Shown piece after piece: positions 1 through 64,000 of a stretch of 64,000 bases of DNA; position 1 is the stretch's first letter, and each line of letters opens with the position of its first letter. The notes below the pieces were generated by a model. That model worked only from the letters and a program-made list of their open reading frames with translations. It ran no database searches and was not told the DNA's origin. Where the stretch lies: contig NZ_JANIBJ010000027.1 in assembly GCF_024505185.1 (NCBI RefSeq), positions 1 through 64,000 on the forward strand. The letters run 5' to 3'. The translations under genes and the position numbers were made by a program. The DNA comes from Methylomonas subterranea (GTDB taxonomy: Bacteria > Pseudomonadota > Gammaproteobacteria > Methylococcales > Methylomonadaceae).

Positions 1-5
1 GAATA

Positions 6-2411
6 TCAACCGCCCTGTTTCAGGGTTTCCAGCGTCTTTTTCGCCTGTTCTATACCATCGAATTTGGTATTGGAATCCAGGGCTTTTTGCAAATGTTGCT
101 CGGCTTTAAGTTTGTCGTTTTGTTTGAAATACAGCATGCCGATATGGAAATTGGTAATTGCCGCATCGGGCGCCGCTTGCAAGGCCTTGGATAAAAACTC
201 CGCCGCCAGTTCCAGCTTGTTTTGCTTATAAGCAATCCATCCTACCGTGTCCAGAAAGTTAGCGTTATTGGATTTGGCCAAGGGCTCGGCCATTTGCGCC
301 GCCCGCTCCAGATTTTCCGGACTATCGGCGTAATCGGACAAATAGCTGGCCAGATTGTTGACCGCCAGCGCGGATTGCGGATAGCGCTTGTAAGACTCTT
401 CATATATTGCCAGGGCCTTGTCGTGTTCGCCGCCGGCGTGATACAGCCGGGCCAAATCCTCCACCAGTTCCATGGCACCCTTGGATTGCTCGATACCCTT
501 GATATAGATTTTAATGGCCTCGTCTTTGTTTTTTTGCATCAGTTCGGACAGTGCCAGATTCCGGTAGGGGCTGAACCACTCCGGCTTGATTTGCATGGCC
601 TTGTTGAAAGCGGTTTTGGCATCGGCGAATTTTTGCTCGCTAAGATATATTCCGCCCAACAGATTGTAGGCGACGAAGTGATCGGCATGGGTTTTAACCA
701 CTTGCTGCAACTCGGCAAGCGCTTTGGCCGGCTGTTTTTGCGCCATGTAGGTTTTGACCAGCTCCGTCAAGGGTTCTATGGCATCCGGTTTGATGGCCAA
801 GGCCCGTTTAAAGGCATCGATGGCCGAATCCAGCTTGCCTTCGGCCTGATAACCCAACGCGGACATATAAAAACCGGCCGCGTCTTCCGGAAAGGTTTCC
901 TGAACCTGCTTGGCAACCTGTTGAGCCTTATCCCATTGCTTTTTGGCGACTTCCAGCTTGAACAGACTTTCCAAGCCTTTATGGCTTTTGGGATTGACTT
1001 TCAACAGCTCGGCGATTTGCTGTCTGGCCAGTTCTTCCTTACCACCCTGCAAATGCAGACTGGCCAGATCCAGGCGGGCTGTTTCGTCGGCCGGCGCCAG
1101 CGCCACCACTTTTTCCATATTATCCTTGGCCAGTTCGGGTTCCTTGTTTCGCAGATGCGCTGCCGCCAGCAGTTTTAACACGTTGACGTTATTGGGCTGA
1201 TCGACCAGCACCGAGCGAAAATCGCCGATCGCGTCGTCGATTTTGTTTTCGGCCAGGGCAAACTGACCGCGCAAGGTCAATGCTTCGCCGTCTCTGGGAT
1301 TGGCTTCCAACACTTCCTTGTTTAGCGCCTTGGCTTCGTCGACACGCTTGGTGGCGGCGTAAAGAGCGGCCAGTTTATCGCGCGCGGATATGCCGTTGGG
1401 GCCTAGCTTGTCGCTTGCTATGATGTTTTTCAGTGTTTCTTCCGCTTTATCCGCTTGTTTGCTGGCCAATTGCAACGAGGCCAATTTAAATTTCAGCACA
1501 TAATCGGCGGGTTTTTGCTCGACCAAGGGCAGCAGTTCGGCAATCGCCACTTCCATGCCGCGCTTTTCAACCAGAAAATCGATCAGATTGGTCTTGGCGC
1601 TGTCGTTGTCGGGCAGCTTTTGGATGGCGGCGCGCAAGGTGGCTTCCGCCTTATCCGGTTGATTGGTGCCCGCCTGAAACAAAGCCAGATTTTTGTAGTG
1701 CTGAACCTCTTCCGGCTGAATTTTGACGATGGATTCCAGCAAGGACTCGGCTTCCGGCAATTGTTTGGTGCGGGCGTAAATACCCACCAGCATGGTGCGT
1801 AGCGGCACGCTATCGGATTTTTTCTCGATCGCTTGTTTCAATTGCGTAACGGCATCGTCTACTTGATTATTTTTGACCTTGATGGAAGCGGACATCAAGA
1901 TTGCCGAAGCGTCGTCGGGATTTTTTTGCAGAGCCTTATCGACTGCCGCAATCGCCGCATCGCTATTATTTTTGGCCATTTGTATGCCGGCATGCAGTAC
2001 CAGGGCTTCGACATTGTCCGGTTCCTTGGCCAAGGCTTCGTTGGCCATTTTTTCAGCGTCGTCGATGGCCCGATTCAACAATAACAACTGCCCCACCCTC
2101 ACCCGCGCCATTACGTGATTTTCGTCATTGGCCACTACCGTGTTGTATTCCTTGAAGGCATTTTCTATTTTGCCTTGCTTACTGAGGGTTTCGGCCATTT
2201 GAAAACGGCTTTCCCAATTTTTGGGGTCGATCTGCAACACGTTTTTGTAAGCCAGCTGAGCTTTTTCATAATCGCCGGCTTGGTATAGTTGGCTGCCTTC
2301 TTCCATGTATTTGGCTTTACGCTCGTCGGCGCCGTCGCAGGCCACCAGCCCGGTACTCAATACAGCAATGCCTAGATTTCTCAGAATAGTCTTTTTACTT
2401 GTCATGTACAT
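6..2411 (-). CDS. TPR-repeat lipoprotein (PrsT-like)
   Basis: The product is 801 aa. It opens with a short basic n-region and a hydrophobic stretch ending in a lipobox (LVAC), so Cys25 should be lipidated and the protein anchored on the periplasmic face of a membrane. Nearly all the rest is back-to-back tetratricopeptide repeats of about 34 residues, recognisable by spaced A-x-x-A and P-x-N/D/E signatures (for example VLQIDPKN and ALAIKPDA). Such superhelices act as protein-binding scaffolds. Size and architecture resemble the PrsT lipoprotein of PEP-CTERM/exopolysaccharide systems, but no exosortase or polysaccharide gene is visible nearby, so that link is inference. The first ATG is preceded by GGA six bases upstream; a second ATG two codons later is possible. 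It reads leftwards and appears to stand alone. Confidence 0.85.
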   Translation of the reverse strand: MYMTSKKTILRNLGIAVLSTGLVACDGADERKAKYMEEGSQLYQAGDYEKAQLAYKNVLQIDPKNWESRFQMAETLSKQGKIENAFKEYNTVVANDENHVMARVRVGQLLLLNRAIDDAEKMANEALAKEPDNVEALVLHAGIQMAKNNSDAAIAAVDKALQKNPDDASAILMSASIKVKNNQVDDAVTQLKQAIEKKSDSVPLRTMLVGIYARTKQLPEAESLLESIVKIQPEEVQHYKNLALFQAGTNQPDKAEATLRAAIQKLPDNDSAKTNLIDFLVEKRGMEVAIAELLPLVEQKPADYVLKFKLASLQLASKQADKAEETLKNIIASDKLGPNGISARDKLAALYAATKRVDEAKALNKEVLEANPRDGEALTLRGQFALAENKIDDAIGDFRSVLVDQPNNVNVLKLLAAAHLRNKEPELAKDNMEKVVALAPADETARLDLASLHLQGGKEELARQQIAELLKVNPKSHKGLESLFKLEVAKKQWDKAQQVAKQVQETFPEDAAGFYMSALGYQAEGKLDSAIDAFKRALAIKPDAIEPLTELVKTYMAQKQPAKALAELQQVVKTHADHFVAYNLLGGIYLSEQKFADAKTAFNKAMQIKPEWFSPYRNLALSELMQKNKDEAIKIYIKGIEQSKGAMELVEDLARLYHAGGEHDKALAIYEESYKRYPQSALAVNNLASYLSDYADSPENLERAAQMAEPLAKSNNANFLDTVGWIAYKQNKLELAAEFLSKALQAAPDAAITNFHIGMLYFKQNDKLKAEQHLQKALDSNTKFDGIEQAKKTLETLKQGG

Positions 2412-2608
2412 CTCGATTCCATTTGCTTACGGGTTATTGGAGTAGGGTTACTGCCCGCCGAATTTTAACTGATTTGCCGGCCCGGCATGGGCGGATTTAG
2501 CCTAAATGCCGCCAACGGCATGCGGCAAGTTGACGCAGTCGGCCTGGACAGCCGCATGGGCAAGCGCTATGCTCTAGGCGAGATTCAACCCTACGCGCCG
2601 GAGTCCGC

Positions 2609-3244
2609 ATGCCGCTTACACCCGCCCAAATACCCGAATTCATCAATGCCATCTCCGCCGCTATAAACCAGCATGCGGATGAGATTACCGAATTGGACCA
2701 AGCCATAGGCGATGGCGATCATCTATTCAATTTACAACGCGGCCTGGAAGCCTTGCAAAGTCACGCCGCGGAAATAGCCGCTCTGGATTGGCCGGCGGCC
2801 TGGCAGAAAATCGGCATGACGGTTATGGCCGCCATCGGCGGTGCATCGGGCTCCTTATATGCCACCTTGTTCATCGGCTTATCCAAGCACGGCAAGGACA
2901 AGCCGACCGACATGCGGACTTTTGCCGAAGCGCTGCAAGCGGCTGTTGCGGCCGTCAAGCAACGCGGCAAGGCGGACGTGGGCGAAAAAACCATGCTGGA
3001 TGTTTGGGTGCCGGCGGCGGAAACCTTGGCGCGGGCCGCAAGCTCGGGCAAGGACTTAAACGCCATTTTGGATCAGGTTTGCGCCGCGGCGGACGCCGGC
3101 GTGGAAAGCACCCGCGACATGCTGGCAACCAAGGGCCGCGCATCGTTTTTAGGCGAGCGCAGCAAGGGTCATATCGATGCCGGCGCCAAAACAGCCCAAT
3201 TGATGATAGCGGCCATCGCCCGGCACATACGACAGGCGGCCTGA
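2609..3244 (+). CDS. dhaL: Dihydroxyacetone kinase, nucleotide-binding subunit DhaL
   Basis: This 211-aa protein is the ADP/ATP-binding DhaL subunit. It carries the metal-binding signature LDQAIGDGDH, with Asp30, Asp35 and Asp37 positioned to hold the Mg-nucleotide. Further hallmarks are GGASGSLYATLF, VGEKTMLDVW and KGRASFLGERSKGH. With DhaK it phosphorylates dihydroxyacetone to DHAP. GGAG sits five bases before the ATG. No DhaM or other PTS phosphotransferase is visible, so either phosphate comes from ATP or DhaM lies elsewhere. Unusually, dhaK is convergent with this gene rather than co-directional, with only 12 bases between the two stop codons, so the two subunits cannot share a transcript. 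Confidence 0.92.
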   Translation: MPLTPAQIPEFINAISAAINQHADEITELDQAIGDGDHLFNLQRGLEALQSHAAEIAALDWPAAWQKIGMTVMAAIGGASGSLYATLFIGLSKHGKDKPTDMRTFAEALQAAVAAVKQRGKADVGEKTMLDVWVPAAETLARAASSGKDLNAILDQVCAAADAGVESTRDMLATKGRASFLGERSKGHIDAGAKTAQLMIAAIARHIRQAA

Positions 3245-3256
3245 CTGCGTTCCCGC

Positions 3257-4243
3257 CTAACAGCCCCAGCGCAAGGCTGCGGTATTGACCGGAGCATCCC
3301 ACAAGCCCAGCATTTCATCATCCAGCAAGCTCAAGGTTAAAGAGCATCCGGCCATATCCAGCGACGTGGTGAAATTACCCACCAACGAGCGTTGAATATT
3401 TAAACCGCGTTCCCGCCAATATTGCCATGCCAATTCGTAGACCAAGTGCAATTCCAGCAACGGGGTGGCGCCGAATCCGTTGACATGCAGCAACACCGCT
3501 TGTCCGGATGGCGGATTCAACTCCTGCTGAATATGCCCGGCTATCCGGCCGACAATCTCGCTGGCCGAAAGCAGCTTGCCGGTTTCCCGGCCGCGTTCGC
3601 CGTGTATGCCCACGCCGATCTCGATTTCATCGGCGCCAAGCTCGAAAGTCGGATGCCCCAATGCCGGCACGGTACAACTGGTCAAGGCCACCCCCATGGA
3701 AGCGGTAGCGCGCACCACCCGCTCTCCCAAAGCCTTGCAGGCTGCCAGGTCGTAACCCTGTTCAGCGGCGGCGCCGAGGATTTTTTCCACTATCGTGGTA
3801 CCTGCCACCCCACGCCGACCTATCGGATGATCCTTGGGCAGCGAAACATCGTCATCCACCAATACCGTGGCACTGGGGCCGTCCAGCATTTCCGCCGCCA
3901 TTTCAAAATTCATTACGTCGCCGGCGTAATTTTTGACGATAAACAATACCCCCGCGCCGCCGTCGACCGCGGCGGCGGCCTCCAGCATCTGATCCGGCGT
4001 CGGCGAAGTGAAAACCTGCCCCGGACAGGCCGCGTCCAGCATGCCGTAACCGACAAATCCGGCGTGCAGGGGTTCGTGCCCCGAGCCGCCTCCGGAAATC
4101 AAGGCCACCTTGCCTGTCTTGCGCTGTTTTCTCAACACGAAATTCGGCTGGGTGCGCACTTCCACGATATCGGCATGCGCCTTGGCGAAGCCCTGTAGAC
4201 TGGTATCCAATAAAGTGCCGGGACTATCGATAAATTTTTTCAT
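3257..4243 (-). CDS. dhaK: Dihydroxyacetone kinase, substrate-binding subunit DhaK
   Basis: The 328-aa product carries the DhaK substrate-binding fold: GGGSGHEPLH near residue 51, KNYAGDVMNF near 104, and GIHGERG, in which His214 matches the histidine that binds dihydroxyacetone covalently as a hemiaminal. It presents the substrate to DhaL for phosphorylation to DHAP. A strong AGGAG ribosome site precedes the ATG. It lies 15 bases downstream of a HAD phosphatase on the same strand, so the two are probably co-transcribed. Its partner dhaL converges on it from the left. At 328 aa it is slightly shorter than enteric DhaK, but all motifs I can recognise are present. Confidence 0.93.
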   Translation of the reverse strand: MKKFIDSPGTLLDTSLQGFAKAHADIVEVRTQPNFVLRKQRKTGKVALISGGGSGHEPLHAGFVGYGMLDAACPGQVFTSPTPDQMLEAAAAVDGGAGVLFIVKNYAGDVMNFEMAAEMLDGPSATVLVDDDVSLPKDHPIGRRGVAGTTIVEKILGAAAEQGYDLAACKALGERVVRATASMGVALTSCTVPALGHPTFELGADEIEIGVGIHGERGRETGKLLSASEIVGRIAGHIQQELNPPSGQAVLLHVNGFGATPLLELHLVYELAWQYWRERGLNIQRSLVGNFTTSLDMAGCSLTLSLLDDEMLGLWDAPVNTAALRWGC

Positions 4244-4258
4244 CCGTCTCTCCTGTGG

Positions 4259-5062
4259 TTATCGGCGCAAGGCCTCGGTCAGTTCCCGAATATCCCGCAT
4301 CACCCAGGTCGGGGCATAATCAAGCCGAGGGATATCTTCTTCGCGAGAAATTCCCGACAATACTAGCACGCTACGGATACCTGTCCGTACCGCACCCAAA
4401 ATATCGGTATCCAACCTGTCGCCAATCGCAATCACCCGTTCGGGCGCCTGTCCCAATAAGGCCAAGGCCTGTTGATAGATGATGGGGGCCGGCTTGCCGA
4501 TGGTAATCGGCATCACGCCGGTCGCCGCGGTCAATGCCGCCAAGGTCGCCCCATTGCCGGGCAAAAAACCGCGCTCGCTGGGCAGCGTGACGTCGCCATT
4601 GCTGCCGTAAAACCCGGCACCCGCCTGAATATGCAGGGCCGCGTTGCATAATTTATCCCAGTTCAAGGTTTTATCCAGTCCGCTGACCACCAAATCGGCC
4701 GGCCCGGGGTCGTGCTCCTCCAGCAACACAAAGCCCTTGTCCCGCAAGGGTTGCCTTAGCCCGGCGCCGCCGATCGCATAAACCCGGGTGTGCGATGCCG
4801 GGTAACGCTCGGACAAATACAAGGCTGTGGCCATGCCAGAGGTCAGGATTTCACGCCGGCCGATTTCAACCCGCATCGCCGACAACTTGCCGACATACTG
4901 CTCGGCGGTAATACTGGCATTATTGGTTGCCAACACAAACGGCAGCTGCAATTCCCGCAAGGTAGCGAAAAATGCTTCCAAGCCCGGTAAGGCCTGATCG
5001 CCATGCCAAAGCACCCCGTCCATGTCTATGATGAGGCCGCCGATATCGGTAAAAACTTGCAT
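4259..5062 (-). CDS. HAD-superfamily (subclass IIA) phosphatase
   Basis: The protein is a HAD-IIA hydrolase of the NagD/phosphoglycolate-phosphatase/PGP type. It has the catalytic motif DMDGVLW near residue 13 (nucleophile Asp and acid Asp), the motif II region ATNNAS, the GKP lysine, and the motif IV metal site GDRLDTDILGA. The open frame extends upstream to 5254, but those 64 residues are low-complexity, Arg/Pro-rich and unlike the family. The start at 5062 puts the DMDG motif at its usual distance from the N terminus, although its Shine-Dalgarno is weak; an ATG at 5098 is the alternative. The substrate is not known. Being upstream of dhaK on one transcript, it may act on a triose or glycerol phosphate, but this is inference from context. 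Confidence 0.85.
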   Translation of the reverse strand: MQVFTDIGGLIIDMDGVLWHGDQALPGLEAFFATLRELQLPFVLATNNASITAEQYVGKLSAMRVEIGRREILTSGMATALYLSERYPASHTRVYAIGGAGLRQPLRDKGFVLLEEHDPGPADLVVSGLDKTLNWDKLCNAALHIQAGAGFYGSNGDVTLPSERGFLPGNGATLAALTAATGVMPITIGKPAPIIYQQALALLGQAPERVIAIGDRLDTDILGAVRTGIRSVLVLSGISREEDIPRLDYAPTWVMRDIRELTEALRR

Positions 5063-5390
5063 ATTGGGTCTTGGAGAAAGCAAAAAAATCGACACCATTG
5101 CATAATCATTCCGCACTGTCCAGACCGCGCCACGGTTTCCGCCGCAATGCTTCGGCCAAGGCCGTATCGAAATCGGGCATCGATCCCGGCACGGCGCACC
5201 GGTATTTTTGTCGGGCCGGGATTGAAGCCCGACGTCGGCGCGCCTTGCAAACAACGCGGCCGCCGCAATGCTTCTATATCAAATAAGCCGGCCAATCTCT
5301 GATAAAATGCAGCGCTTTTTTAATGCGGCGCACTAGCGAATTTTTCTCGACCGCTTTGCGCGCCGCGCCAGACTACTCTCGGACACACTC
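5063..5390. other. Divergent intergenic region
   Basis: About 330 bases separate the leftward HAD gene from rightward ybiT, so promoters for both directions should lie here. A TAAAAT hexamer at 5303-5308 is a possible -10 for ybiT but has no convincing -35 at the right spacing. Open frames cover this stretch on both strands, but they have no good ribosome site and unconvincing composition, so I call no gene. Confidence 0.4.
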
Positions 5391-6980
5391 TTGATTTCTA
5401 CCGCCAACATCACCATGCAATTCGGGGCCAAGCCCCTGTTTGAAAACATCTCCGTCAAATTCGGCAACGGCAACCGCTACGGCTTGATCGGCGCCAACGG
5501 CTGCGGTAAATCCACGCTGATGAAAATCCTCAGCGGCGATTTGGAGCCTTCCGCCGGCAACGTCAGCGTCACCCCCAACGAGCGTCTGGGCATCTTGCGC
5601 CAGGACCAATTTGCCTACGAAGACTATCGGGTACTGGACGTGGTAATGATGGGCCACGCCGAAATGTGGGCGGCCATGTCGGAGCGCGACGCGATTTACG
5701 CCAATCTGGAAGCCAGCGAGGAAGATTACATGCGCGCCGCCGAGCTGGAATCGGTGTTCGCCGAATTCGGCGGCTATACCGCCGAGTCGCGGGCCGGCGA
5801 ATTGCTGCTGGGCCTGGACATTCCGCAGGAACAACACAGCGGCCCGATGAGCGCGGTGGCGCCGGGCTGGAAATTGCGGGTACTGCTGGCGCAAGCCCTG
5901 TTCGCCGACCCGGACATCATGCTGCTGGACGAACCCACCAATAACCTGGACATCAACACTATCCGCTGGTTGGAAAACGTGCTGAACGAGCGCGAAAGCA
6001 CCATGATCATCATTTCGCACGACCGGCATTTTCTGAATAGCGTCTGCACCCACATGGCCGACCTGGATTATGGCGAATTGCGAGTATATCCGGGCAATTA
6101 CGACGATTACATGACCGCCGTGACCCAGGTGCGCGAAAGCCTGCTGGCCGGCAACGCCAAGAAAAAAGCCCAGATCGCAGAACTGCAAACCTTCGTGGCC
6201 CGTTTTTCCGCCAACGCCTCCAAAGCCAAGCAAGCCACTTCGCGGGCCCGCCAGCTGGAAAAAATCAAACTGGACGAGGTCAAACCATCCAGCCGGGTCA
6301 ATCCGTTTATCCGCTTCGATCAAACCAAAAAGCTGCACCGTCTGGCGCTGGAAGTCACCGACTTGAGCAAGGGCTATGGCGAAGCACCCTTATTCAAGGG
6401 CTTGAATCTGATGATTCCGGTCGGCGAACGGGTGGCGGTCATCGGCCCCAACGGCATCGGCAAATCCACCTTGCTAAAAACCCTGGTCGGCGATTTGAGC
6501 CCGGACAGCGGCGAAGTGAAATGGTCGGAAAACGCCGACATCGGCTATTACGCCCAGGACCACGCCGACGATTTTGCCGAAGAGTTGTCCTTGATTAACT
6601 GGATGGGCCAATGGCGCAAGGAATCGGACGACGACCAAACCATCCGCGGCACACTGGGCCGCTTGCTGTTTTCGCAAGACGAAATCAACAAATCCGTCAA
6701 AGTGCTGTCCGGCGGCGAACAGGGCCGCATGCTGTTCGGTAAATTGATGCTGCAAAAAAACAACATCATGGTGCTGGACGAACCCACCAACCATTTGGAC
6801 ATGGAATCCATCGAATCCTTGAACAGCGCCCTGGAGCAATACCCCGGCACGCTGATATTCGTCAGCCACGACCGCGAATTCGTCTCGTCGCTGGCCACCC
6901 GCATCATAGAACTGAGCCCTAACGGCATTACCGATTTCCAAGGCAATTACGAAGAGTATCTGGCCAGCCAGGATTTGTAA
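5391..6980 (+). CDS. ybiT: ABC-F family ATPase YbiT
   Basis: The 529-aa protein has two ABC ATPase domains and no membrane segment, as in the ABC-F family that works on the ribosome. Domain 1 has Walker [10 protein letters not shown] (residues 34-42) and [10 protein letters not shown]. Domain 2 has GPNGIGKST, signature LSGGEQGRM and LDEPTNHLD. The first signature is degenerate ([11 protein letters not shown]), which together with length is characteristic of YbiT rather than EttA or Uup, and the sequence matches my memory of E. coli YbiT along its length. A charged linker (about residues 245-300) joins the domains. The start is a TTG at 5391, aligned with the family N terminus; no upstream ATG fits. 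It appears monocistronic. Confidence 0.95.
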
Positions 6981-7007
6981 GCCGGAATATGCGGAAACGT
7001 TTCCGGC
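6981..7007 (+). other. Inverted repeat just after ybiT stop
   Basis: GCCGGAA (6981-6987) can pair with TTCCGGC (7001-7007), and inside it GGAAACGTTTCC is a perfect 12-base palindrome. No T-run follows, so it is a weak candidate for a terminator or an RNA 3' stabiliser. Confidence 0.3.
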
Positions 7008-7154
7008 AGACCTTCACTCGCCTGAAACGCCCTTCGGCTTATTCCAGCCTACGAGACTCAAGGAAGTTCGTCATTCCGGCAAGGATTACAGGTTTTTTAA
7101 ATAGTAGCGGCCGACCGGTTTTACGCAACGCATATTCCTAAAAGTCAGCCACCC

Positions 7155-7191
7155 GGCCCCGGCATTTTAAGGTAGAATGCCGGGCCTTTTT
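7155..7191 (+). terminator. Terminator-like hairpin in the dusB leader
   Basis: GGCCCCGGCATT (7155-7166) pairs with AATGCCGGGCC (7176-7186) with one bulged base, and five T residues follow at 7187-7191. This is a textbook intrinsic terminator shape. It ends only 16 bases before the dusB ATG, so it is either the ybiT terminator with a dusB promoter embedded in it, or an attenuator in the dusB-fis leader. A TAGAAT hexamer (7173-7178) followed by GCCGGGCC could be a -10 with a GC-rich discriminator, but I see no -35. Confidence 0.6.
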
Positions 7192-7207
7192 GACTGCCCC
7201 GGCATCC

Positions 7208-8185
7208 ATGCAGATCGGCCCTCATCAGCTGCCCAACAATATCATCCTGGCCCCGATGGCCGGCATCACCGACAATCCGTTCCGGCGTCTGTGCAGCCAA
7301 TTCGGCGCCGGTTTGACGGTTTCCGAGATGGTCATTTCCAACAGCGGCTTGCAGCACCATCCGCGCACGTTGCAAAAAACCGATTACAGCGGCGAATCCG
7401 GCCTGCGTTCGGTGCAAATTCTGGGCACCGAACCCCGCCAAATGGCGGATGCCGCCCGCCTGAACCGGGACAGGGGCGCGCAAATAATCGATATCAACAT
7501 GGGCTGTCCGGCCAAAAAAGTCTGTTCGGTGGCCGCCGGCTCGGCCTTATTGAAAGACGAAAGTCTGGTCGAGCGCATATTAACGGCGGTCGTCAAGGCG
7601 GTTGAAGTACCGGTCACCCTGAAAATCCGCACCGGCTGGGACTTGGCCAACCGCAATGCGCTGAAAATTGCCGAAATCGCCGAAAATTGCGGCATCCGGG
7701 CCTTGACCATACACGGCCGCACTCGGGCCTGCAAATTCAACGGCCGGGCCGAATACGACACCATCAGACAGGTCAAGCGATACGTTAACATCCCCGTCAT
7801 AGCCAACGGCGATATCGACAGCGCCGAAAAAGCCCGCCAGGTGCTGGCATATACCGGCGCCGACGCCATCATGGTCGGCCGAGCCGCGCAAGGCAAGCCG
7901 TGGATATTTCAAGAATTGAGCGGCAAGCTGTCCGGTAACCCGGTATCGCCGCTTTCCTTGTCCGAGATCAAAACCGTCGTCAACCAACACTTGGACAATT
8001 TATACAGTTTTTACGGGGCAGTCAGTGGTGTTAGAATTGCACGCAAACATATCGGCTGGTACTTCGACCAACTCGGCGGTTTGCCCAGTGAACAAAAAAC
8101 CATACTCAATCAGGCCCAAGAACCGGCGCAACAACTGGCACTGGTCAACGCCTCGTTTACCTTCATTACTCCCCGAGTCGCCTAG
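7208..8185 (+). CDS. dusB: tRNA-dihydrouridine synthase B
   Basis: The enzyme reduces specific uridines in the tRNA D-loop to dihydrouridine using FMN and NAD(P)H. It shows the Dus TIM-barrel motifs: APMAGITDNPFRRLC near residue 15, the catalytic cysteine in MGCPAKKV (Cys100), the RNA/FMN-binding KIRTGWD and HGR, and GADAIMVGRAAQG near the FMN phosphate site. The frame is open to a TTG at 7190, but the ATG at 7208 starts MQIGPHQL, aligning with E. coli DusB, and avoids the hairpin, so I use it; length is 325 aa. fis follows with no gap, the conserved gammaproteobacterial dusB-fis arrangement. Confidence 0.95.
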   Translation: MQIGPHQLPNNIILAPMAGITDNPFRRLCSQFGAGLTVSEMVISNSGLQHHPRTLQKTDYSGESGLRSVQILGTEPRQMADAARLNRDRGAQIIDINMGCPAKKVCSVAAGSALLKDESLVERILTAVVKAVEVPVTLKIRTGWDLANRNALKIAEIAENCGIRALTIHGRTRACKFNGRAEYDTIRQVKRYVNIPVIANGDIDSAEKARQVLAYTGADAIMVGRAAQGKPWIFQELSGKLSGNPVSPLSLSEIKTVVNQHLDNLYSFYGAVSGVRIARKHIGWYFDQLGGLPSEQKTILNQAQEPAQQLALVNASFTFITPRVA

Positions 8186-8449
8186 ATGGAAGCAGAATCA
8201 ATCAAAATCAGCAACGGTAACGGCCAAACCCTATCCGAACATGTGCGCCAATCCGTCGAAGACTATTTCACCCACCTTAATGGCCACGATTCTTCCGGCC
8301 TGTACCAACTGGTCTTGACCGAAGTCGAGAAACCGCTGCTGGAAACCGCCTTAAAACATTCCGATTTCAATCAAAGTAAAGCCGCCAAAATCCTGGGTTT
8401 AAGCCGCAGCACCCTGCGTAAGAAGCTGGAACTTTACGGCATCGGCTGA
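8186..8449 (+). CDS. fis: Nucleoid-associated DNA-binding protein Fis
   Basis: The 87-aa protein is Fis, the growth-phase-dependent DNA-bending protein that activates rRNA promoters and assists recombination. The C-terminal helix-turn-helix ([19 protein letters not shown]) is nearly invariant in the family. The N-terminal region is shorter than the 98 residues of E. coli Fis, as is usual outside the enterics. Its ATG follows the dusB stop codon directly, so translation is probably coupled and expression depends on the dusB promoter and the hairpin ahead of it. Confidence 0.96.
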
Positions 8450-8481
8450 TTTCTTCTCCCTTTTCTTCTCTTGAGGATTGC

Positions 8482-10062
8482 ATGAATACCCCTTTGGGCA
8501 ACCATAAAAAAGTCACTCGGGCGCTGATCAGCGTCTCCGACAAAACCGGCGTTTTGGAATTTTGCCGGACCCTGAACAATCTGGGCATCGAATTACTCTC
8601 CACCGGCGGCACCGCCAAGTTGCTGGCCGAACAAAACATTGCCGTTACCGAAGTATCCGATTACACCGGCTTTCCGGAAATGATGGACGGCCGGGTAAAA
8701 ACCCTGCATCCCAAAGTGCATGGCGGCATTTTGGGCCGACGCGGCATCGACGATGCCGTAATGGCGGCAAGCGGCATCCAGGCCATCGATATGGTGGTGG
8801 TGAATCTGTATCCCTTCGAACAAACCGTGGCCAATCCAGATTGCGACCTGGAAACCGCCATCGAAAACATCGACATCGGCGGACCCAGCATGATACGCGG
8901 CGCAGCCAAAAACCATAACGACGTGGCGATTGTGGTCGACCCGGCCGACTATGCCGGCATTTTGGCCGAACTGCGGGCCAATGCCGGCGCGCTCGGCCAC
9001 GATACCCGTTTCAAACTGGCCTTGAAAAGTTTCGAGCATACCGCCCGTTACGACACCATGATCGCCGCCTATTTGAGCAAGGTCGTCGCCGCCGACAATT
9101 TCCCCGACACCCTCAACCTGCAGTTTCACCGCCTGCAAAGCATGCGCTACGGCGAAAATCCGCATCAAAACGCGGCTTTTTACGGCGAGAAAAATCCGCC
9201 GGCCGGCAGCATCGCCGCCGCCAGACAACTGCAAGGCAAGGAATTGTCTTACAACAACATCGCCGATGCCGACGCGGCGCTGGAATGCGTCAAGAGTTTC
9301 GACGACCAACCGGCCTGCGTGATCGTCAAACACGCCAACCCGTGTGGCGTCGCGATTGCCGACAACATTTTCGACGCTTACAACTTGGCCTACGCCACCG
9401 ACCCGACCTCGGCCTTCGGCGGCATCATCGCCTTCAACCGCGAACTGGACGAACAAACCGCCAGCGAAATCGCCGAACGCCAATTTGTCGAAGTCATCAT
9501 CGCCCCGCTAGTCTCGGAAGGTGCGAAAGCAGCCTTGGCGAAAAAGAAAAACGTCCGCGTATTGGAAACCGGCTTTTGGGCGACGACCCCGATTCCGGCA
9601 TTGGACTTCAAACGCGTCGGCGGCGGTTTGCTGGTGCAGGATAGAGACACCGGCCGCATCGCGGCGTCGGACTTGCAAGTAGTCAGCAAGCGCGCACCGA
9701 CCGAACAGGAACTGGCCGATTTGCTGTTCGTCTGGAAAGTGGCGAAATTCGTTAAATCCAACGCCATCGTTTACGGCAAGAACGGCCAGACCATAGGCAT
9801 AGGCGCCGGCCAGATGAGCCGGGTGTATTCAGCCAAAATCGCCGGCATCAAGGCCGCCGACGAAGGTTTGGAAGTGCCGGGTTCGGTAATGGCCTCCGAC
9901 GCCTTCTTCCCGTTCCGCGACGGCATCGACGCAGCGGCGGCGGCCGGCATCACCGCCGTGATCCATCCCGGCGGCTCGATGCGCGACCAGGAAGTGATAG
10001 ACGCCGCCGACGAACATAACATCGCCATGGTGTTGACCGGCATGCGGCATTTCAGACATTAG
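8482..10062 (+). CDS. purH: Bifunctional AICAR transformylase / IMP cyclohydrolase
   Basis: This 526-aa enzyme carries out the last two steps of IMP synthesis. The N-terminal MGS-like IMP cyclohydrolase domain (about 1-200) has [20 protein letters not shown] and [13 protein letters not shown]. The C-terminal transformylase has the catalytic Lys-His pair in VKHANPCG (Lys283, His284) and the conserved RYGENPHQ and PTSAFGG segments. Length is normal for the family. GAGG lies six bases before the ATG. It follows fis by 32 bases and could be read from the same transcript. purD, which often follows, is not here. Confidence 0.97.
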
Positions 10063-10190
10063 AATTGAGAGTTTGAACATCGCTTACACGAATGGGGATG
10101 CCGATACGAAGCAACATTTCCATTCGCGCGCGCCGGTTTGCGCGGGTATAGTACCTCTTACGCAGAGTATATGAATCAAAGGAGCACGCC

Positions 10191-10658
10191 ATGAAAGGTA
10201 ACGAGCAAGTCATCGCCCATTTAAACGATTTGCTGGCCGGCGAACTGACCGCCATCGACCAGTATTTCATCCATTCCCGCATGTATGAAAACTGGGGCTA
10301 TAGCAAATTACACGAGCGCATAGCCCACGAGGTGCAAGACGAAACAAACCACGCCGACGCCTTGATCAAGCGCATTCTGTTTCTGGAAGGTACGCCGGAT
10401 TTATCCAAACGCCAGCCGCTCAACGTCGGCCGCGCGGTGCCGGAAATGCTGCAAAACGATCTGGCGGTGGAATTGTCGGTGATAAGCCATCTGCGCAAAG
10501 TGATGGCGTTTTGCGAAACGGCGCGGGATTATCAAACCCGCGAAATTCTGCGAGTAATGCTGGACGACACCGAACACGATCACGCCCATTGGCTGGAACA
10601 ACAGTTGGGTTTGATACAGGCCGTGGGACTGCAAAATTATCTGCAGTCGCAAATCTAG
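10191..10658 (+). CDS. bfr: Bacterioferritin lacking the haem-ligand methionine
   Basis: The 155-aa protein is a ferritin-like four-helix bundle matching bacterioferritin end to end, including the ending LGLIQAVGLQNYLQSQ. The di-iron ferroxidase ligands are all present: Glu18, Glu51, His54, Glu94, Glu128 and His131 (one residue is inserted relative to E. coli in the last helix). Position 52, the Met that coordinates the inter-subunit haem in classical Bfr, is Thr here (ETNH in place of EMKH). It should store iron but may not bind haem as a homopolymer, like the haem-less subunits of two-subunit bacterioferritins. No second bfr is present in the window. GGAG lies six bases before the ATG, and a TATAGT at 10147-10152 is a possible -10. 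Confidence 0.93.
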   Translation: MKGNEQVIAHLNDLLAGELTAIDQYFIHSRMYENWGYSKLHERIAHEVQDETNHADALIKRILFLEGTPDLSKRQPLNVGRAVPEMLQNDLAVELSVISHLRKVMAFCETARDYQTREILRVMLDDTEHDHAHWLEQQLGLIQAVGLQNYLQSQI

Positions 10659-10769
10659 GCTAAATCGGCTTGGATGGATTCAACTTACGAACAGCGTATT
10701 GCTTGCGTTTTTTCAGCCGCAAAAGGCAAGGCGAAACTGGCGCCAAGCTCCTTGGACTCGATAACCCAC

Positions 10770-10868
10770 GGATTCCGCTCCTAATAACTTCCCTATTTAT
10801 ATCCCTCACCCCGCCACTCTCCCGGAGGAAGAGGAAACAGAATGCGGAAGTTATTTTGAGCGGAATCC
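10770..10868. repeat. MITE-like element with 23-bp terminal inverted repeats
   Basis: The element is 99 bp. Its first 23 bases (10770-10792) match the reverse complement of its last 23 (10846-10868) at 21 positions. The interior holds a CCCTCACC...CTCTCCC...GGAGG motif common in intergenic repeats of this group. A related copy lies at 58274-58360. No transposase is encoded, so movement would need help in trans. Confidence 0.75.
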
Positions 10869-10922
10869 TTAGCGTGGAAAAAACCGCCGTATCCGCCTAA
10901 CTCAGCAAACAGGCGGCAAGCC

Positions 10923-11141
10923 TTACACTCTCAACAAGGCCTTGGCCAATTTTTCCGACAACTGCTCTTCGGTAAATTGCGGTTCGTTGGGCGGATACAG
11001 CTCCACCTCGTCAATTTCAAACCCGTATTCCTTACCCAAAGCGAGCATCTCCTTGATTTTGAGGCAGGCCTTCAGCTTGTCCTTCAGATCGGCATCGGCT
11101 TTGGCTTTTTCGGAAAACTCTTTTATTACTTTGATCGACAT
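10923..11141 (-). CDS. Nif11-domain small protein
   Basis: This 72-aa protein resembles the Nif11 domain: an N-terminal helix (VIKEFSEKAKADADLKDKL) and the typical ending of the domain, where a helix leads into EYGFEIDEVEL. Nif11 domains occur as small proteins in nitrogen-fixation clusters and as leader peptides of ribosomally made natural products. Here there is no GG/GA cleavage site and no Cys-rich core; the chain ends in a plain amphipathic helix, so a free-standing Nif11 protein is more likely than a precursor. No modification enzyme or nif gene is nearby. GGAG lies six bases before the ATG. The role is unknown. Confidence 0.65.
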   Translation of the reverse strand: MSIKVIKEFSEKAKADADLKDKLKACLKIKEMLALGKEYGFEIDEVELYPPNEPQFTEEQLSEKLAKALLRV

Positions 11142-11401
11142 TGATAGCTCCGTGATAAGTCAGGAAAACAAATGGAAAAAATCCATCATTTTCATAGCAA
11201 AATCGTTACCAATTTGCTTAAACGCCTTCATCAGGCATATTTTTCATGCACTTGCCCGAGCCACCATCCTTATACGGATGATTATTACCGGACAATAACA
11301 ATGGTTTTGTAGCATACCCGACAATGCCGCGCGCCGGTTTAACCCGCCCAGCCGACATGCGCAAACCGGTTGAACGGCCAAGTGGTTTCGGCGGCTTCGC
11401 C

Positions 11402-13102
11402 TTAAATTTCCGCCAACTCCAGGCCACGAAACACCGAACAACGCTTGAACACCTCCAGATCCGGTTCGAGTTGTTTTTGTTGGCAAAACTTGGCCACCAA
11501 TTTGGTCAAGCCCTTGATATCGCGCCCCGAAGCGCCGGGAAACACGCTGGCCAATTCGGGAATCAGGGTTTCCTCTACCGGCAGGGCAAATTGCTTAGTC
11601 ATCACCCGCCAGATTTTGCAACGGTCGTCATGGTCCGGCGCGTGATAACGTATCATGGCAATACAACGGGAAATGATCGCTTCATCGATATCGTCAACCC
11701 GGTTGGTGGTCATGAACAGCAAGCCGTTAAAATATTCCAGCACCCGCAAAAACACCCCCACCACCGCATTGGAGGCCAGATTGTCCGCGCGCTTTTTAAT
11801 GTAAACGTCGGCTTCGTCGATCAGCATCACCGCCCCCCAACGTTGGGCCCTGATCAAGGTCTCCTGTAGCGTTTTTTCCATCTCGGCCACATTCAAACCC
11901 AGCTGGCCGGAATGCACCCGATACAGCGGCCGCTTGATGATTTCGGAATACACTTCGGCGGTCAGGGTCTTGCCCACGCCAGCCGGCCCGGCGCACAGCA
12001 CCGTGGTACCGCCCGATTTGCCTTCCACGATATCGTCGGTCAACATGTCCATTTCGGCGGTCAGAATATCGATCAGATCGGTCTGTTCCGGCGGCAGGAT
12101 CAGCTTTTGCTTCAACTCCGGCTGGTAGACATAGGGCTGCATGTCGTCGACATGCACCCAAACATGATGGTGCAGCTCCAAATGAAAGGTCAGGATATAG
12201 CCGTGCACCGGCAGTTCGGTGAACAAACCCGCTGGAATTTCCCCTTTAAACGCCTCCACCGCCGCTTCGGTTTTGCTATCGTAGCGCATGCTTTTGCCGG
12301 CCTTGCGCAGATAGGTACCCAAAATATCGCCGGAAGCATCCAGACTCAAGGCTCGCTCGCTGATGACATTTTCGTCGTTGACCAGACGGCAGGCCCCGCC
12401 CGACGAAGACAACACCACCGTACTCTTGCGGCTCCAGTCGCTGCTGCGATGGCTGGCTGTGGGGTCCTCGGCATACACGCCGGTGCCCCAAGCGGAAAAC
12501 TGCTCGCCGTAACGGGCCCGCCAATCGAAATAACGCTCGGCGGCTTCGTCGTAGCCGGCGATCAAATCGGCGGTTTCCTTTAAATAGCCCTTGCCGGCAA
12601 ATATCTCCGGTATGGTTTTATCGGCCAAATCCTTGCTGCGTATGATCAGGGTTTCGTTGGCGATTTTGCCCCTGCTGTTGGCTTTCAGTTCCAGCAAAAT
12701 CCGCCCGGCCTCTTCCTCGCCCGGCGGGGTGTAATCCAGCCGGGTAATCAAATAAGCCAAGGTTCTGCCCGAGGGTGCGACATGAAACAGCCAGCCGCGT
12801 ATCGCCCCTTCCAGCAAATAACGGGCAATGTCCGGCAACAGCATTTCCAATTGGTCGGCGCTATAGCGCTGGTTGTTGGCCGCCATGGCCTGTTGCAGGG
12901 CTTTCAGCAGCGCCGCCTGATGCTGTAAACTCTCGCCCGCCCGCGAATAAATGCCGACCAGACTGGCAAGCTCCGCTTCGCTGAGTAGGTCGAAAGCCAC
13001 CTGTGCCTTGTTGCCCAGGCGCAATTGATCGCCAAGGGTGTGCAAGCGCGGATGTTCGCTCAACAGCGGTTCCAGATAACGTTTTTCAATCTGTAATTTC
13101 AT
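11402..13102 (-). CDS. AAA-family ATPase, function unknown
   Basis: The product is 566 aa. The C-terminal third is a AAA module: Walker A GPAGVGKT (372-379), Walker B AVMLIDEAD (about 424-432), sensor-1 TTN (465-467) and a candidate arginine finger in SRC (479). The N-terminal 350 residues are not recognisable to me and include a helical start and a beta-rich stretch. No membrane segment or protease motif is seen, so a chaperone- or remodelling-type role is possible. The frame is open to 13276, but the extra 58 residues are an antisense-like shadow of the upstream gene; the ATG at 13102 has GGAG seven bases away and follows the Fe-S gene stop by four bases, indicating a two-gene operon. Confidence 0.75.
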   Translation of the reverse strand: MKLQIEKRYLEPLLSEHPRLHTLGDQLRLGNKAQVAFDLLSEAELASLVGIYSRAGESLQHQAALLKALQQAMAANNQRYSADQLEMLLPDIARYLLEGAIRGWLFHVAPSGRTLAYLITRLDYTPPGEEEAGRILLELKANSRGKIANETLIIRSKDLADKTIPEIFAGKGYLKETADLIAGYDEAAERYFDWRARYGEQFSAWGTGVYAEDPTASHRSSDWSRKSTVVLSSSGGACRLVNDENVISERALSLDASGDILGTYLRKAGKSMRYDSKTEAAVEAFKGEIPAGLFTELPVHGYILTFHLELHHHVWVHVDDMQPYVYQPELKQKLILPPEQTDLIDILTAEMDMLTDDIVEGKSGGTTVLCAGPAGVGKTLTAEVYSEIIKRPLYRVHSGQLGLNVAEMEKTLQETLIRAQRWGAVMLIDEADVYIKKRADNLASNAVVGVFLRVLEYFNGLLFMTTNRVDDIDEAIISRCIAMIRYHAPDHDDRCKIWRVMTKQFALPVEETLIPELASVFPGASGRDIKGLTKLVAKFCQQKQLEPDLEVFKRCSVFRGLELAEI

Positions 13103-13106
13103 TTCA

Positions 13107-14495
13107 TTACTCCGACGCCGGCAGGGCCATGCATAACAGTTGGGACAGATGCAGCGGCCGGGCAAAGCCGCCGTTTGAGATTTGCTGCTGACAGGAAAAG
13201 CCGTTGCTGACCAGCAAGGCCGCGGGTTCGGCACGCAGGGCCGGAAATAGCGCCAGCTCGGCCATGGCCCTGGCATGCTCTACATGTTCGGCCTCGACGC
13301 CGAAATTGCCGGCCATGCCGCAGCAGGACGCCTCGATCAATTCGAAATCCAGACCCGGCACCTGCTTCAGCAATTTGCGCACGGACTTGATGGCACCGAC
13401 AGCCTTCTGGTGGCAATGACCGTGCAGCAGCAGGCGCGAAACATCCGGCAGAGCCTGAAAATGCAGCGTCCAGCGCCCGGCGCTTTGCTCCCTGACGATA
13501 AATTCCTCCAGCAACAGCACTTTTTCCGCCAGCTTTTGCGCCGCTTCTCCCAAGCCCAGCTTTAAGTATTCGTCGCGCAAATTCAGGATGCAGGAGGGTT
13601 CCAAGCCGACAATGCTACGCCCGGCCCGGACATGCGGCTCCAATGCTTTCAACAGGCGCCGGGCTTCCCGCGCGGCCCGGTCCGGGCGGCCGTTGGAAAA
13701 ATAAGTACGGCCGCAACACAAGGGCCGGCTGGGTTCATCGTCGGGCCGCGGCCGGGCGATATGCACCTGATAGCCGCCGGCTTTCAACAATTTTTGCGCG
13801 GCCTCGGCGGCAGCGGGATTGAAATAATGATTGAAGGTATCGACGAACAATACGACTTGCTTATCCACCGGCCCGACGGAAACCGTATCCTTGGCCGGCG
13901 ATCCGTATTGAAAGGGCTGGCGGGCGGGAACAGGCAAGCGGACTTTGGCGCCGATACCCAAAGCGACTTCCAAGGCGCGCGCCAGCCAAGCCGATCCGTT
14001 ACGCCATAACAGCAAGGGCCGCGCGACGGGCCAACAGAGTATTTTGGGTAATTCGCTCCACAAACGCCGGCGTAAACTCATGCCGTGTTGCGCCACCTGT
14101 TGGGCCAGAAATTCGGCCTTGATCAAGGCCATATCAACTTCATTTTCGCATTCGCGCTTGCAGCCCTTGCAGGACAAGCACAAATCCATCGCCTCCGCCA
14201 ATTCCGGGTCGGGATTCAAAAAGGCCTGTTCGTCCCCGGCATTCAGGGCGCTTTTTAACAGCTTGACCCGACCGCCCGGCGATAAAACCGGATTGCCGCT
14301 GATCCGGTAACTGGGACACATTACCCCTTTACCACTTTGTTCACATTGCCTGCTACCTATGCAGACGGCAACCGCCTTGGCAAAATCGGCGCCGTGTTTG
14401 GGGATATCCGCATAGGCATCTCCCATGCCGGCGTTTTCATAAGACGACCAATCCAGAAACAGTTTCATACGCATTTGACTGATGGAAAACCGCAC
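13107..14495 (-). CDS. Fe-S oxidoreductase with two CCG domains (orphan half)
   Basis: The 462-aa protein has a ferredoxin-like part and two cysteine-rich CCG domains. Cys45, Cys51 and Cys60, then Cys106/109/112/116 (CLSCKGCKREC), should hold two [4Fe-4S] clusters. CCG motifs are seen around CCGRTYF, GLEPSC, GHCHQKA and EASCCGMAGNFG, as in heterodisulfide-reductase and GlcF-like proteins. It corresponds to the C-terminal half of YdiJ-like fusion enzymes that carry an N-terminal FAD-linked oxidase; even the LDWS segment at the fusion joint is present near residue 14. No FAD half is nearby, so the electron donor is unknown. It is co-directional with the AAA ATPase, four bases downstream. Confidence 0.8.
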   Translation of the reverse strand: MRFSISQMRMKLFLDWSSYENAGMGDAYADIPKHGADFAKAVAVCIGSRQCEQSGKGVMCPSYRISGNPVLSPGGRVKLLKSALNAGDEQAFLNPDPELAEAMDLCLSCKGCKRECENEVDMALIKAEFLAQQVAQHGMSLRRRLWSELPKILCWPVARPLLLWRNGSAWLARALEVALGIGAKVRLPVPARQPFQYGSPAKDTVSVGPVDKQVVLFVDTFNHYFNPAAAEAAQKLLKAGGYQVHIARPRPDDEPSRPLCCGRTYFSNGRPDRAAREARRLLKALEPHVRAGRSIVGLEPSCILNLRDEYLKLGLGEAAQKLAEKVLLLEEFIVREQSAGRWTLHFQALPDVSRLLLHGHCHQKAVGAIKSVRKLLKQVPGLDFELIEASCCGMAGNFGVEAEHVEHARAMAELALFPALRAEPAALLVSNGFSCQQQISNGGFARPLHLSQLLCMALPASE

Positions 14496-14691
14496 TCAAG
14501 CAAAATCGACGCCAATGCGGCGGCGCTGTTTCACGGGGTTTCGGGCAAACGGCCATGTCGCAAAACCTACAAGCCGGGCAAAATGTGCGACAGTGTGCAG
14601 CGCCATCCGGCCACACCTCGTGCGCAGCGGGCCATTGCGCGTCGGCATAAACCTTGCATTATGTGGGCTTTATTCACTTCCCTGTACAGCC

Positions 14692-14988
14692 ATGAATTTA
14701 GAAGACTTAGCCAGCCGCTTTTTTATTTCCTACAGCGGCGTCAAACTGCCGTTAAAACTGGTCAACGAAATCGAAGCAGGCGGCCTCGACAACCGCAACA
14801 CTTTTTTCAAGGGCTATTACGATGAGGAAGACCGATTGGTACGTTGCGAGAAACTGGTCTACGGTGAAACCGAATTGCTGCACGTCTATGCTTACGACGA
14901 CAACGGCACCTTGCGGCAAGCCGAAATTACCGATGCCGACGGCGAAGTGACTCAGCTGAGCTTCGACGCTCAGGGCCAACCCGAGTAA
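14692..14988 (+). CDS. Small conserved protein (DUF6156-like)
   Basis: The 98-aa product begins MNLEDLASRFFISYSGVK and continues with a region rich in acidic and aromatic residues and a C-terminal pattern of short beta-strand-like segments. I associate the SYSGVKLPLKLVNE stretch with a small uncharacterised family, probably DUF6156; this is from memory. The open frame extends left to 14482, but that part is antisense to the Fe-S gene and reads as low-quality sequence, so the ATG at 14692 is preferred. There is no clear Shine-Dalgarno. A GNAT gene follows after seven bases, so the two probably form an operon. Confidence 0.65.
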   Translation: MNLEDLASRFFISYSGVKLPLKLVNEIEAGGLDNRNTFFKGYYDEEDRLVRCEKLVYGETELLHVYAYDDNGTLRQAEITDADGEVTQLSFDAQGQPE

Positions 14989-14995
14989 GCCGGGC

Positions 14996-15454
14996 ATGCC
15001 GGATTCCATTGTCATTTCGCCGGCGACCCTGGGCGACATTCCGGCGCTCTGCGAACTGCTCGGTATCCTGTTTGCCCAGGAAGCGGAATTCCAACCGGAT
15101 CAGGCCGCCCAACAGCAGGCGCTGGCACAAATCATTGCCGATTCATCCATCGGCGGCATATTCCTAGCTCGGCGCCATGAAGAAACCGCCGGCATGGTCA
15201 GCCTGCTTTACAGCGTATCGACGGCCTTGGGCGGCCGAGTGGCGACTCTGGAAGACATGGTGGTGCATCCGGATTTTCGCCATGCCGGCATAGGCTCGCG
15301 CTTGCTAAACCATGCCCAACGCTTTGCCGATCAAAACGGCTGCAAACGCATAACCCTATTGACCGACCGAAGCAATATCGCCGCCCAACGCTTTTACCGG
15401 CGGCATGGGTTTACCGATTCGGACATGCTGGCGATGCGGCTGTTGCTAAGCTAG
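14996..15454 (+). CDS. GNAT-family N-acetyltransferase
   Basis: This 152-aa protein has the GNAT fold: strand 4 LEDMVVHPDFR followed by the acetyl-CoA pyrophosphate loop HAGIGSRLL (motif A), and the C-terminal NIAAQRFYRRHGF segment (motif B). The acceptor cannot be inferred. It follows the small DUF6156-like gene closely. At the right end its stop codon overlaps, on the other strand, a 42-codon frame. Confidence 0.85.
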   Translation: MPDSIVISPATLGDIPALCELLGILFAQEAEFQPDQAAQQQALAQIIADSSIGGIFLARRHEETAGMVSLLYSVSTALGGRVATLEDMVVHPDFRHAGIGSRLLNHAQRFADQNGCKRITLLTDRSNIAAQRFYRRHGFTDSDMLAMRLLLS

Positions 15455-15579
15455 GGCAGGTATTCAGCCGGCCTAATCCCGTTCGCCAACGGGCCCAGCA
15501 GGCCGGGAAGGCTTTTCAATATCCCCTCGCCCACCTTTTTGATGGCGAAGCTCAAATTACCGACTCCCTCCGCCGCCAT
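15451..15579 (-). CDS. Possible 42-aa ORF overlapping the desaturase 3' end
   Basis: A 42-codon frame starts at the ATG at 15577-15579, inside the end of the sterol-desaturase gene but in another frame, and ends over the GNAT stop. It fills the whole gap between them. The peptide (MAAEGVGNLSFAIKKVGEGI, then a Leu/Pro-rich tail) looks amphipathic. No Shine-Dalgarno is visible, and some codons (AGG, ATA) are less favoured, so it may be a remnant or chance frame. Confidence 0.25.
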   Translation of the reverse strand: MAAEGVGNLSFAIKKVGEGILKSLPGLLGPLANGIRPAEYLP

Positions 15580-16336
15580 CTTGCGCGGATAGTCGCGACA
15601 CGTCGCGCATCATCAACATATCCCACACCCGGTCGGAGGCTCCAGGGTCAAAGCCGGTTTGACCGGCAAATTCGGCCGGATTGCGAAAGGTACCGAACAC
15701 GATATCGAATAGCGGCAGATCCGCATAATTGCCGGCATGCACACCGCGCTGATGGTGCACGGAATGGCTTTCCGGCCGCTGCAGCAAATAGCCCAGCCAA
15801 CGCGGGGTATTGACGTTGGTGTGTTGAAACACACTGCAAAACGTGGTCGCGTACAGCACCCAGGTGGCCGCCAGCGGCGTGATGCCGACCAACCAGGTCA
15901 GAATCAGACTGGCCAGTACCGTCCAACCCAGCATGTCGAGCGGGCTGAACCAGAAGGCTCCGTAACTGTCCAGCCTCTCCGCGCTGTGATGCCATTGGTG
16001 AAAGCCGCGCCACAATGGCCTGGAGCCATGCATGGCCCGATGCCACGCATAAACGCCGAATTCATACAGAAACAGGCCGGCCAAGGCTCCGCCAGCGTCG
16101 CCCAACCGCGTCAGATCGAACAACTGGCGCGACGACAGCCAGTCGCTCCACATCAGGGGCAGATAAGACGATAATAGCCAATAGCCGATAAACGCGGCGA
16201 TACCGCGTCGGCGCCAACCGCGCACCACCGGCAGGGCCCGCGCCGGACGCAAGGCTTCCCAAAGCATCAACAGCGCATACAAGGCAAACAGGGTAAGTGA
16301 AACCGGGTCCAGCAATAATTCGATAGGAGTAGGCAT
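15557..16336 (-). CDS. Sterol desaturase-family membrane hydroxylase
   Basis: The 259-aa product belongs to the fatty-acid hydroxylase superfamily of di-iron membrane enzymes. Histidine boxes are clear: HRAMH, HQWHH and HSVHH, set between about four hydrophobic segments. Such enzymes oxidise sterols, carotenoids, ether lipids or fatty acids; the substrate here is unknown. The frame is open to 16696, but that part is antisense to the GlxA gene. I chose the ATG at 16336, giving a typical N terminus (MPTPIELLLDP). This ATG overlaps the start codon of the divergent regulator (16335), so the regulator may control this gene. Confidence 0.85.
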   Translation of the reverse strand: MPTPIELLLDPVSLTLFALYALLMLWEALRPARALPVVRGWRRRGIAAFIGYWLLSSYLPLMWSDWLSSRQLFDLTRLGDAGGALAGLFLYEFGVYAWHRAMHGSRPLWRGFHQWHHSAERLDSYGAFWFSPLDMLGWTVLASLILTWLVGITPLAATWVLYATTFCSVFQHTNVNTPRWLGYLLQRPESHSVHHQRGVHAGNYADLPLFDIVFGTFRNPAEFAGQTGFDPGASDRVWDMLMMRDVSRLSAQDGGGGSR

Positions 16337-17459
16337 GACGACATTCTCGCTTGAGTCCAACATGGGCGATACCTTAGCCCGGACCGCCGTATCCGGCCAG
16401 CGGCAAATCGGCGCGAAACAGGACGAATCGGCCACCGGACCGATTCCGGTGGCAATTCTGGTGATTCCGGCGGCCGGCGCATCGGTCATTTTCGGCTTGT
16501 ACGACTTGCTGCTGTCCGTGGGCAGGGACTGGCCGTTAATTGTCGGCGGCCGGGCCGGGCCGCAAATAATACGCCCGCTGCTGGTGTCGGCGCGGGCCGG
16601 GCCGGTAACGGTCTGCAACGGTATCCCGATACCCGTCGACTTCACCCTGGCCGAATGCCCGCCGGCGGCGGTGATCTGCGTGCCCGAAGTCAACATTCCG
16701 CCCGCCGAGCCGATCAGCGGCCTGTTCGAACGGGAAATCGAATGGCTGCAACAACGTCATGCGGACGGCGCCATATTGGCCACCGCCTGTTCGGGAGCCA
16801 TGCTGTTGGCCGAGGCCGGTCTGCTGGACGGCCACGATGCCACCACCCATTGGGCGTACTGCCCGGCAATGCGGCAGCGTTTTCCCAAAGTCAAGGTGCA
16901 CAGTCAGCGCTCCCTGGTCTGTTCCGGAGACGGCCAGCGCCTGATCATGGCCGGCGGCGGCACCTCCTGGCTGGACCTGGCGCTGTTTCTGATCGCCCGG
17001 CTGGTTTCGGTGGAAGCGGCGATGCAGGTCGCCAGGCTGAATCTGATCGACTGGCACCGGATAGGCCAGCAACCTTACGCCCGTCTGGCCCAAACCCGCC
17101 AAGTAGAGGACGCCACCATCGCCCGCTGTCAGGCCTGGATCGCCGAGCATTACCGTATCGAGGCGCCGGTCGCGGCGATGGCTAGACTGAGCGGACTAGG
17201 CGAACGCAGCTTTAACCGCCGTTTCAAGGCCGCCACCGGCCTGTCGCCGCTTGACTACGTGCATACCCTGCGACTGGAGGAAGCCAAGCAGATGCTGGAA
17301 AGCGGCGACTTGGCCATCGAAAGCATAGCCCGCGATGTCGGTTACGAAGATGCCGGCTTTTTCAGTCGCCTGTTCCAGCGCAAGGTCAAATTGACGCCCG
17401 CCCAATACCGCAAGCGTTTTCGCGGTCTGCGGCTGTCTCTGACGCCCACTGCCCGATAA
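16335..17459 (+). CDS. GlxA-type transcriptional regulator (DJ-1/PfpI + AraC HTH)
   Basis: The 374-aa protein has an N-terminal DJ-1/PfpI-like amidotransferase domain (about 36-215) with the nucleophile-elbow cysteine in TACSGA (Cys152), and a C-terminal AraC double helix-turn-helix (about 265-365) with SIARDVGYEDAGFFSRLFQR. Such proteins activate nearby catabolic or detoxification genes. GGAG lies five bases before the ATG. About 35 N-terminal residues precede the usual domain start, so a downstream start is possible. It is divergent from the desaturase gene with overlapping start codons, leaving no room for a standard shared promoter between the two coding regions. Confidence 0.88.
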   Translation: MTTFSLESNMGDTLARTAVSGQRQIGAKQDESATGPIPVAILVIPAAGASVIFGLYDLLLSVGRDWPLIVGGRAGPQIIRPLLVSARAGPVTVCNGIPIPVDFTLAECPPAAVICVPEVNIPPAEPISGLFEREIEWLQQRHADGAILATACSGAMLLAEAGLLDGHDATTHWAYCPAMRQRFPKVKVHSQRSLVCSGDGQRLIMAGGGTSWLDLALFLIARLVSVEAAMQVARLNLIDWHRIGQQPYARLAQTRQVEDATIARCQAWIAEHYRIEAPVAAMARLSGLGERSFNRRFKAATGLSPLDYVHTLRLEEAKQMLESGDLAIESIARDVGYEDAGFFSRLFQRKVKLTPAQYRKRFRGLRLSLTPTAR

Positions 17460-17723
17460 GGCCCACGGCTGTTGCAACAATCGCTACAATTTTCCGCGTT
17501 TGCGAAATATTAGCGATACAACACCCGAACACACTGTACTCCGACTGCCGCCGCGCGATTTTCCGTGACGCGGTAGTTCGTTAACGAGACACAGTTAAAA
17601 TTCCGCCGCCGCCTGCACGGGATTTCAAGCGTTTGATCGGTACGGCGGGAGGGCTTTGCCGTGGTGGCGGGTACAAGCCGAAACACACTTTCGCGCCATT
17701 CGGTTTCCGACCCTGTTACCGGG
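17460..17723. other. Gap between convergent GlxA and kinase genes
   Basis: These 264 bases hold no convincing ORF, terminator or repeat that I can support. Confidence 0.4.
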
Positions 17724-20573
17724 TCAAGCGCTCGGCGTTCCCGCCTGCGCCGGATTATTCAGCACGGCGTTGACGACGCGTCGCACTTCGTCGGGCAGAA
17801 ACGGTTTTTCGATCACCGGCCGGCCGGTTTCGGCAACCAGTTCCCGCACCTGCGAACTGAGCGTGTCGCCGGTGACGAAAATCATGCGTTCGCTCAAGGC
17901 CGGCCAGCGGGCGCCGATCTCGGCATACAGCATGGGTCCGTCCATGCCCGGCATGCGCAAGTCCGACAGGATGGCGTCGTAAGCGCCGTGCTTGTCCAGC
18001 AATTGCAGGGCATCGCGGCCGCTTTTGGCCACGTCTATGCAGTCGCAGGTTTTGCCCAGAATATCCTTCAACATGGCGGCGACTTCCGCTTCGTCGTCGA
18101 CGATCAGCAGACAGGGCCGGCGGATGCGGGCAGGCGCCTGACTTTCCGGCGGTTTTTGCCGGTCGCCGCCTTCGGCGCGGGCGCATAGCGGCAACTCGAT
18201 GCGGAAAACCGCCCCGCCTTCGGGCGGACAATCCACGCTCAAGCTGCCGCCGTGGCTTTCCACGATGCCGAGACAAACCGACAGTCCGACGCCGGTACCG
18301 ACACCGGTGGGTTTGGTGGTGAAATAAGGATCGAACACCCGGGCCCGCAACTCTTCGGGAATGCCGGGACCGTTGTCCGCCACTTCTATCCAGACCTGCT
18401 TCAAGGCGTCGTGGTGACCGGTGGAAATCGAGATTTTGCGTGGCGGCGGCCGGTCCAGCAAGGCTTGTTGCGCGTTGATCAGCAGGTTGACCAGCACTTG
18501 ATGCAATTGGTCGGCGTCGGCAAAGATGGCCGGCAATGTGTCGTCCAGGCGGGTTTCGATCTCGATGCCGGCGGTGCGCAGGTTGTAGCCCAGCATGTCC
18601 AGGCAGGCTTCGACGACCGGGTTGACTTGTACCTGGGAGCGCCGCGGCTTGTGTTGGCGGGCCATGGCCAAAAAGGTCTTGACGATGCGGGCGCAACGTT
18701 CAGCTGCCGCACGAATTTTGCTTACAGACGAGAGAGTGTCCGGATCGGAGGTCTCCTCTTCCAGCATCACGGCCCGGCCGACCACGATGGATAAGGGGTT
18801 GTTGAGCTCGTGGGCCACGCCGGCCAACAGCGAGCCCATGGCGGCCATTTTTTCCCGCTGGTACAGCGTTTCGCGTTGGCGGGCGATTTCCCGGTCCGCC
18901 CGTAGCGCTTCCGTGACATCGCGGCCGTTGACCACAATGCCGTTCACCGCCGGATTGAGCAACTGATTGCTGCCGGTGGCTTCGAAGTTGCGCCATTCGC
19001 CATTGGCGTGGCGCAAGCGGTATTCCACGGGGGCGATGGGAGCGCCGGGCGCCCGTAGCGCGGCGCGAAAAACTTCGTTTACCTTGGCGGCGTCATCCGG
19101 ATGTACCAGATCGTCAATGCGCCGGCCGACAAAACTCTCCGGCGGCAAGCCGAGCAATGTTTCCACCGACGGACTGACATAAGCCACCCTGCCGTGCTGA
19201 TCGATGACGCTGATGATGTCGCCGCCGTGTTCTATCAGGGCGCGGAAGCGTTCCTTTTCCACCCGCAACGCCGCATCGCGCTCGTTGATCTGCCTCATCA
19301 TGTGGTTGAAAGCCTCGCCCAAGATATCGATTTCCGCCACCCGGGCTTTTTCGCCTATCGTTTCCCGCATGTCGCCGCTACGGATGGCCAGCAGCAGACG
19401 GCGCAGCGGATTGACGATATGGCGGCGCAAAATAGCCGCCATCACCATCAAAAGCAACAGGGAGGACCCCAAGCCGCTCCAGACTATCCATTGCGCGGCC
19501 CTGAGCGCCTGTCCGCGCACTTCGCTGCCGGGCAAGGTCGAGGCGAAATACCATTTCGGCGTCGGCAGAAAACTGACGGCATAATAAAAATCGCCGCTCT
19601 GCTCGTAGCCGGCCAGTTCGGCGGAGTCCTTACGGCGCTCGGTGATGGCCAATAACGGCAACAATTCCGGATCGCCGGTCTCGGCGATGGATATTCCGCC
19701 CGAATCGCCGGCTTCCCGCGACCAGGAACGGGCACCTATGATCAACATGCCGTCCGGACGGAAAACACTGTGGCTGACGCCGGCGATGTCGGTTTGACGC
19801 ACGCTGGCTTCCAGGTCGTCCAGGTCAATGGATAAACCGATAATGGCCACCCGTTCGTCGTTGACATACACCGGCGTGGCAATGCCGACTTCGAACTTGC
19901 GGTAGGCGGGTTCGAACATAGGTGCGCTCCAAACCGTCTTGCGTTGCGGATTGTGCGCTTCATCGGCCATGTAATAGACTTCGAATTCGTGGGCCGGATA
20001 GTCCGCCGGAGTGTTGACGGCCCAAAAAATGGGGTTGTTCGGATCGAGCTGGCGATCGTAACCCATGTTGGCGTCCAGCAGCTTGCCGGCAAACCACAAA
20101 TTCATGAAGCGGGTGGTGGCGATATGGGCGAACTGCTCGGAGAGATCGAAACTCAGCATCCAGGTGCGCTTGAATTCGGCATCCGGTATTACGTCTTTAT
20201 GAATCCAGCCGGTGGAATAACGCAGTACGTCGGAAAACTCCGGCCGATTGCGCATTGCGCCGTCCGCCTCGCGCCGCATCAATTGCCCGAATCTGCGTTC
20301 GTCCTCGGCATTCGGGGGCCGGAAACGGCGCACGAACTCCCGCCGGATTACCTCTTGGAATTGCTCCGCCAGCGTGAAATGCGCCTCGTGATAGCGGGTG
20401 CGCTGGGCCGCATATTCCTGCAGGTGTCTGAGCGTGGCCTGCTCTATTTCGCGAAACAGCAGAAAGTAACTGACCGCGCTGGACAAGGCAACGATACTGG
20501 CCACGCCGACGGCGATACGCAGCAGGGTGGCCTGGGTCAACGATGGCAGGGACTTGGTGTATTGCGCGGTCAT
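17724..20573 (-). CDS. Hybrid sensor histidine kinase with periplasmic sensor, PAS and receiver
   Basis: From the ATG at 20573 the protein is 949 aa. Order of domains: membrane helix 19-40; a 320-residue periplasmic sensor of Cache type (VYVNDERVAIIGLSIDLDDLE); membrane helix 361-383; HAMP 384-435; PAS 441-555; HisKA with phospho-acceptor His588 in AGVAHELNNP; HATPase; and a C-terminal receiver (LLIVDDEAEV, then SDLRMPGMDG with the phospho-Asp). The frame runs upstream to 20783, inside the porin gene, but the TGATG junction with the porin stop marks the true, translationally coupled start. It is the last gene of a regulator-porin-kinase operon and presumably phosphorylates that regulator, possibly tuned by its own receiver. 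Confidence 0.88.
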   Translation of the reverse strand: MTAQYTKSLPSLTQATLLRIAVGVASIVALSSAVSYFLLFREIEQATLRHLQEYAAQRTRYHEAHFTLAEQFQEVIRREFVRRFRPPNAEDERRFGQLMRREADGAMRNRPEFSDVLRYSTGWIHKDVIPDAEFKRTWMLSFDLSEQFAHIATTRFMNLWFAGKLLDANMGYDRQLDPNNPIFWAVNTPADYPAHEFEVYYMADEAHNPQRKTVWSAPMFEPAYRKFEVGIATPVYVNDERVAIIGLSIDLDDLEASVRQTDIAGVSHSVFRPDGMLIIGARSWSREAGDSGGISIAETGDPELLPLLAITERRKDSAELAGYEQSGDFYYAVSFLPTPKWYFASTLPGSEVRGQALRAAQWIVWSGLGSSLLLLMVMAAILRRHIVNPLRRLLLAIRSGDMRETIGEKARVAEIDILGEAFNHMMRQINERDAALRVEKERFRALIEHGGDIISVIDQHGRVAYVSPSVETLLGLPPESFVGRRIDDLVHPDDAAKVNEVFRAALRAPGAPIAPVEYRLRHANGEWRNFEATGSNQLLNPAVNGIVVNGRDVTEALRADREIARQRETLYQREKMAAMGSLLAGVAHELNNPLSIVVGRAVMLEEETSDPDTLSSVSKIRAAAERCARIVKTFLAMARQHKPRRSQVQVNPVVEACLDMLGYNLRTAGIEIETRLDDTLPAIFADADQLHQVLVNLLINAQQALLDRPPPRKISISTGHHDALKQVWIEVADNGPGIPEELRARVFDPYFTTKPTGVGTGVGLSVCLGIVESHGGSLSVDCPPEGGAVFRIELPLCARAEGGDRQKPPESQAPARIRRPCLLIVDDEAEVAAMLKDILGKTCDCIDVAKSGRDALQLLDKHGAYDAILSDLRMPGMDGPMLYAEIGARWPALSERMIFVTGDTLSSQVRELVAETGRPVIEKPFLPDEVRRVVNAVLNNPAQAGTPSA

Positions 20574-21604
20574 CAGTAATTTAAACTCAGCGAGCCAATA
20601 ATTTCGTTGTCCTGCGCCACGCCGAAGCGGTTGTAGCCGCCGATGATGCCGGCGACTCCCAGCGTGGCCGGCAGGGTCGGCAGCCGGTAATTCAAACCCA
20701 GGGTCAGATGGCTGAAGTTTTGGCCGCGCGGTGTCTTGCCGGCAAAACAGCCGGTGACGTTCATCGCCGCGCCGGGGCCGCAATCGATCTGTAAATAAGT
20801 GTCGCGGCTGCCGTAAAACTTGCCTTCCCTGCGGTAACTGCTCCAGGCCAGAATCAAGTCCAGGCTAAAGCCGTAAGGCAGATCGCGCCGGTAATTCAAG
20901 CTCCAGTAGGTATCGCCGGCATTGCCGAGCAATGAATCGCGGAAAAAGGTTTGCGCGGCCAGGGTCAGTGTTTTGTAACCCAACGTTAGTCTGCTTTCGG
21001 CGTTATCGGCATGCTTGCCGTTGACGTACAAATAGCCTGTCAGGCCGGCGCTGGCGGAAAATTCGCCGAAACGCCAGGTGTAACCGGCGTAAACGTCGTT
21101 TTCGATGGATTTTTTGTCGTCGAACACTGTCAGGCCGCGGTCCGAATAGCCCTGACCCAGGCGCAGATAGGAATAGTTGATCATCGAGGCCCAATAACCG
21201 GCATACCAGCCTTGCTCCGCCGCGTAATCGAAACCCCATTGCGCCGCCGGCTCGGCCGATTCAGGAGCGTCGGCATTTTTGTTGCCCAGTGGCGGACCGT
21301 TGAAATAGGTGGTGGTGATGCCACGCGCCACATAGCGCGATACCAGGCCGGCGTGAGCGCTGAACGGCGCATCCGCGCCCGAGGCAGGCTGCGCCAGGAA
21401 TAACAGCACCGTTGCCATGCCGAAATCGTAGGATCGGGGTTGATATTTGGCTGCGTGGTTACGCTGGTTTTTCTGCTGCACGGTAAAACGCTGATTCGCG
21501 CCTGAAAGTTGACAAGGCGGCAAGCCTACCCTTTTTATAACTCCGTTCGCAATCCAAATCAGCACGCGCGGAAACCATTTCGCGCCGATTTGAACTAGCG
21601 GCAT
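20573..21604 (-). CDS. TorF-family putative porin
   Basis: The mature part begins around AHAGLVSRYVARGI, the typical TorF opening, and continues with alternating beta-strand segments ending in a C-terminal aromatic (SLSLNY), as expected for an outer-membrane barrel of roughly 290 residues. A hydrophobic stretch before PASGA is the likely signal peptide, cleaved near base 21373. The start is uncertain: the first ATG in frame is 21604, but this gives a very long n-region; a GTG at 21481 or a TTG at 21619 are alternatives and none has a good ribosome site. The gene lies between an OmpR-type regulator and the hybrid kinase, a context that suggests the porin carries or senses the signal ligand. 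Confidence 0.75.
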   Translation of the reverse strand: MPLVQIGAKWFPRVLIWIANGVIKRVGLPPCQLSGANQRFTVQQKNQRNHAAKYQPRSYDFGMATVLLFLAQPASGADAPFSAHAGLVSRYVARGITTTYFNGPPLGNKNADAPESAEPAAQWGFDYAAEQGWYAGYWASMINYSYLRLGQGYSDRGLTVFDDKKSIENDVYAGYTWRFGEFSASAGLTGYLYVNGKHADNAESRLTLGYKTLTLAAQTFFRDSLLGNAGDTYWSLNYRRDLPYGFSLDLILAWSSYRREGKFYGSRDTYLQIDCGPGAAMNVTGCFAGKTPRGQNFSHLTLGLNYRLPTLPATLGVAGIIGGYNRFGVAQDNEIIGSLSLNY

Positions 21605-21635
21605 TACAAAAACCGGCAATAGTAACCGCGCCGCT

Positions 21636-22334
21636 TTATTCCCCTTGCGGAACGAATTTGTATCCGCTGCCCCGCACGGTGCGAATGAACACCGGCTTCT
21701 CGGGATTCGGCTCGATTTTTTTGCGGACGCGGGTAACGCGGATATCCACGCTGCGGTCGAAGGGATCCCATTCGCGTTGTTGGGTCAAGTCCAGAATGCG
21801 GTCGCGGGTCAGCACCCGGCCGGGGTTATCGACGAAAACCTTCAATAAGGCGTATTCGCCGCCGGTTAACGGAATTTCGTCGCCCTTGGCATCCAAAAGT
21901 TTTTGCCCCGCGGTGTCCAGCCGCAAACCGCCGATGGCGACATGGCCTTCGGCAACGGCAGCGGCCGGTGGTAGCATCCGTCGCAAGACGTTTTTGATCC
22001 GCGCCAGCAACTCGCGCGGATCGAAGGGTTTGGCGACATAATCGTCCGCTCCCACCTCCAGGCCGACGATGCGGTCAACCACGCTGTCCAACGCCGTCAG
22101 CATGATAATCGCAACGGAATGGTTTTCCCGCAGATGACGCGCCAGACTCAGGCCATCCTCGCCCGGAAGCGTGATGTCCAGCAGCGCCAAGTCGACCGAT
22201 TCCGTTTTCAGCAGTGTTCTGGCCGCTTCGGCCGATTCGGCAAGCAGCGGACGATAACCGCGTCGGCTTAAAAAGTCGCTCAACATGTCCCGGATTTCCG
22301 GTTCGTCTTCGACGATGAGAATAGTGTTTGCCAT
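21636..22334 (-). CDS. OmpR/PhoB-family response regulator
   Basis: The 232-aa protein has a receiver domain (ILIVEDEPEIRD; phospho-Asp53 in LLDITLPGEDG; switch residues LTA and KPFDPREL) and a winged-helix DNA-binding domain (LTGGEYALLKVF through DIRVTRVRKKIE to RTVRGSGYKF). It should dimerise on phosphorylation and bind direct repeats. It is the first gene of the operon with the TorF-like porin and hybrid kinase, with 16 to 31 bases to the next start depending on the porin start used. The receiver resembles TorR/OmpR regulators. Confidence 0.92.
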   Translation of the reverse strand: MANTILIVEDEPEIRDMLSDFLSRRGYRPLLAESAEAARTLLKTESVDLALLDITLPGEDGLSLARHLRENHSVAIIMLTALDSVVDRIVGLEVGADDYVAKPFDPRELLARIKNVLRRMLPPAAAVAEGHVAIGGLRLDTAGQKLLDAKGDEIPLTGGEYALLKVFVDNPGRVLTRDRILDLTQQREWDPFDRSVDIRVTRVRKKIEPNPEKPVFIRTVRGSGYKFVPQGE

Positions 22335-22475
22335 GATTGTGTGCTAATGCCGGGCCTGTCCGATTTCCGAGCCGCTCTACAACCGAAACCCGCCGCCCGG
22401 TTGTTTCATTCGGAAAACCGTGGCTAAGTTTAATGGAAACCGACGAGCGGAGGTAGCGGGATATTTTCCCTGCCT

Positions 22476-23483
22476 TCAGCCGGCCATGGCATGACCAAGC
22501 AAGCCGGTCGCCATGTCAATCACGGCCTCGGGCGCGATTTGGGCAATGGAAAAGTCGTCTTTGTTCAGTTTGAACGGGTTCACCAGGGAAGGCGATTTCA
22601 GCACGGTATTGATTTCGGTCTGATACACGCGGCTGACCGGCGTCGGACCGAACAGGGTTATGGAAGGTCGATTCAATCCCCAAGCCATGTGGGTGGGGCC
22701 GGTGTCGTTGCCGATCAGCAAATCGGCGCGGGCAATGGCGGCTTTCAAATCGTTCAAACTCAAGCGCGGCAATACCCTGGCGTCGCTACGCCCGGCCAGC
22801 CAGCGGGCGTTGCGCAGTTCGGCTTCGCCGCCCCAACAAAGCAGGTAATTGGCGGACAGGCCTTGCATCACTTGTAAAAAATTCTCGACCGGGTAATTGC
22901 GGCTGGGCCAAGTCGAGCCGGTCACCAACAGAATGTTGGGCCTGTCGCCGACGAAAAATTCCTCCAGCTTGGTTTCGGCGGGCGTGAAATACAGAAAAGG
23001 CTGTTTTTGCAGTATCTGCCGCCGCGTCACCGTGATCCCCAAGGGCTGAGTCAATACCCGGACATTTCTGTCTATGGTGTTGGCATCGTAGGGACAGGCC
23101 ACGCCCCGCGCATACAAGGCGGCCGCCCACTTCTCCCTGATGGAGTCGCGATCGAAACCCACGCAATTGGCCGACAACAGGCGCGCCACGATGGCTGACT
23201 TCAGCAAGCCCTGGGCGTCTATCACCACGTCGTAGCGCTGGCGCGCATAGTGCCTGATCGTGGATAACTCGCGGAAAAACCGGCTTTTATCGGATTTTAG
23301 CGCCTTTAAATTAACCGGCAGTATGCGGTCGATATGCGGGTTGCCCTCCAATACGCCGGCAAAGCCCTGCTCCACCAACCAGTCGATTTGCGCATTCGGC
23401 AAGGCGGCTTTGATGAACTGCAAAGCCACCATGGCATGCACGATGTCGCCCAGCGCGGACAGTTTGACGACGGCGATTTTCAT
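22476..23483 (-). CDS. waaC: LPS heptosyltransferase I
   Basis: The 335-aa GT9-family enzyme adds the first heptose to Kdo2-lipid A on the cytoplasmic face of the inner membrane. Evidence: N-terminal VKLSALGDIVHAM and C-terminal nucleotide-sugar site GNDTGPTHMAWGLNRP, plus LFGPTPVSRVY. Length is normal. It lies three bases downstream of waaF and is part of an ilvE-waaF-waaC transcript. Confidence 0.93.
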   Translation of the reverse strand: MKIAVVKLSALGDIVHAMVALQFIKAALPNAQIDWLVEQGFAGVLEGNPHIDRILPVNLKALKSDKSRFFRELSTIRHYARQRYDVVIDAQGLLKSAIVARLLSANCVGFDRDSIREKWAAALYARGVACPYDANTIDRNVRVLTQPLGITVTRRQILQKQPFLYFTPAETKLEEFFVGDRPNILLVTGSTWPSRNYPVENFLQVMQGLSANYLLCWGGEAELRNARWLAGRSDARVLPRLSLNDLKAAIARADLLIGNDTGPTHMAWGLNRPSITLFGPTPVSRVYQTEINTVLKSPSLVNPFKLNKDDFSIAQIAPEAVIDMATGLLGHAMAG

Positions 23484-23486
23484 GAT

Positions 23487-24494
23487 TCAGCCGTGTATGG
23501 CAGCCAGCACGCTTTCCGGGCTTATGCCGGTCAAACAGCGGGTGTGCCCCAAGGGACAATCGCGTTTGAAACACGGCGCGCAATCCAGATTCAAATTGAG
23601 GATTACGGCCTTATCATGCAACGGCGGCGTGAATCCCGGGTCGGATGAACCGTACAGTGCTATCAGCTGCTTATCCAGCGCCGCAGCCACGTGCATCAAG
23701 CCGGAATCGTTGCTGACCACCACCTCGGCCAGCGACAGCAAATCCACGGCTTCGGCCAGGTTGGTCATGCCTGCAAAATCCCGGCAAACCTGATTGGCCA
23801 GCCGATTGATGTGTTCGGTCACCGCCTTGTCTTTATCCGAGCCCATCAACCAGACCCGCCAGCCCCGCGCATGCATGCGGCGGGCAACTTCGGCAAAATG
23901 CTCGACCGGCCAGCGCTTGGCCGGGCCGTATTCGGCACCGGGGCACAAGGCCAGGATTTTGCTGTCGCTACCGACGGCGAACTTTTCGCAAACAGCCCGT
24001 TGTTGCGCGGAAGCTATCGACAAGCGCGGAAAGGCATATTCCGGGATGCCATCAGCGACGGCGGCTAGGGCCACGAAGCGTTGCACGGTCATGCGCAAGC
24101 GGGATTTATCCAACTTACGGGCATCGTTCAACAAACCCCAGCGTAGTTCGCCAATGTAACCGGTACGCTTGGGAATGCCGGCAAAAAACGGTATCAAGGC
24201 GGACTTCCAGGAGTTGGGCAACACTATCGCTTGATCGTAGCGCGCGGCTTGCAAGCCGCGGCCGATACGGATGCGCACGGCCACATCGAATTGGCCGTGC
24301 CCCAGCGGCATGGCCATGGCTTGCCGGACTTGCGGCATGCGTTGCAATAGCGGCAAGGACCAGCTGGGTGCCAATACGTCGATCAGGCAGCCGGGATTTT
24401 GTTGTTTGAGCGCGATGAACAGGCTTTGCGCCATCACCATGTCGCCGACCCAGGACGGGCCGACGACCAGGATTTTAAAACTCTGTTCCGACAC
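23487..24494 (-). CDS. waaF: LPS heptosyltransferase II
   Basis: This 335-aa GT9 enzyme adds the second inner-core heptose. It begins ILVVGPSWVGDMVMAQSL and has SNDSGLMHVAAALDKQLIALYGSSDPGFTPP, the ADP-heptose-binding region, and the CFKRDCPLGHTRCL segment typical of WaaF. It starts one base after the ilvE stop and runs into waaC, so all three genes are probably one transcript. Confidence 0.95.
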   Translation of the reverse strand: MSEQSFKILVVGPSWVGDMVMAQSLFIALKQQNPGCLIDVLAPSWSLPLLQRMPQVRQAMAMPLGHGQFDVAVRIRIGRGLQAARYDQAIVLPNSWKSALIPFFAGIPKRTGYIGELRWGLLNDARKLDKSRLRMTVQRFVALAAVADGIPEYAFPRLSIASAQQRAVCEKFAVGSDSKILALCPGAEYGPAKRWPVEHFAEVARRMHARGWRVWLMGSDKDKAVTEHINRLANQVCRDFAGMTNLAEAVDLLSLAEVVVSNDSGLMHVAAALDKQLIALYGSSDPGFTPPLHDKAVILNLNLDCAPCFKRDCPLGHTRCLTGISPESVLAAIHG

Positions 24495-25424
24495 TTAGGA
24501 TACGAGGCTCAGCCATTCCTTGTGCTCGGCTTTGCGGCCATGCACATAATCGAAATACAGGGCTTGCAGCTTTTCGGTAATCGGACCGCGGCTGCCGGAA
24601 CCGATGTCGCGGTTGTCGTATTGACGAATCGGCGTGACTTCGGCGGCGGAACCGGTGAAAAAGGCTTCGTCGGCAACATAAACTTCGTCGCGGGTAATGC
24701 GTTTTTCGATGACCTCAAAACCTTGTTCGCGGGCGATGGTGATCAGGGTGTCGCGGGTGATGCCTTCCAAGGCCGAGGTGGTTTCCGGGGTGTAAATTTT
24801 ACCGTTGCGGACGATGAACAGGTTCTCGCCGCTGCCTTCGGCGCAGAAACCTTCATGGTCCAGCAACAGGGCTTCGTCGTAACCGGTGGACAAGGCTTCC
24901 TGCAACGCCAAAATTGAATTGATGTAATTGCCGTTGGCTTTGGCCTTGCACATGGTGCTGTTAACGTGGTTACGGGTATAGGACGAGGTGCGGATACGGA
25001 TGCCCTTCTCCATGTTTTCCGCGCCCAGATAAGCGCCCCAGGTCCAGGCGGCCACCATCACGTGCACTTTCAGATTGTCGGCGCGCAAGCCCATGCCTTC
25101 CGAACCGAAGAACACCATGCTGCGGATGTATGCAGAGTCCAGATTGTTCTTGGCGACCGCGTCGCGATGAGCCTGGTTGATCTCGTCTTTACCATACGGC
25201 ATTTTCATGTTCATGATGTGCGCGGAACGGAACAGTCTATCGGTGTGCTCGGCCAGTTTGAAAATTGCGGTGCCATTGTCGGTTTTATAGGCGCGCAAGC
25301 CTTCGAAGACGCCGCAGCCATAATGCAGGGTATGGGTCAGCACATGGACTTTGGCGTCGCGCCACGCCACCCATTGTCCATCCAGCCATATCCAACCGTC
25401 TCTGTCATCCATCGTTTTCATCAT
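24495..25424 (-). CDS. ilvE: Branched-chain amino-acid aminotransferase
   Basis: The 309-aa class IV PLP aminotransferase interconverts Leu, Ile and Val with their keto acids. The PLP lysine is Lys162 in AKANGNYINS; other signatures are HYGCGVFEGLRAY, EGSGENLF, LEGITRDT and GSAAEVTPIRQ. The open frame reaches 25517, but the first 31 residues are unlike the family; the ATG at 25424 is preceded by AGG at five bases, and two further ATGs follow within four codons. It heads the transcript that includes waaF and waaC, an unusual pairing of amino-acid and LPS genes. Confidence 0.94.
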   Translation of the reverse strand: MMKTMDDRDGWIWLDGQWVAWRDAKVHVLTHTLHYGCGVFEGLRAYKTDNGTAIFKLAEHTDRLFRSAHIMNMKMPYGKDEINQAHRDAVAKNNLDSAYIRSMVFFGSEGMGLRADNLKVHVMVAAWTWGAYLGAENMEKGIRIRTSSYTRNHVNSTMCKAKANGNYINSILALQEALSTGYDEALLLDHEGFCAEGSGENLFIVRNGKIYTPETTSALEGITRDTLITIAREQGFEVIEKRITRDEVYVADEAFFTGSAAEVTPIRQYDNRDIGSGSRGPITEKLQALYFDYVHGRKAEHKEWLSLVS

Positions 25425-25786
25425 CTGAACCTGTCTATCTTGTCTAAGGGTGTAATTGGGAGTTTTCGGCAATCGCCACGGACGCGATTGTACTATAGCG
25501 CCGCATGGCGCCGCCAATCAGGATAAACGCAAAAGCCGAGCGCGCTGCCCATGCGGACCCTGTCGGTGCGCCAAACCGGCGCAATCCGGCTGGTCGGCGT
25601 GTTGGGAATGCGGGCCGAACCGGCAGCGAGCCGACGGCAAGTAAGCAAGATACGCGCACAGCAACCCGTGGATTGTTTCTTTTAACGACATTAACAATCA
25701 ATATTCAGCCATATTGTAAATAAGATTTAACAGCTTATAGTTGAAGCGCACTCACTAACCGACTGATATCCAGTCCAGGCGGCAAC
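25425..25786. other. Divergent intergenic region upstream of ilvE
   Basis: This 362-base gap separates leftward ilvE from a rightward small membrane protein. The part at 25670-25745 is clearly AT-rich and probably holds the rightward promoter. Short frames on both strands are Arg/Pro/Ala-rich without ribosome sites. I see no leader peptide or attenuator for ilvE. Confidence 0.4.
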
Positions 25787-25978
25787 ATGAAAAAATCAAA
25801 CGCGCTTTATGGCAAATTGTTTCTCGGCATCTTGGCCTTGAGCGGCCTGTTCAGCTTTCTCCCACCGGAATTCGTGGTTTCGACACTGCTGTTTATCGCC
25901 ATAACCTATGCCGGCATCTCGGTGATAAAGCTGGCCACTTCCCATGACCTGAAAACCAAAAAGGAGAACAAAACCTGA
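25787..25978 (+). CDS. Small hypothetical membrane protein
   Basis: The 63-aa product has a basic N terminus, two hydrophobic segments (about 10-25 and 30-47) divided by a Pro-Pro turn, and a strongly charged Lys-rich tail. The topology would be a hairpin with both ends in the cytoplasm. A purine-rich AGGCGG lies a few bases before the ATG, and an AT-rich stretch upstream may be its promoter. I do not recognise the family. Confidence 0.55.
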   Translation: MKKSNALYGKLFLGILALSGLFSFLPPEFVVSTLLFIAITYAGISVIKLATSHDLKTKKENKT

Positions 25979-26131
25979 GGCCGCTGATGTAAGCGGATAT
26001 AGCTTGAAAAGGGACTTGAACGCATCAAATCCATGAGAGTGCCGAACGGCAACGGCCGCGTACCATATGCGGCCCTTGAAGCTCATGCCCGCAAATGCGG
26101 ACACGAGGCGGCTGATTGGACGGTCTGCGCC

Positions 26132-26548
26132 CTAATGAATGGCTTGTTGCTGCTTCGGCGCCAGCACTTCCACCAAGGCAAAATGCGCGGGCGCATCGAA
26201 CAGGATGCGCTGCTCGTTGAAAAACTCCGCCGCCGCATCGATCGCGTCCGCCAGGATGGCCAACACGTAACGCTCGGCATGTCTGGAGTCCAGCATTTTT
26301 TCCGGCACCGCCGCTTCTATCCTGAGGGTTTGATCCGACTGGTCGAACGAATGCAGGCGTAAACCCTCGAAATCGGCTTTTTCTTGCCGGCTCGGCAACA
26401 TAAACACCACGTTCAGTATCGGCAGTTTTTTTTGTACCGCTTGCGTGGCCAAGCCCGCCAGATCGATGGCGACTTTTGTGATGGCTTTGAATAAGGCGCT
26501 CTCATCCAGCGCGCGGTCCGGAATCATCGATGAAATTTGTATTGTCAT
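26132..26548 (-). CDS. Hypothetical protein
   Basis: The 138-aa product has no signal peptide or membrane helix. It alternates helices and strands (KAITKVAIDLAGLATQAV, then LNVVFMLPS, then LRIEAAVPE), with a helical C-terminal part (AERYVLAILADAIDAAAEFF). Codon use looks like its neighbours. I do not recognise it. It is read leftwards, has a weak GAGA ribosome site, and lies about 310 bases downstream of the rfb operon. Confidence 0.6.
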   Translation of the reverse strand: MTIQISSMIPDRALDESALFKAITKVAIDLAGLATQAVQKKLPILNVVFMLPSRQEKADFEGLRLHSFDQSDQTLRIEAAVPEKMLDSRHAERYVLAILADAIDAAAEFFNEQRILFDAPAHFALVEVLAPKQQQAIH

Positions 26549-26860
26549 GGTAATCTCTAAAAATTAAGCCCTTACTAGACAAGCAATACGCATTCCAACA
26601 GCCATGCAAGCCCGTAGTGCGCCATGCAAGGCTTATTCGTCGGCCGTCCGATTGGCGCCAATCCAACAATACAGCACCATTCAAGCACGCCATGAACCAT
26701 TACGGACAACGCGCCCGGCCCTGGATCAGGCAAATTCCCCCGTGGTTTTGCATGCAAGACACGGACAGCTGACGATCGCCATGAAGCTTACGCAAAAAGC
26801 CTATCCGGGCAAGCCGGGAATTCCCCGCGACTCGACCAAGGCAATCGTCAAAGCATTGTC
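26549..26860. other. Intergenic region downstream of rfbC
   Basis: No gene or terminator is apparent. A perfect 14-base palindrome, GATTGGCGCCAATC, lies at 26650-26663, about 100 bases upstream of the hypothetical gene start, and could be an operator. Confidence 0.35.
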
Positions 26861-27409
26861 TCAGTCGAAAGTCTCGGCGGCATTCAGCGCCAGCCCTTGC
26901 CGATCTTTAGCGGATAAAACGGGAGCCTCGGCGCAAGGCCATTGTACGTTAATGCTTGGTTCGTTCCAGGCGATGCAGCGCTCGTAGTCCGGCGCATAAT
27001 AGTCGGTGGTTTTGTAGAGAAATTCGGCTGTGTCGGATAAGGTGATAAAACCGTGCGCAAAGCCTTCCGGTATCCACATTTGCCGCTTGTTCTCCTCCGA
27101 TAAAATCTCGCCCACCCAGCGACCGAATGTCGGCGAGCTTTTGCGGATATCCACCGCCACATCGAATACCTCGCCCTGCACCACCCTTACCAATTTGCCT
27201 TGCGCCTTGGGCGGCAATTGGTAATGCAAGCCGCGCAGAACGCCTTTTTGCGATTTGGAATGGTTGTCCTGGACAAAATTCCGCCGCAGCCCGCTCAACC
27301 GTTCGAAGCACTGCTGATTGAAACTTTCAAGGAAAAAACCGCGTTCATCCCCAAATAGCTTGGGCGTAAACAGAATGACGTCGGGAATGGCTAAACGGGT
27401 CGCTTGCAC
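26861..27409 (-). CDS. rfbC: dTDP-4-dehydrorhamnose 3,5-epimerase
   Basis: This 182-aa RmlC cupin enzyme makes dTDP-4-keto-L-rhamnose. Motifs: FLESFNQQCFE, the catalytic His in RGLHYQLPP, VRVVQGEVFDVAVDIR, and EGFAHGFITLSDTAEFLYKTTDYY. It starts with GTG, and this overlaps the rfbA stop codon by one base (TAGTG), so translation is coupled. It is the last gene of rfbBDAC. Confidence 0.95.
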   Translation of the reverse strand: MQATRLAIPDVILFTPKLFGDERGFFLESFNQQCFERLSGLRRNFVQDNHSKSQKGVLRGLHYQLPPKAQGKLVRVVQGEVFDVAVDIRKSSPTFGRWVGEILSEENKRQMWIPEGFAHGFITLSDTAEFLYKTTDYYAPDYERCIAWNEPSINVQWPCAEAPVLSAKDRQGLALNAAETFD

Positions 27410-28293
27410 TAGAACACCTTTTTATCGAGCAGGCTCATCAGATATTGACCATAACTGTTTTTCAACAACGGTTTGGCTAACTTTTCTATTTGTTCATCGC
27501 CTATCCAGCCGCCGCGCCAGGCGATTTCCTCCGGACAAGCCACTTTCAGGCCCTGGCGGGTTTCTATGGTTTCGATGAAATTGCCGGCTTCGATCAGGCT
27601 GGCATGGGTGCCGGTATCCAGCCAGGCATAACCGCGCCCCATGATTTCAACGCTCAACTGCTGTTGGGCAAGATAGGTTTTATTGACATCGGTGATTTCC
27701 AGTTCGCCGCGTTGAGAAGGCTTTAAATCGGCGGCAATATCCACCACTTGATTGTCATAAAAGTACAAGCCGGTAACCGCATAATGACTTTGCGGTTTGA
27801 CGGGTTTTTCTTCCAGGGAGGTAGCGTTGCCGGCGGCATCGAAACTGACGACGCCGTAGCGTTCGGGGTCGGTGACGTGATAAGCAAACACCGTGGCGCC
27901 GACTTCCCGGGCATCGGCTTTTTGCAGTTGCGCTTGCAAATCGTGACCGTAAAAAATATTGTCGCCCAATACCAAGGCACTGGGATGCGCGCCGACAAAA
28001 TCCCTGCCGATAATGAAGGCCTGCGCCAAACCGTCCGGACTGGCTTGCACCGCGTAGGACAGATTGATTCCCCAATCGCCGCCGTCGCCCAACAATTGCT
28101 GAAACAGCGGGGTATCCTGCGGAGTCGAGATGATCAAAATATCCCGTATACCCGCCAACAGCAAGGTAGTGAGCGGGTAGTAAATCATCGGCTTGTCGTA
28201 AATCGGCAGCAGTTGCTTGGAGACTGCCTTGGTGACCGGATACAGCCGGGTGCCCGAGCCGCCGGCGAGAATGATGCCTTTTCGTTTTGTCAT
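27409..28293 (-). CDS. rfbA: Glucose-1-phosphate thymidylyltransferase
   Basis: The 294-aa enzyme forms dTDP-glucose. It begins [17 protein letters not shown], the nucleotidyltransferase signature, followed by [16 protein letters not shown] and [11 protein letters not shown], and ends in the RmlA-type segment [18 protein letters not shown]. The frame extends 17 codons upstream into rfbD, but the ATG at 28293, two bases after the rfbD stop, is the family start. Confidence 0.95.
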
Positions 28294-28295
28294 GG

Positions 28296-29192
28296 TTATT
28301 TTCCGTGAATTTCCATCAGCATGCGTTCGACGCCGAGCCGCCAATCCGGCAGTTCCAGCTCGAAGGCGGATTTAAGTTTTTCGGTGTTCAATCTTGAATT
28401 TAACGGCCTTTGCGCCGGAGTGGGATACTGACTGCTTGGAATCGCTTGCAAGGCATTCTCGGGCAGTTTTAACTTTACGCCGAGGCCACGGCAAAAATTC
28501 AACACATGCCGTGCGTAAGCGAACCAGTTGGTCTCCCCGGCCGCCGCCAGATGATACAAACCGGACAGCTCCGGCCGACAGCCGGCTGTCCGCAGGGCAT
28601 GAGCGGTGACGTCCGCCAACAACTCGGCACCGGTTGGAGCGCCGAACTGATCATCGATCACCGACAATTGTTCGCGCTCGCCGGCCAGTCGAATCATGGT
28701 TTTGGCGAAATTGCCGCCCCGGGCGGCATACACCCAACTGGTGCGAAAGATCAGATGCCGGCAGCCCGACGCCTGAATGGCCTGCTCTCCCGCCAGTTTG
28801 GTCCGGCCATACACGCCGAGCGGATTGACGGTATCGGTTTCCAACCAGGCACGCTGCCCGCCGCCATCAAACACATAATCGGTCGAATAATGCACCAACC
28901 AGGCGTCGACGGCGCGGGCGGACCGGGCCAATACCTCAACCGCCCTAGCGTTGATCAAAGCCGCCCGCTCCATTTCCGATTCGGCTCTATCCACTGCCGT
29001 ATAGGCCGCGGCATTGACGATCACATCCGGTTTGACCGACCGCACCGTGGCGGCAATGGCGTCCAAATCGCTCAAATCGCCGCCATGCGTCCGGCTATGC
29101 CTGTCCAGCGCGATCAGTTCTCCCAATGGAGCCAGGCTACGCTGTAGCTCCCAACCCACCTGTCCGTTTTTACCGAATAACAGAATCTTCAT
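28296..29192 (-). CDS. rfbD: dTDP-4-dehydrorhamnose reductase
   Basis: This 298-aa short-chain reductase makes dTDP-L-rhamnose. It has [10 protein letters not shown] (NADPH-binding), the YSTDYVFDG segment and the catalytic Tyr-x3-Lys in [11 protein letters not shown], with [14 protein letters not shown]. It lies 12 bases downstream of rfbB and two upstream of rfbA. Confidence 0.95.
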
Positions 29193-29204
29193 GCCGGCTC
29201 TAAT

Positions 29205-30275
29205 TCAGCCATGCCGGTTGGCATAATTCTTATCCAACCAGGATTGATAATCGCCGGATAGCACGTTGTTGACCCAGTCCTGATGCCGCAGATACCACTG
29301 TACGGTTTTGCGAATACCGGTTTCGAAGCTTTCGGCCGGCTTCCAGCCCAACTCCCTTTCCAGCTTGCCGGCATCGATGGCATAGCGCCGGTCGTGGCCC
29401 GGTCTGTCGGTGACGTAGGTGATTTGTTCGGCATAGGATTTGCCGTCGGCGCGCGGCTGCAATTCATCCAGAATGGCGCACAAGGTATGCACCACCTCCA
29501 AATTGGCTTTTTCATTCCAGCCGCCGACGTTATACACCTCGCCCACCCGCCCGGCTTCCAATACCCGCCGAATGGCGCTGCAATGGTCCTTCACGTACAA
29601 CCAGTCGCGGATCTGTTGACCGTCGCCGTAAATCGGCAGCGGCTTGCCGCTCAGCGCATTTTGAATGCACAGCGGTATCAGTTTTTCCGGAAAATGATAA
29701 GGTCCGTAATTGTTGGAACAATTGGTGGTCAGCACCGGCAAGCCATAGGTGTGATGATAAGCCCGCACCAAATGATCGCTGGCCGCCTTGCTGGCGGAAT
29801 AAGGGCTGTTGGGTTGATATTGATTGGACTCGGCGAAAGGAGGATCGGTTTTTGCCAACGAGCCGTAAACCTCGTCGGTGGATACATGCAACAGGCGGAA
29901 GGCGTTTTTTTCAGCGTCGTCCAGGCCATTCCAGTAGCAACGCACCGCTTCCAGCAATCTAAAACTGCCCAGAATATTGGTTTGGATAAAATCCTCCGGG
30001 CCATGGATGGAGCGGTCCACATGCGACTCGGCGGCAAAATTGACCACCGCGCGAACCCGGTGCCGAGTCAGCAAATCCAGCACCAGAGCGTAATCGCCGA
30101 TGTCGCCCTTGACGAAAACATGCCTGGCATCGTCCCGCAGGGATGCCAGATTTTCCGGGTTGCCGGCATAGGTGAGTTTATCGAGATTGACCACCGCTTC
30201 ATCCGATGCGGCTAGCCAGTCCAATACAAAGTTACTGCCGATAAAGCCGGCTCCGCCGGTCACTAAAATAGTCAT
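29205..30275 (-). CDS. rfbB: dTDP-glucose 4,6-dehydratase
   Basis: The 356-aa extended-SDR enzyme starts with [15 protein letters not shown] (NAD binding) and carries the Thr-Asp-Glu triad STDEVYG and the Tyr-x3-Lys in [12 protein letters not shown], plus [14 protein letters not shown]. It is the first gene of the leftward rfbBDAC operon supplying dTDP-rhamnose for O-antigen or exopolysaccharide. Confidence 0.96.
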
Positions 30276-30378
30276 AAATTCCTGCTTATGGTGTTTGCCT
30301 GTCTCCCAAATAGAGTACAGGCTGATGAACGATTACGGGAGTTTTAATTTGGGGGGTTGATGCATGAACTTCGACGGC

Positions 30379-31065
30379 TCACGGCAGATAAAGGCAAAAT
30401 CTGGCCCCGCCCAGGCGGCTATGATTGTCGATTTCGACAAAGCCGATTTTATCGCGGTTTTTATGAAATCCGGCAATCGCCGCTACAAAATACAGACCCA
30501 ATCCGGTATTACCCCGCACCCAGTCCACCTCGGCGGGGTTGCTCAAATCGGCCCGCAGCAGATGCGGCGGATAACCTTGACCGTCGTCTTCAATGCAAAA
30601 GCGCAAATAGCCGTCCGCCTCGCTTGCGGAGATCAGCACCGCGCCGTGGCTATAGCGCTGAGCGTTATTCAGCACGGTGCCGAGCGCGTTGCTGATCTGT
30701 TGATAATCGCAGTAACACAATAAATCCTCATCGCATTCGATGCGCACGTCGATGTTTTGCAAGCGGGAGAACGGATCTTGCTGAGCTTTTGCCTCGTTGA
30801 TCAAATCCAGCGCCGCGTATTCGTCCTCCGTCAAACTGAATTTGTTGCTGTCGATTTTGTACATCACCAATAACTGCATCAGACTGTGATTGATGCGGTT
30901 GGCTTCGAACTCCAATTGCCTGATCTCGTCGAGCGGTTCGGCCGCGTGCTTGACGCTGATTTGCTGAATCAGACTCAACAAAATTCCCAGGGAATTTTTG
31001 ATGTCGTGCACGGTGGAGCCCAATATCAGCGGAAACAGCGCGTCTTGCTTTTCCCCGCTTATCAT
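30379..31065 (-). CDS. Minimal sensor histidine kinase (no sensor domain)
   Basis: The 228-aa protein holds only a phosphoacceptor-like helix (STVHDIKNSLGILLSLIQQ, His20 as candidate) and a HATPase_c domain with N, G1 (IEDDGQGYP) and G2 (GNTGLGLYFV) boxes. It has no membrane helix and no input domain, so it must receive its signal from a partner. The start overlaps the stop of the upstream response-regulator/TPR gene by four bases (ATGA), so the pair is translationally coupled and the partner is probably that protein. Confidence 0.8.
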   Translation of the reverse strand: MISGEKQDALFPLILGSTVHDIKNSLGILLSLIQQISVKHAAEPLDEIRQLEFEANRINHSLMQLLVMYKIDSNKFSLTEDEYAALDLINEAKAQQDPFSRLQNIDVRIECDEDLLCYCDYQQISNALGTVLNNAQRYSHGAVLISASEADGYLRFCIEDDGQGYPPHLLRADLSNPAEVDWVRGNTGLGLYFVAAIAGFHKNRDKIGFVEIDNHSRLGGARFCLYLP

Positions 31066-32696
31066 ATCTTGGCTCCTTCGTGATATTGGCGCAGCAGATT
31101 GGAAAACTCCATTTGCAAGTTGCCCAGCTTATGCCGGTCAATTTGTATTTGTCTGGCCTTTTTAAACAATGCCTGCGCGCGCAACAGCTTTTCCTCGTCT
31201 ATCCCGTTGGCCTTCAGATCGTGCAGGGTAATTTTCAGCATATTGATAATGATGGTTTTGTTGTCCGGCATGCTGGCAATGGCTTGCTCGAATAAAGCCA
31301 TCGCTTCCTTGAACTTGCCCTGTTTATATAAACTCACGCCCTTGTTGTTGGTCGCCACCAGGGCCCGCTTGGTATTTTGAATCAAATCCTCCGAATGATT
31401 TGCCATGCCGACGCTGGATTGCATGCGCCGCACATCGTCCAGAAACTGATCGTCGTCGATGTGGGTTTTGATCAATCCCCCCAAAATCGCTTCCGCCTGC
31501 CCGGCCTTATCTTGCAAAAAGCAGCCGCGGGCAATATCCAGCTGCAAATCCTTGGGCGTATTGCCACCCAGTTGTTGATGCAACAACAGGGCTTTTTGCA
31601 AACACAAACCGGCCTGTTCGCTATTGCCGCTATTTTGGTGTAATTCCGCTTCCAGGGTGGTGGCGCGCAATTCGGCTTCCGGATCCTCGCGAAACTCCTT
31701 GCGCATCAGAGCCAGGGTTTTCAAGGCATCATCCTCCGCATGAGTCCTGGCGTACAATTTGGCCAGATTGGTGAAATCACTGCAGGACTTATAGATCGAG
31801 TTCTTTCCCAGGGAAACGGCGGCTTTATAGGCTTTTTCAGCCACCTCCACGTTACCGATTTTATCGGCGGTTTCGGCCAGCTTTTTTTGCCTTAATATAG
31901 ACTGCGGCGACAAATCCACTGCCTGATTGACCACTTCCTGCACCTCATGCAGTTTGTCTTCCGCTTCATAGACCTTGGAAAGCCAATCGTAACCTTCCAG
32001 AAACATCGGGTGGACGTGCAGCAGTTCTTCAAAATACGCGGCCGCCCCGGCAAAATCGCCGGCCTGAAACTGGATAACCCCCAAACCCAGCCGGGCCCAG
32101 GGCAAATCGCGTTCGCGCAGAATTTCCGTATATATGCGGCGGCCGGTATCGAAATCCCCCACCAAGGTGGCCAGTTCCGCGCGCATCTTTAACAAATGCG
32201 TGCGGACTTTTTTATGATTGCCGGCCAACAATTTGTCGCATTGTTGAATGGCCTGGGCCAGGTTGCCGCGCTCGACCTCTTTTTCTATGGTGTTCAACAA
32301 GGCCTTTCGGCTCAAATTACGCTCCAGGCGCACAAACAATTGCTGGGCATTGAAGGGTTTGGCCAAATATTCGTCGGGCTTGCTGTCCATGGCGCCCAAC
32401 ACCATGCTGGCGCTTTGTTCGGAGGCGATAATGATAAAAACGCAGTGGTAGCCGATCAGCTTTTGCTGGCGAGCTTCTTCCAACACCTGTTGCCCGTTCT
32501 TGCCGGGACCCAAATTGTAATCGCACAACACCACGTCAAAATTGGTCTTACTCATCGCCAACAACGCGTTCTCACCATTATCGGCCTCGGTAATCAGGTC
32601 GGCGTCCAAGGTATACAGCATATTGCGGATAGCCTTCCGCATGGTGGGATAATCCTCGACGATCAATATGGATTTGCCTGCCAGAATTGGCTTCAT
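31062..32696 (-). CDS. Response regulator with TPR output domain
   Basis: The 544-aa product begins with a receiver domain (SILIVEDYPTMRKAIRNML; phospho-Asp59 in VLCDYNLGPGKNG; switch Lys in LAKPFNAQQL) and continues with about 400 residues of tetratricopeptide-like helical repeats instead of a DNA-binding domain. Output must therefore be protein-protein interaction. It is upstream of and overlaps a minimal histidine kinase. Similar regulator-TPR proteins are found in gammaproteobacteria, but their targets are poorly known. Confidence 0.85.
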   Translation of the reverse strand: MKPILAGKSILIVEDYPTMRKAIRNMLYTLDADLITEADNGENALLAMSKTNFDVVLCDYNLGPGKNGQQVLEEARQQKLIGYHCVFIIIASEQSASMVLGAMDSKPDEYLAKPFNAQQLFVRLERNLSRKALLNTIEKEVERGNLAQAIQQCDKLLAGNHKKVRTHLLKMRAELATLVGDFDTGRRIYTEILRERDLPWARLGLGVIQFQAGDFAGAAAYFEELLHVHPMFLEGYDWLSKVYEAEDKLHEVQEVVNQAVDLSPQSILRQKKLAETADKIGNVEVAEKAYKAAVSLGKNSIYKSCSDFTNLAKLYARTHAEDDALKTLALMRKEFREDPEAELRATTLEAELHQNSGNSEQAGLCLQKALLLHQQLGGNTPKDLQLDIARGCFLQDKAGQAEAILGGLIKTHIDDDQFLDDVRRMQSSVGMANHSEDLIQNTKRALVATNNKGVSLYKQGKFKEAMALFEQAIASMPDNKTIIINMLKITLHDLKANGIDEEKLLRAQALFKKARQIQIDRHKLGNLQMEFSNLLRQYHEGAKI

Positions 32697-32778
32697 AATG
32701 CTGGGTGAAATTTAAAAATAATCGGCAATTCTAGTCTCGGACCGCGATTCTGTCTTGGCATAAGCCCAATTTTCCCAA

Positions 32779-32824
32779 CCGTTCGGTTTTTGCCATGTTG
32801 TCAACGCATGACAAAACCGAACGG
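32779..32824. other. Long intergenic stem-loop
   Basis: CCGTTCGGTTTT followed by TGCCATG (32779-32797) mirrors CATGACAAAACCGAACGG (32807-32824), giving about 16 paired bases around a nine-base loop. No T-run follows on either strand. It sits between the leftward GNAT gene and the regulator-TPR gene and may end the GNAT mRNA or shape the regulator leader. Confidence 0.55.
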
Positions 32825-32835
32825 ATCGCGCCCAT

Positions 32836-33309
32836 TCAAGGATTCGACCGTTCAAGTTCGGCCCGCATCACCGTCACCGCGCAAGCCCGATAATCTTCTT
32901 CCGACACAGTTTGCCAACCCAACTTGCGGTAAAACGCCGCCCTATCCGGCGTAAACAAATAGAGACTTCGTATACCGGCCAATTCGGCTTGCCGCATCGC
33001 ATGCTTGACCAACTCGCCGCCCAAGCCCCGGCGGCGAAATGCCGGCGCCACGAACACGCTGGCCAACCACGGGGTCAATTCCGGATGGGTGTCCATATCG
33101 CATTCCACCAACGCCGCCGACCCGGCCAATTGGCCGCCGTACTTGCAAACGAAGGTACTCGGCGGCAAGCCGTCAGCCAGATAACGCTGCATTTGGGCCA
33201 TGCGTTTTTCCAGCGTACCGCCGGGATTCAAATGCGCCCATTCCAGATGATGCCATGCGGCCAGGGTTGGAATATGTTCGGGTTCAGCGGCTAGGTTGAT
33301 GATGTGCAT
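32836..33309 (-). CDS. GNAT-family N-acetyltransferase
   Basis: The 157-aa protein shows a GNAT core: WLASVFVAPAFRRRGLGGEL is strand 4 with the acetyl-CoA pyrophosphate loop RRRGLGG, and YLFTPDRAAFYRKLGW forms the C-terminal motif B. The substrate is unknown. It is 23 bases downstream of a toxin gene's stop codon on the same strand and may be a passenger of that module or independent. Confidence 0.83.
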   Translation of the reverse strand: MHIINLAAEPEHIPTLAAWHHLEWAHLNPGGTLEKRMAQMQRYLADGLPPSTFVCKYGGQLAGSAALVECDMDTHPELTPWLASVFVAPAFRRRGLGGELVKHAMRQAELAGIRSLYLFTPDRAAFYRKLGWQTVSEEDYRACAVTVMRAELERSNP

Positions 33310-33332
33310 GATTGATTGCCAAGCAGAGACGG

Positions 33333-33623
33333 CTATTTTCGGTCAATCCAATAGCCGGGTTGGCGGTGAAGATTCATCACCGCGACCACAAATATTTCAG
33401 CCTTTTCCGCTGCGTACAAAACACCATAAGGAAATCGCCTTACCAAGCATCGCCTGACCTCACCATCAAGAACTGCCCAAGCCGTTGGATATTCGACTGC
33501 CCGTTGAATGGTGGAATAGACTTCCAATGCAAAGTCATATCCAAGCCCCGTATCGATATCTTCATAATAATCGATGGCTTGGTTGAATTCTTCTTCCGCG
33601 TCCGGATGAAACGAAAAATTCAC
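33333..33623 (-). CDS. ParE/RelE-superfamily toxin
   Basis: The 96-aa protein begins NFSFHPDAEEEFNQAIDYYE, the typical helix of RelE/ParE toxins, and ends in the beta-sheet core (CLVRRFPYGVLYAAEKAEIFVVAVMNLHRQPGYW). The RRFPYGVLY and H-x3-P-x-YW signature suits the ParE-like branch, which acts on gyrase, rather than the mRNA-cleaving RelE. The start overlaps the antitoxin stop by four bases (ATGA). Confidence 0.85.
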   Translation of the reverse strand: MNFSFHPDAEEEFNQAIDYYEDIDTGLGYDFALEVYSTIQRAVEYPTAWAVLDGEVRRCLVRRFPYGVLYAAEKAEIFVVAVMNLHRQPGYWIDRK

Positions 33624-33844
33624 TTTTCAAACCTGTTCCTAATCTTCTCAAAGACGTCCTGACCCGGCACCGCAACAACAGACCCATTTCTGATTTCAGC
33701 CAGCCGCCGCTTGGCTACTTCCACCCATGGTTTATCAAGTTCCGGTTCAGGCCGATTAAGGCTACGAAGCAAAGAGTCAACCACCAGGACACGCGCTTCC
33801 ACTGGTAGAGACACCGCTTCATCGATCAATTGTTTTGTATTCAT
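33620..33844 (-). CDS. Addiction-module antitoxin
   Basis: The 74-aa protein opens MNTKQLIDEAVSLPVEARVL, matching the small antitoxin family often paired with ParE-like toxins, and its C-terminal half (WVEVAKRRLAEIRNGSV) would bind the toxin. The frame extends to 33943, but the ATG at 33844 has GGAG seven bases away. It precedes and overlaps the toxin gene, the usual antitoxin-first order; the pair probably autoregulates. Confidence 0.83.
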   Translation of the reverse strand: MNTKQLIDEAVSLPVEARVLVVDSLLRSLNRPEPELDKPWVEVAKRRLAEIRNGSVVAVPGQDVFEKIRNRFEK

Positions 33845-33924
33845 CTGATTACTCCATTTCGATCTGTAAAGCCGGCCGGTAACCATCACGGTAACCCCGT
33901 TATGCCGCGCCGAGCACCGGAGGG

Positions 33925-34153
33925 TTTGAACGGATTGGCCCACTAGGGGCGATGCAGGGATGCATCGCGTTTTTCGCAGGGGCTGGGATGCCCCTTCGAA
34001 AAACCCCGTTCAAAGCCTTCGGCGCGCAGGATCAATGCGGCATCCGGGTGTCTTTTCTTTTGGATACTTTTCTTCACAAGCACAAATTCGCCAGGAGCGA
34101 ATTTGAACAGCCGGCAGGCTGGCCCGAAGGGCGAAAGCCAGGGATGGCTTTCG
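33925..34153 (+). ncRNA. Candidate structured RNA or repeat array: GGA-loop hairpins
   Basis: A run of perfect or near-perfect stem-loops lies in a 470-base gene-free gap. A closing stem TTTGAACGG (33925-33933) / CCGTTCAAA (34006-34014) encloses hairpin 1 (33950-33967, loop GGGA) and hairpin 2 (33969-34004, 14 pairs with one mismatch, loop TGGGAT). Hairpin 3 (34083-34105) has nine pairs and loop CAGGA; hairpin 4 (34132-34153) has eight pairs and loop AGGGAT. Loops 1 and 4 read CAGGGATG, the core of the CsrA/RsmA binding consensus, in the + orientation. It may be a Csr/Rsm-type sponge RNA or a dispersed palindromic repeat. No clear promoter or T-run terminator is seen. Confidence 0.35.
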
Positions 34154-34314
34154 TAGCGAAAGTATCGCGGCCTCCGGTCCGCGAACCGGCGTTAAATCTG
34201 GCTTCGCGATAGCGAATCATTGCTATACAGACATTGATTCCGCGTGGGTACAAAAAGCGTGCCCACCCTACTCGACTGCCTCTCCCGCCGAGCGGGAAAG
34301 CCTATATTTGAACA
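34154..34314. other. Remainder of gene-free gap with further palindromes
   Basis: A hairpin at 34245-34268 (GTGGGTAC / GTGCCCAC) lacks a GGA loop and resembles a dispersed intergenic repeat of gammaproteobacteria. No gene is supported here. The + strand frame across 33952-34212 translates to a peptide of the kind often annotated by mistake over palindromic repeats. Confidence 0.45.
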
Positions 34315-34650
34315 TCACTTAATTAAGTGTGGAGACGAAACATGACCACTTATACGTGCTTTATCTTGGCTGGTCTCAATGGCCTCTATCTTACCGGAAA
34401 TCGCCTGTTTTACCTTTCCAGACATTTTTACGTCTGAATAATTGTTAATAACATCTACCGCCCAGTCACGAACATCAGGATTTTGTTCCGTGTTAAGAAA
34501 ACTCGCAGCTAATTCGATGTACTTTAACGATCGATCTTTCTCGGCAATAATATAGCCGGTAAAAGCTATAGCTGCTGGCAATGCAATACGAGCTACAAAG
34601 TTCATAATAGATTTCCAACATATTTCTTTGCGATCTGTGCTGCTTCCCAT
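34315..34650 (-). CDS. Hypothetical protein with one hydrophobic segment
   Basis: The 111-aa product has a single hydrophobic stretch (IALPAAIAFTGYIIA, about residues 22-36) and then a soluble helical part (YIELAASFLNTEQNPDVRDWAVDVINNYSD). It may be a membrane-anchored protein. The ATG at 34650 has GGA six bases upstream; an ATG at 34605 is equally well placed. Base composition is visibly more AT-rich than the neighbours, which hints at horizontal origin. I do not recognise the family. Confidence 0.55.
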   Translation of the reverse strand: MGSSTDRKEICWKSIMNFVARIALPAAIAFTGYIIAEKDRSLKYIELAASFLNTEQNPDVRDWAVDVINNYSDVKMSGKVKQAISGKIEAIETSQDKARISGHVSSPHLIK

Positions 34651-34804
34651 AATTATTCCGAGTTTATGTAAACCTAATCACACCCCAATCTCAATGATTC
34701 GGACTTTGAATATCACCTAACCGCTCAGTAACTGCCCCTGCATTGCTCAACTTACTAAACCTTGCGGCAACGTGACCTGTTTCCAAGCAAAACTTCTAAA
34801 AAAT

Positions 34805-35569
34805 TCAAACCTGCCCCAACCTCAACGCCACCCGCCATAAATCTTCCTCTGTATCCACGCCGGCTTCCGGGGTTTGTTCGACGATATTCACCAGCACTTT
34901 TTCGCCATGCCACAAAATTCTTAGCTGCTCCAGGGATTCCACGCTTTCCAGCGGCGATGCCGGCCAACTGCAATAACGTTGCAAAAAACCGACCGTGTAG
35001 GCATACATGCCGATGTGGCGGTAATGCGGATGGCTGGCGTCGCCTATCACATGCTGTTCCGGGAAACTGGCGCGGTTCCACGGTATCGGCGCCCTGCTGA
35101 AATACAGCGCGTAACCGTGTTTATCCAGCACCACTTTCACCGAGTTGGGGTTGAAGATTTCGTCGGCATCCTGAATTTTGGCGGCCAGCGTGGCGATGCC
35201 GGCCTGGGTTTGTCCGGCCAATGCCGCAGCCACATCGCGAATGTAGGCGGGCGGAATCAAGGGCTCGTCGCCTTGCAGATTCACCACGATATCGTCGGCG
35301 CTCCAACCCAGTTTTTCCGCCACTTCGGCGATGCGCTCGGTGCCGGATTGATGGTTCGGGTCGGTCATCGCCACTTGTATTCCCTGCGCGGACACCGTAT
35401 CGAAGATGCGCCGGTCGTCGGTCGCCACCACCACCTGCCCGGCATCGGCTTCCAGCGCCCGTTCGCAGACATGCACTATCATCGGCTTGCCGGCAATATC
35501 CAGCAAGGGCTTGCCGGGCAAGCGGGTGGAGGCGTAGCGGGCTGGAATGACGACTTTGAACCCGCTCAT
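34805..35569 (-). CDS. kdsB: CMP-Kdo synthetase
   Basis: The 254-aa enzyme activates Kdo with CTP for lipid A core assembly. It starts [19 protein letters not shown], the cytidylyltransferase signature, and has the [11 protein letters not shown] and SIDTEEDL-like segment ([11 protein letters not shown]). The start overlaps the trm112 stop by four bases. It is the last gene of the exbB-exbD-lpxK-trm112-kdsB operon. Confidence 0.96.
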
Positions 35570-35757
35570 TTGCGCAAGGCTTCGGCTTCTTCGAAACTCA
35601 GTTGGCGGGCTTCGTCTTCCAGCATCACCGGAATATCGTCGCGAATCGGGAAGGCCAGATTGTCGGCCTTGCAGATCAGCTCCTGCTTGTCCTTATCGTA
35701 AAGCAGCGGGCTTTTGCACAGCGGGCAAGCCAGAATATCAAGCAGTTTTTTGTCCAC
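35566..35757 (-). CDS. Trm112/YcaR family small zinc-ribbon-like protein
   Basis: The 63-aa product begins [18 protein letters not shown] with the paired cysteines CPLC, another Cys near residue 28 ([13 protein letters not shown]), and the DIPVML ending typical of the Trm112 family. Bacterial members lie beside lpxK and kdsB. The start is a GTG at 35757, inside the last 20 bases of lpxK, preceded by AAGGAT at seven bases. A longer frame to 35850 is only lpxK in another frame. Confidence 0.9.
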
Positions 35758-36751
35758 GGGTTTTATCCTTGAGTAGTGTGAGTAATTGTTCGGCAAAGGT
35801 TTCCGGCAACGCGGCATCGATAGGCAAATACCAGTATTGCGGCTGGGCAAAACCGGCGCATTTGACGGCGTCTTTTTCGGTCATGATCACCGGCCTGTCG
35901 TCTTTAAACCGCAAGTCGTCGGCAACAAACGGGTGGTGATCGGGAAAGGCATGGGTTTGGCATTCCAACCCTGCCGCCGCCAGCTGGTCGAAAAAGCGTT
36001 GCGGATTGCCGATGCCGGCCACGGCATGGCAGGGAATGTTCTTAAAATCGGCCAATGCTTGGGTTTCTCCGGTGCGCAGATTAACCAGCTTATCGCCCCG
36101 GCAATGCATGGCCAGCTCGCCTTCCAGCAATTCCTTGGGTGCGTTGACTACCACGAAATCGACGCTATTGACCCGTTCGGGCGGTTCGCGCAACGGCCCT
36201 ACCGGCAGGCAATAACCGTTGCCGAAACGGCGTTGGCCGTCTATCACCACGATTTCGATGTCGCGCCGCAAGGCAAAATGCTGCAAACCGTCATCGGAAA
36301 TGATCACGTCGCAGGCGTTTTCCGCCAACAATTGTCGGCCGGCGGCCGGCCGGTCCGCGGCAACCACGACGGGGCAGTCGCAACGTTTGGCCAGCAGCAG
36401 GGCTTCATCGCCCACCCGGCGCGGGTCGCTGTTGGCCGTCACGGCCAGCGGCTGTTGATTTTCGTCGCCCGCGTAACCACGGCTGATCACTCCCGGTTTA
36501 TAGCCGTGTTGTTTTAACAGCCGCGCCAGCCAAATCACCAACGGCGTTTTGCCGGTGCCGCCCACGGTTAAATTGCCGACGATGACCACCGGCACCGGCA
36601 AGCGGACCGATTTTTTCAGGCCGGTGCGGTACAAAAAACGCCGCAAGCGCACCGCATCGACATAAAACATCGACAACGGCATCAGCCAGGCGGAAATATA
36701 CATTTCCTTGTACCAGGCATCCTCGAACCAGCGGGTTATTTTGGCTTTCAT
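35738..36751 (-). CDS. lpxK: Tetraacyldisaccharide 4'-kinase
   Basis: This 337-aa inner-membrane-associated kinase phosphorylates the lipid A precursor at the 4' position. It has the P-loop [18 protein letters not shown] near residue 58, ISRGYAG, the catalytic DDGLQH, and an N-terminal hydrophobic anchor ([14 protein letters not shown]). It overlaps exbD by four bases and trm112 by 20. Confidence 0.96.
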
Positions 36752-37182
36752 TTTTGTTCCGGCGGATTGATGGCGAAGGTAATGTGGCGAAAACCCAGCT
36801 GGTTGGCGACATCCAGGGCACTGACCACGGCCTGATGCGGGGTTTTACCGTCCGCGCTGATGATGAAGGGTAACTGCCGGGATTCGCCGGACATATCGGC
36901 CAGCGCGGCTTTCAGACTCTGCAGGCTTTGCTCGGACAAGACTTGCGGCTTGCCGTCCGCGCCGGCCAAGGCATATTTGCCACCGGCGTCTATGTATAAA
37001 TTAATCGCGTTGGCCGCCTGGTCGACCTCTTCGCCACCGGCTTCCGGCAGATTGATTTTCAAATCGGTGTGGTGGCGAAAGGTGGTAGCCACCATGAAAA
37101 AAAACAGCAGCACCAACAGCACGTCTATCATCGGAATCAAGCCGATTTCCACCGGCGCGCGCTTTTTGCGGCGAAATTCCAT
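36748..37182 (-). CDS. exbD: ExbD/TolR-family energy-transducing protein
   Basis: The 144-aa protein has a basic N terminus, one membrane helix with the proton-carrying Asp20 (LIPMIDVLLVLLFFFM), and a periplasmic domain. With ExbB it converts proton-motive force into mechanical work at the outer membrane. The start overlaps the exbB stop by one base and the end overlaps lpxK by four. Its place in a lipid A operon suggests a role tied to envelope assembly more than to a specific TonB receptor. Confidence 0.93.
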   Translation of the reverse strand: MEFRRKKRAPVEIGLIPMIDVLLVLLFFFMVATTFRHHTDLKINLPEAGGEEVDQAANAINLYIDAGGKYALAGADGKPQVLSEQSLQSLKAALADMSGESRQLPFIISADGKTPHQAVVSALDVANQLGFRHITFAINPPEQK

Positions 37183-37796
37183 CAGACGTCCTCTCTGTTA
37201 CCCTGCATGATATCGATCAAGCGCAGCGATTCCTCTTCCATCCGCACCACATGACCATCCACCAGACGCTCGAAATAGCGGTGGAAAAACAGACTGGGAA
37301 TCGCCACCGTCAAGCCGGAAGCAGTACAAATCAGCGCCTCGGAAATGCCGGCGCTTAAAATGCCGGGGTCGCCCATGCCGCCGACCGCAATATCGGAAAA
37401 CACCCGAATGATGCCGCCCACGGTACCCAGCAGCCCCAATAACGGCGTAACGGTGGCCAGACTGCCCAGGGCATTCAAATATCGCTCCAACTCGAACGCC
37501 ACTTGGCGGCCGACCTCCTCGATGCTGGTCTTCATTATTTCCCGGCCGTGCTTGCGATTCAACAAGCCCGCCGCCAACACTCGGCCCAGCGGCGAACTCA
37601 TTCTGATCCTGCGTATGGTGGCGTCGTCCAGCTTGTTGTCGCGGTGTAGTTGCCAGATATAAGGCACCAGTTCGGCGGGTATGATGCGTTTGCGTTGCAG
37701 CGACCAGAAACGCTCGCCGATGATGGCCATCGCCGCAATCGAACATAAAACGATCGGCAGCATCATCCAGCCGCCGCTTTTAATGATTTCAAACAC
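37182..37796 (-). CDS. exbB: ExbB/TolQ/MotA-family proton channel
   Basis: The 204-aa product has three membrane segments: one near the N terminus (MMLPIVLCSIAAMAIIGE) and two in the conserved MotA_TolQ_ExbB region (LGSLATVTPLLGLLGTVGGII and SEALICTASGLTVAIPSLFF). It is the first gene of the exbB-exbD-lpxK-trm112-kdsB operon. Membership of this operon is common in gammaproteobacteria and beta-proteobacteria where an msbA gene is often also present; here msbA is absent. Confidence 0.93.
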   Translation of the reverse strand: MFEIIKSGGWMMLPIVLCSIAAMAIIGERFWSLQRKRIIPAELVPYIWQLHRDNKLDDATIRRIRMSSPLGRVLAAGLLNRKHGREIMKTSIEEVGRQVAFELERYLNALGSLATVTPLLGLLGTVGGIIRVFSDIAVGGMGDPGILSAGISEALICTASGLTVAIPSLFFHRYFERLVDGHVVRMEEESLRLIDIMQGNREDV

Positions 37797-37829
37797 CTGC
37801 AGTTTCCTCGCGAATAAATTGTTGCAATT

Positions 37830-38984
37830 TTAACCCAATGTGGCCGGCTTTTGCCGGGCCACGCCGATAAAGGCGATTAAAAACGCCGCGCCGCAAGCCA
37901 GGGCCGCCAGCACGAATACCATGTCGCCGCCCAGTTCATCCCACCAATAGCCGCTATAAAAACTGCCCAGCATGCCGCCCAGACCGAAACTCAAACTGCT
38001 ATACAGGGCTTGCCCCTTGCTCTGGTGCCGTTCGCCGAAATAACCCTGCAACAACTGCATGGCCACCACGTGAGCAACACCGAAACTGGCCGCGTGCAGC
38101 AGTTGGGCCGCCACTATCAGCGCCAGCGAATCCACTCCGTGGGCGATCATCAACCAGCGCAGCGTGCTCAAGGCCAGACTACCCAACAACAAGCCGCGCG
38201 AGCCGATACGTTTGCACAAACCGTACATCCAGATGAACACCAGAATTTCCGCGCACACGCCCAAGGCCCATAAAAAACCGGTCAAGCTGGCGGAATAAGC
38301 GTGTTGGCGCAGATACACCGAATAAAATACGTAATACGGCCCGTGGGCGACTTGCAGCAACATATAAACGCTAAAGAAGGCCAGCAACTCCGGCTTGAAC
38401 AAGATCCGCAGCAGACTGGCGGCCGCCTCGGCTTGGTGGCCGGCGGCAGCCTCCGGCGTAATCAGTGCCATCAGCCAGTTACTCAATAGTAAAGCAGCAA
38501 TGATCCAGGGCAGATATTCGACGCTGAAATGGTCCAGAAAGCGGCCGATTCCAAGCACCGAGGCAATGAAGCCGACCGACCCCCACAACCGGATCCGGCT
38601 ATAGCGTTGCGGTTCGCTCTTAAGGTGGCGCAAGGTGGCTGCCTCGAATTGCGGCAGGGTGGCATTCCAGAAAAAGCTGAAGGCCACGGTCACCCCGGCT
38701 ACCCAGGGGTAATCGTGTCCGAGCAAAAAACCGCCGAATATCAATGCGGAAAACAGCGAGGTGACGCGTATCAGGCCTAAACAGCGGCCGGATTTATCGG
38801 CCAGCCAGCTCCATAAATACGGCGCGACGATTTTGGTCGCCACCAGCAGGGCGGTCAATTCGCCGATCTCGGTGGCGGCAAAACCGATTTGCTTCAGGTA
38901 CAAACTCCAAAAGGGCAGGAATGCCCCCAGGGTGGCGAAGTAGCAAAAATAAAAGCCGGATAAACGCCAATACGGCAGCTTCAT
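37830..38984 (-). CDS. MFS transporter (PPP/HcaT-like family)
   Basis: The 384-aa product has about 12 hydrophobic segments and begins PYWRLSGFYFCYFATLGAFLPF, typical of the MFS family that includes the phenylpropionate permease HcaT and the nucleoside transporter NupG. Conserved features include PYLWSWLADKSGR in the loop after helix 2 and RLWGSVGFI after helix 4. The substrate is unknown. It begins directly after the aroC stop, so it is co-transcribed with prmB and aroC. Confidence 0.88.
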   Translation of the reverse strand: MKLPYWRLSGFYFCYFATLGAFLPFWSLYLKQIGFAATEIGELTALLVATKIVAPYLWSWLADKSGRCLGLIRVTSLFSALIFGGFLLGHDYPWVAGVTVAFSFFWNATLPQFEAATLRHLKSEPQRYSRIRLWGSVGFIASVLGIGRFLDHFSVEYLPWIIAALLLSNWLMALITPEAAAGHQAEAAASLLRILFKPELLAFFSVYMLLQVAHGPYYVFYSVYLRQHAYSASLTGFLWALGVCAEILVFIWMYGLCKRIGSRGLLLGSLALSTLRWLMIAHGVDSLALIVAAQLLHAASFGVAHVVAMQLLQGYFGERHQSKGQALYSSLSFGLGGMLGSFYSGYWWDELGGDMVFVLAALACGAAFLIAFIGVARQKPATLG

Positions 38985-40073
38985 TTAACGCAGTATGGGC
39001 AGACCGCTATCGACATGCAGGTTTTGCGCCCGGTGGCGCAGCAGATGATCCATCAAGACGATTGCCACCATGGCTTCGGCGATCGGCGTGGCGCGTATGC
39101 CGACGCAGGGATCGTGGCGCCCTTCGGTGACCACGTCGATGGCTTCGCCGTGGATATTGATGCCGCGTCCCGGCAGACGCAGGCTGGAGGTCGGTTTCAA
39201 GGCAATCCGCACCACGATGTCCTGGCCGCTGGATATGCCGCCCAGTATGCCGCCGGCGTGATTACTCAGGAAACCGTCCGGGGTGATTTCGTCGCGGAAC
39301 TGAGTACCCTTGGTAGCTATACAATCGAAACCGTCGCCTATTTCCACGCCCTTGACCGCATTGATGCTCATCAAGGCGTGCGCCAGATCGGCATCCAGGC
39401 GGTCGAAAATCGGCTCGCCCAGGCCGGGCGGCACGTTGCCGGCAATCACTTCGATCTTGGCGCCTATGGACTCGCCTTCCTTGCGCAAGGCATCCATGTA
39501 AGTTTCCATTTCGGCCACTTTGTTGACATCGGGGCAAAAGAACGGGTTGTTGCCGATTTCATTCCAATCGAACCCGGCTATCTTGATCGGCCCCAGTTGC
39601 GACAGGTAGCCGCGCACTTGAATGCCGTGTTGCCCGAACAAATATTTTTTGGCGATCGCCCCGGCCGCCACCCGCATGGCGGTTTCCCGCGCCGAGGAAC
39701 GGCCGCCGCCGCGATAATCCCTAAAGCCGTATTTTTGCTGATAGGTGTAATCGGCGTGGCCGGGGCGGAAACTTTCGGCAATTTTGGAATAATCCTTGGA
39801 GCGCTGGTCGGTATTTTCGATCAACAAACCGATGGGGCAACCGGTGGTTTTACCCTCGAACACGCCGGACAGTATCTTGACCGCGTCGGCCTCGCGGCGC
39901 TGGGTGGTATGACGCGAAGTGCCGGGTTTGCGCCGATCCAGGTCTATCTGCAAATCGGCTTCCGATAGTTCCATGCCCGGCGGGCAACCGTCGATAATGG
40001 CGCCCAACGCCGGGCCGTGACTTTCGCCAAAGGTGGTTACCGTAAATAATTTTCCTATGCTGTTTCCGGACAT
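38985..40073 (-). CDS. aroC: Chorismate synthase
   Basis: This 362-aa FMN-dependent enzyme makes chorismate, the branch point to aromatic amino acids. Signatures: [21 protein letters not shown], the [20 protein letters not shown] stretch and the [11 protein letters not shown]-like segment ([12 protein letters not shown]). Length is normal. It starts three bases after prmB and is followed at once by an MFS gene. Confidence 0.97.
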
Positions 40074-40076
40074 GCT

Positions 40077-41006
40077 TTATACCGCGTTGGCAAATAGAGA
40101 GTGATAATCGTTGACTTGTTGCGCCGTCAGCAGAAAAACCCCGTCGCCGCCGCGTTCGAATTCCAGCCACTGGAAAGGCACATTGGGGAACATTTCCTGC
40201 AAGGTTTCGGCGCTGCTGCCCACCTCGACTATCAGTATGCCCTGCTCCGCCAGATATTGCCTGGCATCCGCCAGTATACGGAACACCAAATCCAGACCGC
40301 TGTCGCCGCCGGTAAAACCCATTTCCGGTTCCGCGTGAAATTCCGCCGGCAGGTTTTCCCATTCGCTGATGGCCACGTAGGGCGGATTGCTGACGATGAT
40401 GTCGTAGGGTTTGAGTGGCAGACCGGCAAACAGATCGGATTGGTATAAGGTCACCTGCTCGGCCAGATCGTGTTTTTCGAGATTGATTTGCGCCACGGCC
40501 AAGGCATCGTCGGACAATTCCACCGCGTCGACTTGCGCATCCGGAAAAGCATAGGCGCAGGCGATGGCGATGCAGGCGCTGCCGGTGCATAAATCCAGGA
40601 TATTGAACACCTGATCTTCATCCACCCAGGGCTCGAAGCGCTCGGCTATCAGCTCGGCGATCGGCGAACGCGGCACCAGCACCCGTTCGTCGACATAAAA
40701 CGACAAACCGGCAAACAGCGCTTCGTTGGTCAGATAGGCGGAAGGCTTGCGCTCGCGGATGCGGCGTTCGATCATATTCACCACCGCCTGACGCTCCGGC
40801 ATGCTTAACAGGCTATTCAGATAAACTTCCGCCAAATCGTAGGGTTGCCGCAGGGTATGCAAGACGATGGCCGCCGCTTCGTCCAGGGGCGTCGCCGTAC
40901 CGTGCCCCAAAAACACATTGTGTTCGGCGAAACGGCTGGCGCCCCAGCGAATATAGTCCCTGATGCTGCTCAGGGTTGTGATAACATCCGGCGAAGTGAT
41001 AGTCAT
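40077..41006 (-). CDS. prmB: Ribosomal protein uL3 glutamine methyltransferase
   Basis: The 309-aa SAM-dependent methyltransferase modifies a glutamine in ribosomal protein L3. It has LDLCTGSACIAIA (SAM-binding motif I), the catalytic NPPY in IIVSNPPYVA, and the N-terminal helical domain typical of PrmB rather than PrmC. The frame runs to 41075, but the ATG at 41006 gives the family N terminus (TSPDVITTLSSIRDYIRWG). It is first in a prmB-aroC-MFS operon. Confidence 0.94.
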   Translation of the reverse strand: MTITSPDVITTLSSIRDYIRWGASRFAEHNVFLGHGTATPLDEAAAIVLHTLRQPYDLAEVYLNSLLSMPERQAVVNMIERRIRERKPSAYLTNEALFAGLSFYVDERVLVPRSPIAELIAERFEPWVDEDQVFNILDLCTGSACIAIACAYAFPDAQVDAVELSDDALAVAQINLEKHDLAEQVTLYQSDLFAGLPLKPYDIIVSNPPYVAISEWENLPAEFHAEPEMGFTGGDSGLDLVFRILADARQYLAEQGILIVEVGSSAETLQEMFPNVPFQWLEFERGGDGVFLLTAQQVNDYHSLFANAV

Positions 41007-41081
41007 GGGCTGCCCGCTGGTAAAAAAGGCTGCAAATTTTAAACTAAACCCGACCCGCTTGTCCGAATAAAGCAAATACCG

Positions 41082-41960
41082 ATGACCGAGGCCATCCCCG
41101 ATCCGAAATCCAGCAAACTTGCCAAAAACCGTTTATACCTGGATTGTTACAAATACATGCAATCCGAGAAACTGGCTTTGCCGACGATCCCGGATGTGTC
41201 CGTCAAAATTCGCCGCGCCATCAACGAGCCCAGGGCCAACAGTAGCAAAATCGCCCGCGTGGTGCAGATAGACCCCAGCATTACCGCCCGCCTGATCAAA
41301 ATCTCCAACAGCCCCTTGTATCGCGGCCGCCGCAAGATAGAAAGCTGCCCGGAAGCCATCACCCGGCTGGGCTTGAAAGCCGCCCAGGACATCATTACCG
41401 TATTTGCGCTGAAAGCCGTATTCAACGCCAAAACCGGCATCATACGCCGCAAAATGCAGGAGCTGTGGGCCCACAGCAGCCACGTCGCCGCGATCAGCGC
41501 GGTGTTGGCGCACAAAACCCCCGGCTTCGACCCGGACAGGGCCATGCTGGCCGGCCTGGTTCACGACATCGGCATCGTGCCTATCCTGGGTTATGCCGAC
41601 CGACAACCTGAAATATTGGCATCGCCCACCGATCTGGCGGAAACCGTGCGGGAATTGCGCAGCGAAATCGGCGTGCAAATCATCCGCAGATGGGACTTTC
41701 CGACCGACTTTGAAGACGTGGTGAACCACGCGGAAAACTGGTATCGCGACAGCGGCCCCCGGGCCACCTATAGCGACATTGTGATGGTTTCGCAGTTACA
41801 CAGCTTTATCGGCAAGGTCGACATCAAAAAAATGCCGAAAATGGATGAACTGCCCGCCTATAAAAAGTTGGCCGCCGGCAATCTGGACGCCGACCTCAGC
41901 ATCAACATTCTCGATCAAGTCAAGGACGAGATCGAACATGTGCGCGCCATGCTGAATTGA
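41082..41960 (+). CDS. HDOD-domain signalling protein
   Basis: The 292-aa protein is mostly an HDOD domain (about 28-235), seen from LALPTIPDVSVKIRRAINEP, SITARLIKISNSPLYRG, SCPEAITRLGLKAAQDII and GLVHDIGIVPIL. HDOD proteins are HD-like but lack phosphodiesterase activity and act as signalling hubs. Here the HD dyad HD at GLVHDIG is present, but the other metal ligands of true HD domains are not clear. It is divergent from prmB and convergent with the M20 gene, with two bases between their ends. Confidence 0.85.
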   Translation: MTEAIPDPKSSKLAKNRLYLDCYKYMQSEKLALPTIPDVSVKIRRAINEPRANSSKIARVVQIDPSITARLIKISNSPLYRGRRKIESCPEAITRLGLKAAQDIITVFALKAVFNAKTGIIRRKMQELWAHSSHVAAISAVLAHKTPGFDPDRAMLAGLVHDIGIVPILGYADRQPEILASPTDLAETVRELRSEIGVQIIRRWDFPTDFEDVVNHAENWYRDSGPRATYSDIVMVSQLHSFIGKVDIKKMPKMDELPAYKKLAAGNLDADLSINILDQVKDEIEHVRAMLN

Positions 41961-41962
41961 AT

Positions 41963-43189
41963 TTATTCCGCAACGGCCAGACAGCTTTCCACCAGTTTCA
42001 CCCAATAAGTCGCCCCCAACGGCAAAATTTCATCGTTGAAATCGTAACTGGCATTATGCAAGGTGCAGGGGCCGAGCCCGTGAGCCGGCAAACGGTGCTC
42101 GCCCTGGCCGTTACCGATGAAGCAATAACAACCGGGCAATTGTTGCAGCATGTAGGCGAAATCCTCCGCCCCCATTACCGGCTGCTGCCGCAACACATTT
42201 TCCTTGCCCACGATACCGGCCATCACCCGCCGGCACAGCTCGGCCTGTTGCGGATCGTTGACGGTGGCCGGATAACCCTCGGTAAATTCGATGTCCCCCG
42301 TCATGCCATGCGCCAGACAGGTATGCTTAACGATGTCCGTCATGCGTTGCTGAATCAAGTTCATCAAATCGGCCGAAAACGTCCGCAAGGTCCCAGTCAT
42401 TTCGCAGCTGTCGGCTATGACATTTTTTGCCTCGCCCACGTGCACCGTGGTAACCGACAACACCCCGCTATCCAGCGGATTGGCGCTGCGGGTGAGTATG
42501 GTTTGAAACGCCGTGATGATTTGCGCCGACACCGGCACCGGATCCAAGCCCAGATGCGGCAACGCGGCGTGGCAGCCCTTGCCGCGAATCACGACCCTGA
42601 AGGTATCGAACGCCGCCATCACCGGCCCCTCTCCGACCGCGAATTGCCCGACCGGAATCCCCGGCCAGTTGTGCATGCCGTAAACAGCCCGCATGGGAAA
42701 CCTCTCAAACAAACCGTCCTTGATCATGGCATCCGCCCCGCCGCCGCCTTCTTCGGCCGGTTGAAAAATCAGATGCACCGTGCCGTCGAAATTTTTATGC
42801 CGGGCCAAATAGCGCGCAGCAGCCAGCAACATGGCGGTATGCCCGTCATGCCCGCAGGCGTGCATCTTGCCGGGATAGACCGACGCATGGGCAAAACCAT
42901 TTTGTTCCAGAATAGGCAAGGCATCCATATCCGCCCGCAAGCCGATAGCGCTCGGCGAGCTGCCTGCTTTTATCGTCCCCACCACGCCGGTCTTGCCCAA
43001 ACCGCGATGCACGCAAATACCCCAAGCTTGCAAAGCCTCCGCCACCCGCTCGGCCGTGCGCAATTCCTCAAAACATAATTCGGGATGCGCGTGAATGTCG
43101 CGGCGAAATTCTTGGATTGCCGCAGTCTCGGCCACAATCTCCGGCAGCAGGCCGGCGCGAGCCTCGGCCGGATTCGTCACTTGGTCCAT
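41963..43189 (-). CDS. M20-family amidohydrolase
   Basis: The 408-aa enzyme is a member of the M20D (hippurate hydrolase/aminoacylase/IAA-amino-acid hydrolase) group. Metal ligands are in MHACGHDGHTAML, EEGGGG (catalytic Glu and metal Glu), and the C-terminal GAEDFAYMLQ. The substrate is not inferable. The frame runs to 43249, but the ATG at 43189 has AAGGA six bases away and starts a plausible N terminus. It ends two bases from the convergent HDOD gene. Confidence 0.9.
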   Translation of the reverse strand: MDQVTNPAEARAGLLPEIVAETAAIQEFRRDIHAHPELCFEELRTAERVAEALQAWGICVHRGLGKTGVVGTIKAGSSPSAIGLRADMDALPILEQNGFAHASVYPGKMHACGHDGHTAMLLAAARYLARHKNFDGTVHLIFQPAEEGGGGADAMIKDGLFERFPMRAVYGMHNWPGIPVGQFAVGEGPVMAAFDTFRVVIRGKGCHAALPHLGLDPVPVSAQIITAFQTILTRSANPLDSGVLSVTTVHVGEAKNVIADSCEMTGTLRTFSADLMNLIQQRMTDIVKHTCLAHGMTGDIEFTEGYPATVNDPQQAELCRRVMAGIVGKENVLRQQPVMGAEDFAYMLQQLPGCYCFIGNGQGEHRLPAHGLGPCTLHNASYDFNDEILPLGATYWVKLVESCLAVAE

Positions 43190-43374
43190 ACCTATTCCTT
43201 TTATGTCAATAAGCCAAAACGATTTAAGCAATCTCGCAAGCATAACCAAAAACGCTCTTTCCAGCCGGAATTTGACCAGCCAAGAGCCTGAACCAGTGGT
43301 TTTGCGTCAAATGCGTAAACAAGATTGCAATCCTTACACAATTCATTCATAATGCGCGGCTGAAAAATTGATCC

Positions 43375-43462
43375 GGAGAGATGGCCGAGCGGTCGAAGGC
43401 GCACGCCTGGAAAGTGTGTATACGGCAACGTATCGAGGGTTCGAATCCCTCTTTCTCCGCCA
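43375..43462 (+). tRNA. tRNA-Ser (anticodon GGA)
   Basis: The gene folds as a class II tRNA: acceptor GGAGAGA pairs with TTTCTCC, with one G-U pair; the anticodon loop CTGGAAA (43407-43413) has GGA at 43409-43411; a long variable arm follows; the T arm is GAGGGTTCGAATCCCTC; discriminator G; encoded CCA at 43460-43462. It decodes UCC/UCU. The restriction-modification region begins about 420 bases downstream. Confidence 0.96.
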
Positions 43463-43472
43463 AACAATCAGC

Positions 43473-43506
43473 AAAAGCCCGTATTTACTGCGGGCTTTTG
43501 TTTTTA
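43473..43506 (+). terminator. Intrinsic terminator of tRNA-Ser
   Basis: AAAAGCCCG (43473-43481) pairs perfectly with CGGGCTTTT (43491-43499), followed by GTTTTTAT. It should end the tRNA transcript ten bases after CCA. Confidence 0.88.
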
Positions 43507-43887
43507 TACCCCCCCCTTGACCTGATTAGCGCGGGTCGGCTTCTCCTCGAAACAATAAAATCAGCCTAAGCGGCGACAATCTTACCGATACCTATAAAAG
43601 TAACGGGGCCCCGATCTGTTTGCTACACACCGAACTTTTCACCCTTCGCGCGAAAACTGATATTTTAATTTATCGGTTCATCAAGCGAACGTCACCCCGA
43701 GTCGGCAATATGCCGGGCAGCGTAAATCCAACCGGCAACACTGGACTACGTAATTTTACCGATCAAACACACCCCGGACTGAAACGCTGCATTTTTGCAT
43801 GGGTGTCTGTGTGGATATGTCAAACTCATGCGCTCGCGAACCCTTGGTCTGAGTCCTGATTTGCTTTAACGGAATAGCTACCTGTCA
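43507..43887. other. Gap between tRNA-Ser and hsdM
   Basis: The 381-base gap contains a C8 run near 43509-43516 and a small AT-rich part at 43650-43680 that could be a promoter for hsdM. A TTG-started frame (43620-43859) lacks a ribosome site and is not called. I find no second copy of the tRNA 3' end and no integrase. Confidence 0.4.
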
Positions 43888-46359
43888 ATGGCCATCAAAA
43901 AAACCGAACTTTATTCCTCCCTCTGGGCCGGTTGCGACGAACTGCGCGGCGGCATGGACGCCAGCCAGTACAAAGACTATGTGCTGACGCTGCTGTTTAT
44001 GAAGTACGTGTCCGACAAGTACAAGGGCGACCCATACGGCATGATCGTCGTACCCAATGGCGCCAGCTTCGACGACATGGTGGCCTTGAAAGGCGACAAA
44101 GAAATCGGTGAGAAGATCAACAAAATCATCAGCGCCCTGGCCGAAGAAAACGACCTCAAAGGCGTGATCGATGTCGCCGACTTCAACGACGAAGACAAAC
44201 TCGGCAAAGGCAAGGACATGATAGACCGCCTGTCCAAGCTGGTGGGTATTTTTGAAGGCATCGATTTATCCGCCAACCGCGCAGATGGTGACGACCTGCT
44301 GGGCGATGCCTACGAATACCTGATGCGCCACTTCGCCACCGAATCAGGCAAGTCCAAAGGCCAGTTTTATACCCCGGCGGAAGTCTCGCGCATTCTGGCT
44401 AAAGTCATTGGCATCAGCCAGGACACCCCGCAAGACGCCAGCGTTTACGACCCCACCTGCGGTTCCGGCTCGTTGTTGTTAAAAGCCAGTGACGAAGCAC
44501 CGCGCGGTTTGACCATCTTCGGTCAGGAAATGGACAACGCCACCAGCGCGTTGGCGCGCATGAACATGATTCTGCACAACAACGCCACCGCCAAAATCTG
44601 GAAAGGCAACACCATTGCCGATCCGCAATGGAAAGACGCCAACGGCAAGCTCAAAACCTTCGATTTCGCGGTCGCCAATCCGCCGTTTTCCAACAAAAAC
44701 TGGACCAACGGCATTAACCCACAAAAGGACGAATTTGACCGTTTCACCTGGGGCATACCACCCGATAAAAGGGGGGACTATGCCTTTTTGCTGCACATCA
44801 TCAAAAGCCTCAAATCCACCGGCAAAGGCGCGGTGATTCTGCCGCATGGCGTCTTGTTTCGTGACAAAGCCGAAGCGCGGATTCGTGAAAACCTGCTCAA
44901 GCAAGGCTATATCAAAGGCATTATCGGTTTACCTGCCAACCTGTTTTATGGCACCAACATTGCGGCCTGCATCATTGTCATTGATAAAGAACATGCTGCT
45001 CATCGAACCGGCATCTTCATGATCGATGCCAGCAAAGGCTATCTAAAAGACGGCAACAAAAACCGCCTGCGCACTCAGGACATTCACCTCATCGTTGATG
45101 CCTTTACCAAACAACTGGTTTTACCGCGCTATAGCCGCATGGTGGCGTTAAGCGAAATCGCCGCCAACGACTACAACCTGAATATTCCTCGCTACATCGA
45201 CAGTAGCGAACCCGAAGACCTGCACGATTTAAGTGGGCATTTGCAAGGTGGCATACCGAACCGCGACATCGATGCGTTGCAACATTATTGGCAGGTATTC
45301 CCTAGTCTGCGTCACAGCCTGTTTGCGGAACTTCGACCCGGCTACAGCCAGGCATTGATCTCGACCGCTCAAGTCAAACCCAGCATATTGAACCACCCGG
45401 AATTCATCGCCTTTGCCGAGCAAAGCATTCAACCATTTAAAGAGTGGTGCGAACGCGCAATGCTGAAAGATATTCCGTTCGGCCCCGCCGACGCGCTGCC
45501 TCCTGGCGCGTCGGCATACCGTCCATCCATGGACATAACCCCAAAAGCCATCATCCAGCGCATCAGCGAAGACTTGTTGCAAGCCTATTCGAAAAGCGCC
45601 TTGCTCAACAAATACGACGTTTACCAAATCCTGATGGATTACTGGGACGAGGTCATGCAAGACGATGTCTATGTGTTGGTACAAGACGGCTGGCAAGCCG
45701 GTAAAACCTTGCGCGAACTGGTGGCGCAGAAAGGCGAAAAGCTTAAAGAAACACCCGATCTCATCATCAATAAAGCCAAATACAAAGCCGAACTGATTCC
45801 ACCGGCCTTGCTGGTGGCGCGTTACTTCCAATCCCAGCAAACCCGCATCGACCAAATCCAGGCCGAGCTGGATGCCGCCAGCCAAGAGCTGGAAAGCTAT
45901 ATTGAAGAACACAGCGGCGACGATGGTCTGCTCAGCGAGGCCCTCAACGACAAAGACAAAGTGACCGCCGCGAGCGTCAAAGCCCGTTTAAAACTCGCCA
46001 CCGATACCGACGAAAAAGCCGCGCTGAAACAGGCGCAAAAATTGTTCGACGCCGAAGCGGAAGGTAAAAAATCCCTCAAGGAACATCAGGAAGCTTTGGA
46101 TTTGGCTGCGTTCAAACATTACGCCAGCTTGAGCGAAGAAGAGATCAAAACCCTGATCGTCGAAGACAAATGGCTGGCTAGTTTGCAGACCAACATTCAA
46201 ACCGAAATCGAGCGCGTCACCCAGCAATTGGCGAACCGGGTTAAAGAACTGGAAGAGCGTTATGCAGAGCCATTGCCTGCCATTACCCAATCGGTTGATG
46301 TCTTGAGTGATAAAGTCGCTGGACACTTGAAGGGGATGGGTTTGGAGTGGGCGGTATGA
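43888..46359 (+). CDS. hsdM: Type I restriction-modification DNA methyltransferase subunit
   Basis: The 823-aa N6-adenine methyltransferase begins with the HsdM helical domain (LWAGCDELRGGMDASQYKDY), then SAM-binding DPTCGSGSLLL near 190 and the catalytic NPPF in VANPPFSNK near 265. It is about 300 residues longer than the classical EcoKI HsdM; the extension (after about 480) is helical, with a coiled-coil-like stretch (QIQAELDAASQELESYIEEH). An in-frame palindrome encodes an apparent insert near residue 535. It methylates the site chosen by HsdS and forms M2S and, with HsdR, the restriction complex. Confidence 0.95.
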   Translation: MAIKKTELYSSLWAGCDELRGGMDASQYKDYVLTLLFMKYVSDKYKGDPYGMIVVPNGASFDDMVALKGDKEIGEKINKIISALAEENDLKGVIDVADFNDEDKLGKGKDMIDRLSKLVGIFEGIDLSANRADGDDLLGDAYEYLMRHFATESGKSKGQFYTPAEVSRILAKVIGISQDTPQDASVYDPTCGSGSLLLKASDEAPRGLTIFGQEMDNATSALARMNMILHNNATAKIWKGNTIADPQWKDANGKLKTFDFAVANPPFSNKNWTNGINPQKDEFDRFTWGIPPDKRGDYAFLLHIIKSLKSTGKGAVILPHGVLFRDKAEARIRENLLKQGYIKGIIGLPANLFYGTNIAACIIVIDKEHAAHRTGIFMIDASKGYLKDGNKNRLRTQDIHLIVDAFTKQLVLPRYSRMVALSEIAANDYNLNIPRYIDSSEPEDLHDLSGHLQGGIPNRDIDALQHYWQVFPSLRHSLFAELRPGYSQALISTAQVKPSILNHPEFIAFAEQSIQPFKEWCERAMLKDIPFGPADALPPGASAYRPSMDITPKAIIQRISEDLLQAYSKSALLNKYDVYQILMDYWDEVMQDDVYVLVQDGWQAGKTLRELVAQKGEKLKETPDLIINKAKYKAELIPPALLVARYFQSQQTRIDQIQAELDAASQELESYIEEHSGDDGLLSEALNDKDKVTAASVKARLKLATDTDEKAALKQAQKLFDAEAEGKKSLKEHQEALDLAAFKHYASLSEEEIKTLIVEDKWLASLQTNIQTEIERVTQQLANRVKELEERYAEPLPAITQSVDVLSDKVAGHLKGMGLEWAV
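45487..45515. repeat. Palindrome inside the hsdM coding sequence
   Basis: GCCGACGCG (45487-45495) and CGCGTCGGC (45507-45515) form a perfect nine-base stem within the hsdM frame. The encoded PADALPPGASAYRP looks like an insertion before the conserved ISEDLL region of HsdM. Confidence 0.55.
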
Positions 46360-46370
46360 TGGCGAACAAG

Positions 46371-46442
46371 GTAGGATGGGCTGACGCCAGGAAGCCCATC
46401 GTTAAAGCCGCATGGGCTGCGCTATCGCTTAGCCCATCCTAC
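46371..46442. repeat. 72-bp palindromic repeat between hsdM and hsdS
   Basis: The ends GTAGGATGGGCT (46371-46382) and AGCCCATCCTAC (46431-46442) are perfect 12-base inverted repeats. The unit resembles a dispersed intergenic repeat of gammaproteobacteria. It splits hsdM from hsdS, which usually overlap or nearly touch, and may weaken or regulate hsdS expression. Confidence 0.75.
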
Positions 46443-46459
46443 AAAGCTGGGTGGTCGTT

Positions 46460-47797
46460 ATGACGACAAGCAATCAGATAGCCGAAGCGAGTGTTAAGTA
46501 TTTGGAAGAAGGTGCTGGGCAAGTTGTGCCGGCTGGATATAAGAAAACGGAAGTTGGGGTTATTCCGTTGGATTGGCAGGCTACATCTTTAGGAGAAATT
46601 TCTGAAGTTCGAATGTGCAAACGAATTCTCGCTTGGCAAACAAGAAAAATTGGGGAAATTCCATTTTTCAAAATAGGAACGTTTGGAAGTCAGCCTGACG
46701 CATTTATTCCGACTTCTCTTTATGATGAATTTAAAGCGAAGTATTACTTTCCTAATAAAGGCGACATTTTAATATCCGCAGCGGGAACACTTGGAAAGTC
46801 CGTTATTTATGACGGGGAACCAGCATATTTCCAAGATTCAAATATCGTTTGGCTCGAAATTGACAAAGGCAAATTACTTAATGATTACTTATTTCACTAC
46901 TATAAGTTAATCAAATGGGCATCATCTGAAGGCAGCACCATAGCTCGACTTTATAATGGAATAATTCGAGCCTCGGTAATTGCTCTACCTTCAACCCAAG
47001 AACAAGCCGCCATTGCCAACGCCCTGTCCGATGTCGATGCCCTGATTAACGAGTTGGAAAAACTGATTGCCAAAAAACAGGCCATCAAAACCGCCACCAT
47101 GCAGCAACTCCTCACAGGCCGCACCCGCCTGCCACCATTCGCCCTGCGCGAAGACGGTACGCTAAAGGGCTATAAGCAGAGTGAGTTGGGGGATATTCCG
47201 GAGGATTGGGAGACTGTTCGATTTGGAGATATTGCCTACATTAGAAATGATAGAGTAAACCCAAGAGTTACTGGATGTGGCGAGTGGTGCGTTGAATTAG
47301 AACATATTAACTCTGCCGACGGAACTTTGAATGGAAGTACTGTTACTTCAATCCAGTCATCTTTGAAAAACAAATTTTCACAGGGTGATGTGCTTTTTGG
47401 AAAGCTGCGCTCTTATTTACGAAAATATTGGCTTGCTGACAGAACTGGTGTTTGTTCAACTGAAATATGGGTGTTACAACCAATCGGGGAACGAGCTATT
47501 TCACGGTATGTTTACGATTTAGTAACTACGGATAGTTTTATTGAAGCAGCTTCTGAAGCATATGGAACTCACATGCCAAGATCAGATTGGAAGGTTATTA
47601 AAGAATTTGCTCTAACAATCCCCTGTGTTGAAGAACAAACCGCCATTGCCACCATCCTGTCCGACATGGACAACGAAATCCAAACCCTGCAACAACGCCT
47701 GAGCAAAACCCGCCAAATCAAACAAGGCATGATGCAGGAACTACTAACCGGAAGAATCCGGTTAGTAAATGGAGAATTGAAAATGGAGAATGGATAA
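46460..47797 (+). CDS. hsdS: Type I restriction-modification specificity subunit
   Basis: The 445-aa product has two target-recognition domains separated by conserved helices: TRD1 (about 25-175), helix repeat LPSTQEQAAIANALSDVDAL with MQQLLTGRTRL, TRD2 (about 240-385) and a second helix repeat (EEQTAIATILSDMDNEIQTL, MQELLTGRIRL). Each TRD reads half of a bipartite DNA site. Both TRDs are visibly more AT-rich than the helical regions, a sign of domain shuffling. A GTG at 46451 is an alternative start; the ATG at 46460 is preferred. The final ten residues are encoded by an AT-rich repeat, and the stop overlaps the next ATG (TAATG). Confidence 0.92.
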   Translation: MTTSNQIAEASVKYLEEGAGQVVPAGYKKTEVGVIPLDWQATSLGEISEVRMCKRILAWQTRKIGEIPFFKIGTFGSQPDAFIPTSLYDEFKAKYYFPNKGDILISAAGTLGKSVIYDGEPAYFQDSNIVWLEIDKGKLLNDYLFHYYKLIKWASSEGSTIARLYNGIIRASVIALPSTQEQAAIANALSDVDALINELEKLIAKKQAIKTATMQQLLTGRTRLPPFALREDGTLKGYKQSELGDIPEDWETVRFGDIAYIRNDRVNPRVTGCGEWCVELEHINSADGTLNGSTVTSIQSSLKNKFSQGDVLFGKLRSYLRKYWLADRTGVCSTEIWVLQPIGERAISRYVYDLVTTDSFIEAASEAYGTHMPRSDWKVIKEFALTIPCVEEQTAIATILSDMDNEIQTLQQRLSKTRQIKQGMMQELLTGRIRLVNGELKMENG

Positions 47798-47844
47798 TGA
47801 ACGAGCAAAATCATTCTCAATTATCAACTGTCAATTCTCCATTT
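47767..47844. repeat. AT-rich inverted repeat at the hsdS / four-helix-bundle junction
   Basis: AAATGGAGAATTGA (47767-47780) and TCAATTCTCCATTT (47831-47844) are perfect inverted copies. They encode the end of HsdS (VNGELKMENG) and the start of the next protein (STVNSPF). Confidence 0.75.
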
Positions 47845-48198
47845 GCGAAGCCTAATCCGATTAGCGAAAAAAGCTTTGCCTTCGCCTTGCGCGTAGTAAA
47901 GATGTCGAAATTTTTGCAAAGCAATAAAAAAGAATACGTATTAAGTAAACAAGTTTTACGCAGTGGCACGGCGATTGGGGCTTTGGTGCGAGAGGCAGAA
48001 CATGCGCAAAGTAAGGCTGATTTTATCAACAAAATGAGTATTGCCCTTAAAGAAGCAAACGAAACCGATTATTGGATTGAGTTATTACATCAATCCGGCG
48101 AAATCACCCCGGAAAGCTATCAATCCATCAAACCGGATATTCAGGAGTTATTGAAACTCCTGGTTTCAATCGTCAAAACATCCAAGGCGAATCAATGA
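47797..48198 (+). CDS. Four-helix-bundle protein (IVS/Avd-like)
   Basis: The 133-aa product matches the small four-helix-bundle proteins found in 23S rRNA intervening sequences and related to Avd of diversity-generating retroelements: KSFAFALRVVKMSKFL, SKQVLRSGTAIGALVREAEHA, FINKMSIALKEANETDYWIELL. Such proteins are probably nucleic-acid-binding pentamers. The first 20 residues look like repeat-encoded filler. Its ATG overlaps the hsdS stop, giving translational coupling. No reverse transcriptase or variable repeat is in the window. Both sides carry an AT-rich 13-base inverted repeat, suggesting a mobile cassette. Confidence 0.88.
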   Translation: MNEQNHSQLSTVNSPFAKPNPISEKSFAFALRVVKMSKFLQSNKKEYVLSKQVLRSGTAIGALVREAEHAQSKADFINKMSIALKEANETDYWIELLHQSGEITPESYQSIKPDIQELLKLLVSIVKTSKANQ

Positions 48199-48222
48199 GC
48201 ATACATTTTCAACTTTCAATTA

Positions 48223-48235
48223 TCCATTTTCAATT
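48223..48235. repeat. Right inverted copy of the AT-rich repeat
   Basis: TCCATTTTCAATT here is the exact inverse of AATTGAAAATGGA at 47775-47787, so the four-helix-bundle gene is bracketed by inverted repeats. The repeat takes up the place where a ribosome site for the next gene should be. Confidence 0.65.
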
Positions 48236-48238
48236 TTC

Positions 48239-49393
48239 ATGCAAATAGAAGAATTATTAGCCATGATTGCTAATGGCGAAGATAGCCGCCACCAATTCAA
48301 GTCCACGATAAAACATGCGGATGCATTAGCGGCGGAAATGGCGGCTTTTAGCAATTCGAACGGCGGTTATATATTGATCGGTGTGAACGACGATGGCGGC
48401 ATTACCGGCCTTACTGCCGACGATATTAGACAGATCAATCAGCTGATTGCCAATGCGGCAACCAATAACATCAGGCCAGCCATTAACCCGTTGACGCAAA
48501 ATTTCGAATTACCCGAAGGCCGGGTGATTGTGGTCATGGTTGAGCAAGGCTTCAATAAACCCTATATGGATAATCAGGGGCTGATTTGGGTAAAAAATGG
48601 TGCCGATAAACGGAAAGTCACGGCCAGAGAAGAGTTGCAGCGGATGTTTCAAGCAGCGGCGTTTATTCACGCCGATGAAATGCCCGTGCCAGGTTCTTCC
48701 ATTGCTGATATTGATATTCCATTTTTTGAGGAGTTTTTTACCCAATTTATCGGTGAAGCATTTGCGGATCAGGAATTGCCTTCGGATCGGCTGTTGGAAA
48801 ATATGAATCTGATGAAAGCGGGGCAATTGAATGTCTGCGGTGCTTTATTGTTTGCCTTAAAGCCGCAGATTCGCTTGCCGATGTTCATTGTTAAGGCGGT
48901 TGCTTTTCCTGGCCGCGATATAACAGATGTCAATTACATTGATAGCCAGGATATTAATGGCAAGTTGACGGATGTATTTAGAAAATCCTTGAGTTTTATA
49001 CTTGGCAATATCCATCATGTTCAAGCCGGACAAAGCGTCAATTCCTTGGGTCAGCCGGAAATTCCGCGCATTGTTTTGGAAGAACTGATTGCCAACGCCT
49101 TAATTCATCGGGATTATTTTGTTTCCGCCCCCGTCAGAATTTTGGTGTTTTCTGATCGTGTGGAAATTATTAGCCCCGGTCATTTGCCGAATAATTTGAC
49201 TATCGAAAATATCAAACTGGGCAATTCCAATGTAAGAAACCCTATTCTGGCCTCTTTTGCGCCTCGCGTTTTGCCGTATCGAGGTTTGGGTAGCGGAATT
49301 TTGCGTGCCATTAAGGCTTATCCGAATATTGAGTTTATTGATGATCGTGACGGCAATGTTTTTAAAGCGGTAATTTGGCGCAAAATAGCGTAA
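48239..49393 (+). CDS. AlbA_2/Schlafen-like putative ATP-binding protein (copy 1)
   Basis: The 384-aa protein starts with an AlbA_2 (Schlafen AlbA-like) domain (about 1-130: EDSRHQFKSTIKHADALAAEMAAFSNSNGGYILIGV, WVKNGADKRKVTAREELQRM). The C-terminal half contains LEELIANALIHRDY and DRVEIISPGHLPN, typical of the RecG-C-terminal-like/HATPase_c_4 region, ending in a GLGSGILRAIK stretch. These proteins are often transcription regulators or defence components. No Shine-Dalgarno is visible; an AT-rich repeat lies directly before the ATG. It may depend on coupling to upstream translation. Confidence 0.85.
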   Translation: MQIEELLAMIANGEDSRHQFKSTIKHADALAAEMAAFSNSNGGYILIGVNDDGGITGLTADDIRQINQLIANAATNNIRPAINPLTQNFELPEGRVIVVMVEQGFNKPYMDNQGLIWVKNGADKRKVTAREELQRMFQAAAFIHADEMPVPGSSIADIDIPFFEEFFTQFIGEAFADQELPSDRLLENMNLMKAGQLNVCGALLFALKPQIRLPMFIVKAVAFPGRDITDVNYIDSQDINGKLTDVFRKSLSFILGNIHHVQAGQSVNSLGQPEIPRIVLEELIANALIHRDYFVSAPVRILVFSDRVEIISPGHLPNNLTIENIKLGNSNVRNPILASFAPRVLPYRGLGSGILRAIKAYPNIEFIDDRDGNVFKAVIWRKIA

Positions 49394-49406
49394 CGGGAGC
49401 TAGCAA

Positions 49407-49463
49407 ATGTTAAAAGTGGGTCAGCGCGAACGTGTGACACAGAAGGAAAGCAAACATGCGTAA
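49407..49463 (+). pseudogene. 18-codon remnant of an hsdR 5' end
   Basis: An ATG with a strong GGGAG seven bases upstream opens an 18-codon frame. Its first 12 residues (MLKVGQRERVTQ) match the start of the full HsdR at 51158 (MSKVGQKERATQ) at nine positions. After that it diverges into KESKHA and stops at 49461-49463, overlapping the start codon region of the next gene (49456). This looks like the 5' end of an ancestral hsdR cut off by insertion of the second AlbA_2 gene, and may now act as a leader peptide. Confidence 0.6.
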
Positions 49464-50676
49464 CGCCGAACTCTTGGAATTGATCGCCAATGGCGAAAAC
49501 TCGGGTGTCGAATTTAAGCGCGATGATATTCGTCCCGAGCAGTTAGCCAAGGAAATCGTGGCGATGGCTAATTTTCAAGGCGGAAAAGTCATATTGGGCG
49601 TGGAAGATGACGGCACGGTGAGCGGCATTCAGCGTCCAAACCTGGAAGAATGGGTGATGAATGTCATGCAGGACAAAGTTCATCCGCTCATGTTGCCATT
49701 TTATGAAGAAATCAAGCTGGATGACGGTAAGGCGGTTGCCGTAATTAGTTTTCCGCAAGGCATTTCCAAACCTTACGTGTTGAGGAATCGCGGCAAGGAA
49801 GAAATCTACATCCGTGTCGGCTCCACGTCGCGACTCGCCACCCGCGAACAGCAAATGCGTTTGTTTGAGCTGGGCGGCATGTTGCATACGGAAGTGATGC
49901 CCGTTCCGCGTACCGATATGAGTTGTTTGGATGATGCCCGTTTAAGCAATTATTTGAAAGATATTCTCAGAGACTCTGATGTGCCAAGCTCACCCGAAGC
50001 TTGGCAGGCTCGGTTATTGGGACTGGGTTTTCTCACCGAAGCGGCTGGCAACGTGTGTTGCACCATCGCCGGCTTGATGTTGTTTGGTAAGACGCCGCGC
50101 CGCTATTTAAAACAGTCTGGATTGCGTGTCATGGCGTTTAAAGGGCAAGACAAAGAATATCAGGCGGAACTGGATGATATTTTAGATGGACCGATGGTGG
50201 GTCGTTTTGATGTCGATTCTGCGGGTAAAAGACTGTTTGATCGAGGCATCATCGAACGGTTTATGGATGCAGTCAGCCCTTTTATCTCCCAAGAAGCGGG
50301 CGAGATAAACAAGAGCTTAAGGCGGGAAACCCAGTGGTTCTATCCCCTGGAAGCCGTAAGAGAGGCCTTGATCAATGCCCTGGCGCACAGGGATTGGACG
50401 CGCTTTGTGGAAATCGAAGTGGGCTCGTATGCCGATCGCTTTGAAGTGATCAGCCCCGGTGCGCTGCCGAATTCGATGACGATAGAAAAAATGAAAGCCG
50501 GTCAGCGTTCGCCGCGCAATACCCTCATCATGGAAGTGCTGCGGGATTACGGTTATGTCGATTATCGAGGCATGGGCGTGAGGACTAAAATTGTGCCGTT
50601 GACGCGAGCGCTGACCGGTAAAGAGCCGGAGTTTGTGGTAACGGATGATTACCTGAAAACCACTTTATACCGTTAG
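49456..50676 (+). CDS. AlbA_2/Schlafen-like putative ATP-binding protein (copy 2)
   Basis: The 406-aa protein has the same architecture as copy 1: AlbA_2 domain (about 1-130: NSGVEFKRDDIRPEQLAKEI, GGKVILGVEDDG, EEIYIRVGSTSRLATREQQ) and C-terminal EAVREALINALAHRDW, then DRFEVISPGALPNSMTIEKM and GYVDYRGMGVRTKIVP. The two are distant relatives, not recent duplicates. A good AAGGAA ribosome site precedes the ATG within the remnant hsdR frame. The middle (about 135-260) differs most from copy 1. Confidence 0.87.
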   Translation: MRNAELLELIANGENSGVEFKRDDIRPEQLAKEIVAMANFQGGKVILGVEDDGTVSGIQRPNLEEWVMNVMQDKVHPLMLPFYEEIKLDDGKAVAVISFPQGISKPYVLRNRGKEEIYIRVGSTSRLATREQQMRLFELGGMLHTEVMPVPRTDMSCLDDARLSNYLKDILRDSDVPSSPEAWQARLLGLGFLTEAAGNVCCTIAGLMLFGKTPRRYLKQSGLRVMAFKGQDKEYQAELDDILDGPMVGRFDVDSAGKRLFDRGIIERFMDAVSPFISQEAGEINKSLRRETQWFYPLEAVREALINALAHRDWTRFVEIEVGSYADRFEVISPGALPNSMTIEKMKAGQRSPRNTLIMEVLRDYGYVDYRGMGVRTKIVPLTRALTGKEPEFVVTDDYLKTTLYR

Positions 50677-50714
50677 CTGCAATCGAGTGACGATCTGGGC
50701 AGAATGGTAGATTT

Positions 50715-50912
50715 ATGAAATATTCTCGAGAGGGAAATGGCCGAATTTCCAGATTGCTAATGGACGTGATGGCGACTCAAGCGGGGTATGAGCCCCTGGA
50801 TTATTCGCTATGGGATGAACATAAAGATTTTTATTACAAGTCTATACAAGCAGGGCATGCGGGTGATTACCAGCACATAGGCCGTTTGGTCAGCGATATA
50901 CTCAAGAATTAG
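50715..50912 (+). pseudogene. C-terminal fragment of a Fic-family protein
   Basis: The 65 codons match the C-terminal end of a Fic domain: EGNGRISRLLMDVMATQAGY contains the GNGR-x2-R part of the HPFx(D/E)GNGRxxR motif, followed by PLDYSLWDEHKDFYYKSIQ. The catalytic His-Pro-Phe is missing: the frame upstream reads NGRFMKYSR, then a stop. The rest of the domain (more than 150 residues) is absent, so it cannot AMPylate. It is a decayed stump of a Fic toxin. Confidence 0.75.
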
Positions 50913-50915
50913 CGG

Positions 50916-51074
50916 TTAATCTGCTAATGCCAAATAGCGAAATTTGTTTTCACTGGATTTGAGTTTCTGCTCGACCACCTTAACGGATTCGCCTGTCTCG
51001 ATAGCACTGGAACTGGCAACCGCTCGGTAAATACGGTCTTTATTCACTTTCTTTACGACTTTTCGACCAGTCAT
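50916..51074 (-). CDS. Putative 52-aa protein, divergent from hsdR
   Basis: A 52-codon frame on the - strand starts at the ATG at 51072-51074, with AGAGG seven bases upstream, and ends at TAA three bases from the Fic fragment stop. The peptide is basic at the start (MTGRKVVKKVNKDRIYRAV) and contains SSSAIETGESV, loosely like the S/T-x3-E-G/N inhibitory motif of Fic antitoxins but with Thr after Glu. It may be an antitoxin-like gene left with the Fic stump, or an unrelated small DNA-binding protein. I cannot assign a family. Confidence 0.5.
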   Translation of the reverse strand: MTGRKVVKKVNKDRIYRAVASSSAIETGESVKVVEQKLKSSENKFRYLALAD

Positions 51075-51157
51075 GGCGTAACCTCTTTTTTGTTCTAGGG
51101 CATTATAGCAGTTTAGGTTTGTTGGCTAATAAGTTTGGGTTTAACGGAGTACATAAA

Positions 51158-54100
51158 ATGAGCAAGGTGGGTCAAAAGGAACGCGCCACACAACATCGTA
51201 TTGTCGACTTTTTTCAAAACGAGCTGGGTTATCGCTATCTGGGCGATTGGCAGGATCGCGAAGGCAACAAAAACATCGAAACCGGCCTACTGACCGCCTG
51301 GCTGCAAAAGCGCGGTATCAGTGATGCGCTGATCACCCGAGCCATACGCCAACTGGATACGGCGGCTGCACTGGGCGAAGGTAAAAAACTCTATTACGCC
51401 AACAAAGATGTGTATCGCCTGCTGCGCTATGGTGTGAAAGACAAGGAAGGCGCTGGCGAGCAGAATCAAACCGTCTGGTTGATCGACTGGAACAATCCGC
51501 AAGCCAACGATTTTGCTATTGCCGAAGAGGTTTCCATCAAAGGCGAGAACCTTAAGCGTCCCGATCTGGTGCTGTACGTCAACGGCATTGCCTTAGGCAT
51601 CCTGGAGCTGAAGCGCTCATCTGTGTCGGTTGCCGAAGGTATTCGGCAGAATCTGGATAACCAAAAGAAAGACTTCATCCGTAACTTCTTCACCACCCAG
51701 CAACTGGTGATGGCCGGTAACGATACCCAGGGCTTGCGTTACGGCGCCATCGAAACGCCGGAAAAGTATTATCTGGAATGGAAAGAGGATGTCGCCCATG
51801 ACTTTGCACACAAATTGGATTTTCATCTAAGCCGAATCTGCAATAAACAACGATTTTTGCAAATCATCCACGATTTTATGGTGTTCGATGCCGGTGTGAA
51901 AAAAACCTGCCGGCATAACCAGTTTTTTGGCATTGAAGCCGCCAAACAACATATCGCGCGGCGCGAAGGCGGCATCATCTGGCACACGCAAGGTTCGGGT
52001 AAAAGTTTGACCATGGTGTGGCTGGCCAAGTGGATACGGGAGAACGTCAAGGATAGTCGGGTTCTCATCGTCACCGACCGTACCGAGTTGGACGAGCAGA
52101 TCGAAAAAGTCTTCACCGGCGTCGAAGAAACCATCTACCGAACCAAGAGCGGCGCCGATTTGGTGGCTACCTTGAACCAGCCCAATCCATGGCTAGTGTG
52201 TTCTTTGGTGCATAAATTTGGCCGGCAATCCGAAGGCGAAGATGAAGGCGCCACCGATGCCTTTATTGAAGAACTGAAAAAATCCCTACCCAAGGATTTC
52301 AAGGTCAAGGGCGATTTGTTCGTGTTTGTCGACGAGTGCCACCGCACCCAATCAGGCAAATTGCACGAGGCGATGAAGTCGATTTTGCCCGCTGCCCTGT
52401 TTATCGGCTTTACCGGCACGCCGCTGCTGAAAAAAGACAAGAAAAAGTCGGTGGAGGTGTTTGGGCCGTATATCCACACCTACAAATTCGATGAAGCCGT
52501 GGCCGATGGCGTGGTGCTGGATTTGCGCTATGAGGCGCGCGACATCGATCAGCATATCACCTCGCAAAAGAAAATCGACGAGTGGTTCGAGGCCAAAACC
52601 CGCGGTTTATCCAACATTGCCAAAACCCAACTCAAGCAAAAATGGGGGACCTTGCAAAAGGTACTGTCCAGTAAGTCCCGCTTGCAGCAGATAGTCAACG
52701 ACATCTTGCTGGATATGGACACCAAGCCCCGGCTGATGGACGGCTACGGCAATGCGATGCTGGTGTGTGCCAGTGTTTATCAGGCTTGCAAGGCCTATGA
52801 AATGTTCAGTCAATCGGATTTGGCGGGTAAAGTGGCGATCGTTACCAGCTTTCAGCCCACCGCGACCAGTATCCGTGGCGAGGAAACCGGCGAAGGCCTG
52901 ACCGAAAAGCTGTTCAAATACGACATTTATCGCAAGATGCTGGCCGATTACTTTGAACAGCCCGCCGATCTTGCGGCCAACCGGGTGGAAGAGTTTGAGA
53001 AAGCCGTTAAAAAGCGCTTTGTCGAAGAGCCTGGGCAAATGCGCTTGCTGATTGTGGTGGATAAGTTGCTGACCGGATTCGATGCGCCTTCCGCCACCTA
53101 TTTGTACATCGACAAGCAAATGGCCGATCACAATTTGTTTCAGGCGATTTGCCGGGTCAATCGTCTGGACGGTGATGACAAGGAATACGGTTACATCGTC
53201 GATTACAAGGATTTGTTCCGTTCGCTGGACAAGGCGATTACCGATTACACCCAAGGCGCATTCGAAGGTTACGACAAGGATGATGTGGCTGGACTGCTGA
53301 AAGACCGTCTGGAACAGGCGCGGCTGGACTTGGACAATGCCTTGGAAATGGTCCGTACACTCTGCGAACCCGTGAAAGCACCTCGGGTAACGCAAGACTA
53401 CATCCATTACTTTTGCGGCGAATCCGGCGTTAATCAGCAGACGCTCAGCGAGAAAGAAGCGTTGCGTCTAACGTTGTATCAAAACGTCGCCAAGCTGATT
53501 CGAGCTTATGCCAATATCGCCAATGAACTGCCGCGGGCGGGATTTTCTGTCCTTGAAACGGAGCAGATTCGGGCGGAAGTGGCACATTACGAAAAAGTCC
53601 GTGATGAGGTCAAGCTGGCTAGTGGCGATTTGGTCGATATGAAGCGGTTTGAACCGGCTATGCGGCATTTGCTGGATATGTATATTCGCGCCGATGCTAG
53701 TGAACAACTGATGGATTTTGAAGAGCTGGGCCTGATTGAACTTATCGTTGAAAAAGGCATAGAAACCACGGAATCATTACCGGAGAGCATCCGCAAAAAT
53801 CAGGATTCCATGGCGGAAACCATCGAAAACAATGTCCGTCGCACCATCGTCGATGAAAACCCGGTCAACCCCAAATATTACGAACACATGTCGGTATTAC
53901 TAGATGAGTTGATTAAGCAGCGTCGGCAAAAAGCCATTGACTATCAAGAATACTTGGAACGCATTCGAGAGTTATCCCGCAAGGTCATCCACCCTGAACA
54001 CACCAATTCAAGTTATCCGGTTTCCATGGATACTCAAGCTAAACGGGCGTTCTTCGACAACTTTGGCAACGACGAGGTGCTGGCCACCAAAATCGATAAC

Positions 54101-54250
54101 GCGATCCGCTACACCAAAAAAGCCGATTGGGTGGGTGATCGATTTAAAGAGCGAGAAATTGCCAATGCCATTCGGGAAGAAACAACAGGCTATGACATCG
54201 ATATTCCGCGCGTGATGGAGTTGGCTAAAGCGCAAAAGGATTATCACTAA
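51158..54250 (+). CDS. hsdR: Type I restriction endonuclease/translocase subunit
   Basis: The 1030-aa subunit has an N-terminal PD-(D/E)xK nuclease (Asp in DLVLYVNG, ELK in GILELKRS, near residues 140-160), a superfamily 2 motor with Walker A HTQGSGKSLTMVW, DEAD-type box VDECHRTQ, GFTGTPLL, and motif VI ICRVNRL, followed by a helical C-terminal region that docks on HsdM. The start at 51158 has GGAG eight bases away; a TTG at 51119 is open but not favoured. All visible motifs are intact, so it is likely functional despite the rearranged upstream region. It overlaps the M48 gene by one base. Confidence 0.95.
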   Translation: MSKVGQKERATQHRIVDFFQNELGYRYLGDWQDREGNKNIETGLLTAWLQKRGISDALITRAIRQLDTAAALGEGKKLYYANKDVYRLLRYGVKDKEGAGEQNQTVWLIDWNNPQANDFAIAEEVSIKGENLKRPDLVLYVNGIALGILELKRSSVSVAEGIRQNLDNQKKDFIRNFFTTQQLVMAGNDTQGLRYGAIETPEKYYLEWKEDVAHDFAHKLDFHLSRICNKQRFLQIIHDFMVFDAGVKKTCRHNQFFGIEAAKQHIARREGGIIWHTQGSGKSLTMVWLAKWIRENVKDSRVLIVTDRTELDEQIEKVFTGVEETIYRTKSGADLVATLNQPNPWLVCSLVHKFGRQSEGEDEGATDAFIEELKKSLPKDFKVKGDLFVFVDECHRTQSGKLHEAMKSILPAALFIGFTGTPLLKKDKKKSVEVFGPYIHTYKFDEAVADGVVLDLRYEARDIDQHITSQKKIDEWFEAKTRGLSNIAKTQLKQKWGTLQKVLSSKSRLQQIVNDILLDMDTKPRLMDGYGNAMLVCASVYQACKAYEMFSQSDLAGKVAIVTSFQPTATSIRGEETGEGLTEKLFKYDIYRKMLADYFEQPADLAANRVEEFEKAVKKRFVEEPGQMRLLIVVDKLLTGFDAPSATYLYIDKQMADHNLFQAICRVNRLDGDDKEYGYIVDYKDLFRSLDKAITDYTQGAFEGYDKDDVAGLLKDRLEQARLDLDNALEMVRTLCEPVKAPRVTQDYIHYFCGESGVNQQTLSEKEALRLTLYQNVAKLIRAYANIANELPRAGFSVLETEQIRAEVAHYEKVRDEVKLASGDLVDMKRFEPAMRHLLDMYIRADASEQLMDFEELGLIELIVEKGIETTESLPESIRKNQDSMAETIENNVRRTIVDENPVNPKYYEHMSVLLDELIKQRRQKAIDYQEYLERIRELSRKVIHPEHTNSSYPVSMDTQAKRAFFDNFGNDEVLATKIDNAIRYTKKADWVGDRFKEREIANAIREETTGYDIDIPRVMELAKAQKDYH

Positions 54251-54963
54251 TGCCGCAGGTTAAGATTGGCTCGTTGTCGCTGCAATTGAATCGCAAGGCG
54301 ATTAAAAACCTGCATATCAGCGTACTGCCGCCCGATGGTCGCATTCGTGTGTCCGCCCCGGAAAAGATGACTGACACCGCCATTCGCATGGCGGTGGTCA
54401 GCCGTATTCCTTGGATCAAAAAACAGCAGCGCGACTTTGCCGCGCAACCTCGGCAATCGGATCGAGAAATGGTCAGCGGCGAATGTCACTATTTTTGGGG
54501 AAAACGTCACCGTTTGAATCTTGTCGAACGAGTGGGTCGGCATGAAGTTAAGGTATCCGGCGGCAAAATTCATCTATTCGTCAATCCAGGTACATCCGTT
54601 GAAAATCGTGCCTTGGTCTTGAGCGAGTTTTATCGCACTCAGCTTAAAACCCAAATCGAAAAGCTCATGCCCTATTGGCGGCAACGCATGGCAGTTGAGC
54701 TTGCCGGCTGGAGCGTGAAAAAGATGAAAACCAAATGGGGCAGTTGCAACATCGACGCCAAACGTATTTGGTTAAATTTGGAATTAGCCAAAAAACCAGC
54801 CGAATGCCTGGAATATATCCTGGTTCATGAGCTGGTGCATTTGCTGGAACGTAAGCATAACGAACGTTTTCGTGCCCACATGGACAAATTCATGCCAAAT
54901 TGGCGGGAAAGGCGGGATATTTTAAATAAGCTGCCGTTGGCGTTTGAAAGCTGGTCGTATTAA
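54250..54963 (+). CDS. M48/YgjP-like metallopeptidase
   Basis: The 237-aa protein has the zinc-binding HELVHLLERKHNERF (HExxH plus a downstream His) in a SprT/YgjP-like setting, with KWGSCNIDAKRIWLNLELAKKPAECLEYILVHE typical of the family. It lies one base into the hsdR stop (TAATG), a location often seen with type I restriction systems, so it may process or regulate the restriction subunit, although this is inference. Confidence 0.88.
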   Translation: MPQVKIGSLSLQLNRKAIKNLHISVLPPDGRIRVSAPEKMTDTAIRMAVVSRIPWIKKQQRDFAAQPRQSDREMVSGECHYFWGKRHRLNLVERVGRHEVKVSGGKIHLFVNPGTSVENRALVLSEFYRTQLKTQIEKLMPYWRQRMAVELAGWSVKKMKTKWGSCNIDAKRIWLNLELAKKPAECLEYILVHELVHLLERKHNERFRAHMDKFMPNWRERRDILNKLPLAFESWSY

Positions 54964-54985
54964 TCGCGGCACATCCGGCAATCAT

Positions 54986-55014
54986 GGTGGATGCGCCGGA
55001 CTTATCCACCCTAC
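54986..55014. repeat. Short palindromic intergenic repeat
   Basis: GGTGGAT (54986-54992) and ATCCACC (55004-55010) are inverted around GCGCCGGACTT; CTAC follows. It resembles dispersed gammaproteobacterial repeats of the form GGTGGAT...ATCCACCCTAC. It marks the right edge of the restriction region. Confidence 0.5.
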
Positions 55015-55208
55015 ACTTCAGGTTGCGATTTCTTCAGGGTTATCCCGTTGCGGGTTTACGGCGGTTTTTTAGCGCGGTCATCATCGATTACTGGCATTGA
55101 GCCGCAAGCCGGATTATGCTGGCAAGCGACGGGACCACCAACCGTTGTCGGCTCATGACTCAACCGTCGCGACCGACCGTTTTATATCCCATTCAAGAGG
55201 AGATATTA

Positions 55209-55688
55209 ATGTCGCAATTATTAGAAAAAAACCAGGAAGCACCCTTTTTTCGCGCTACAAACCAAGACAATCAAAGAATATATTTGTCCGATTACCGGGA
55301 CGAAAAAATCGTGGTGCTGTATTTTTATCCCAAGGACGACACCCCGGGCTGCACCATAGAGGCCAACGATTTCACCGCCATGGCCGATGAGTTTGCGGCG
55401 CTGGATGCGGTGGTGATTGGCGTCAGCAAGGACGATTGCGCAAGCCACAGGGCTTTTATCGGCAAATACGGCTTGAATGTACAGCTTTTGGCCGACACCT
55501 CCGGCGATGTTTGCGATGCTTACGGCGTCTGGCAAGAAGTGGAAAAAGACGGCGTCAAAAAATGGAAAATCGTCCGCTCCACCTTCATTATCGGTAAGGA
55601 CGGCAAATTGATTGAAGCCCTCTATGGCGTCAATCACGAAGGCCATGCCCAGGCCGTGCTGGACATACTCAAAGGCACGAACGCTTGA
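55209..55688 (+). CDS. bcp: Thioredoxin-dependent peroxiredoxin (BCP family)
   Basis: The 159-aa protein is a BCP/PrxQ peroxiredoxin that reduces hydroperoxides. The peroxidatic Cys48 lies in YPKDDTPGCTIEA. The resolving cysteine that many members carry five residues later is Asn here (ANDF). Cys77 in SKDDCASH could serve in its place. The open frame reaches 55116, but the ATG at 55209 has GAGGAG in the right position. It ends at a strong terminator. Confidence 0.93.
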   Translation: MSQLLEKNQEAPFFRATNQDNQRIYLSDYRDEKIVVLYFYPKDDTPGCTIEANDFTAMADEFAALDAVVIGVSKDDCASHRAFIGKYGLNVQLLADTSGDVCDAYGVWQEVEKDGVKKWKIVRSTFIIGKDGKLIEALYGVNHEGHAQAVLDILKGTNA

Positions 55689-55697
55689 CGGTCGCAA

Positions 55698-55731
55698 GGG
55701 AAGCGGGCGTAACGGCCCGCTTCCCGTTTTA
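55698..55731. terminator. Terminator between convergent bcp and SulP genes
   Basis: GGGAAGCGGGC (55698-55708) and GCCCGCTTCCC (55715-55725) form a perfect 11-base stem with a six-base loop, followed by GTTTT on the + strand. It should end bcp transcription; it is less convincing for the leftward SulP transcript because there is no A-run on its left side. Confidence 0.85.
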
Positions 55732-55776
55732 ACGGCATCCGGTCGCGTCCCAACCCAACACCTCCGCCATCTCGAT

Positions 55777-57408
55777 CTATTGCTTGATACGGGCGGCCAA
55801 ATCGTGATTACCGGCGACCGCGTGGTCGTCCAAGCCCAGAATCTCACAGTCGCCACCCTGCAGGATGTAGTCGCGGCGAAAAGCGTTGATAAATTCCATC
55901 ACGGTATGATCGATCAAATAAACGTCCGCCAGATCAAACACGATGGTTTTGCCTTGCGGCAGGGTCGCCAGTTGGCTTTTCAACGCAATGAAATTGGAAA
56001 AGATGGCGGAACCGTCGATTTTCAGCCGATAGTTATCGGTGGCGACTTGTTCCATGCGGTACGAGATGGACAACAGGTTTCTAAAAGGCACCCCTCTGAC
56101 CAGATGTACCAGCAATTTGGCGACAATCCCCAACATTACTCCGACCAACAGATTGCTGATCAATATGCCGACGATGGTAACGGCAAATATGTAAAGTTGC
56201 TCCTTGCCCAAATCCAGCGTCCTGGCAAATGCGCGTGGCGAAGCCAGTTTATAGCCGATATAAACCAGCAAGGCCGCCAGGGATGCCAAGGGTATGCGGG
56301 CAATGAGCCAAGGAAACAAAATCACGAACAGCAACAAAAACCCGCCATGGTAGAAATTCGACCAGCCGCTTCTGGCGCCGTAGTCAATGTTGGCGGAACT
56401 ACGCACGATCTCCGCGATCATCGGCAAACCGCCTATCATGCCCGACAGGGTGTTGCCGATGCCCATGGCTTGCAAATCCTTGTTCAGATCGGAATAGCGT
56501 TTTTGCGGATCCAATTTATCCACCGCCGCGGTACTCAACAGCGTTTCCAGACTTCCCACCAGACAGATGGAAATCACGCTTTGCCAAAATACCGGGCTGG
56601 TAAGTTTTGCAAAGTCCGGCAACACGATGGCGGCGGCGAGGCTATCTGGAATCGATACAAGATACGGGCCGCCGATATCGATGTCCGGCGGCAAATTGAA
56701 CAGCGCATCCGGGCTGAATTCCGCCAGATTGAACAGGTAACCCAGCCCCATGCCCACGACGATCACCAACAGCGGAGCCGGAATGATCTTCGGCAGCGGA
56801 TTTTTGAGTTGCGGCCAGCCCATCAGGATACACAGGCCGAATAAAGCAATCAGGCCGATTCTGGGCACGAAAAACGCCTGTGCCCGCAAAAGTTGCCAAA
56901 TCGCCAGCAACATATTGTCCGGCGTTTCAAGCTGTATGCCCAACATCGCCGGCAGTTGCTTGACGATGATTATGATACCGATTGCCGCCAGCATGCCGTG
57001 CACCACGGAAGCGGGAAAAAACGCCGCCAAGCGTCCAGCCTTGAAGTATCCCAATACAAATTGCAGCACGCCCGATAACACAATCGCCGCCAGGGTATAT
57101 CGATAGCCGGCCAGGTTGTCGCCCTGCCCCAAGGCCTGAACCGACGCGAAAATCACCACGATCAGGCCCGCCGCCGGGCCGACGACGGTCAGCGCGGATC
57201 CGTTAATCCGCGACACCAGCAAGCCGCCGATAATCGCGGAAAGCACACCCGCCATGGGCGGAAAGCCCGAGGCCACCGCCACGCCCAAGGACAGCGGCAA
57301 CGCAATCAAAAACACCAAAAAACCGGAAATAATATCCGAGCCCCAGGCCCCATGCTTGAAGACTTCCCCAAGCCGTTCAGCCGAATTTTGTCTACCGGAA
57401 GCTGGCAT
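55777..57408 (-). CDS. SulP-family anion transporter with STAS domain
   Basis: The 543-aa inner-membrane protein has about 12-14 hydrophobic segments and a cytoplasmic STAS domain (about 430-543: TIVFDLADVYLIDHTVMEF). It begins with the SulP core DIISGFLVFLIALPLSLGVAVASGFPP. SulP proteins move sulfate, bicarbonate or other anions with H+ or Na+. The substrate is not clear; the STAS Ser phosphorylation site is replaced by Ile-Asp-His-Thr. AAGGA precedes the ATG by six bases. A YqaA-family gene lies 64 bases upstream on the same strand. Confidence 0.92.
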   Translation of the reverse strand: MPASGRQNSAERLGEVFKHGAWGSDIISGFLVFLIALPLSLGVAVASGFPPMAGVLSAIIGGLLVSRINGSALTVVGPAAGLIVVIFASVQALGQGDNLAGYRYTLAAIVLSGVLQFVLGYFKAGRLAAFFPASVVHGMLAAIGIIIIVKQLPAMLGIQLETPDNMLLAIWQLLRAQAFFVPRIGLIALFGLCILMGWPQLKNPLPKIIPAPLLVIVVGMGLGYLFNLAEFSPDALFNLPPDIDIGGPYLVSIPDSLAAAIVLPDFAKLTSPVFWQSVISICLVGSLETLLSTAAVDKLDPQKRYSDLNKDLQAMGIGNTLSGMIGGLPMIAEIVRSSANIDYGARSGWSNFYHGGFLLLFVILFPWLIARIPLASLAALLVYIGYKLASPRAFARTLDLGKEQLYIFAVTIVGILISNLLVGVMLGIVAKLLVHLVRGVPFRNLLSISYRMEQVATDNYRLKIDGSAIFSNFIALKSQLATLPQGKTIVFDLADVYLIDHTVMEFINAFRRDYILQGGDCEILGLDDHAVAGNHDLAARIKQ

Positions 57409-57472
57409 TATGTATCCTTAAAAATGAATGTTACGACCGCGTCGAACCAAGCTGCTTGGCGACGCACTTTCC

Positions 57473-58051
57473 TTAACGCATGAAGCTGTAGATCAAGCCG
57501 CCAGCCATTACGACGGCAACCAGCGCCCAGCCCAATCTGTCCATGTATTCCCTCAGCCTTGTTTCCAGACGCTCGCCGCCGGCCGCAATCAGCATCGCAA
57601 CCAGAAAAAACCGCCCGCCCCGCCCCAATACGGATGCCAGCACAAATGGCACGAAAACCATATTCAAGGCACCGGCGGCAATGGTAAACACCTTGTAGGG
57701 AATGGGCGAGAAGCCGGCCACCAGCACGGCCCAGAAACCCCATTCGCCGAACCATGCGGTGGCGGTCCGGTACGCCTCCCAATAGTGGGAGGTTTTTAGC
57801 CATGGCTCTATGCCGTCGAATAGGAAAAAACCGATGGCGTAGCCGAACACCCCGCCCAAAACCGAGGCCAGGGTGGTCCAAAGCGCGAAACGCAGCGCTT
57901 GCTTGGGCCGCGCCAACGCCATGGGCGCCAACATCACATCAGGCGGCACCGGAAAAAACGAGGACTCGGCAAAACTCAGAGCGAACAATAATTTTACCGC
58001 GTGACGGTGTTTGGACCACAGAATGACCCTGTCATAGAGTTTTTGAAACAT
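57473..58051 (-). CDS. YqaA-family membrane protein (DedA-like)
   Basis: The 192-aa membrane protein belongs to the SNARE-associated/DedA superfamily, YqaA branch: FAESSFFPVPPDVMLAPMALARP near 30, GYAIGFFLFDG and FSPIPYKVFTIAAGALNM near 115, with about four to five hydrophobic segments. DedA relatives act in undecaprenyl-phosphate or phospholipid flipping and envelope stability. It is 64 bases upstream of the SulP gene on the same strand. Confidence 0.87.
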   Translation of the reverse strand: MFQKLYDRVILWSKHRHAVKLLFALSFAESSFFPVPPDVMLAPMALARPKQALRFALWTTLASVLGGVFGYAIGFFLFDGIEPWLKTSHYWEAYRTATAWFGEWGFWAVLVAGFSPIPYKVFTIAAGALNMVFVPFVLASVLGRGGRFFLVAMLIAAGGERLETRLREYMDRLGWALVAVVMAGGLIYSFMR

Positions 58052-58490
58052 TTTGAAATACTACCTGTATCGTTAAATGGATTTGACTTCATCCGGCAAA
58101 AACCCCCGCCGACCGCGACGACATTATAAGTCTTGAACCCGTTACGGCGCGTAAGGTTTTACCAACACGACACCCATGCCGTTATGGCGGCTCCATCAAC
58201 CGCAAGAAACCGCCTTCAAGCAGCCATCGTCCTCTCTAACGGAATCCATCCATCTACTCGCCTGGGAAGCTAAGGTTTCCGCCTCTAATAGCTTCCCTAT
58301 CCCCCTTCACCCCAGCCCTCCCGGAGGAAACAGAATGCGGGTTTATTTTGGGCGGAATCCCAAATGCGGGATATAAAAAATCGCTAGCCGGACAGTCTTC
58401 CGCCGCCGATTTACGGCCTCCCAAACTTAACCGCCGGACAAAGCCGTTATAATCGCCGACTTTGCCATCGCAGCCGCGCCATTTGTTTTT
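58052..58490. other. 439-base intergenic region with a repeat copy
   Basis: This gap lies between divergent genes (YqaA leftward, GH17 rightward). Its middle holds a dispersed repeat (58274-58360). No further gene is supported. The last 60 bases before 58491 should contain the GH17 promoter, but I see no clear -35/-10. Confidence 0.45.
58274..58360. repeat. Second copy of the MITE-like repeat
   Basis: The unit shares TTCCGC...CTAATA...CTTCCCTAT, the CCCTCCCGGAGGAAACAGAATGCGG block and the ending GGCGGAATCC with the element at 10770-10868. Its terminal inverted repeats are less perfect, so it is an older or diverged copy. Confidence 0.7.
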
Positions 58491-60185
58491 ATGCCATCCA
58501 TCAAAGTTCTCAGCAGCCTGATACTCGTTGTTCTGATTCACGGCACCATCGCCTGGCTGTGCAATAGACCGCAAGATGCCGGCCCCGATGTGCCGGCCGG
58601 CAAATTGCGCAGTTTGTCGTTCGCGCCGTATCACGCCGGCTTTAGCCCCATTACGCAAAATTTTCCGTTACCCGAGCATGTGGAGCAGGATGTGCGGGCC
58701 GTGGCCGATAAAACCCGCAATATCCGCACCTATTCCGTGCGCGGCGGCATGCAGCCGACGCCGGAATTTGCCCGTAGATACGGCGTGGACATGATGATGG
58801 GAGCCTGGCTGGGCGACGGCCATGCGGAAAATAAAATCGAAATCCAGGCCCTGATAGCGGCCGCCAACCAAAACCCCGATGTGGTGAAACGGGTCATCGT
58901 CGGCAATGAAGTGCTGCTGCGCAAGGACATGGATATCGACAGCCTGATAGGCTATATCCGCCAAGTCAAACAGGCTATCAAGCAGCCGGTTACCTTCGCC
59001 GACGTCTGGTCCAGCTATATGCAATACCCGCAACTGTTCAAGGAAGTGGATTTCATCACCATCCATATCCTGCCGTATTGGGAAGACGAACCGGTCGCCA
59101 TCGAACATGCCGCCGCCCATGTGGAAAACATCGTGCGCCTGATCAGCGACAAGGCCCGCGAGATGGGGGTGGATAAACCGATTCTGATCGGCGAATCCGG
59201 CTGGCCTTCCATTGGTCGGCAGCGCGGCGCGGCGGTACCCGGCGTGGTCAACGCGGCCCGCTTTACTCGTGAATTGATTCAAGTCGCCAACCGGCAAGGC
59301 TTCGATTACAACATCGTCGAAGCCTTCAACCAGCCCTGGAAAAGTAATAGTGAAGGCGTGGTGGGCGCCAACTGGGGCTTGCTGGATATTGACCGCGAAC
59401 CGGTGTTCCCGCTGACCGGCCCGGTGACGGAAAACCCGCATTGGTTCCGGCAGTTTGCCTGGGCAGTCGGCCTGTTGCTGCTTGTGGCGGCTTGCGACTT
59501 CCAGCGACTGCAAAAGCTGTCTTTCTCGCGCATGCTGGTTTTTCTGACCCTGGGCCAATTGTTCTGCATCGCCTTGGTGGACATGGCTTGGCTGAATTGG
59601 CGCACCAGCTACAGCTTCTGGCAGCAAGCCTATACCGTATTCATGATTATCATCAACGCTAGCTTGGCGGATGGCTTGCTAAGGCGTTGTTACGACGTTT
59701 TACAACAACTACCGGCCAATAAAAGATTGGCTAAAAACCTGCGCGCCAGCTATTTACTGTTCAGTCTGCTGGCCATCATAAAAACCTATCAATTGGCTTA
59801 CGATGGGCGGTATTTGAGTTTTTCGGCGGAGCAATTCGCCATCCCGGCCCTGGGCATATTGGGCTTGGCCGCGTGTTTTGTCCTTACTCGACACGGCTTT
59901 AAATTCGGCCTTGCCGAGCTGGCCGGCAACACGGAGAAACCGCATTGGCAGCGTTATCTTGCCTATCTGTTGTGCTTGGGCGCGCCGGCCATCCTCATCG
60001 GCGAAACCTACTCCTTCATGTCGGCATACGATTTCATCCAGGCCCACCCGGACTTCGTTCAGGGCTTGCCGGTTGCCCTGGGCTACAGCCTGCAAAACCG
60101 CCAATTGCTGCTCTGGCTGACATGCATCCTGATACTGAGCCTGCCTTTTTGGCCTCGCCGTATCGATAAGGCGCAAGCCGGATAA
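58491..60185 (+). CDS. Membrane-anchored glycoside hydrolase family 17-like enzyme
   Basis: The 564-aa protein has an N-terminal signal anchor (SSLILVVLIHGTIAWLC), an extracytoplasmic GH17-like domain (about 40-320) with the acid/base Glu140 in VIVGNEVLLR and the nucleophile Glu235 in ILIGESGWPS, and then about seven to eight membrane helices. Similar proteins process beta-1,3- or mixed-linked glucans in periplasmic or exopolysaccharide systems. No glucan synthase is beside it, so the substrate is uncertain. The start is the ATG at 58491. Confidence 0.85.
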   Translation: MPSIKVLSSLILVVLIHGTIAWLCNRPQDAGPDVPAGKLRSLSFAPYHAGFSPITQNFPLPEHVEQDVRAVADKTRNIRTYSVRGGMQPTPEFARRYGVDMMMGAWLGDGHAENKIEIQALIAAANQNPDVVKRVIVGNEVLLRKDMDIDSLIGYIRQVKQAIKQPVTFADVWSSYMQYPQLFKEVDFITIHILPYWEDEPVAIEHAAAHVENIVRLISDKAREMGVDKPILIGESGWPSIGRQRGAAVPGVVNAARFTRELIQVANRQGFDYNIVEAFNQPWKSNSEGVVGANWGLLDIDREPVFPLTGPVTENPHWFRQFAWAVGLLLLVAACDFQRLQKLSFSRMLVFLTLGQLFCIALVDMAWLNWRTSYSFWQQAYTVFMIIINASLADGLLRRCYDVLQQLPANKRLAKNLRASYLLFSLLAIIKTYQLAYDGRYLSFSAEQFAIPALGILGLAACFVLTRHGFKFGLAELAGNTEKPHWQRYLAYLLCLGAPAILIGETYSFMSAYDFIQAHPDFVQGLPVALGYSLQNRQLLLWLTCILILSLPFWPRRIDKAQAG

Positions 60186-60264
60186 ACGCGGTGCTACGAT
60201 AGCCCTACGCCGGCCCGGGTTTGTTTGTATAATCCGGCCCTATTTTGTCAAACCCTTGCAAACC

Positions 60265-61140
60265 ATGCCCACACCTTTTCAGCGCATCGGCATCGTCGGT
60301 AAATTCGGCGATCCCGGCATCGCCCCTACCCTAACGGAGCTGTACCGTTTTTTGCACGGCCGCGGGCACGAGGTTTTACTGGACAGCCAAAGCGTCGACC
60401 TGCTGGAAAATGCCGACGTCAAGGGCCTGCATATCGACCGCCTGCCGGAATATTGCGACCTGATCATCGCGGTCGGCGGCGACGGTACTTTTCTAGCGGC
60501 GGCCCGCGCGGCGGCCGATTTCGAAATACCCTTGCTGGGCGTCAATCTGGGCCGCTTGGGCTTTCTGGTGGATATTTCGCCGGATCAGCTGATCGGCCGG
60601 CTGGAACAAATTCTGGCCGGACGCCATAAAACCGAACGGCGCTGCCTGCTGCATGCGTCCATTTTCAGGGACGGCGCCGAAATCCACCGGCAAACCGCCG
60701 TCAATGAAGTGGTGGTGCATCGTTGGGTGACTCCCAGCATGATAGAGATCGTCACCAGCATCGACGGCGTCTATCTGAATACCCAGCGCTCCGACGGCTT
60801 GATCGTCGCCACCCCCACCGGCTCCACCGCTTATTCGCTGTCCGCCGGCGGGCCGATTCTGCATCCGGGCCTGAACGCGCTGGTGCTGGTGCCCTTGAAT
60901 CCGCATACCCTGTCCAACCGGCCGCTGGTGATAGACGACAAGGTCAGCATCGAAATAGGCTTTAGCGATGCCAAGCAAATCAACGCCCTGGTCACCTGCG
61001 ATCATCTAGAAATTCCAGACGTGCTGATAGGCGACAAAATCGTTATCAAAAAAGCCGACAAGACGATTAAAATTTTGCATCCGGAAGACCACGACTATTT
61101 CAACACTCTCAGAAGCAAACTCTACTGGAGCCGCGGTTAA
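60265..61140 (+). CDS. nadK: NAD kinase
   Basis: The 291-aa enzyme phosphorylates NAD to NADP. Signatures: the GGDGTFL motif in IAVGGDGTFLAAAR, GVNLGRLGFLVDI, VVHRWVTPSMIEI and the TPTGSTAYSLSAGGPI stretch. The frame opens at a TTG at 60256, but the ATG at 60265 (MPTPFQRIGIVGK) is preferred. recN follows after 12 bases, a conserved nadK-recN order. Confidence 0.96.
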   Translation: MPTPFQRIGIVGKFGDPGIAPTLTELYRFLHGRGHEVLLDSQSVDLLENADVKGLHIDRLPEYCDLIIAVGGDGTFLAAARAAADFEIPLLGVNLGRLGFLVDISPDQLIGRLEQILAGRHKTERRCLLHASIFRDGAEIHRQTAVNEVVVHRWVTPSMIEIVTSIDGVYLNTQRSDGLIVATPTGSTAYSLSAGGPILHPGLNALVLVPLNPHTLSNRPLVIDDKVSIEIGFSDAKQINALVTCDHLEIPDVLIGDKIVIKKADKTIKILHPEDHDYFNTLRSKLYWSRG

Positions 61141-61152
61141 TCCGCCCGACCT

Positions 61153-62826
61153 ATGCTGTTAAACCTGAATATTATCGATCTAGCGGTCGTCGACGCCCTG
61201 GACCTGGACCTGGACCCCGGCATGTCGGTGCTGACCGGCGAAACCGGCGCCGGCAAATCGATTTTACTGACCGCGCTGGGACTGGCCTTGGGCGACCGCG
61301 CCGATTCCGGTTACGTGCGCCCCAATAGCAAGCGGGCGGAAGTCAATCTGGAATTCGACTTAAGCAAGGCCCCGCTGGTGCGGCAGTGGCTGGAGGCACA
61401 AGAGCTGGACGACGACGGCCATTGTCTGGTACGACGTACCATCAGCGAAGACGGCCGCTCCAAGGCCTACATCAACAACCGGCCGGTCAACCTGCAGACC
61501 TTGCAGGCCTTGAGCCGGCAGCTGGTGGAAATCCACGGCCAGCACGCGCATTTGACTTTACTGGACAAGGACGAACAACGCCTGCTGCTGGATAATTTCG
61601 CTCAAAACCAGGCCTTGCTGGGCGCCGTCAACGACTGTTACCAAAACTGGAAACACAGCCACAAAACCCTGCAACAACTGCTGAAGGCCGGCAGCGACCA
61701 AGCCGAACGCGAAGAACTGTTGCGTTATCAGCTGGACGAATTACAACAGCTTGATCTGGACAATTTCGATTACGCCACCTTGGCCGAGGAACACCACAAG
61801 CTGGCCAATCTGGGCAAGATACTCGGGGTCGGCCAGCAGCAACTGGACATTTTGTACGACAACGACCAGCAATCGGTCAGCCAGATGCTCGGCCACTGCG
61901 GCCACGCCATCGGCGAACTGGCCGAATATGCCGGCGAATTGAACGGCATTGTCGAGTTGCTCAACGAAGCCGAAATACAAGTCGCCGAAGCGTCGCAACA
62001 ATTGCGCCGCTTTCTGGACAATCAGGAAGCCGACCCGCAACGGCTAGTCTGGCTGGAAAATCAGATCGGCATCGTGCAAAACCTCAGCCGCAAGCATAAA
62101 ACTCTACCGGAGCAATTGCCGCAACACGCCCAACTATTGGCGGCCGAACTGGACGCTATCAGCCACGGCGGCGAACGCATCGAGAGCCTGACGCTGGACT
62201 GCGACAATCAGTTGAAACAATACCGGCAACTGGCCGCCGAACTGTCTGTCTCCCGCCAAACCGCGGCGACCGAATTGCAGCAGCGCATCTCGGACACCAT
62301 CAAGGAACTGGGCATGCCGCACGGCGAGTTTTTGGTCAATATCACCTGCGACCCCGCCGCAGAACCGCAACGCAACGGCCTGGACGCCATCGAATTTTTG
62401 GTCAGCACCAACCCCGGCCTGCCGGCCAAACCTTTGGCCAAGGTCGCCTCCGGCGGCGAACTATCGCGCATCAGCTTGGCGATACAGGTCACCACCAGCA
62501 CCGACAAAACCACCCCCACCATGATCTTCGACGAAGTCGACTCCGGCATCGGCGGCGGCATCGCGGAAATCGTCGGTCAAAAACTGCGCCGCCTGAGCAA
62601 AAACCGCCAGGTATTGTGCGTCACCCACTTGCCGCAAGTCGCCTCGCAAGCCCATCAGCATTTATTCGTGGCGAAAAACCAGAAGGCGGCGGTAACCTCA
62701 TCGACGGTACGCCGCTTGACGGACGACGAACGCATCGCCGAAGTCGCCCGCATGCTGGGCGGGGTGACCATCACGGAAAACACCTTGGCGCATGCCAGGG
62801 AGATGTTGGAAGCTGGAAAAGGTTAA
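61153..62826 (+). CDS. recN: DNA repair protein RecN
   Basis: The 557-aa SMC-like ATPase acts in double-strand break repair. It has Walker [13 protein letters not shown], the Rec[16 protein letters not shown] segment, two coiled-coil arms around the centre, the ABC-type signature [14 protein letters not shown] and Walker [14 protein letters not shown], and ends [15 protein letters not shown]. The ATG at 61153 is 12 bases after nadK. Confidence 0.97.
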
Positions 62827-63166
62827 CCTCTTATCATCGAGGCTGTCGTAAAAGCCCCCTCTCCTTGCGGGTTGGGGTGAGGGGGTGAAAACCAATAAAC
62901 TATTGTTTTACATACCCTCATCCTAACCTTCTCCTTTATGCCCCGCGGGTGCGGCGGGAGAAGCGACTGATTGTCTTTTACCCTGAAAGTCATGGTGGGA
63001 GCGACGCATAGTCGCGATTCGCAAGGCCATCATAGCGTCTATGCCTCGCTGCTACGAGACGCCTTTCATTTGGCGGGGCGATGCACCTGTTTCTTGATCG
63101 TTACCGGCAAAGCGTATTCGCAGCGTCGCCCCCCGCTTTGCCGCGGCGAACGGCCGCTATTATGAT
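62827..63166. other. 340-base intergenic region with palindromic repeats
   Basis: A GGTTGGGGTGAGGG block (about 62870-62883) and an inverted, imperfect copy CCCTCATCCTAACC (about 62917-62930) lie about 35 bases apart. Next to them is a GGGAGCGACGCATAGTCGCG motif (about 62998-63017) like gammaproteobacterial REP units. No gene is supported. It separates convergent recN and the EAL gene. Confidence 0.55.
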
Positions 63167-63943
63167 TTATCCAATGGTTGGCCAAGCCGACTCGGGTATT
63201 GACGGCAGACATTCAAACCCGGGTTTTGCGAAATGATAGCCCTGAAACAATTCCACGCCTTTCTCGGCCAGCACCACGCATTCTTCGATACATTCGATGC
63301 CTTCGGCAATCACCTGTATGGATAATTCCTTGCAGGCCGCCAATATCGCAAACACCAACGAGCGCCTGACCCGGTCGGTATGAATATTGCGCGTCAGAGC
63401 CATGTCCAGTTTGATGATATGCGGGTGTAATTCGGCCAAAAGATTCAAACCGGCATAACCGGCGCCGAAATCGTCAATCGCCGTGATGAAATTGTGGCGT
63501 TTATATTCCTCGAAGATGCCGCGAAGATGATCGCCGTCGGTCACGCGCTCGCCCTCGTTGACTTCGAACATGATCCGCTCGGTGGGAAAGTTTAATTCTT
63601 CGGCAGCCTCCAGCGTGGCGCGAATGCAGGCTTCCGGCCGATAAACGGCATTGGGCAAAAAGTTGATGCTCAATATGCCCTGTAAACCCGGTTTATTGGC
63701 CAAATCCAGCGCCTTGACCCGAATACTTTGGTCGAACCGGTAACGATTGCCGTCATTGACCTGCGATAACACGCTAATAGCACTTTCGTTATGAGGCCCT
63801 CTGACCAGGGCCTCATAACCGTAAATACTTCCGCGGGTGACATCGACAATCGGTTGAAACGCCATGGTGAAATCGATACCCAGATCTTGCGTGTTTCGGC
63901 AAACCTGGCAGCCAATCGGGTAATTTTTATCGGGTTGTTGCAT
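63167..63943 (-). CDS. EAL-domain cyclic-di-GMP phosphodiesterase
   Basis: The 258-aa protein is almost only an EAL domain. Catalytic residues look intact: YGYEALVRG (EAL at 44-46), the Asn in SINFLPNAV, FEVNE, the DDFG in AIDDFGAGYAGL, IKLD, AEGIE and FQGYHFAKP. It should hydrolyse c-di-GMP to pGpG. A short N-terminal part with Cys12 and Cys15 (CQVC) may bind metal or sense redox. No sensor domain or partner is visible. It is convergent with recN. Confidence 0.9.
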   Translation of the reverse strand: MQQPDKNYPIGCQVCRNTQDLGIDFTMAFQPIVDVTRGSIYGYEALVRGPHNESAISVLSQVNDGNRYRFDQSIRVKALDLANKPGLQGILSINFLPNAVYRPEACIRATLEAAEELNFPTERIMFEVNEGERVTDGDHLRGIFEEYKRHNFITAIDDFGAGYAGLNLLAELHPHIIKLDMALTRNIHTDRVRRSLVFAILAACKELSIQVIAEGIECIEECVVLAEKGVELFQGYHFAKPGFECLPSIPESAWPTIG

Positions 63944-64000
63944 GCTGGACTCGGAAGCTATGTGGACCTGGATAATTCTATCGTCCGGACTGCATTTTCG

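Follow-up and report, generated by a model that had tools for sequence, protein, structure and literature searches.

Probable leftovers of several gene sets between hsdS and hsdR in a type I restriction operon of Methylomonas subterranea

Gene content of the hsd interval

The window, a stretch of 64,000 nucleotides from Methylomonas subterranea (contig NZ_JANIBJ010000027.1), holds a complete type I restriction-modification gene set, in which hsdM, hsdS (with two recognition domains) and hsdR are all present and open (Table 1). The features that an earlier note on this DNA had listed, namely hsdM, hsdS, a four-helix-bundle (4HB) gene, two AlbA_2 genes, an hsdR stub, a Fic stump and an antisense ORF, were all found close to where it had placed them. 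Its description of the junctions as either TAATG overlaps or repeat-rich could be made more precise: there are two TAATG overlaps, at hsdS/4HB and at hsdR/YgjP, while the repeat-rich sequence consists of 7-nt tandem repeats that flank the 4HB gene.

Table 1. Features of the hsd interval, in window coordinates
Feature	Position	Strand	Matches and remarks
hsdM, type I methyltransferase subunit	43888..46359	+	N6_Mtase 2e-99; HsdM_N 3.6e-16; PDLC03027 1365 bits
Palindromic repeat-like sequence filling the hsdM–hsdS gap (GTAGGATGGGC...GCCCATCCTAC)	46368..46446	none	
hsdS, type I specificity subunit	46451..47797	+	Methylase_S 1.2e-37, two stretches
5' tract of 7-nt repeats (AATGGAG AATTGAA AATGGAG AATGGAT AATGAAC), at and past the hsdS end	47762..47800		Inverted repeats I1-I4
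4HB gene, PF05635 / TIGR02436 four-helix-bundle (S23, IVP)	47797..48198	+	PF05635 3e-26; TIGR02436 3.1e-29; 2rld 3.7e-40
Inverted copy of the 5' heptamer tract, within the 4HB ORF start	47811..47849		I1, 79% complementary over 39 nt
3' inverted heptamer tract	48201..48239		I2-I4; unit AATTGAA on minus strand
AlbA_2 gene 1, SLFN_AlbA_2 + HATPase_c_4 (GHKL)	48239..49393	+	
hsdR-start stub, ATG at 49407	49407..49463	+	12 hsdR-start-like codons, then no homology
AlbA_2 gene 2, SLFN_AlbA_2 + HATPase_c_4 (GHKL)	49456..50676	+	
Fic stump	50715..50912	+	Intact-Fic homology from 50726 (REGNGR)
52-codon antisense ORF, candidate antitoxin	50916..51074	-	Conserved convergent neighbour of Fic genes
hsdR, type I restriction subunit	51158..54250	+	PDLC03044 1715 bits; HSDR_N; SWI2_SNF2
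YgjP-like metallopeptidase gene	54250..54963	+	3.4e-60; habitual hsdR neighbour in this HsdR lineage

Comparison of the palindromic sequence between hsdM and hsdS with its own genome gave the window copy and two weaker partial matches. Promoter-like and terminator-like sites were at chance level and so do not speak for a single transcript. A search of the rest of the window for exact 16-nt matches to the tRNA-Ser gene (43375-43462), such as a tRNA att site would leave, found none. An rptR gene was not found either: TAGCTA-like sites in the window were below chance, with a single TAGCTA at 43875, and the 79-codon ORF before hsdM, the sole ORF tested, had no match to solved structures.

Cargo and remnants between hsdS and hsdR

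The earlier note had assumed that hsdM, hsdS and hsdR normally form a tight operon, and this does not describe the HsdR lineage of the window, in which the hsdS–hsdR gap is bimodal, exceeding 250 bp in 68 of 92 loci and measuring 60 bp or less (tight) in 22. These loci were chosen by HsdR similarity and are not independent; the count omits L120 (same contig as L064), 13 loci with no hsdS upstream in the stretch and, by mistake, L131, whose gap of 1706 bp carries cargo and whose inclusion gives 69 of 93. The available text of a 2025 paper already terms the hsdS–hsdR site a potential recombination hotspot (PMC12255303). AlbA_2 genes occurred in 12 of 91 gaps (155 kb, L131 included) versus two in 1,500 kb outside the gaps, the AlbA_2 gene of L177 being scored as outside although it lies directly before hsdR. 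TrlF–AlbA_2 pairs were found inside the slot at L122, L124 and L135. When 98 of the 117 unlabelled cargo ORFs of at least 100 amino acids were scanned, 24 matched GmrSD_N and others matched known toxins among the best 25 families listed.

The Fic stump aligns only to residues 144–203 of the 205 of PDC-S04, and its HPFx(D/E)GNGR motif is incomplete, the homology beginning at REGNGR with the catalytic His lost. An older state, hsdS–Fic–antisense ORF–hsdR, is found at L121, with which positions 50726-54962 of the window are continuous at 80% identity; relatives of the antisense ORF have an adjacent and convergent Fic gene in six of eight other loci and a Fic fragment in a seventh. On sequence grounds, the stump and the antisense ORF are the remains of an older Fic cassette, with the ORF as its candidate antitoxin. 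At L064, from the same genus, the same 4HB gene is followed by a different cassette. The sequential insertion that had been suggested for this interval is thus supported as stepwise addition by L121 and L064. Defence genes are gained and lost in the gap of this operon, which here contains leftovers of several gene sets.

With a matrix built from 97 real hsdR starts, the hsdR-start stub (KVGQRERVTQ) scored 30.6 bits, whereas nothing in 854 kb of flanking control sequence scored above 13.5; the short frame of the stub terminates within the start of AlbA_2 gene 2. Such stubs are rare, being present in only three of the 70 gaps of at least 60 bp that were scanned among 91 loci and the window. Since the stub lies between the two AlbA_2 genes, an hsdR start formerly followed AlbA_2 gene 1. 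A mosaic test did not show the 5' part of hsdR to have arrived together with AlbA_2 gene 2 from a donor resembling L065, an origin that was set aside as unsupported; over most of its length hsdR is closest, or almost so, to L064.

Both AlbA_2 genes are candidate effector genes, lying in the hsdS–hsdR gap with the orientation of the hsd genes. They belong to two clades, many members of each sitting after their own TrlF-family ATPase, and the ATPases beside AlbA_2 relatives were of the TrlF family in 12 of 12 tested. The window genes are relatives of the second gene of the system formed by a TrlF-family AAA-like ATPase and its AlbA_2 partner (NCBIfam NF045780), from which the slot differs in that no TrlF-family ATPase gene is present between hsdS and hsdR. 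For gene 1, a TrlF gene adjoined the relative in six of 11 loci fetched and was missing from five (L113, L115, L117, L118 and L119). For gene 2, with 15 loci (L065, L066 and L071-L083), TrlF was confirmed as adjoining in three, a similar gene of 880-930 codons with TrlF identity unconfirmed adjoined in five (L075, L078, L080, L082 and L083), and seven had no such gene directly adjoining. From these sequence relationships AlbA_2 gene 1 is probably the orphan of one TrlF–AlbA_2 cassette and gene 2 probably that of a second; AlbA_2 genes without TrlF are, however, far from exceptional, so they may have a role that does not need it.

A profile of both clades matched the Schlafen nuclease fold (SLFN12 at about 1e-4, 5yd0 at 0.0019, SLFN14 at 0.0032), and the model of gene 2 matched the SAMD9 tRNase (1.4e-4) and SLFN13 (6.5e-4). 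Gene 2 retains the acids E14, E19 and D51/D52 at the E-E-D places, which we take to be the catalytic positions of SLFN13, while gene 1 has a Gln at the second acid place, as do all nine clade members (gene 1 and eight aligned relatives). Compared with its L065 relative, gene 2 has a dN of 0.125 and a dS of 1.8, indicating strong constraint; dS was not computable against most AlbA_2 relatives. Among the nearest known systems are the Schlafen/SLFN and SAMD9 tRNase domains and the Schlafen–minimal-histidine-kinase–wHTH proteins described near BREX in the available text of PMC12839542. The AlbA_2 plus GHKL layout is shared, but the window proteins lack a C-terminal extension for a wHTH, and of the three acids one is missing from gene 1.

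The earlier note had seen in the two AlbA_2 proteins a possible new pair, and such a two-component device for defence or regulation, linked to the restriction enzyme, is in our judgement very improbable. It would fit with both ORFs being intact with their conserved domain motifs, with the constraint on gene 2, which stands before hsdR without TrlF in L065, L066 and L071, and with L116, outside restriction loci, where two different AlbA_2 genes lie about 5 kb apart. However, the two window proteins share 27% identity in alignment, many members of each clade have a TrlF partner of their own, the hsdR stub separates the two genes, and no second AlbA_2 gene was present in any other of the 91 gaps examined; co-inheritance as a pair was rejected on this last count and on the low identity. 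We consider it unlikely, with somewhat more to be said for it, that the hsdR-adjacent AlbA_2 gene is a regulator of the restriction operon, controlling transcription or restriction, rather than an effector, and was for that reason kept without TrlF. An AlbA_2 gene does lie directly before hsdR in L065, L066 (188 bp between), L071, L088 and L090, and the C-terminal stretch of some longer slot relatives can be read from sequence as winged-helix-like; yet both window proteins are without this extension, they resemble the tRNase domains of Schlafen proteins and SAMD9 in sequence and fold, and the other slot proteins include the GmrSD_N and toxin matches given above.

The 4HB gene and its heptamer tracts

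The 4HB protein matches PF05635 with 92.1 bits (Pfam cut-off 33.8), and self-match at a lag of seven around its gene falls in the top 0.02% (5') and 0.09% (3') of window positions. The window copy has about five upstream units and an inverted downstream tract. PF05635 genes are commonly flanked by inverted heptamer tracts whose unit differs per locus, clearly in four phyla and more weakly in two more, with many of the 24 loci in one part of this survey coming from one genus-level group. Taking the 99% control level as threshold, the lag-7 signal passed it upstream of the gene in 25 of 58 loci and downstream in 26 of 58, compared with 4 of 325 controls; by locus, 37 of the 58 had a signal on either side and 14 on both. 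Loci at cysD–cysN were sampled as 30 fetched of 114 genomes with a match, three of the 30 being unreadable. Among plasmid records (18 opened of 25), 11 passed the threshold on a flank (the failing seven being L326, L329, L331 and L339-L342) and 16 showed inverted complementarity above the control maximum; direct flank similarity exceeded inverted in L325, L329, L332, L340 and L341. A consensus across loci, ARTKRNN, was discarded as weak, with full matches in 27% versus 11% for random sequence and the rotation chosen with that pattern. RNA folding of the 4HB region gave a z-score of only -2.4, with rival pairings into a local hairpin or at long range with the 3' tract.

The possibility that the tracts are ordinary microsatellites, with the 4HB gene a common small gene nearby by chance, is remote. 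Heptamer copy number varies among Coxiella strains as in simple repeats (available text of PMC4990558), and 21 of the 58 4HB loci have no above-threshold tract on either side. Set against this, all three strong heptamer tracts in 2.3 Mb have a 4HB gene no more than 362 nt away, the same scan giving none for periods 5, 6, 8 and 9 and one each for 10 and 11; the lag-7 signal is absent beside 293 other small ORFs; and in 14 of 25 loci the unit on one side of the gene is the reverse complement of that on the other, give or take one base, compared with 3% for units of different loci.

In the literature available to us in part, heptamers were found noted only for the Coxiella burnetii 23S rRNA intervening sequence (PMC4990558), which likewise encodes an S23-family protein and has three heptamers in tandem ahead of its start codon; that paper also discusses inverted repeats as a feature of such elements. 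The window gene differs in lying between protein genes of a defence operon (hsdS and AlbA_2 gene 1) rather than in a 23S rRNA gene, in its heptamer unit and in its matching inverted tract downstream. The accessory protein Avd of diversity-generating retroelements is homologous to PF05635 according to the text available (PMC10053308), but no reverse transcriptase was found among the nine scanned proteins of 43888-54963. Tentatively, and at somewhat less than even chance, PF05635 genes may form the central part of a small insertion element that is widespread in rRNA genes and between the genes of operons, often defence operons, with inverted heptamer arrays of an insertion-specific unit as its ends, and with a ring protein that recognises or helps to make these arrays at one subunit per heptamer. 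The ring of 2rld has five chains. TRAP, which reads spaced triplets in RNA, offers a comparison for a ring protein reading heptamers.

Probable turnover of the slot and its meaning

Given these observations, we consider it likely that the interval is the hsdS–hsdR cargo slot of a type I restriction lineage linked to YgjP, and that its cassettes have been replaced several times, leaving a Fic remnant, orphan AlbA_2 genes, an hsdR stub and a heptamer-bounded 4HB gene. The sequence shows that an older cassette of Fic and antisense ORF was trimmed to its 3' stump; that two Schlafen–GHKL genes, whose relatives are often second in a TrlF–AlbA_2 pair, are here without TrlF; that an hsdR start formerly came after the first of them, as the 12-codon stub between the two indicates; and that the heptamer-bounded 4HB gene lies at the hsdS end. 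This gene would be a small insertion element in its own right, and the tracts are probably bound by its ring protein. AlbA_2 proteins probably cut RNA in partnership with TrlF, so that orphans may be inactive or act with another ATPase.

By analogy with PrrC in EcoprrI, genes of the slot may travel with the restriction operon and serve as back-up effectors. There too an effector gene is embedded in a type I operon, and PrrC is held silent by the restriction enzyme (available text of PMC3874165, PMC12707154 and PMC2610378); the window cargo differs in belonging to other protein families, and its silencing would be by analogy. The RptR–type I RM–DarTG2–M48 island of EPEC and relatives uses the same slot and has a peptidase gene after hsdR, as far as described in the available text of PMC12255303; in contrast to that island the slot of the window lacks an intact pair and contains two orphan AlbA_2 genes that come from different clades, together with the hsdR stub, the Fic stump and the 4HB gene between its heptamer tracts.

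The slot shows the swapping of defence cargo in a restriction operon together with its traces, namely 12 codons of an hsdR start, a truncated toxin gene still beside its candidate antitoxin, and orphan partners. The origin and spread of 23S rRNA intervening sequences and of the S23 protein are still termed unclear in the available text of PMC4990558, and a repeat hallmark common to the rRNA form and to many non-rRNA forms would open the way to a direct test of binding and mobility.

The restriction operon and its slot

All the features that the earlier note had named were found in the window, within a type I restriction locus that is a variant of an already known type of system. Among named genomes the best match to its HsdR was that of Methylomonas methanica R-45363 (92%, locus L120), on the same contig as locus L064, which is assigned to the genus of the window. 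HsdR similarity was the criterion by which relatives were collected, within the order, within the class and among named genomes, and the resulting loci are not phylogenetically independent. Across 92 of them the hsdS-hsdR interval (the slot) had a median of ~1.5 kb and was bimodal, being ≤60 bp in 22, >250 bp in 68 and intermediate in 2; in 17 of the 22 short gaps the hsdS stop and the hsdR start overlapped by 4 bp.

The cargo of the slot varied between loci, with matches among 98 scanned proteins to GmrSD_N (24), GmrSD_C (11), zeta toxin (5), PIN, DarT, Kiwa KwaB, YhcG and PDDEXK nucleases. Twelve of 91 gaps (155 kb) contained AlbA_2 genes, versus two such genes in the surrounding 1,500 kb, one of these also directly before hsdR. 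Slot genes probably serve as a second line of effectors carried along by the restriction operon, with PrrC as the model (excerpts of PMC3874165, PMC2610378 and PMC12707154).

An hsdR stub in the window resembles the first 12 hsdR codons and scored 30.6 bits with a matrix from 97 hsdR starts, whereas the control, 854 kb of flanking DNA, peaked at 13.5 bits. Scanning the 70 of 92 gaps of sufficient length gave stubs in two more, L086 (27.0 bits) and L088 (17.6 bits), both of which by reading adjoin an AlbA_2 gene or AlbA_2-like fragment. The hsdM-hsdS gap of the window holds a palindromic repeat-like sequence, which is matched partially and more weakly at two other places in the genome.

Positions of features in the window and in relative loci
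Feature	Locus	Position
hsdM-hsdS-[cargo]-hsdR-YgjP	window	43888-54963
Palindromic repeat-like sequence	window	46368-46446
4HB gene with flanking seven-base repeats	window	47762-48239
hsdR stub	window	49407
Stretch continuous with L121	window	50726-54962
Tract resembling window heptamer tract	L064	8440-8510
Zeta-toxin-like gene	L064	9611-10389
Zeta-toxin-like gene	L205	1434-2018
Two AlbA_2 genes, TrlF, 834-codon gene	L116	9486-17025
4HB copy in hsdS|hsdR	L326	1501-1839
4HB genes at cas2/cas1 or csx2/cas1	L329	1561-1908
	L338	2489-2845
	L340	2519-2887

AlbA_2 genes, Fic remains and the antisense ORF

The earlier note had suggested that the two AlbA_2 proteins may form a new pair, a claim that found no support: they are 27% identical, each has relatives that occur with the AAA-like ATPase TrlF, and TrlF is absent from the slot of the window. 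Relatives of gene 1 adjoin TrlF in six loci (L109-L112, L114 and L116) and also within the slot of L122; the picture is less simple in that, among 11 loci retrieved for relatives of gene 1, 5 (L113, L115, L117-L119) have no TrlF-type gene beside AlbA_2. Gene 2 has relatives at 82% in slot TrlF-AlbA_2 pairs of L124 and L135, and others (80-83%) immediately before hsdR in L065, L066 (188 bp between) and L071 (hsdR broken). Among 15 loci with gene 2 relatives, TrlF was confirmed in 3, a right-sized candidate gene was present in 5 and none directly adjoined in 7, which likewise complicates the picture; all 12 partner ATPases tested lay above the NCBIfam TrlF cut-off. The two genes are thus better read as two orphans from two cassettes. 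A passage of PMC12255303 on the slot includes the organisms of L135, L124 and L122, in which we identify the published RNA-binding protein as AlbA_2 and the ATPase as TrlF.

Ahead of its broken hsdR, L071 has in the slot a gene that reads as DUF262-like, one for an AAA ATPase, one of 325 codons and AlbA_2; L066 retains no more than the tail of the 325-codon gene, ahead of AlbA_2. Away from this hsd lineage, L116 carries two different AlbA_2 genes with TrlF and an 834-codon gene.

Gene 2 is constrained (dN 0.125, dS 1.8 against L065), and its predicted model (mean pLDDT 88.5) matched 3lmm, a RecG-related domain, the SAMD9 tRNase domain, SLFN13 and histidine-kinase ATP-binding domains. At the presumed catalytic positions, taken from SLFN13, gene 2 retains Glu, Glu and Asp; the gene 1 clade has Gln at the second (9 of 9 aligned). 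We infer that AlbA_2 may cut RNA.

In L121 (HsdR 90% identical to that of the window) an intact Fic gene with HPFREGNGR comes after hsdS and, by reading, precedes the antisense ORF. From 50726 to 54962 the window runs continuous with L121 at 80%, and its Fic stump begins within this motif, past the His. Nine of 274 genomes of the class, counting the window's own, carried the antisense ORF, and at the eight other loci it accompanied a convergent Fic gene ending alongside (6), a Fic fragment (1) or a zeta-like gene (1); in L202 and L207 neither this hsdR nor this hsdS had a match within ~1.5 kb. The ORF contains SSSAIE(T)(G/N), reminiscent of the Fic-inhibiting motif, and we propose it as a candidate antitoxin. 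A zeta-toxin-like gene occupies the Fic position of L121 in L064 and L205, beside the same antisense ORF, with a 65-codon gene downstream in L064.

Sites of the four-helix-bundle gene

The four-helix-bundle (4HB, PF05635) gene of the window has a 94% identical copy in the same position in L064, ahead of a different cassette. Because synonymous divergence between the two loci is 0.117 for this gene and 0.663 for hsdR, its sequence suggests recent exchange. L064 also has a tract resembling the heptamer tract of the window inside the middle of hsdS; in L235 and L236 the sequence ahead of the 4HB gene reads as an hsdS 3' end (LLTGR-RLV), like the window and L064.

The cysD-cysN junction is a second insertion hot spot: of the 27 readable loci among L266-L295, 14 were empty (30-92 nt), 4 held the element, 2 held a gutted element with both tracts remaining (L281 and L268) and 7 held other sequence (L273, L284, L287, L289, L290, L294 and L295). 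On plasmids, 9 of 18 copies lay among hsd, cas or helicase/methylase genes. They include an unannotated copy with two in-frame stops in hsdS|hsdR of a Monoglobus (Bacillota) plasmid, copies on cyanobacterial plasmids at cas2|cas1 in Anabaena and Nostoc and at csx2|cas1 in Pseudanabaena, and three adjoining helicase and methylase genes. The remaining two of the nine lie between DUF1156 and Swt1-HEPN genes, which we take to be defence genes.

Heptamer tracts beside PF05635 genes

PF05635 genes are commonly bordered by inverted 7-nt repeat tracts, with a locus-specific unit, clearly in four phyla. The survey (L209-L265 and L296-L342) measured self-match on 120-nt flanks. For 58 loci of the order and class, lag-7 self-match was 0.404 upstream and 0.406 downstream (control DNA 0.256) and lag 14 gave 0.387 and 0.380, the remaining lags from 2 to 15 being near control; behind this mean, 37 of 58 loci passed the 99% control threshold upstream, downstream or on both sides, and 21 on neither. 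Reduced to a single representative of each 60% identity cluster (n = 24), the loci gave lag-7 values of 0.443 and 0.419, and 293 other small ORFs gave 0.25. The 2.3 Mb of fetched loci contained three strong heptamer tracts, none more than 362 nt from a 4HB gene.

The two tracts are inverted, with a complementarity of 20.7 versus 12.3 (direct), 10.3 (shifted) and 10.1 (mismatched loci), and 17 of 58 loci exceeded the shifted-control maximum of 23. In 14 of 25 two-tract loci the upstream and downstream units, read on opposite strands, differed by no more than one base; between loci the corresponding rate was 3%. Other classes of the phylum (24 loci) gave lag-7 values of 0.397 upstream and 0.438 downstream (control 0.248), and 18 plasmid loci from Spirochaetota, Bacillota, Bacteroidota, Cyanobacteriota and Chloroflexota gave 0.504 and 0.447 (control 0.261). 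Singly, 11 of the 18, from Spirochaetota, Bacteroidota and Cyanobacteriota, exceeded the lag-7 threshold, which neither the single Bacillota locus nor the two Chloroflexota loci reached; the Bacillota locus and one Chloroflexota locus exceeded the control maximum for inverted complementarity.

PMC4990558 describes three tandem heptamers ahead of the S23 gene in the Coxiella rRNA element and cites the Xanthomonas S23 protein as a homopentamer of four-helix bundles; the nearest solved relative of the 4HB protein, 2rld, has five chains. On the simplest account, the 4HB element would be an insertion and its ring protein would bind heptamer arrays in RNA or DNA; we infer such binding, its target and any mobility. 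In literature represented mostly by titles and the starts of abstracts, no statement of a general heptamer hallmark of PF05635 genes was found, and this hallmark is the part of the locus that deserves follow-up.
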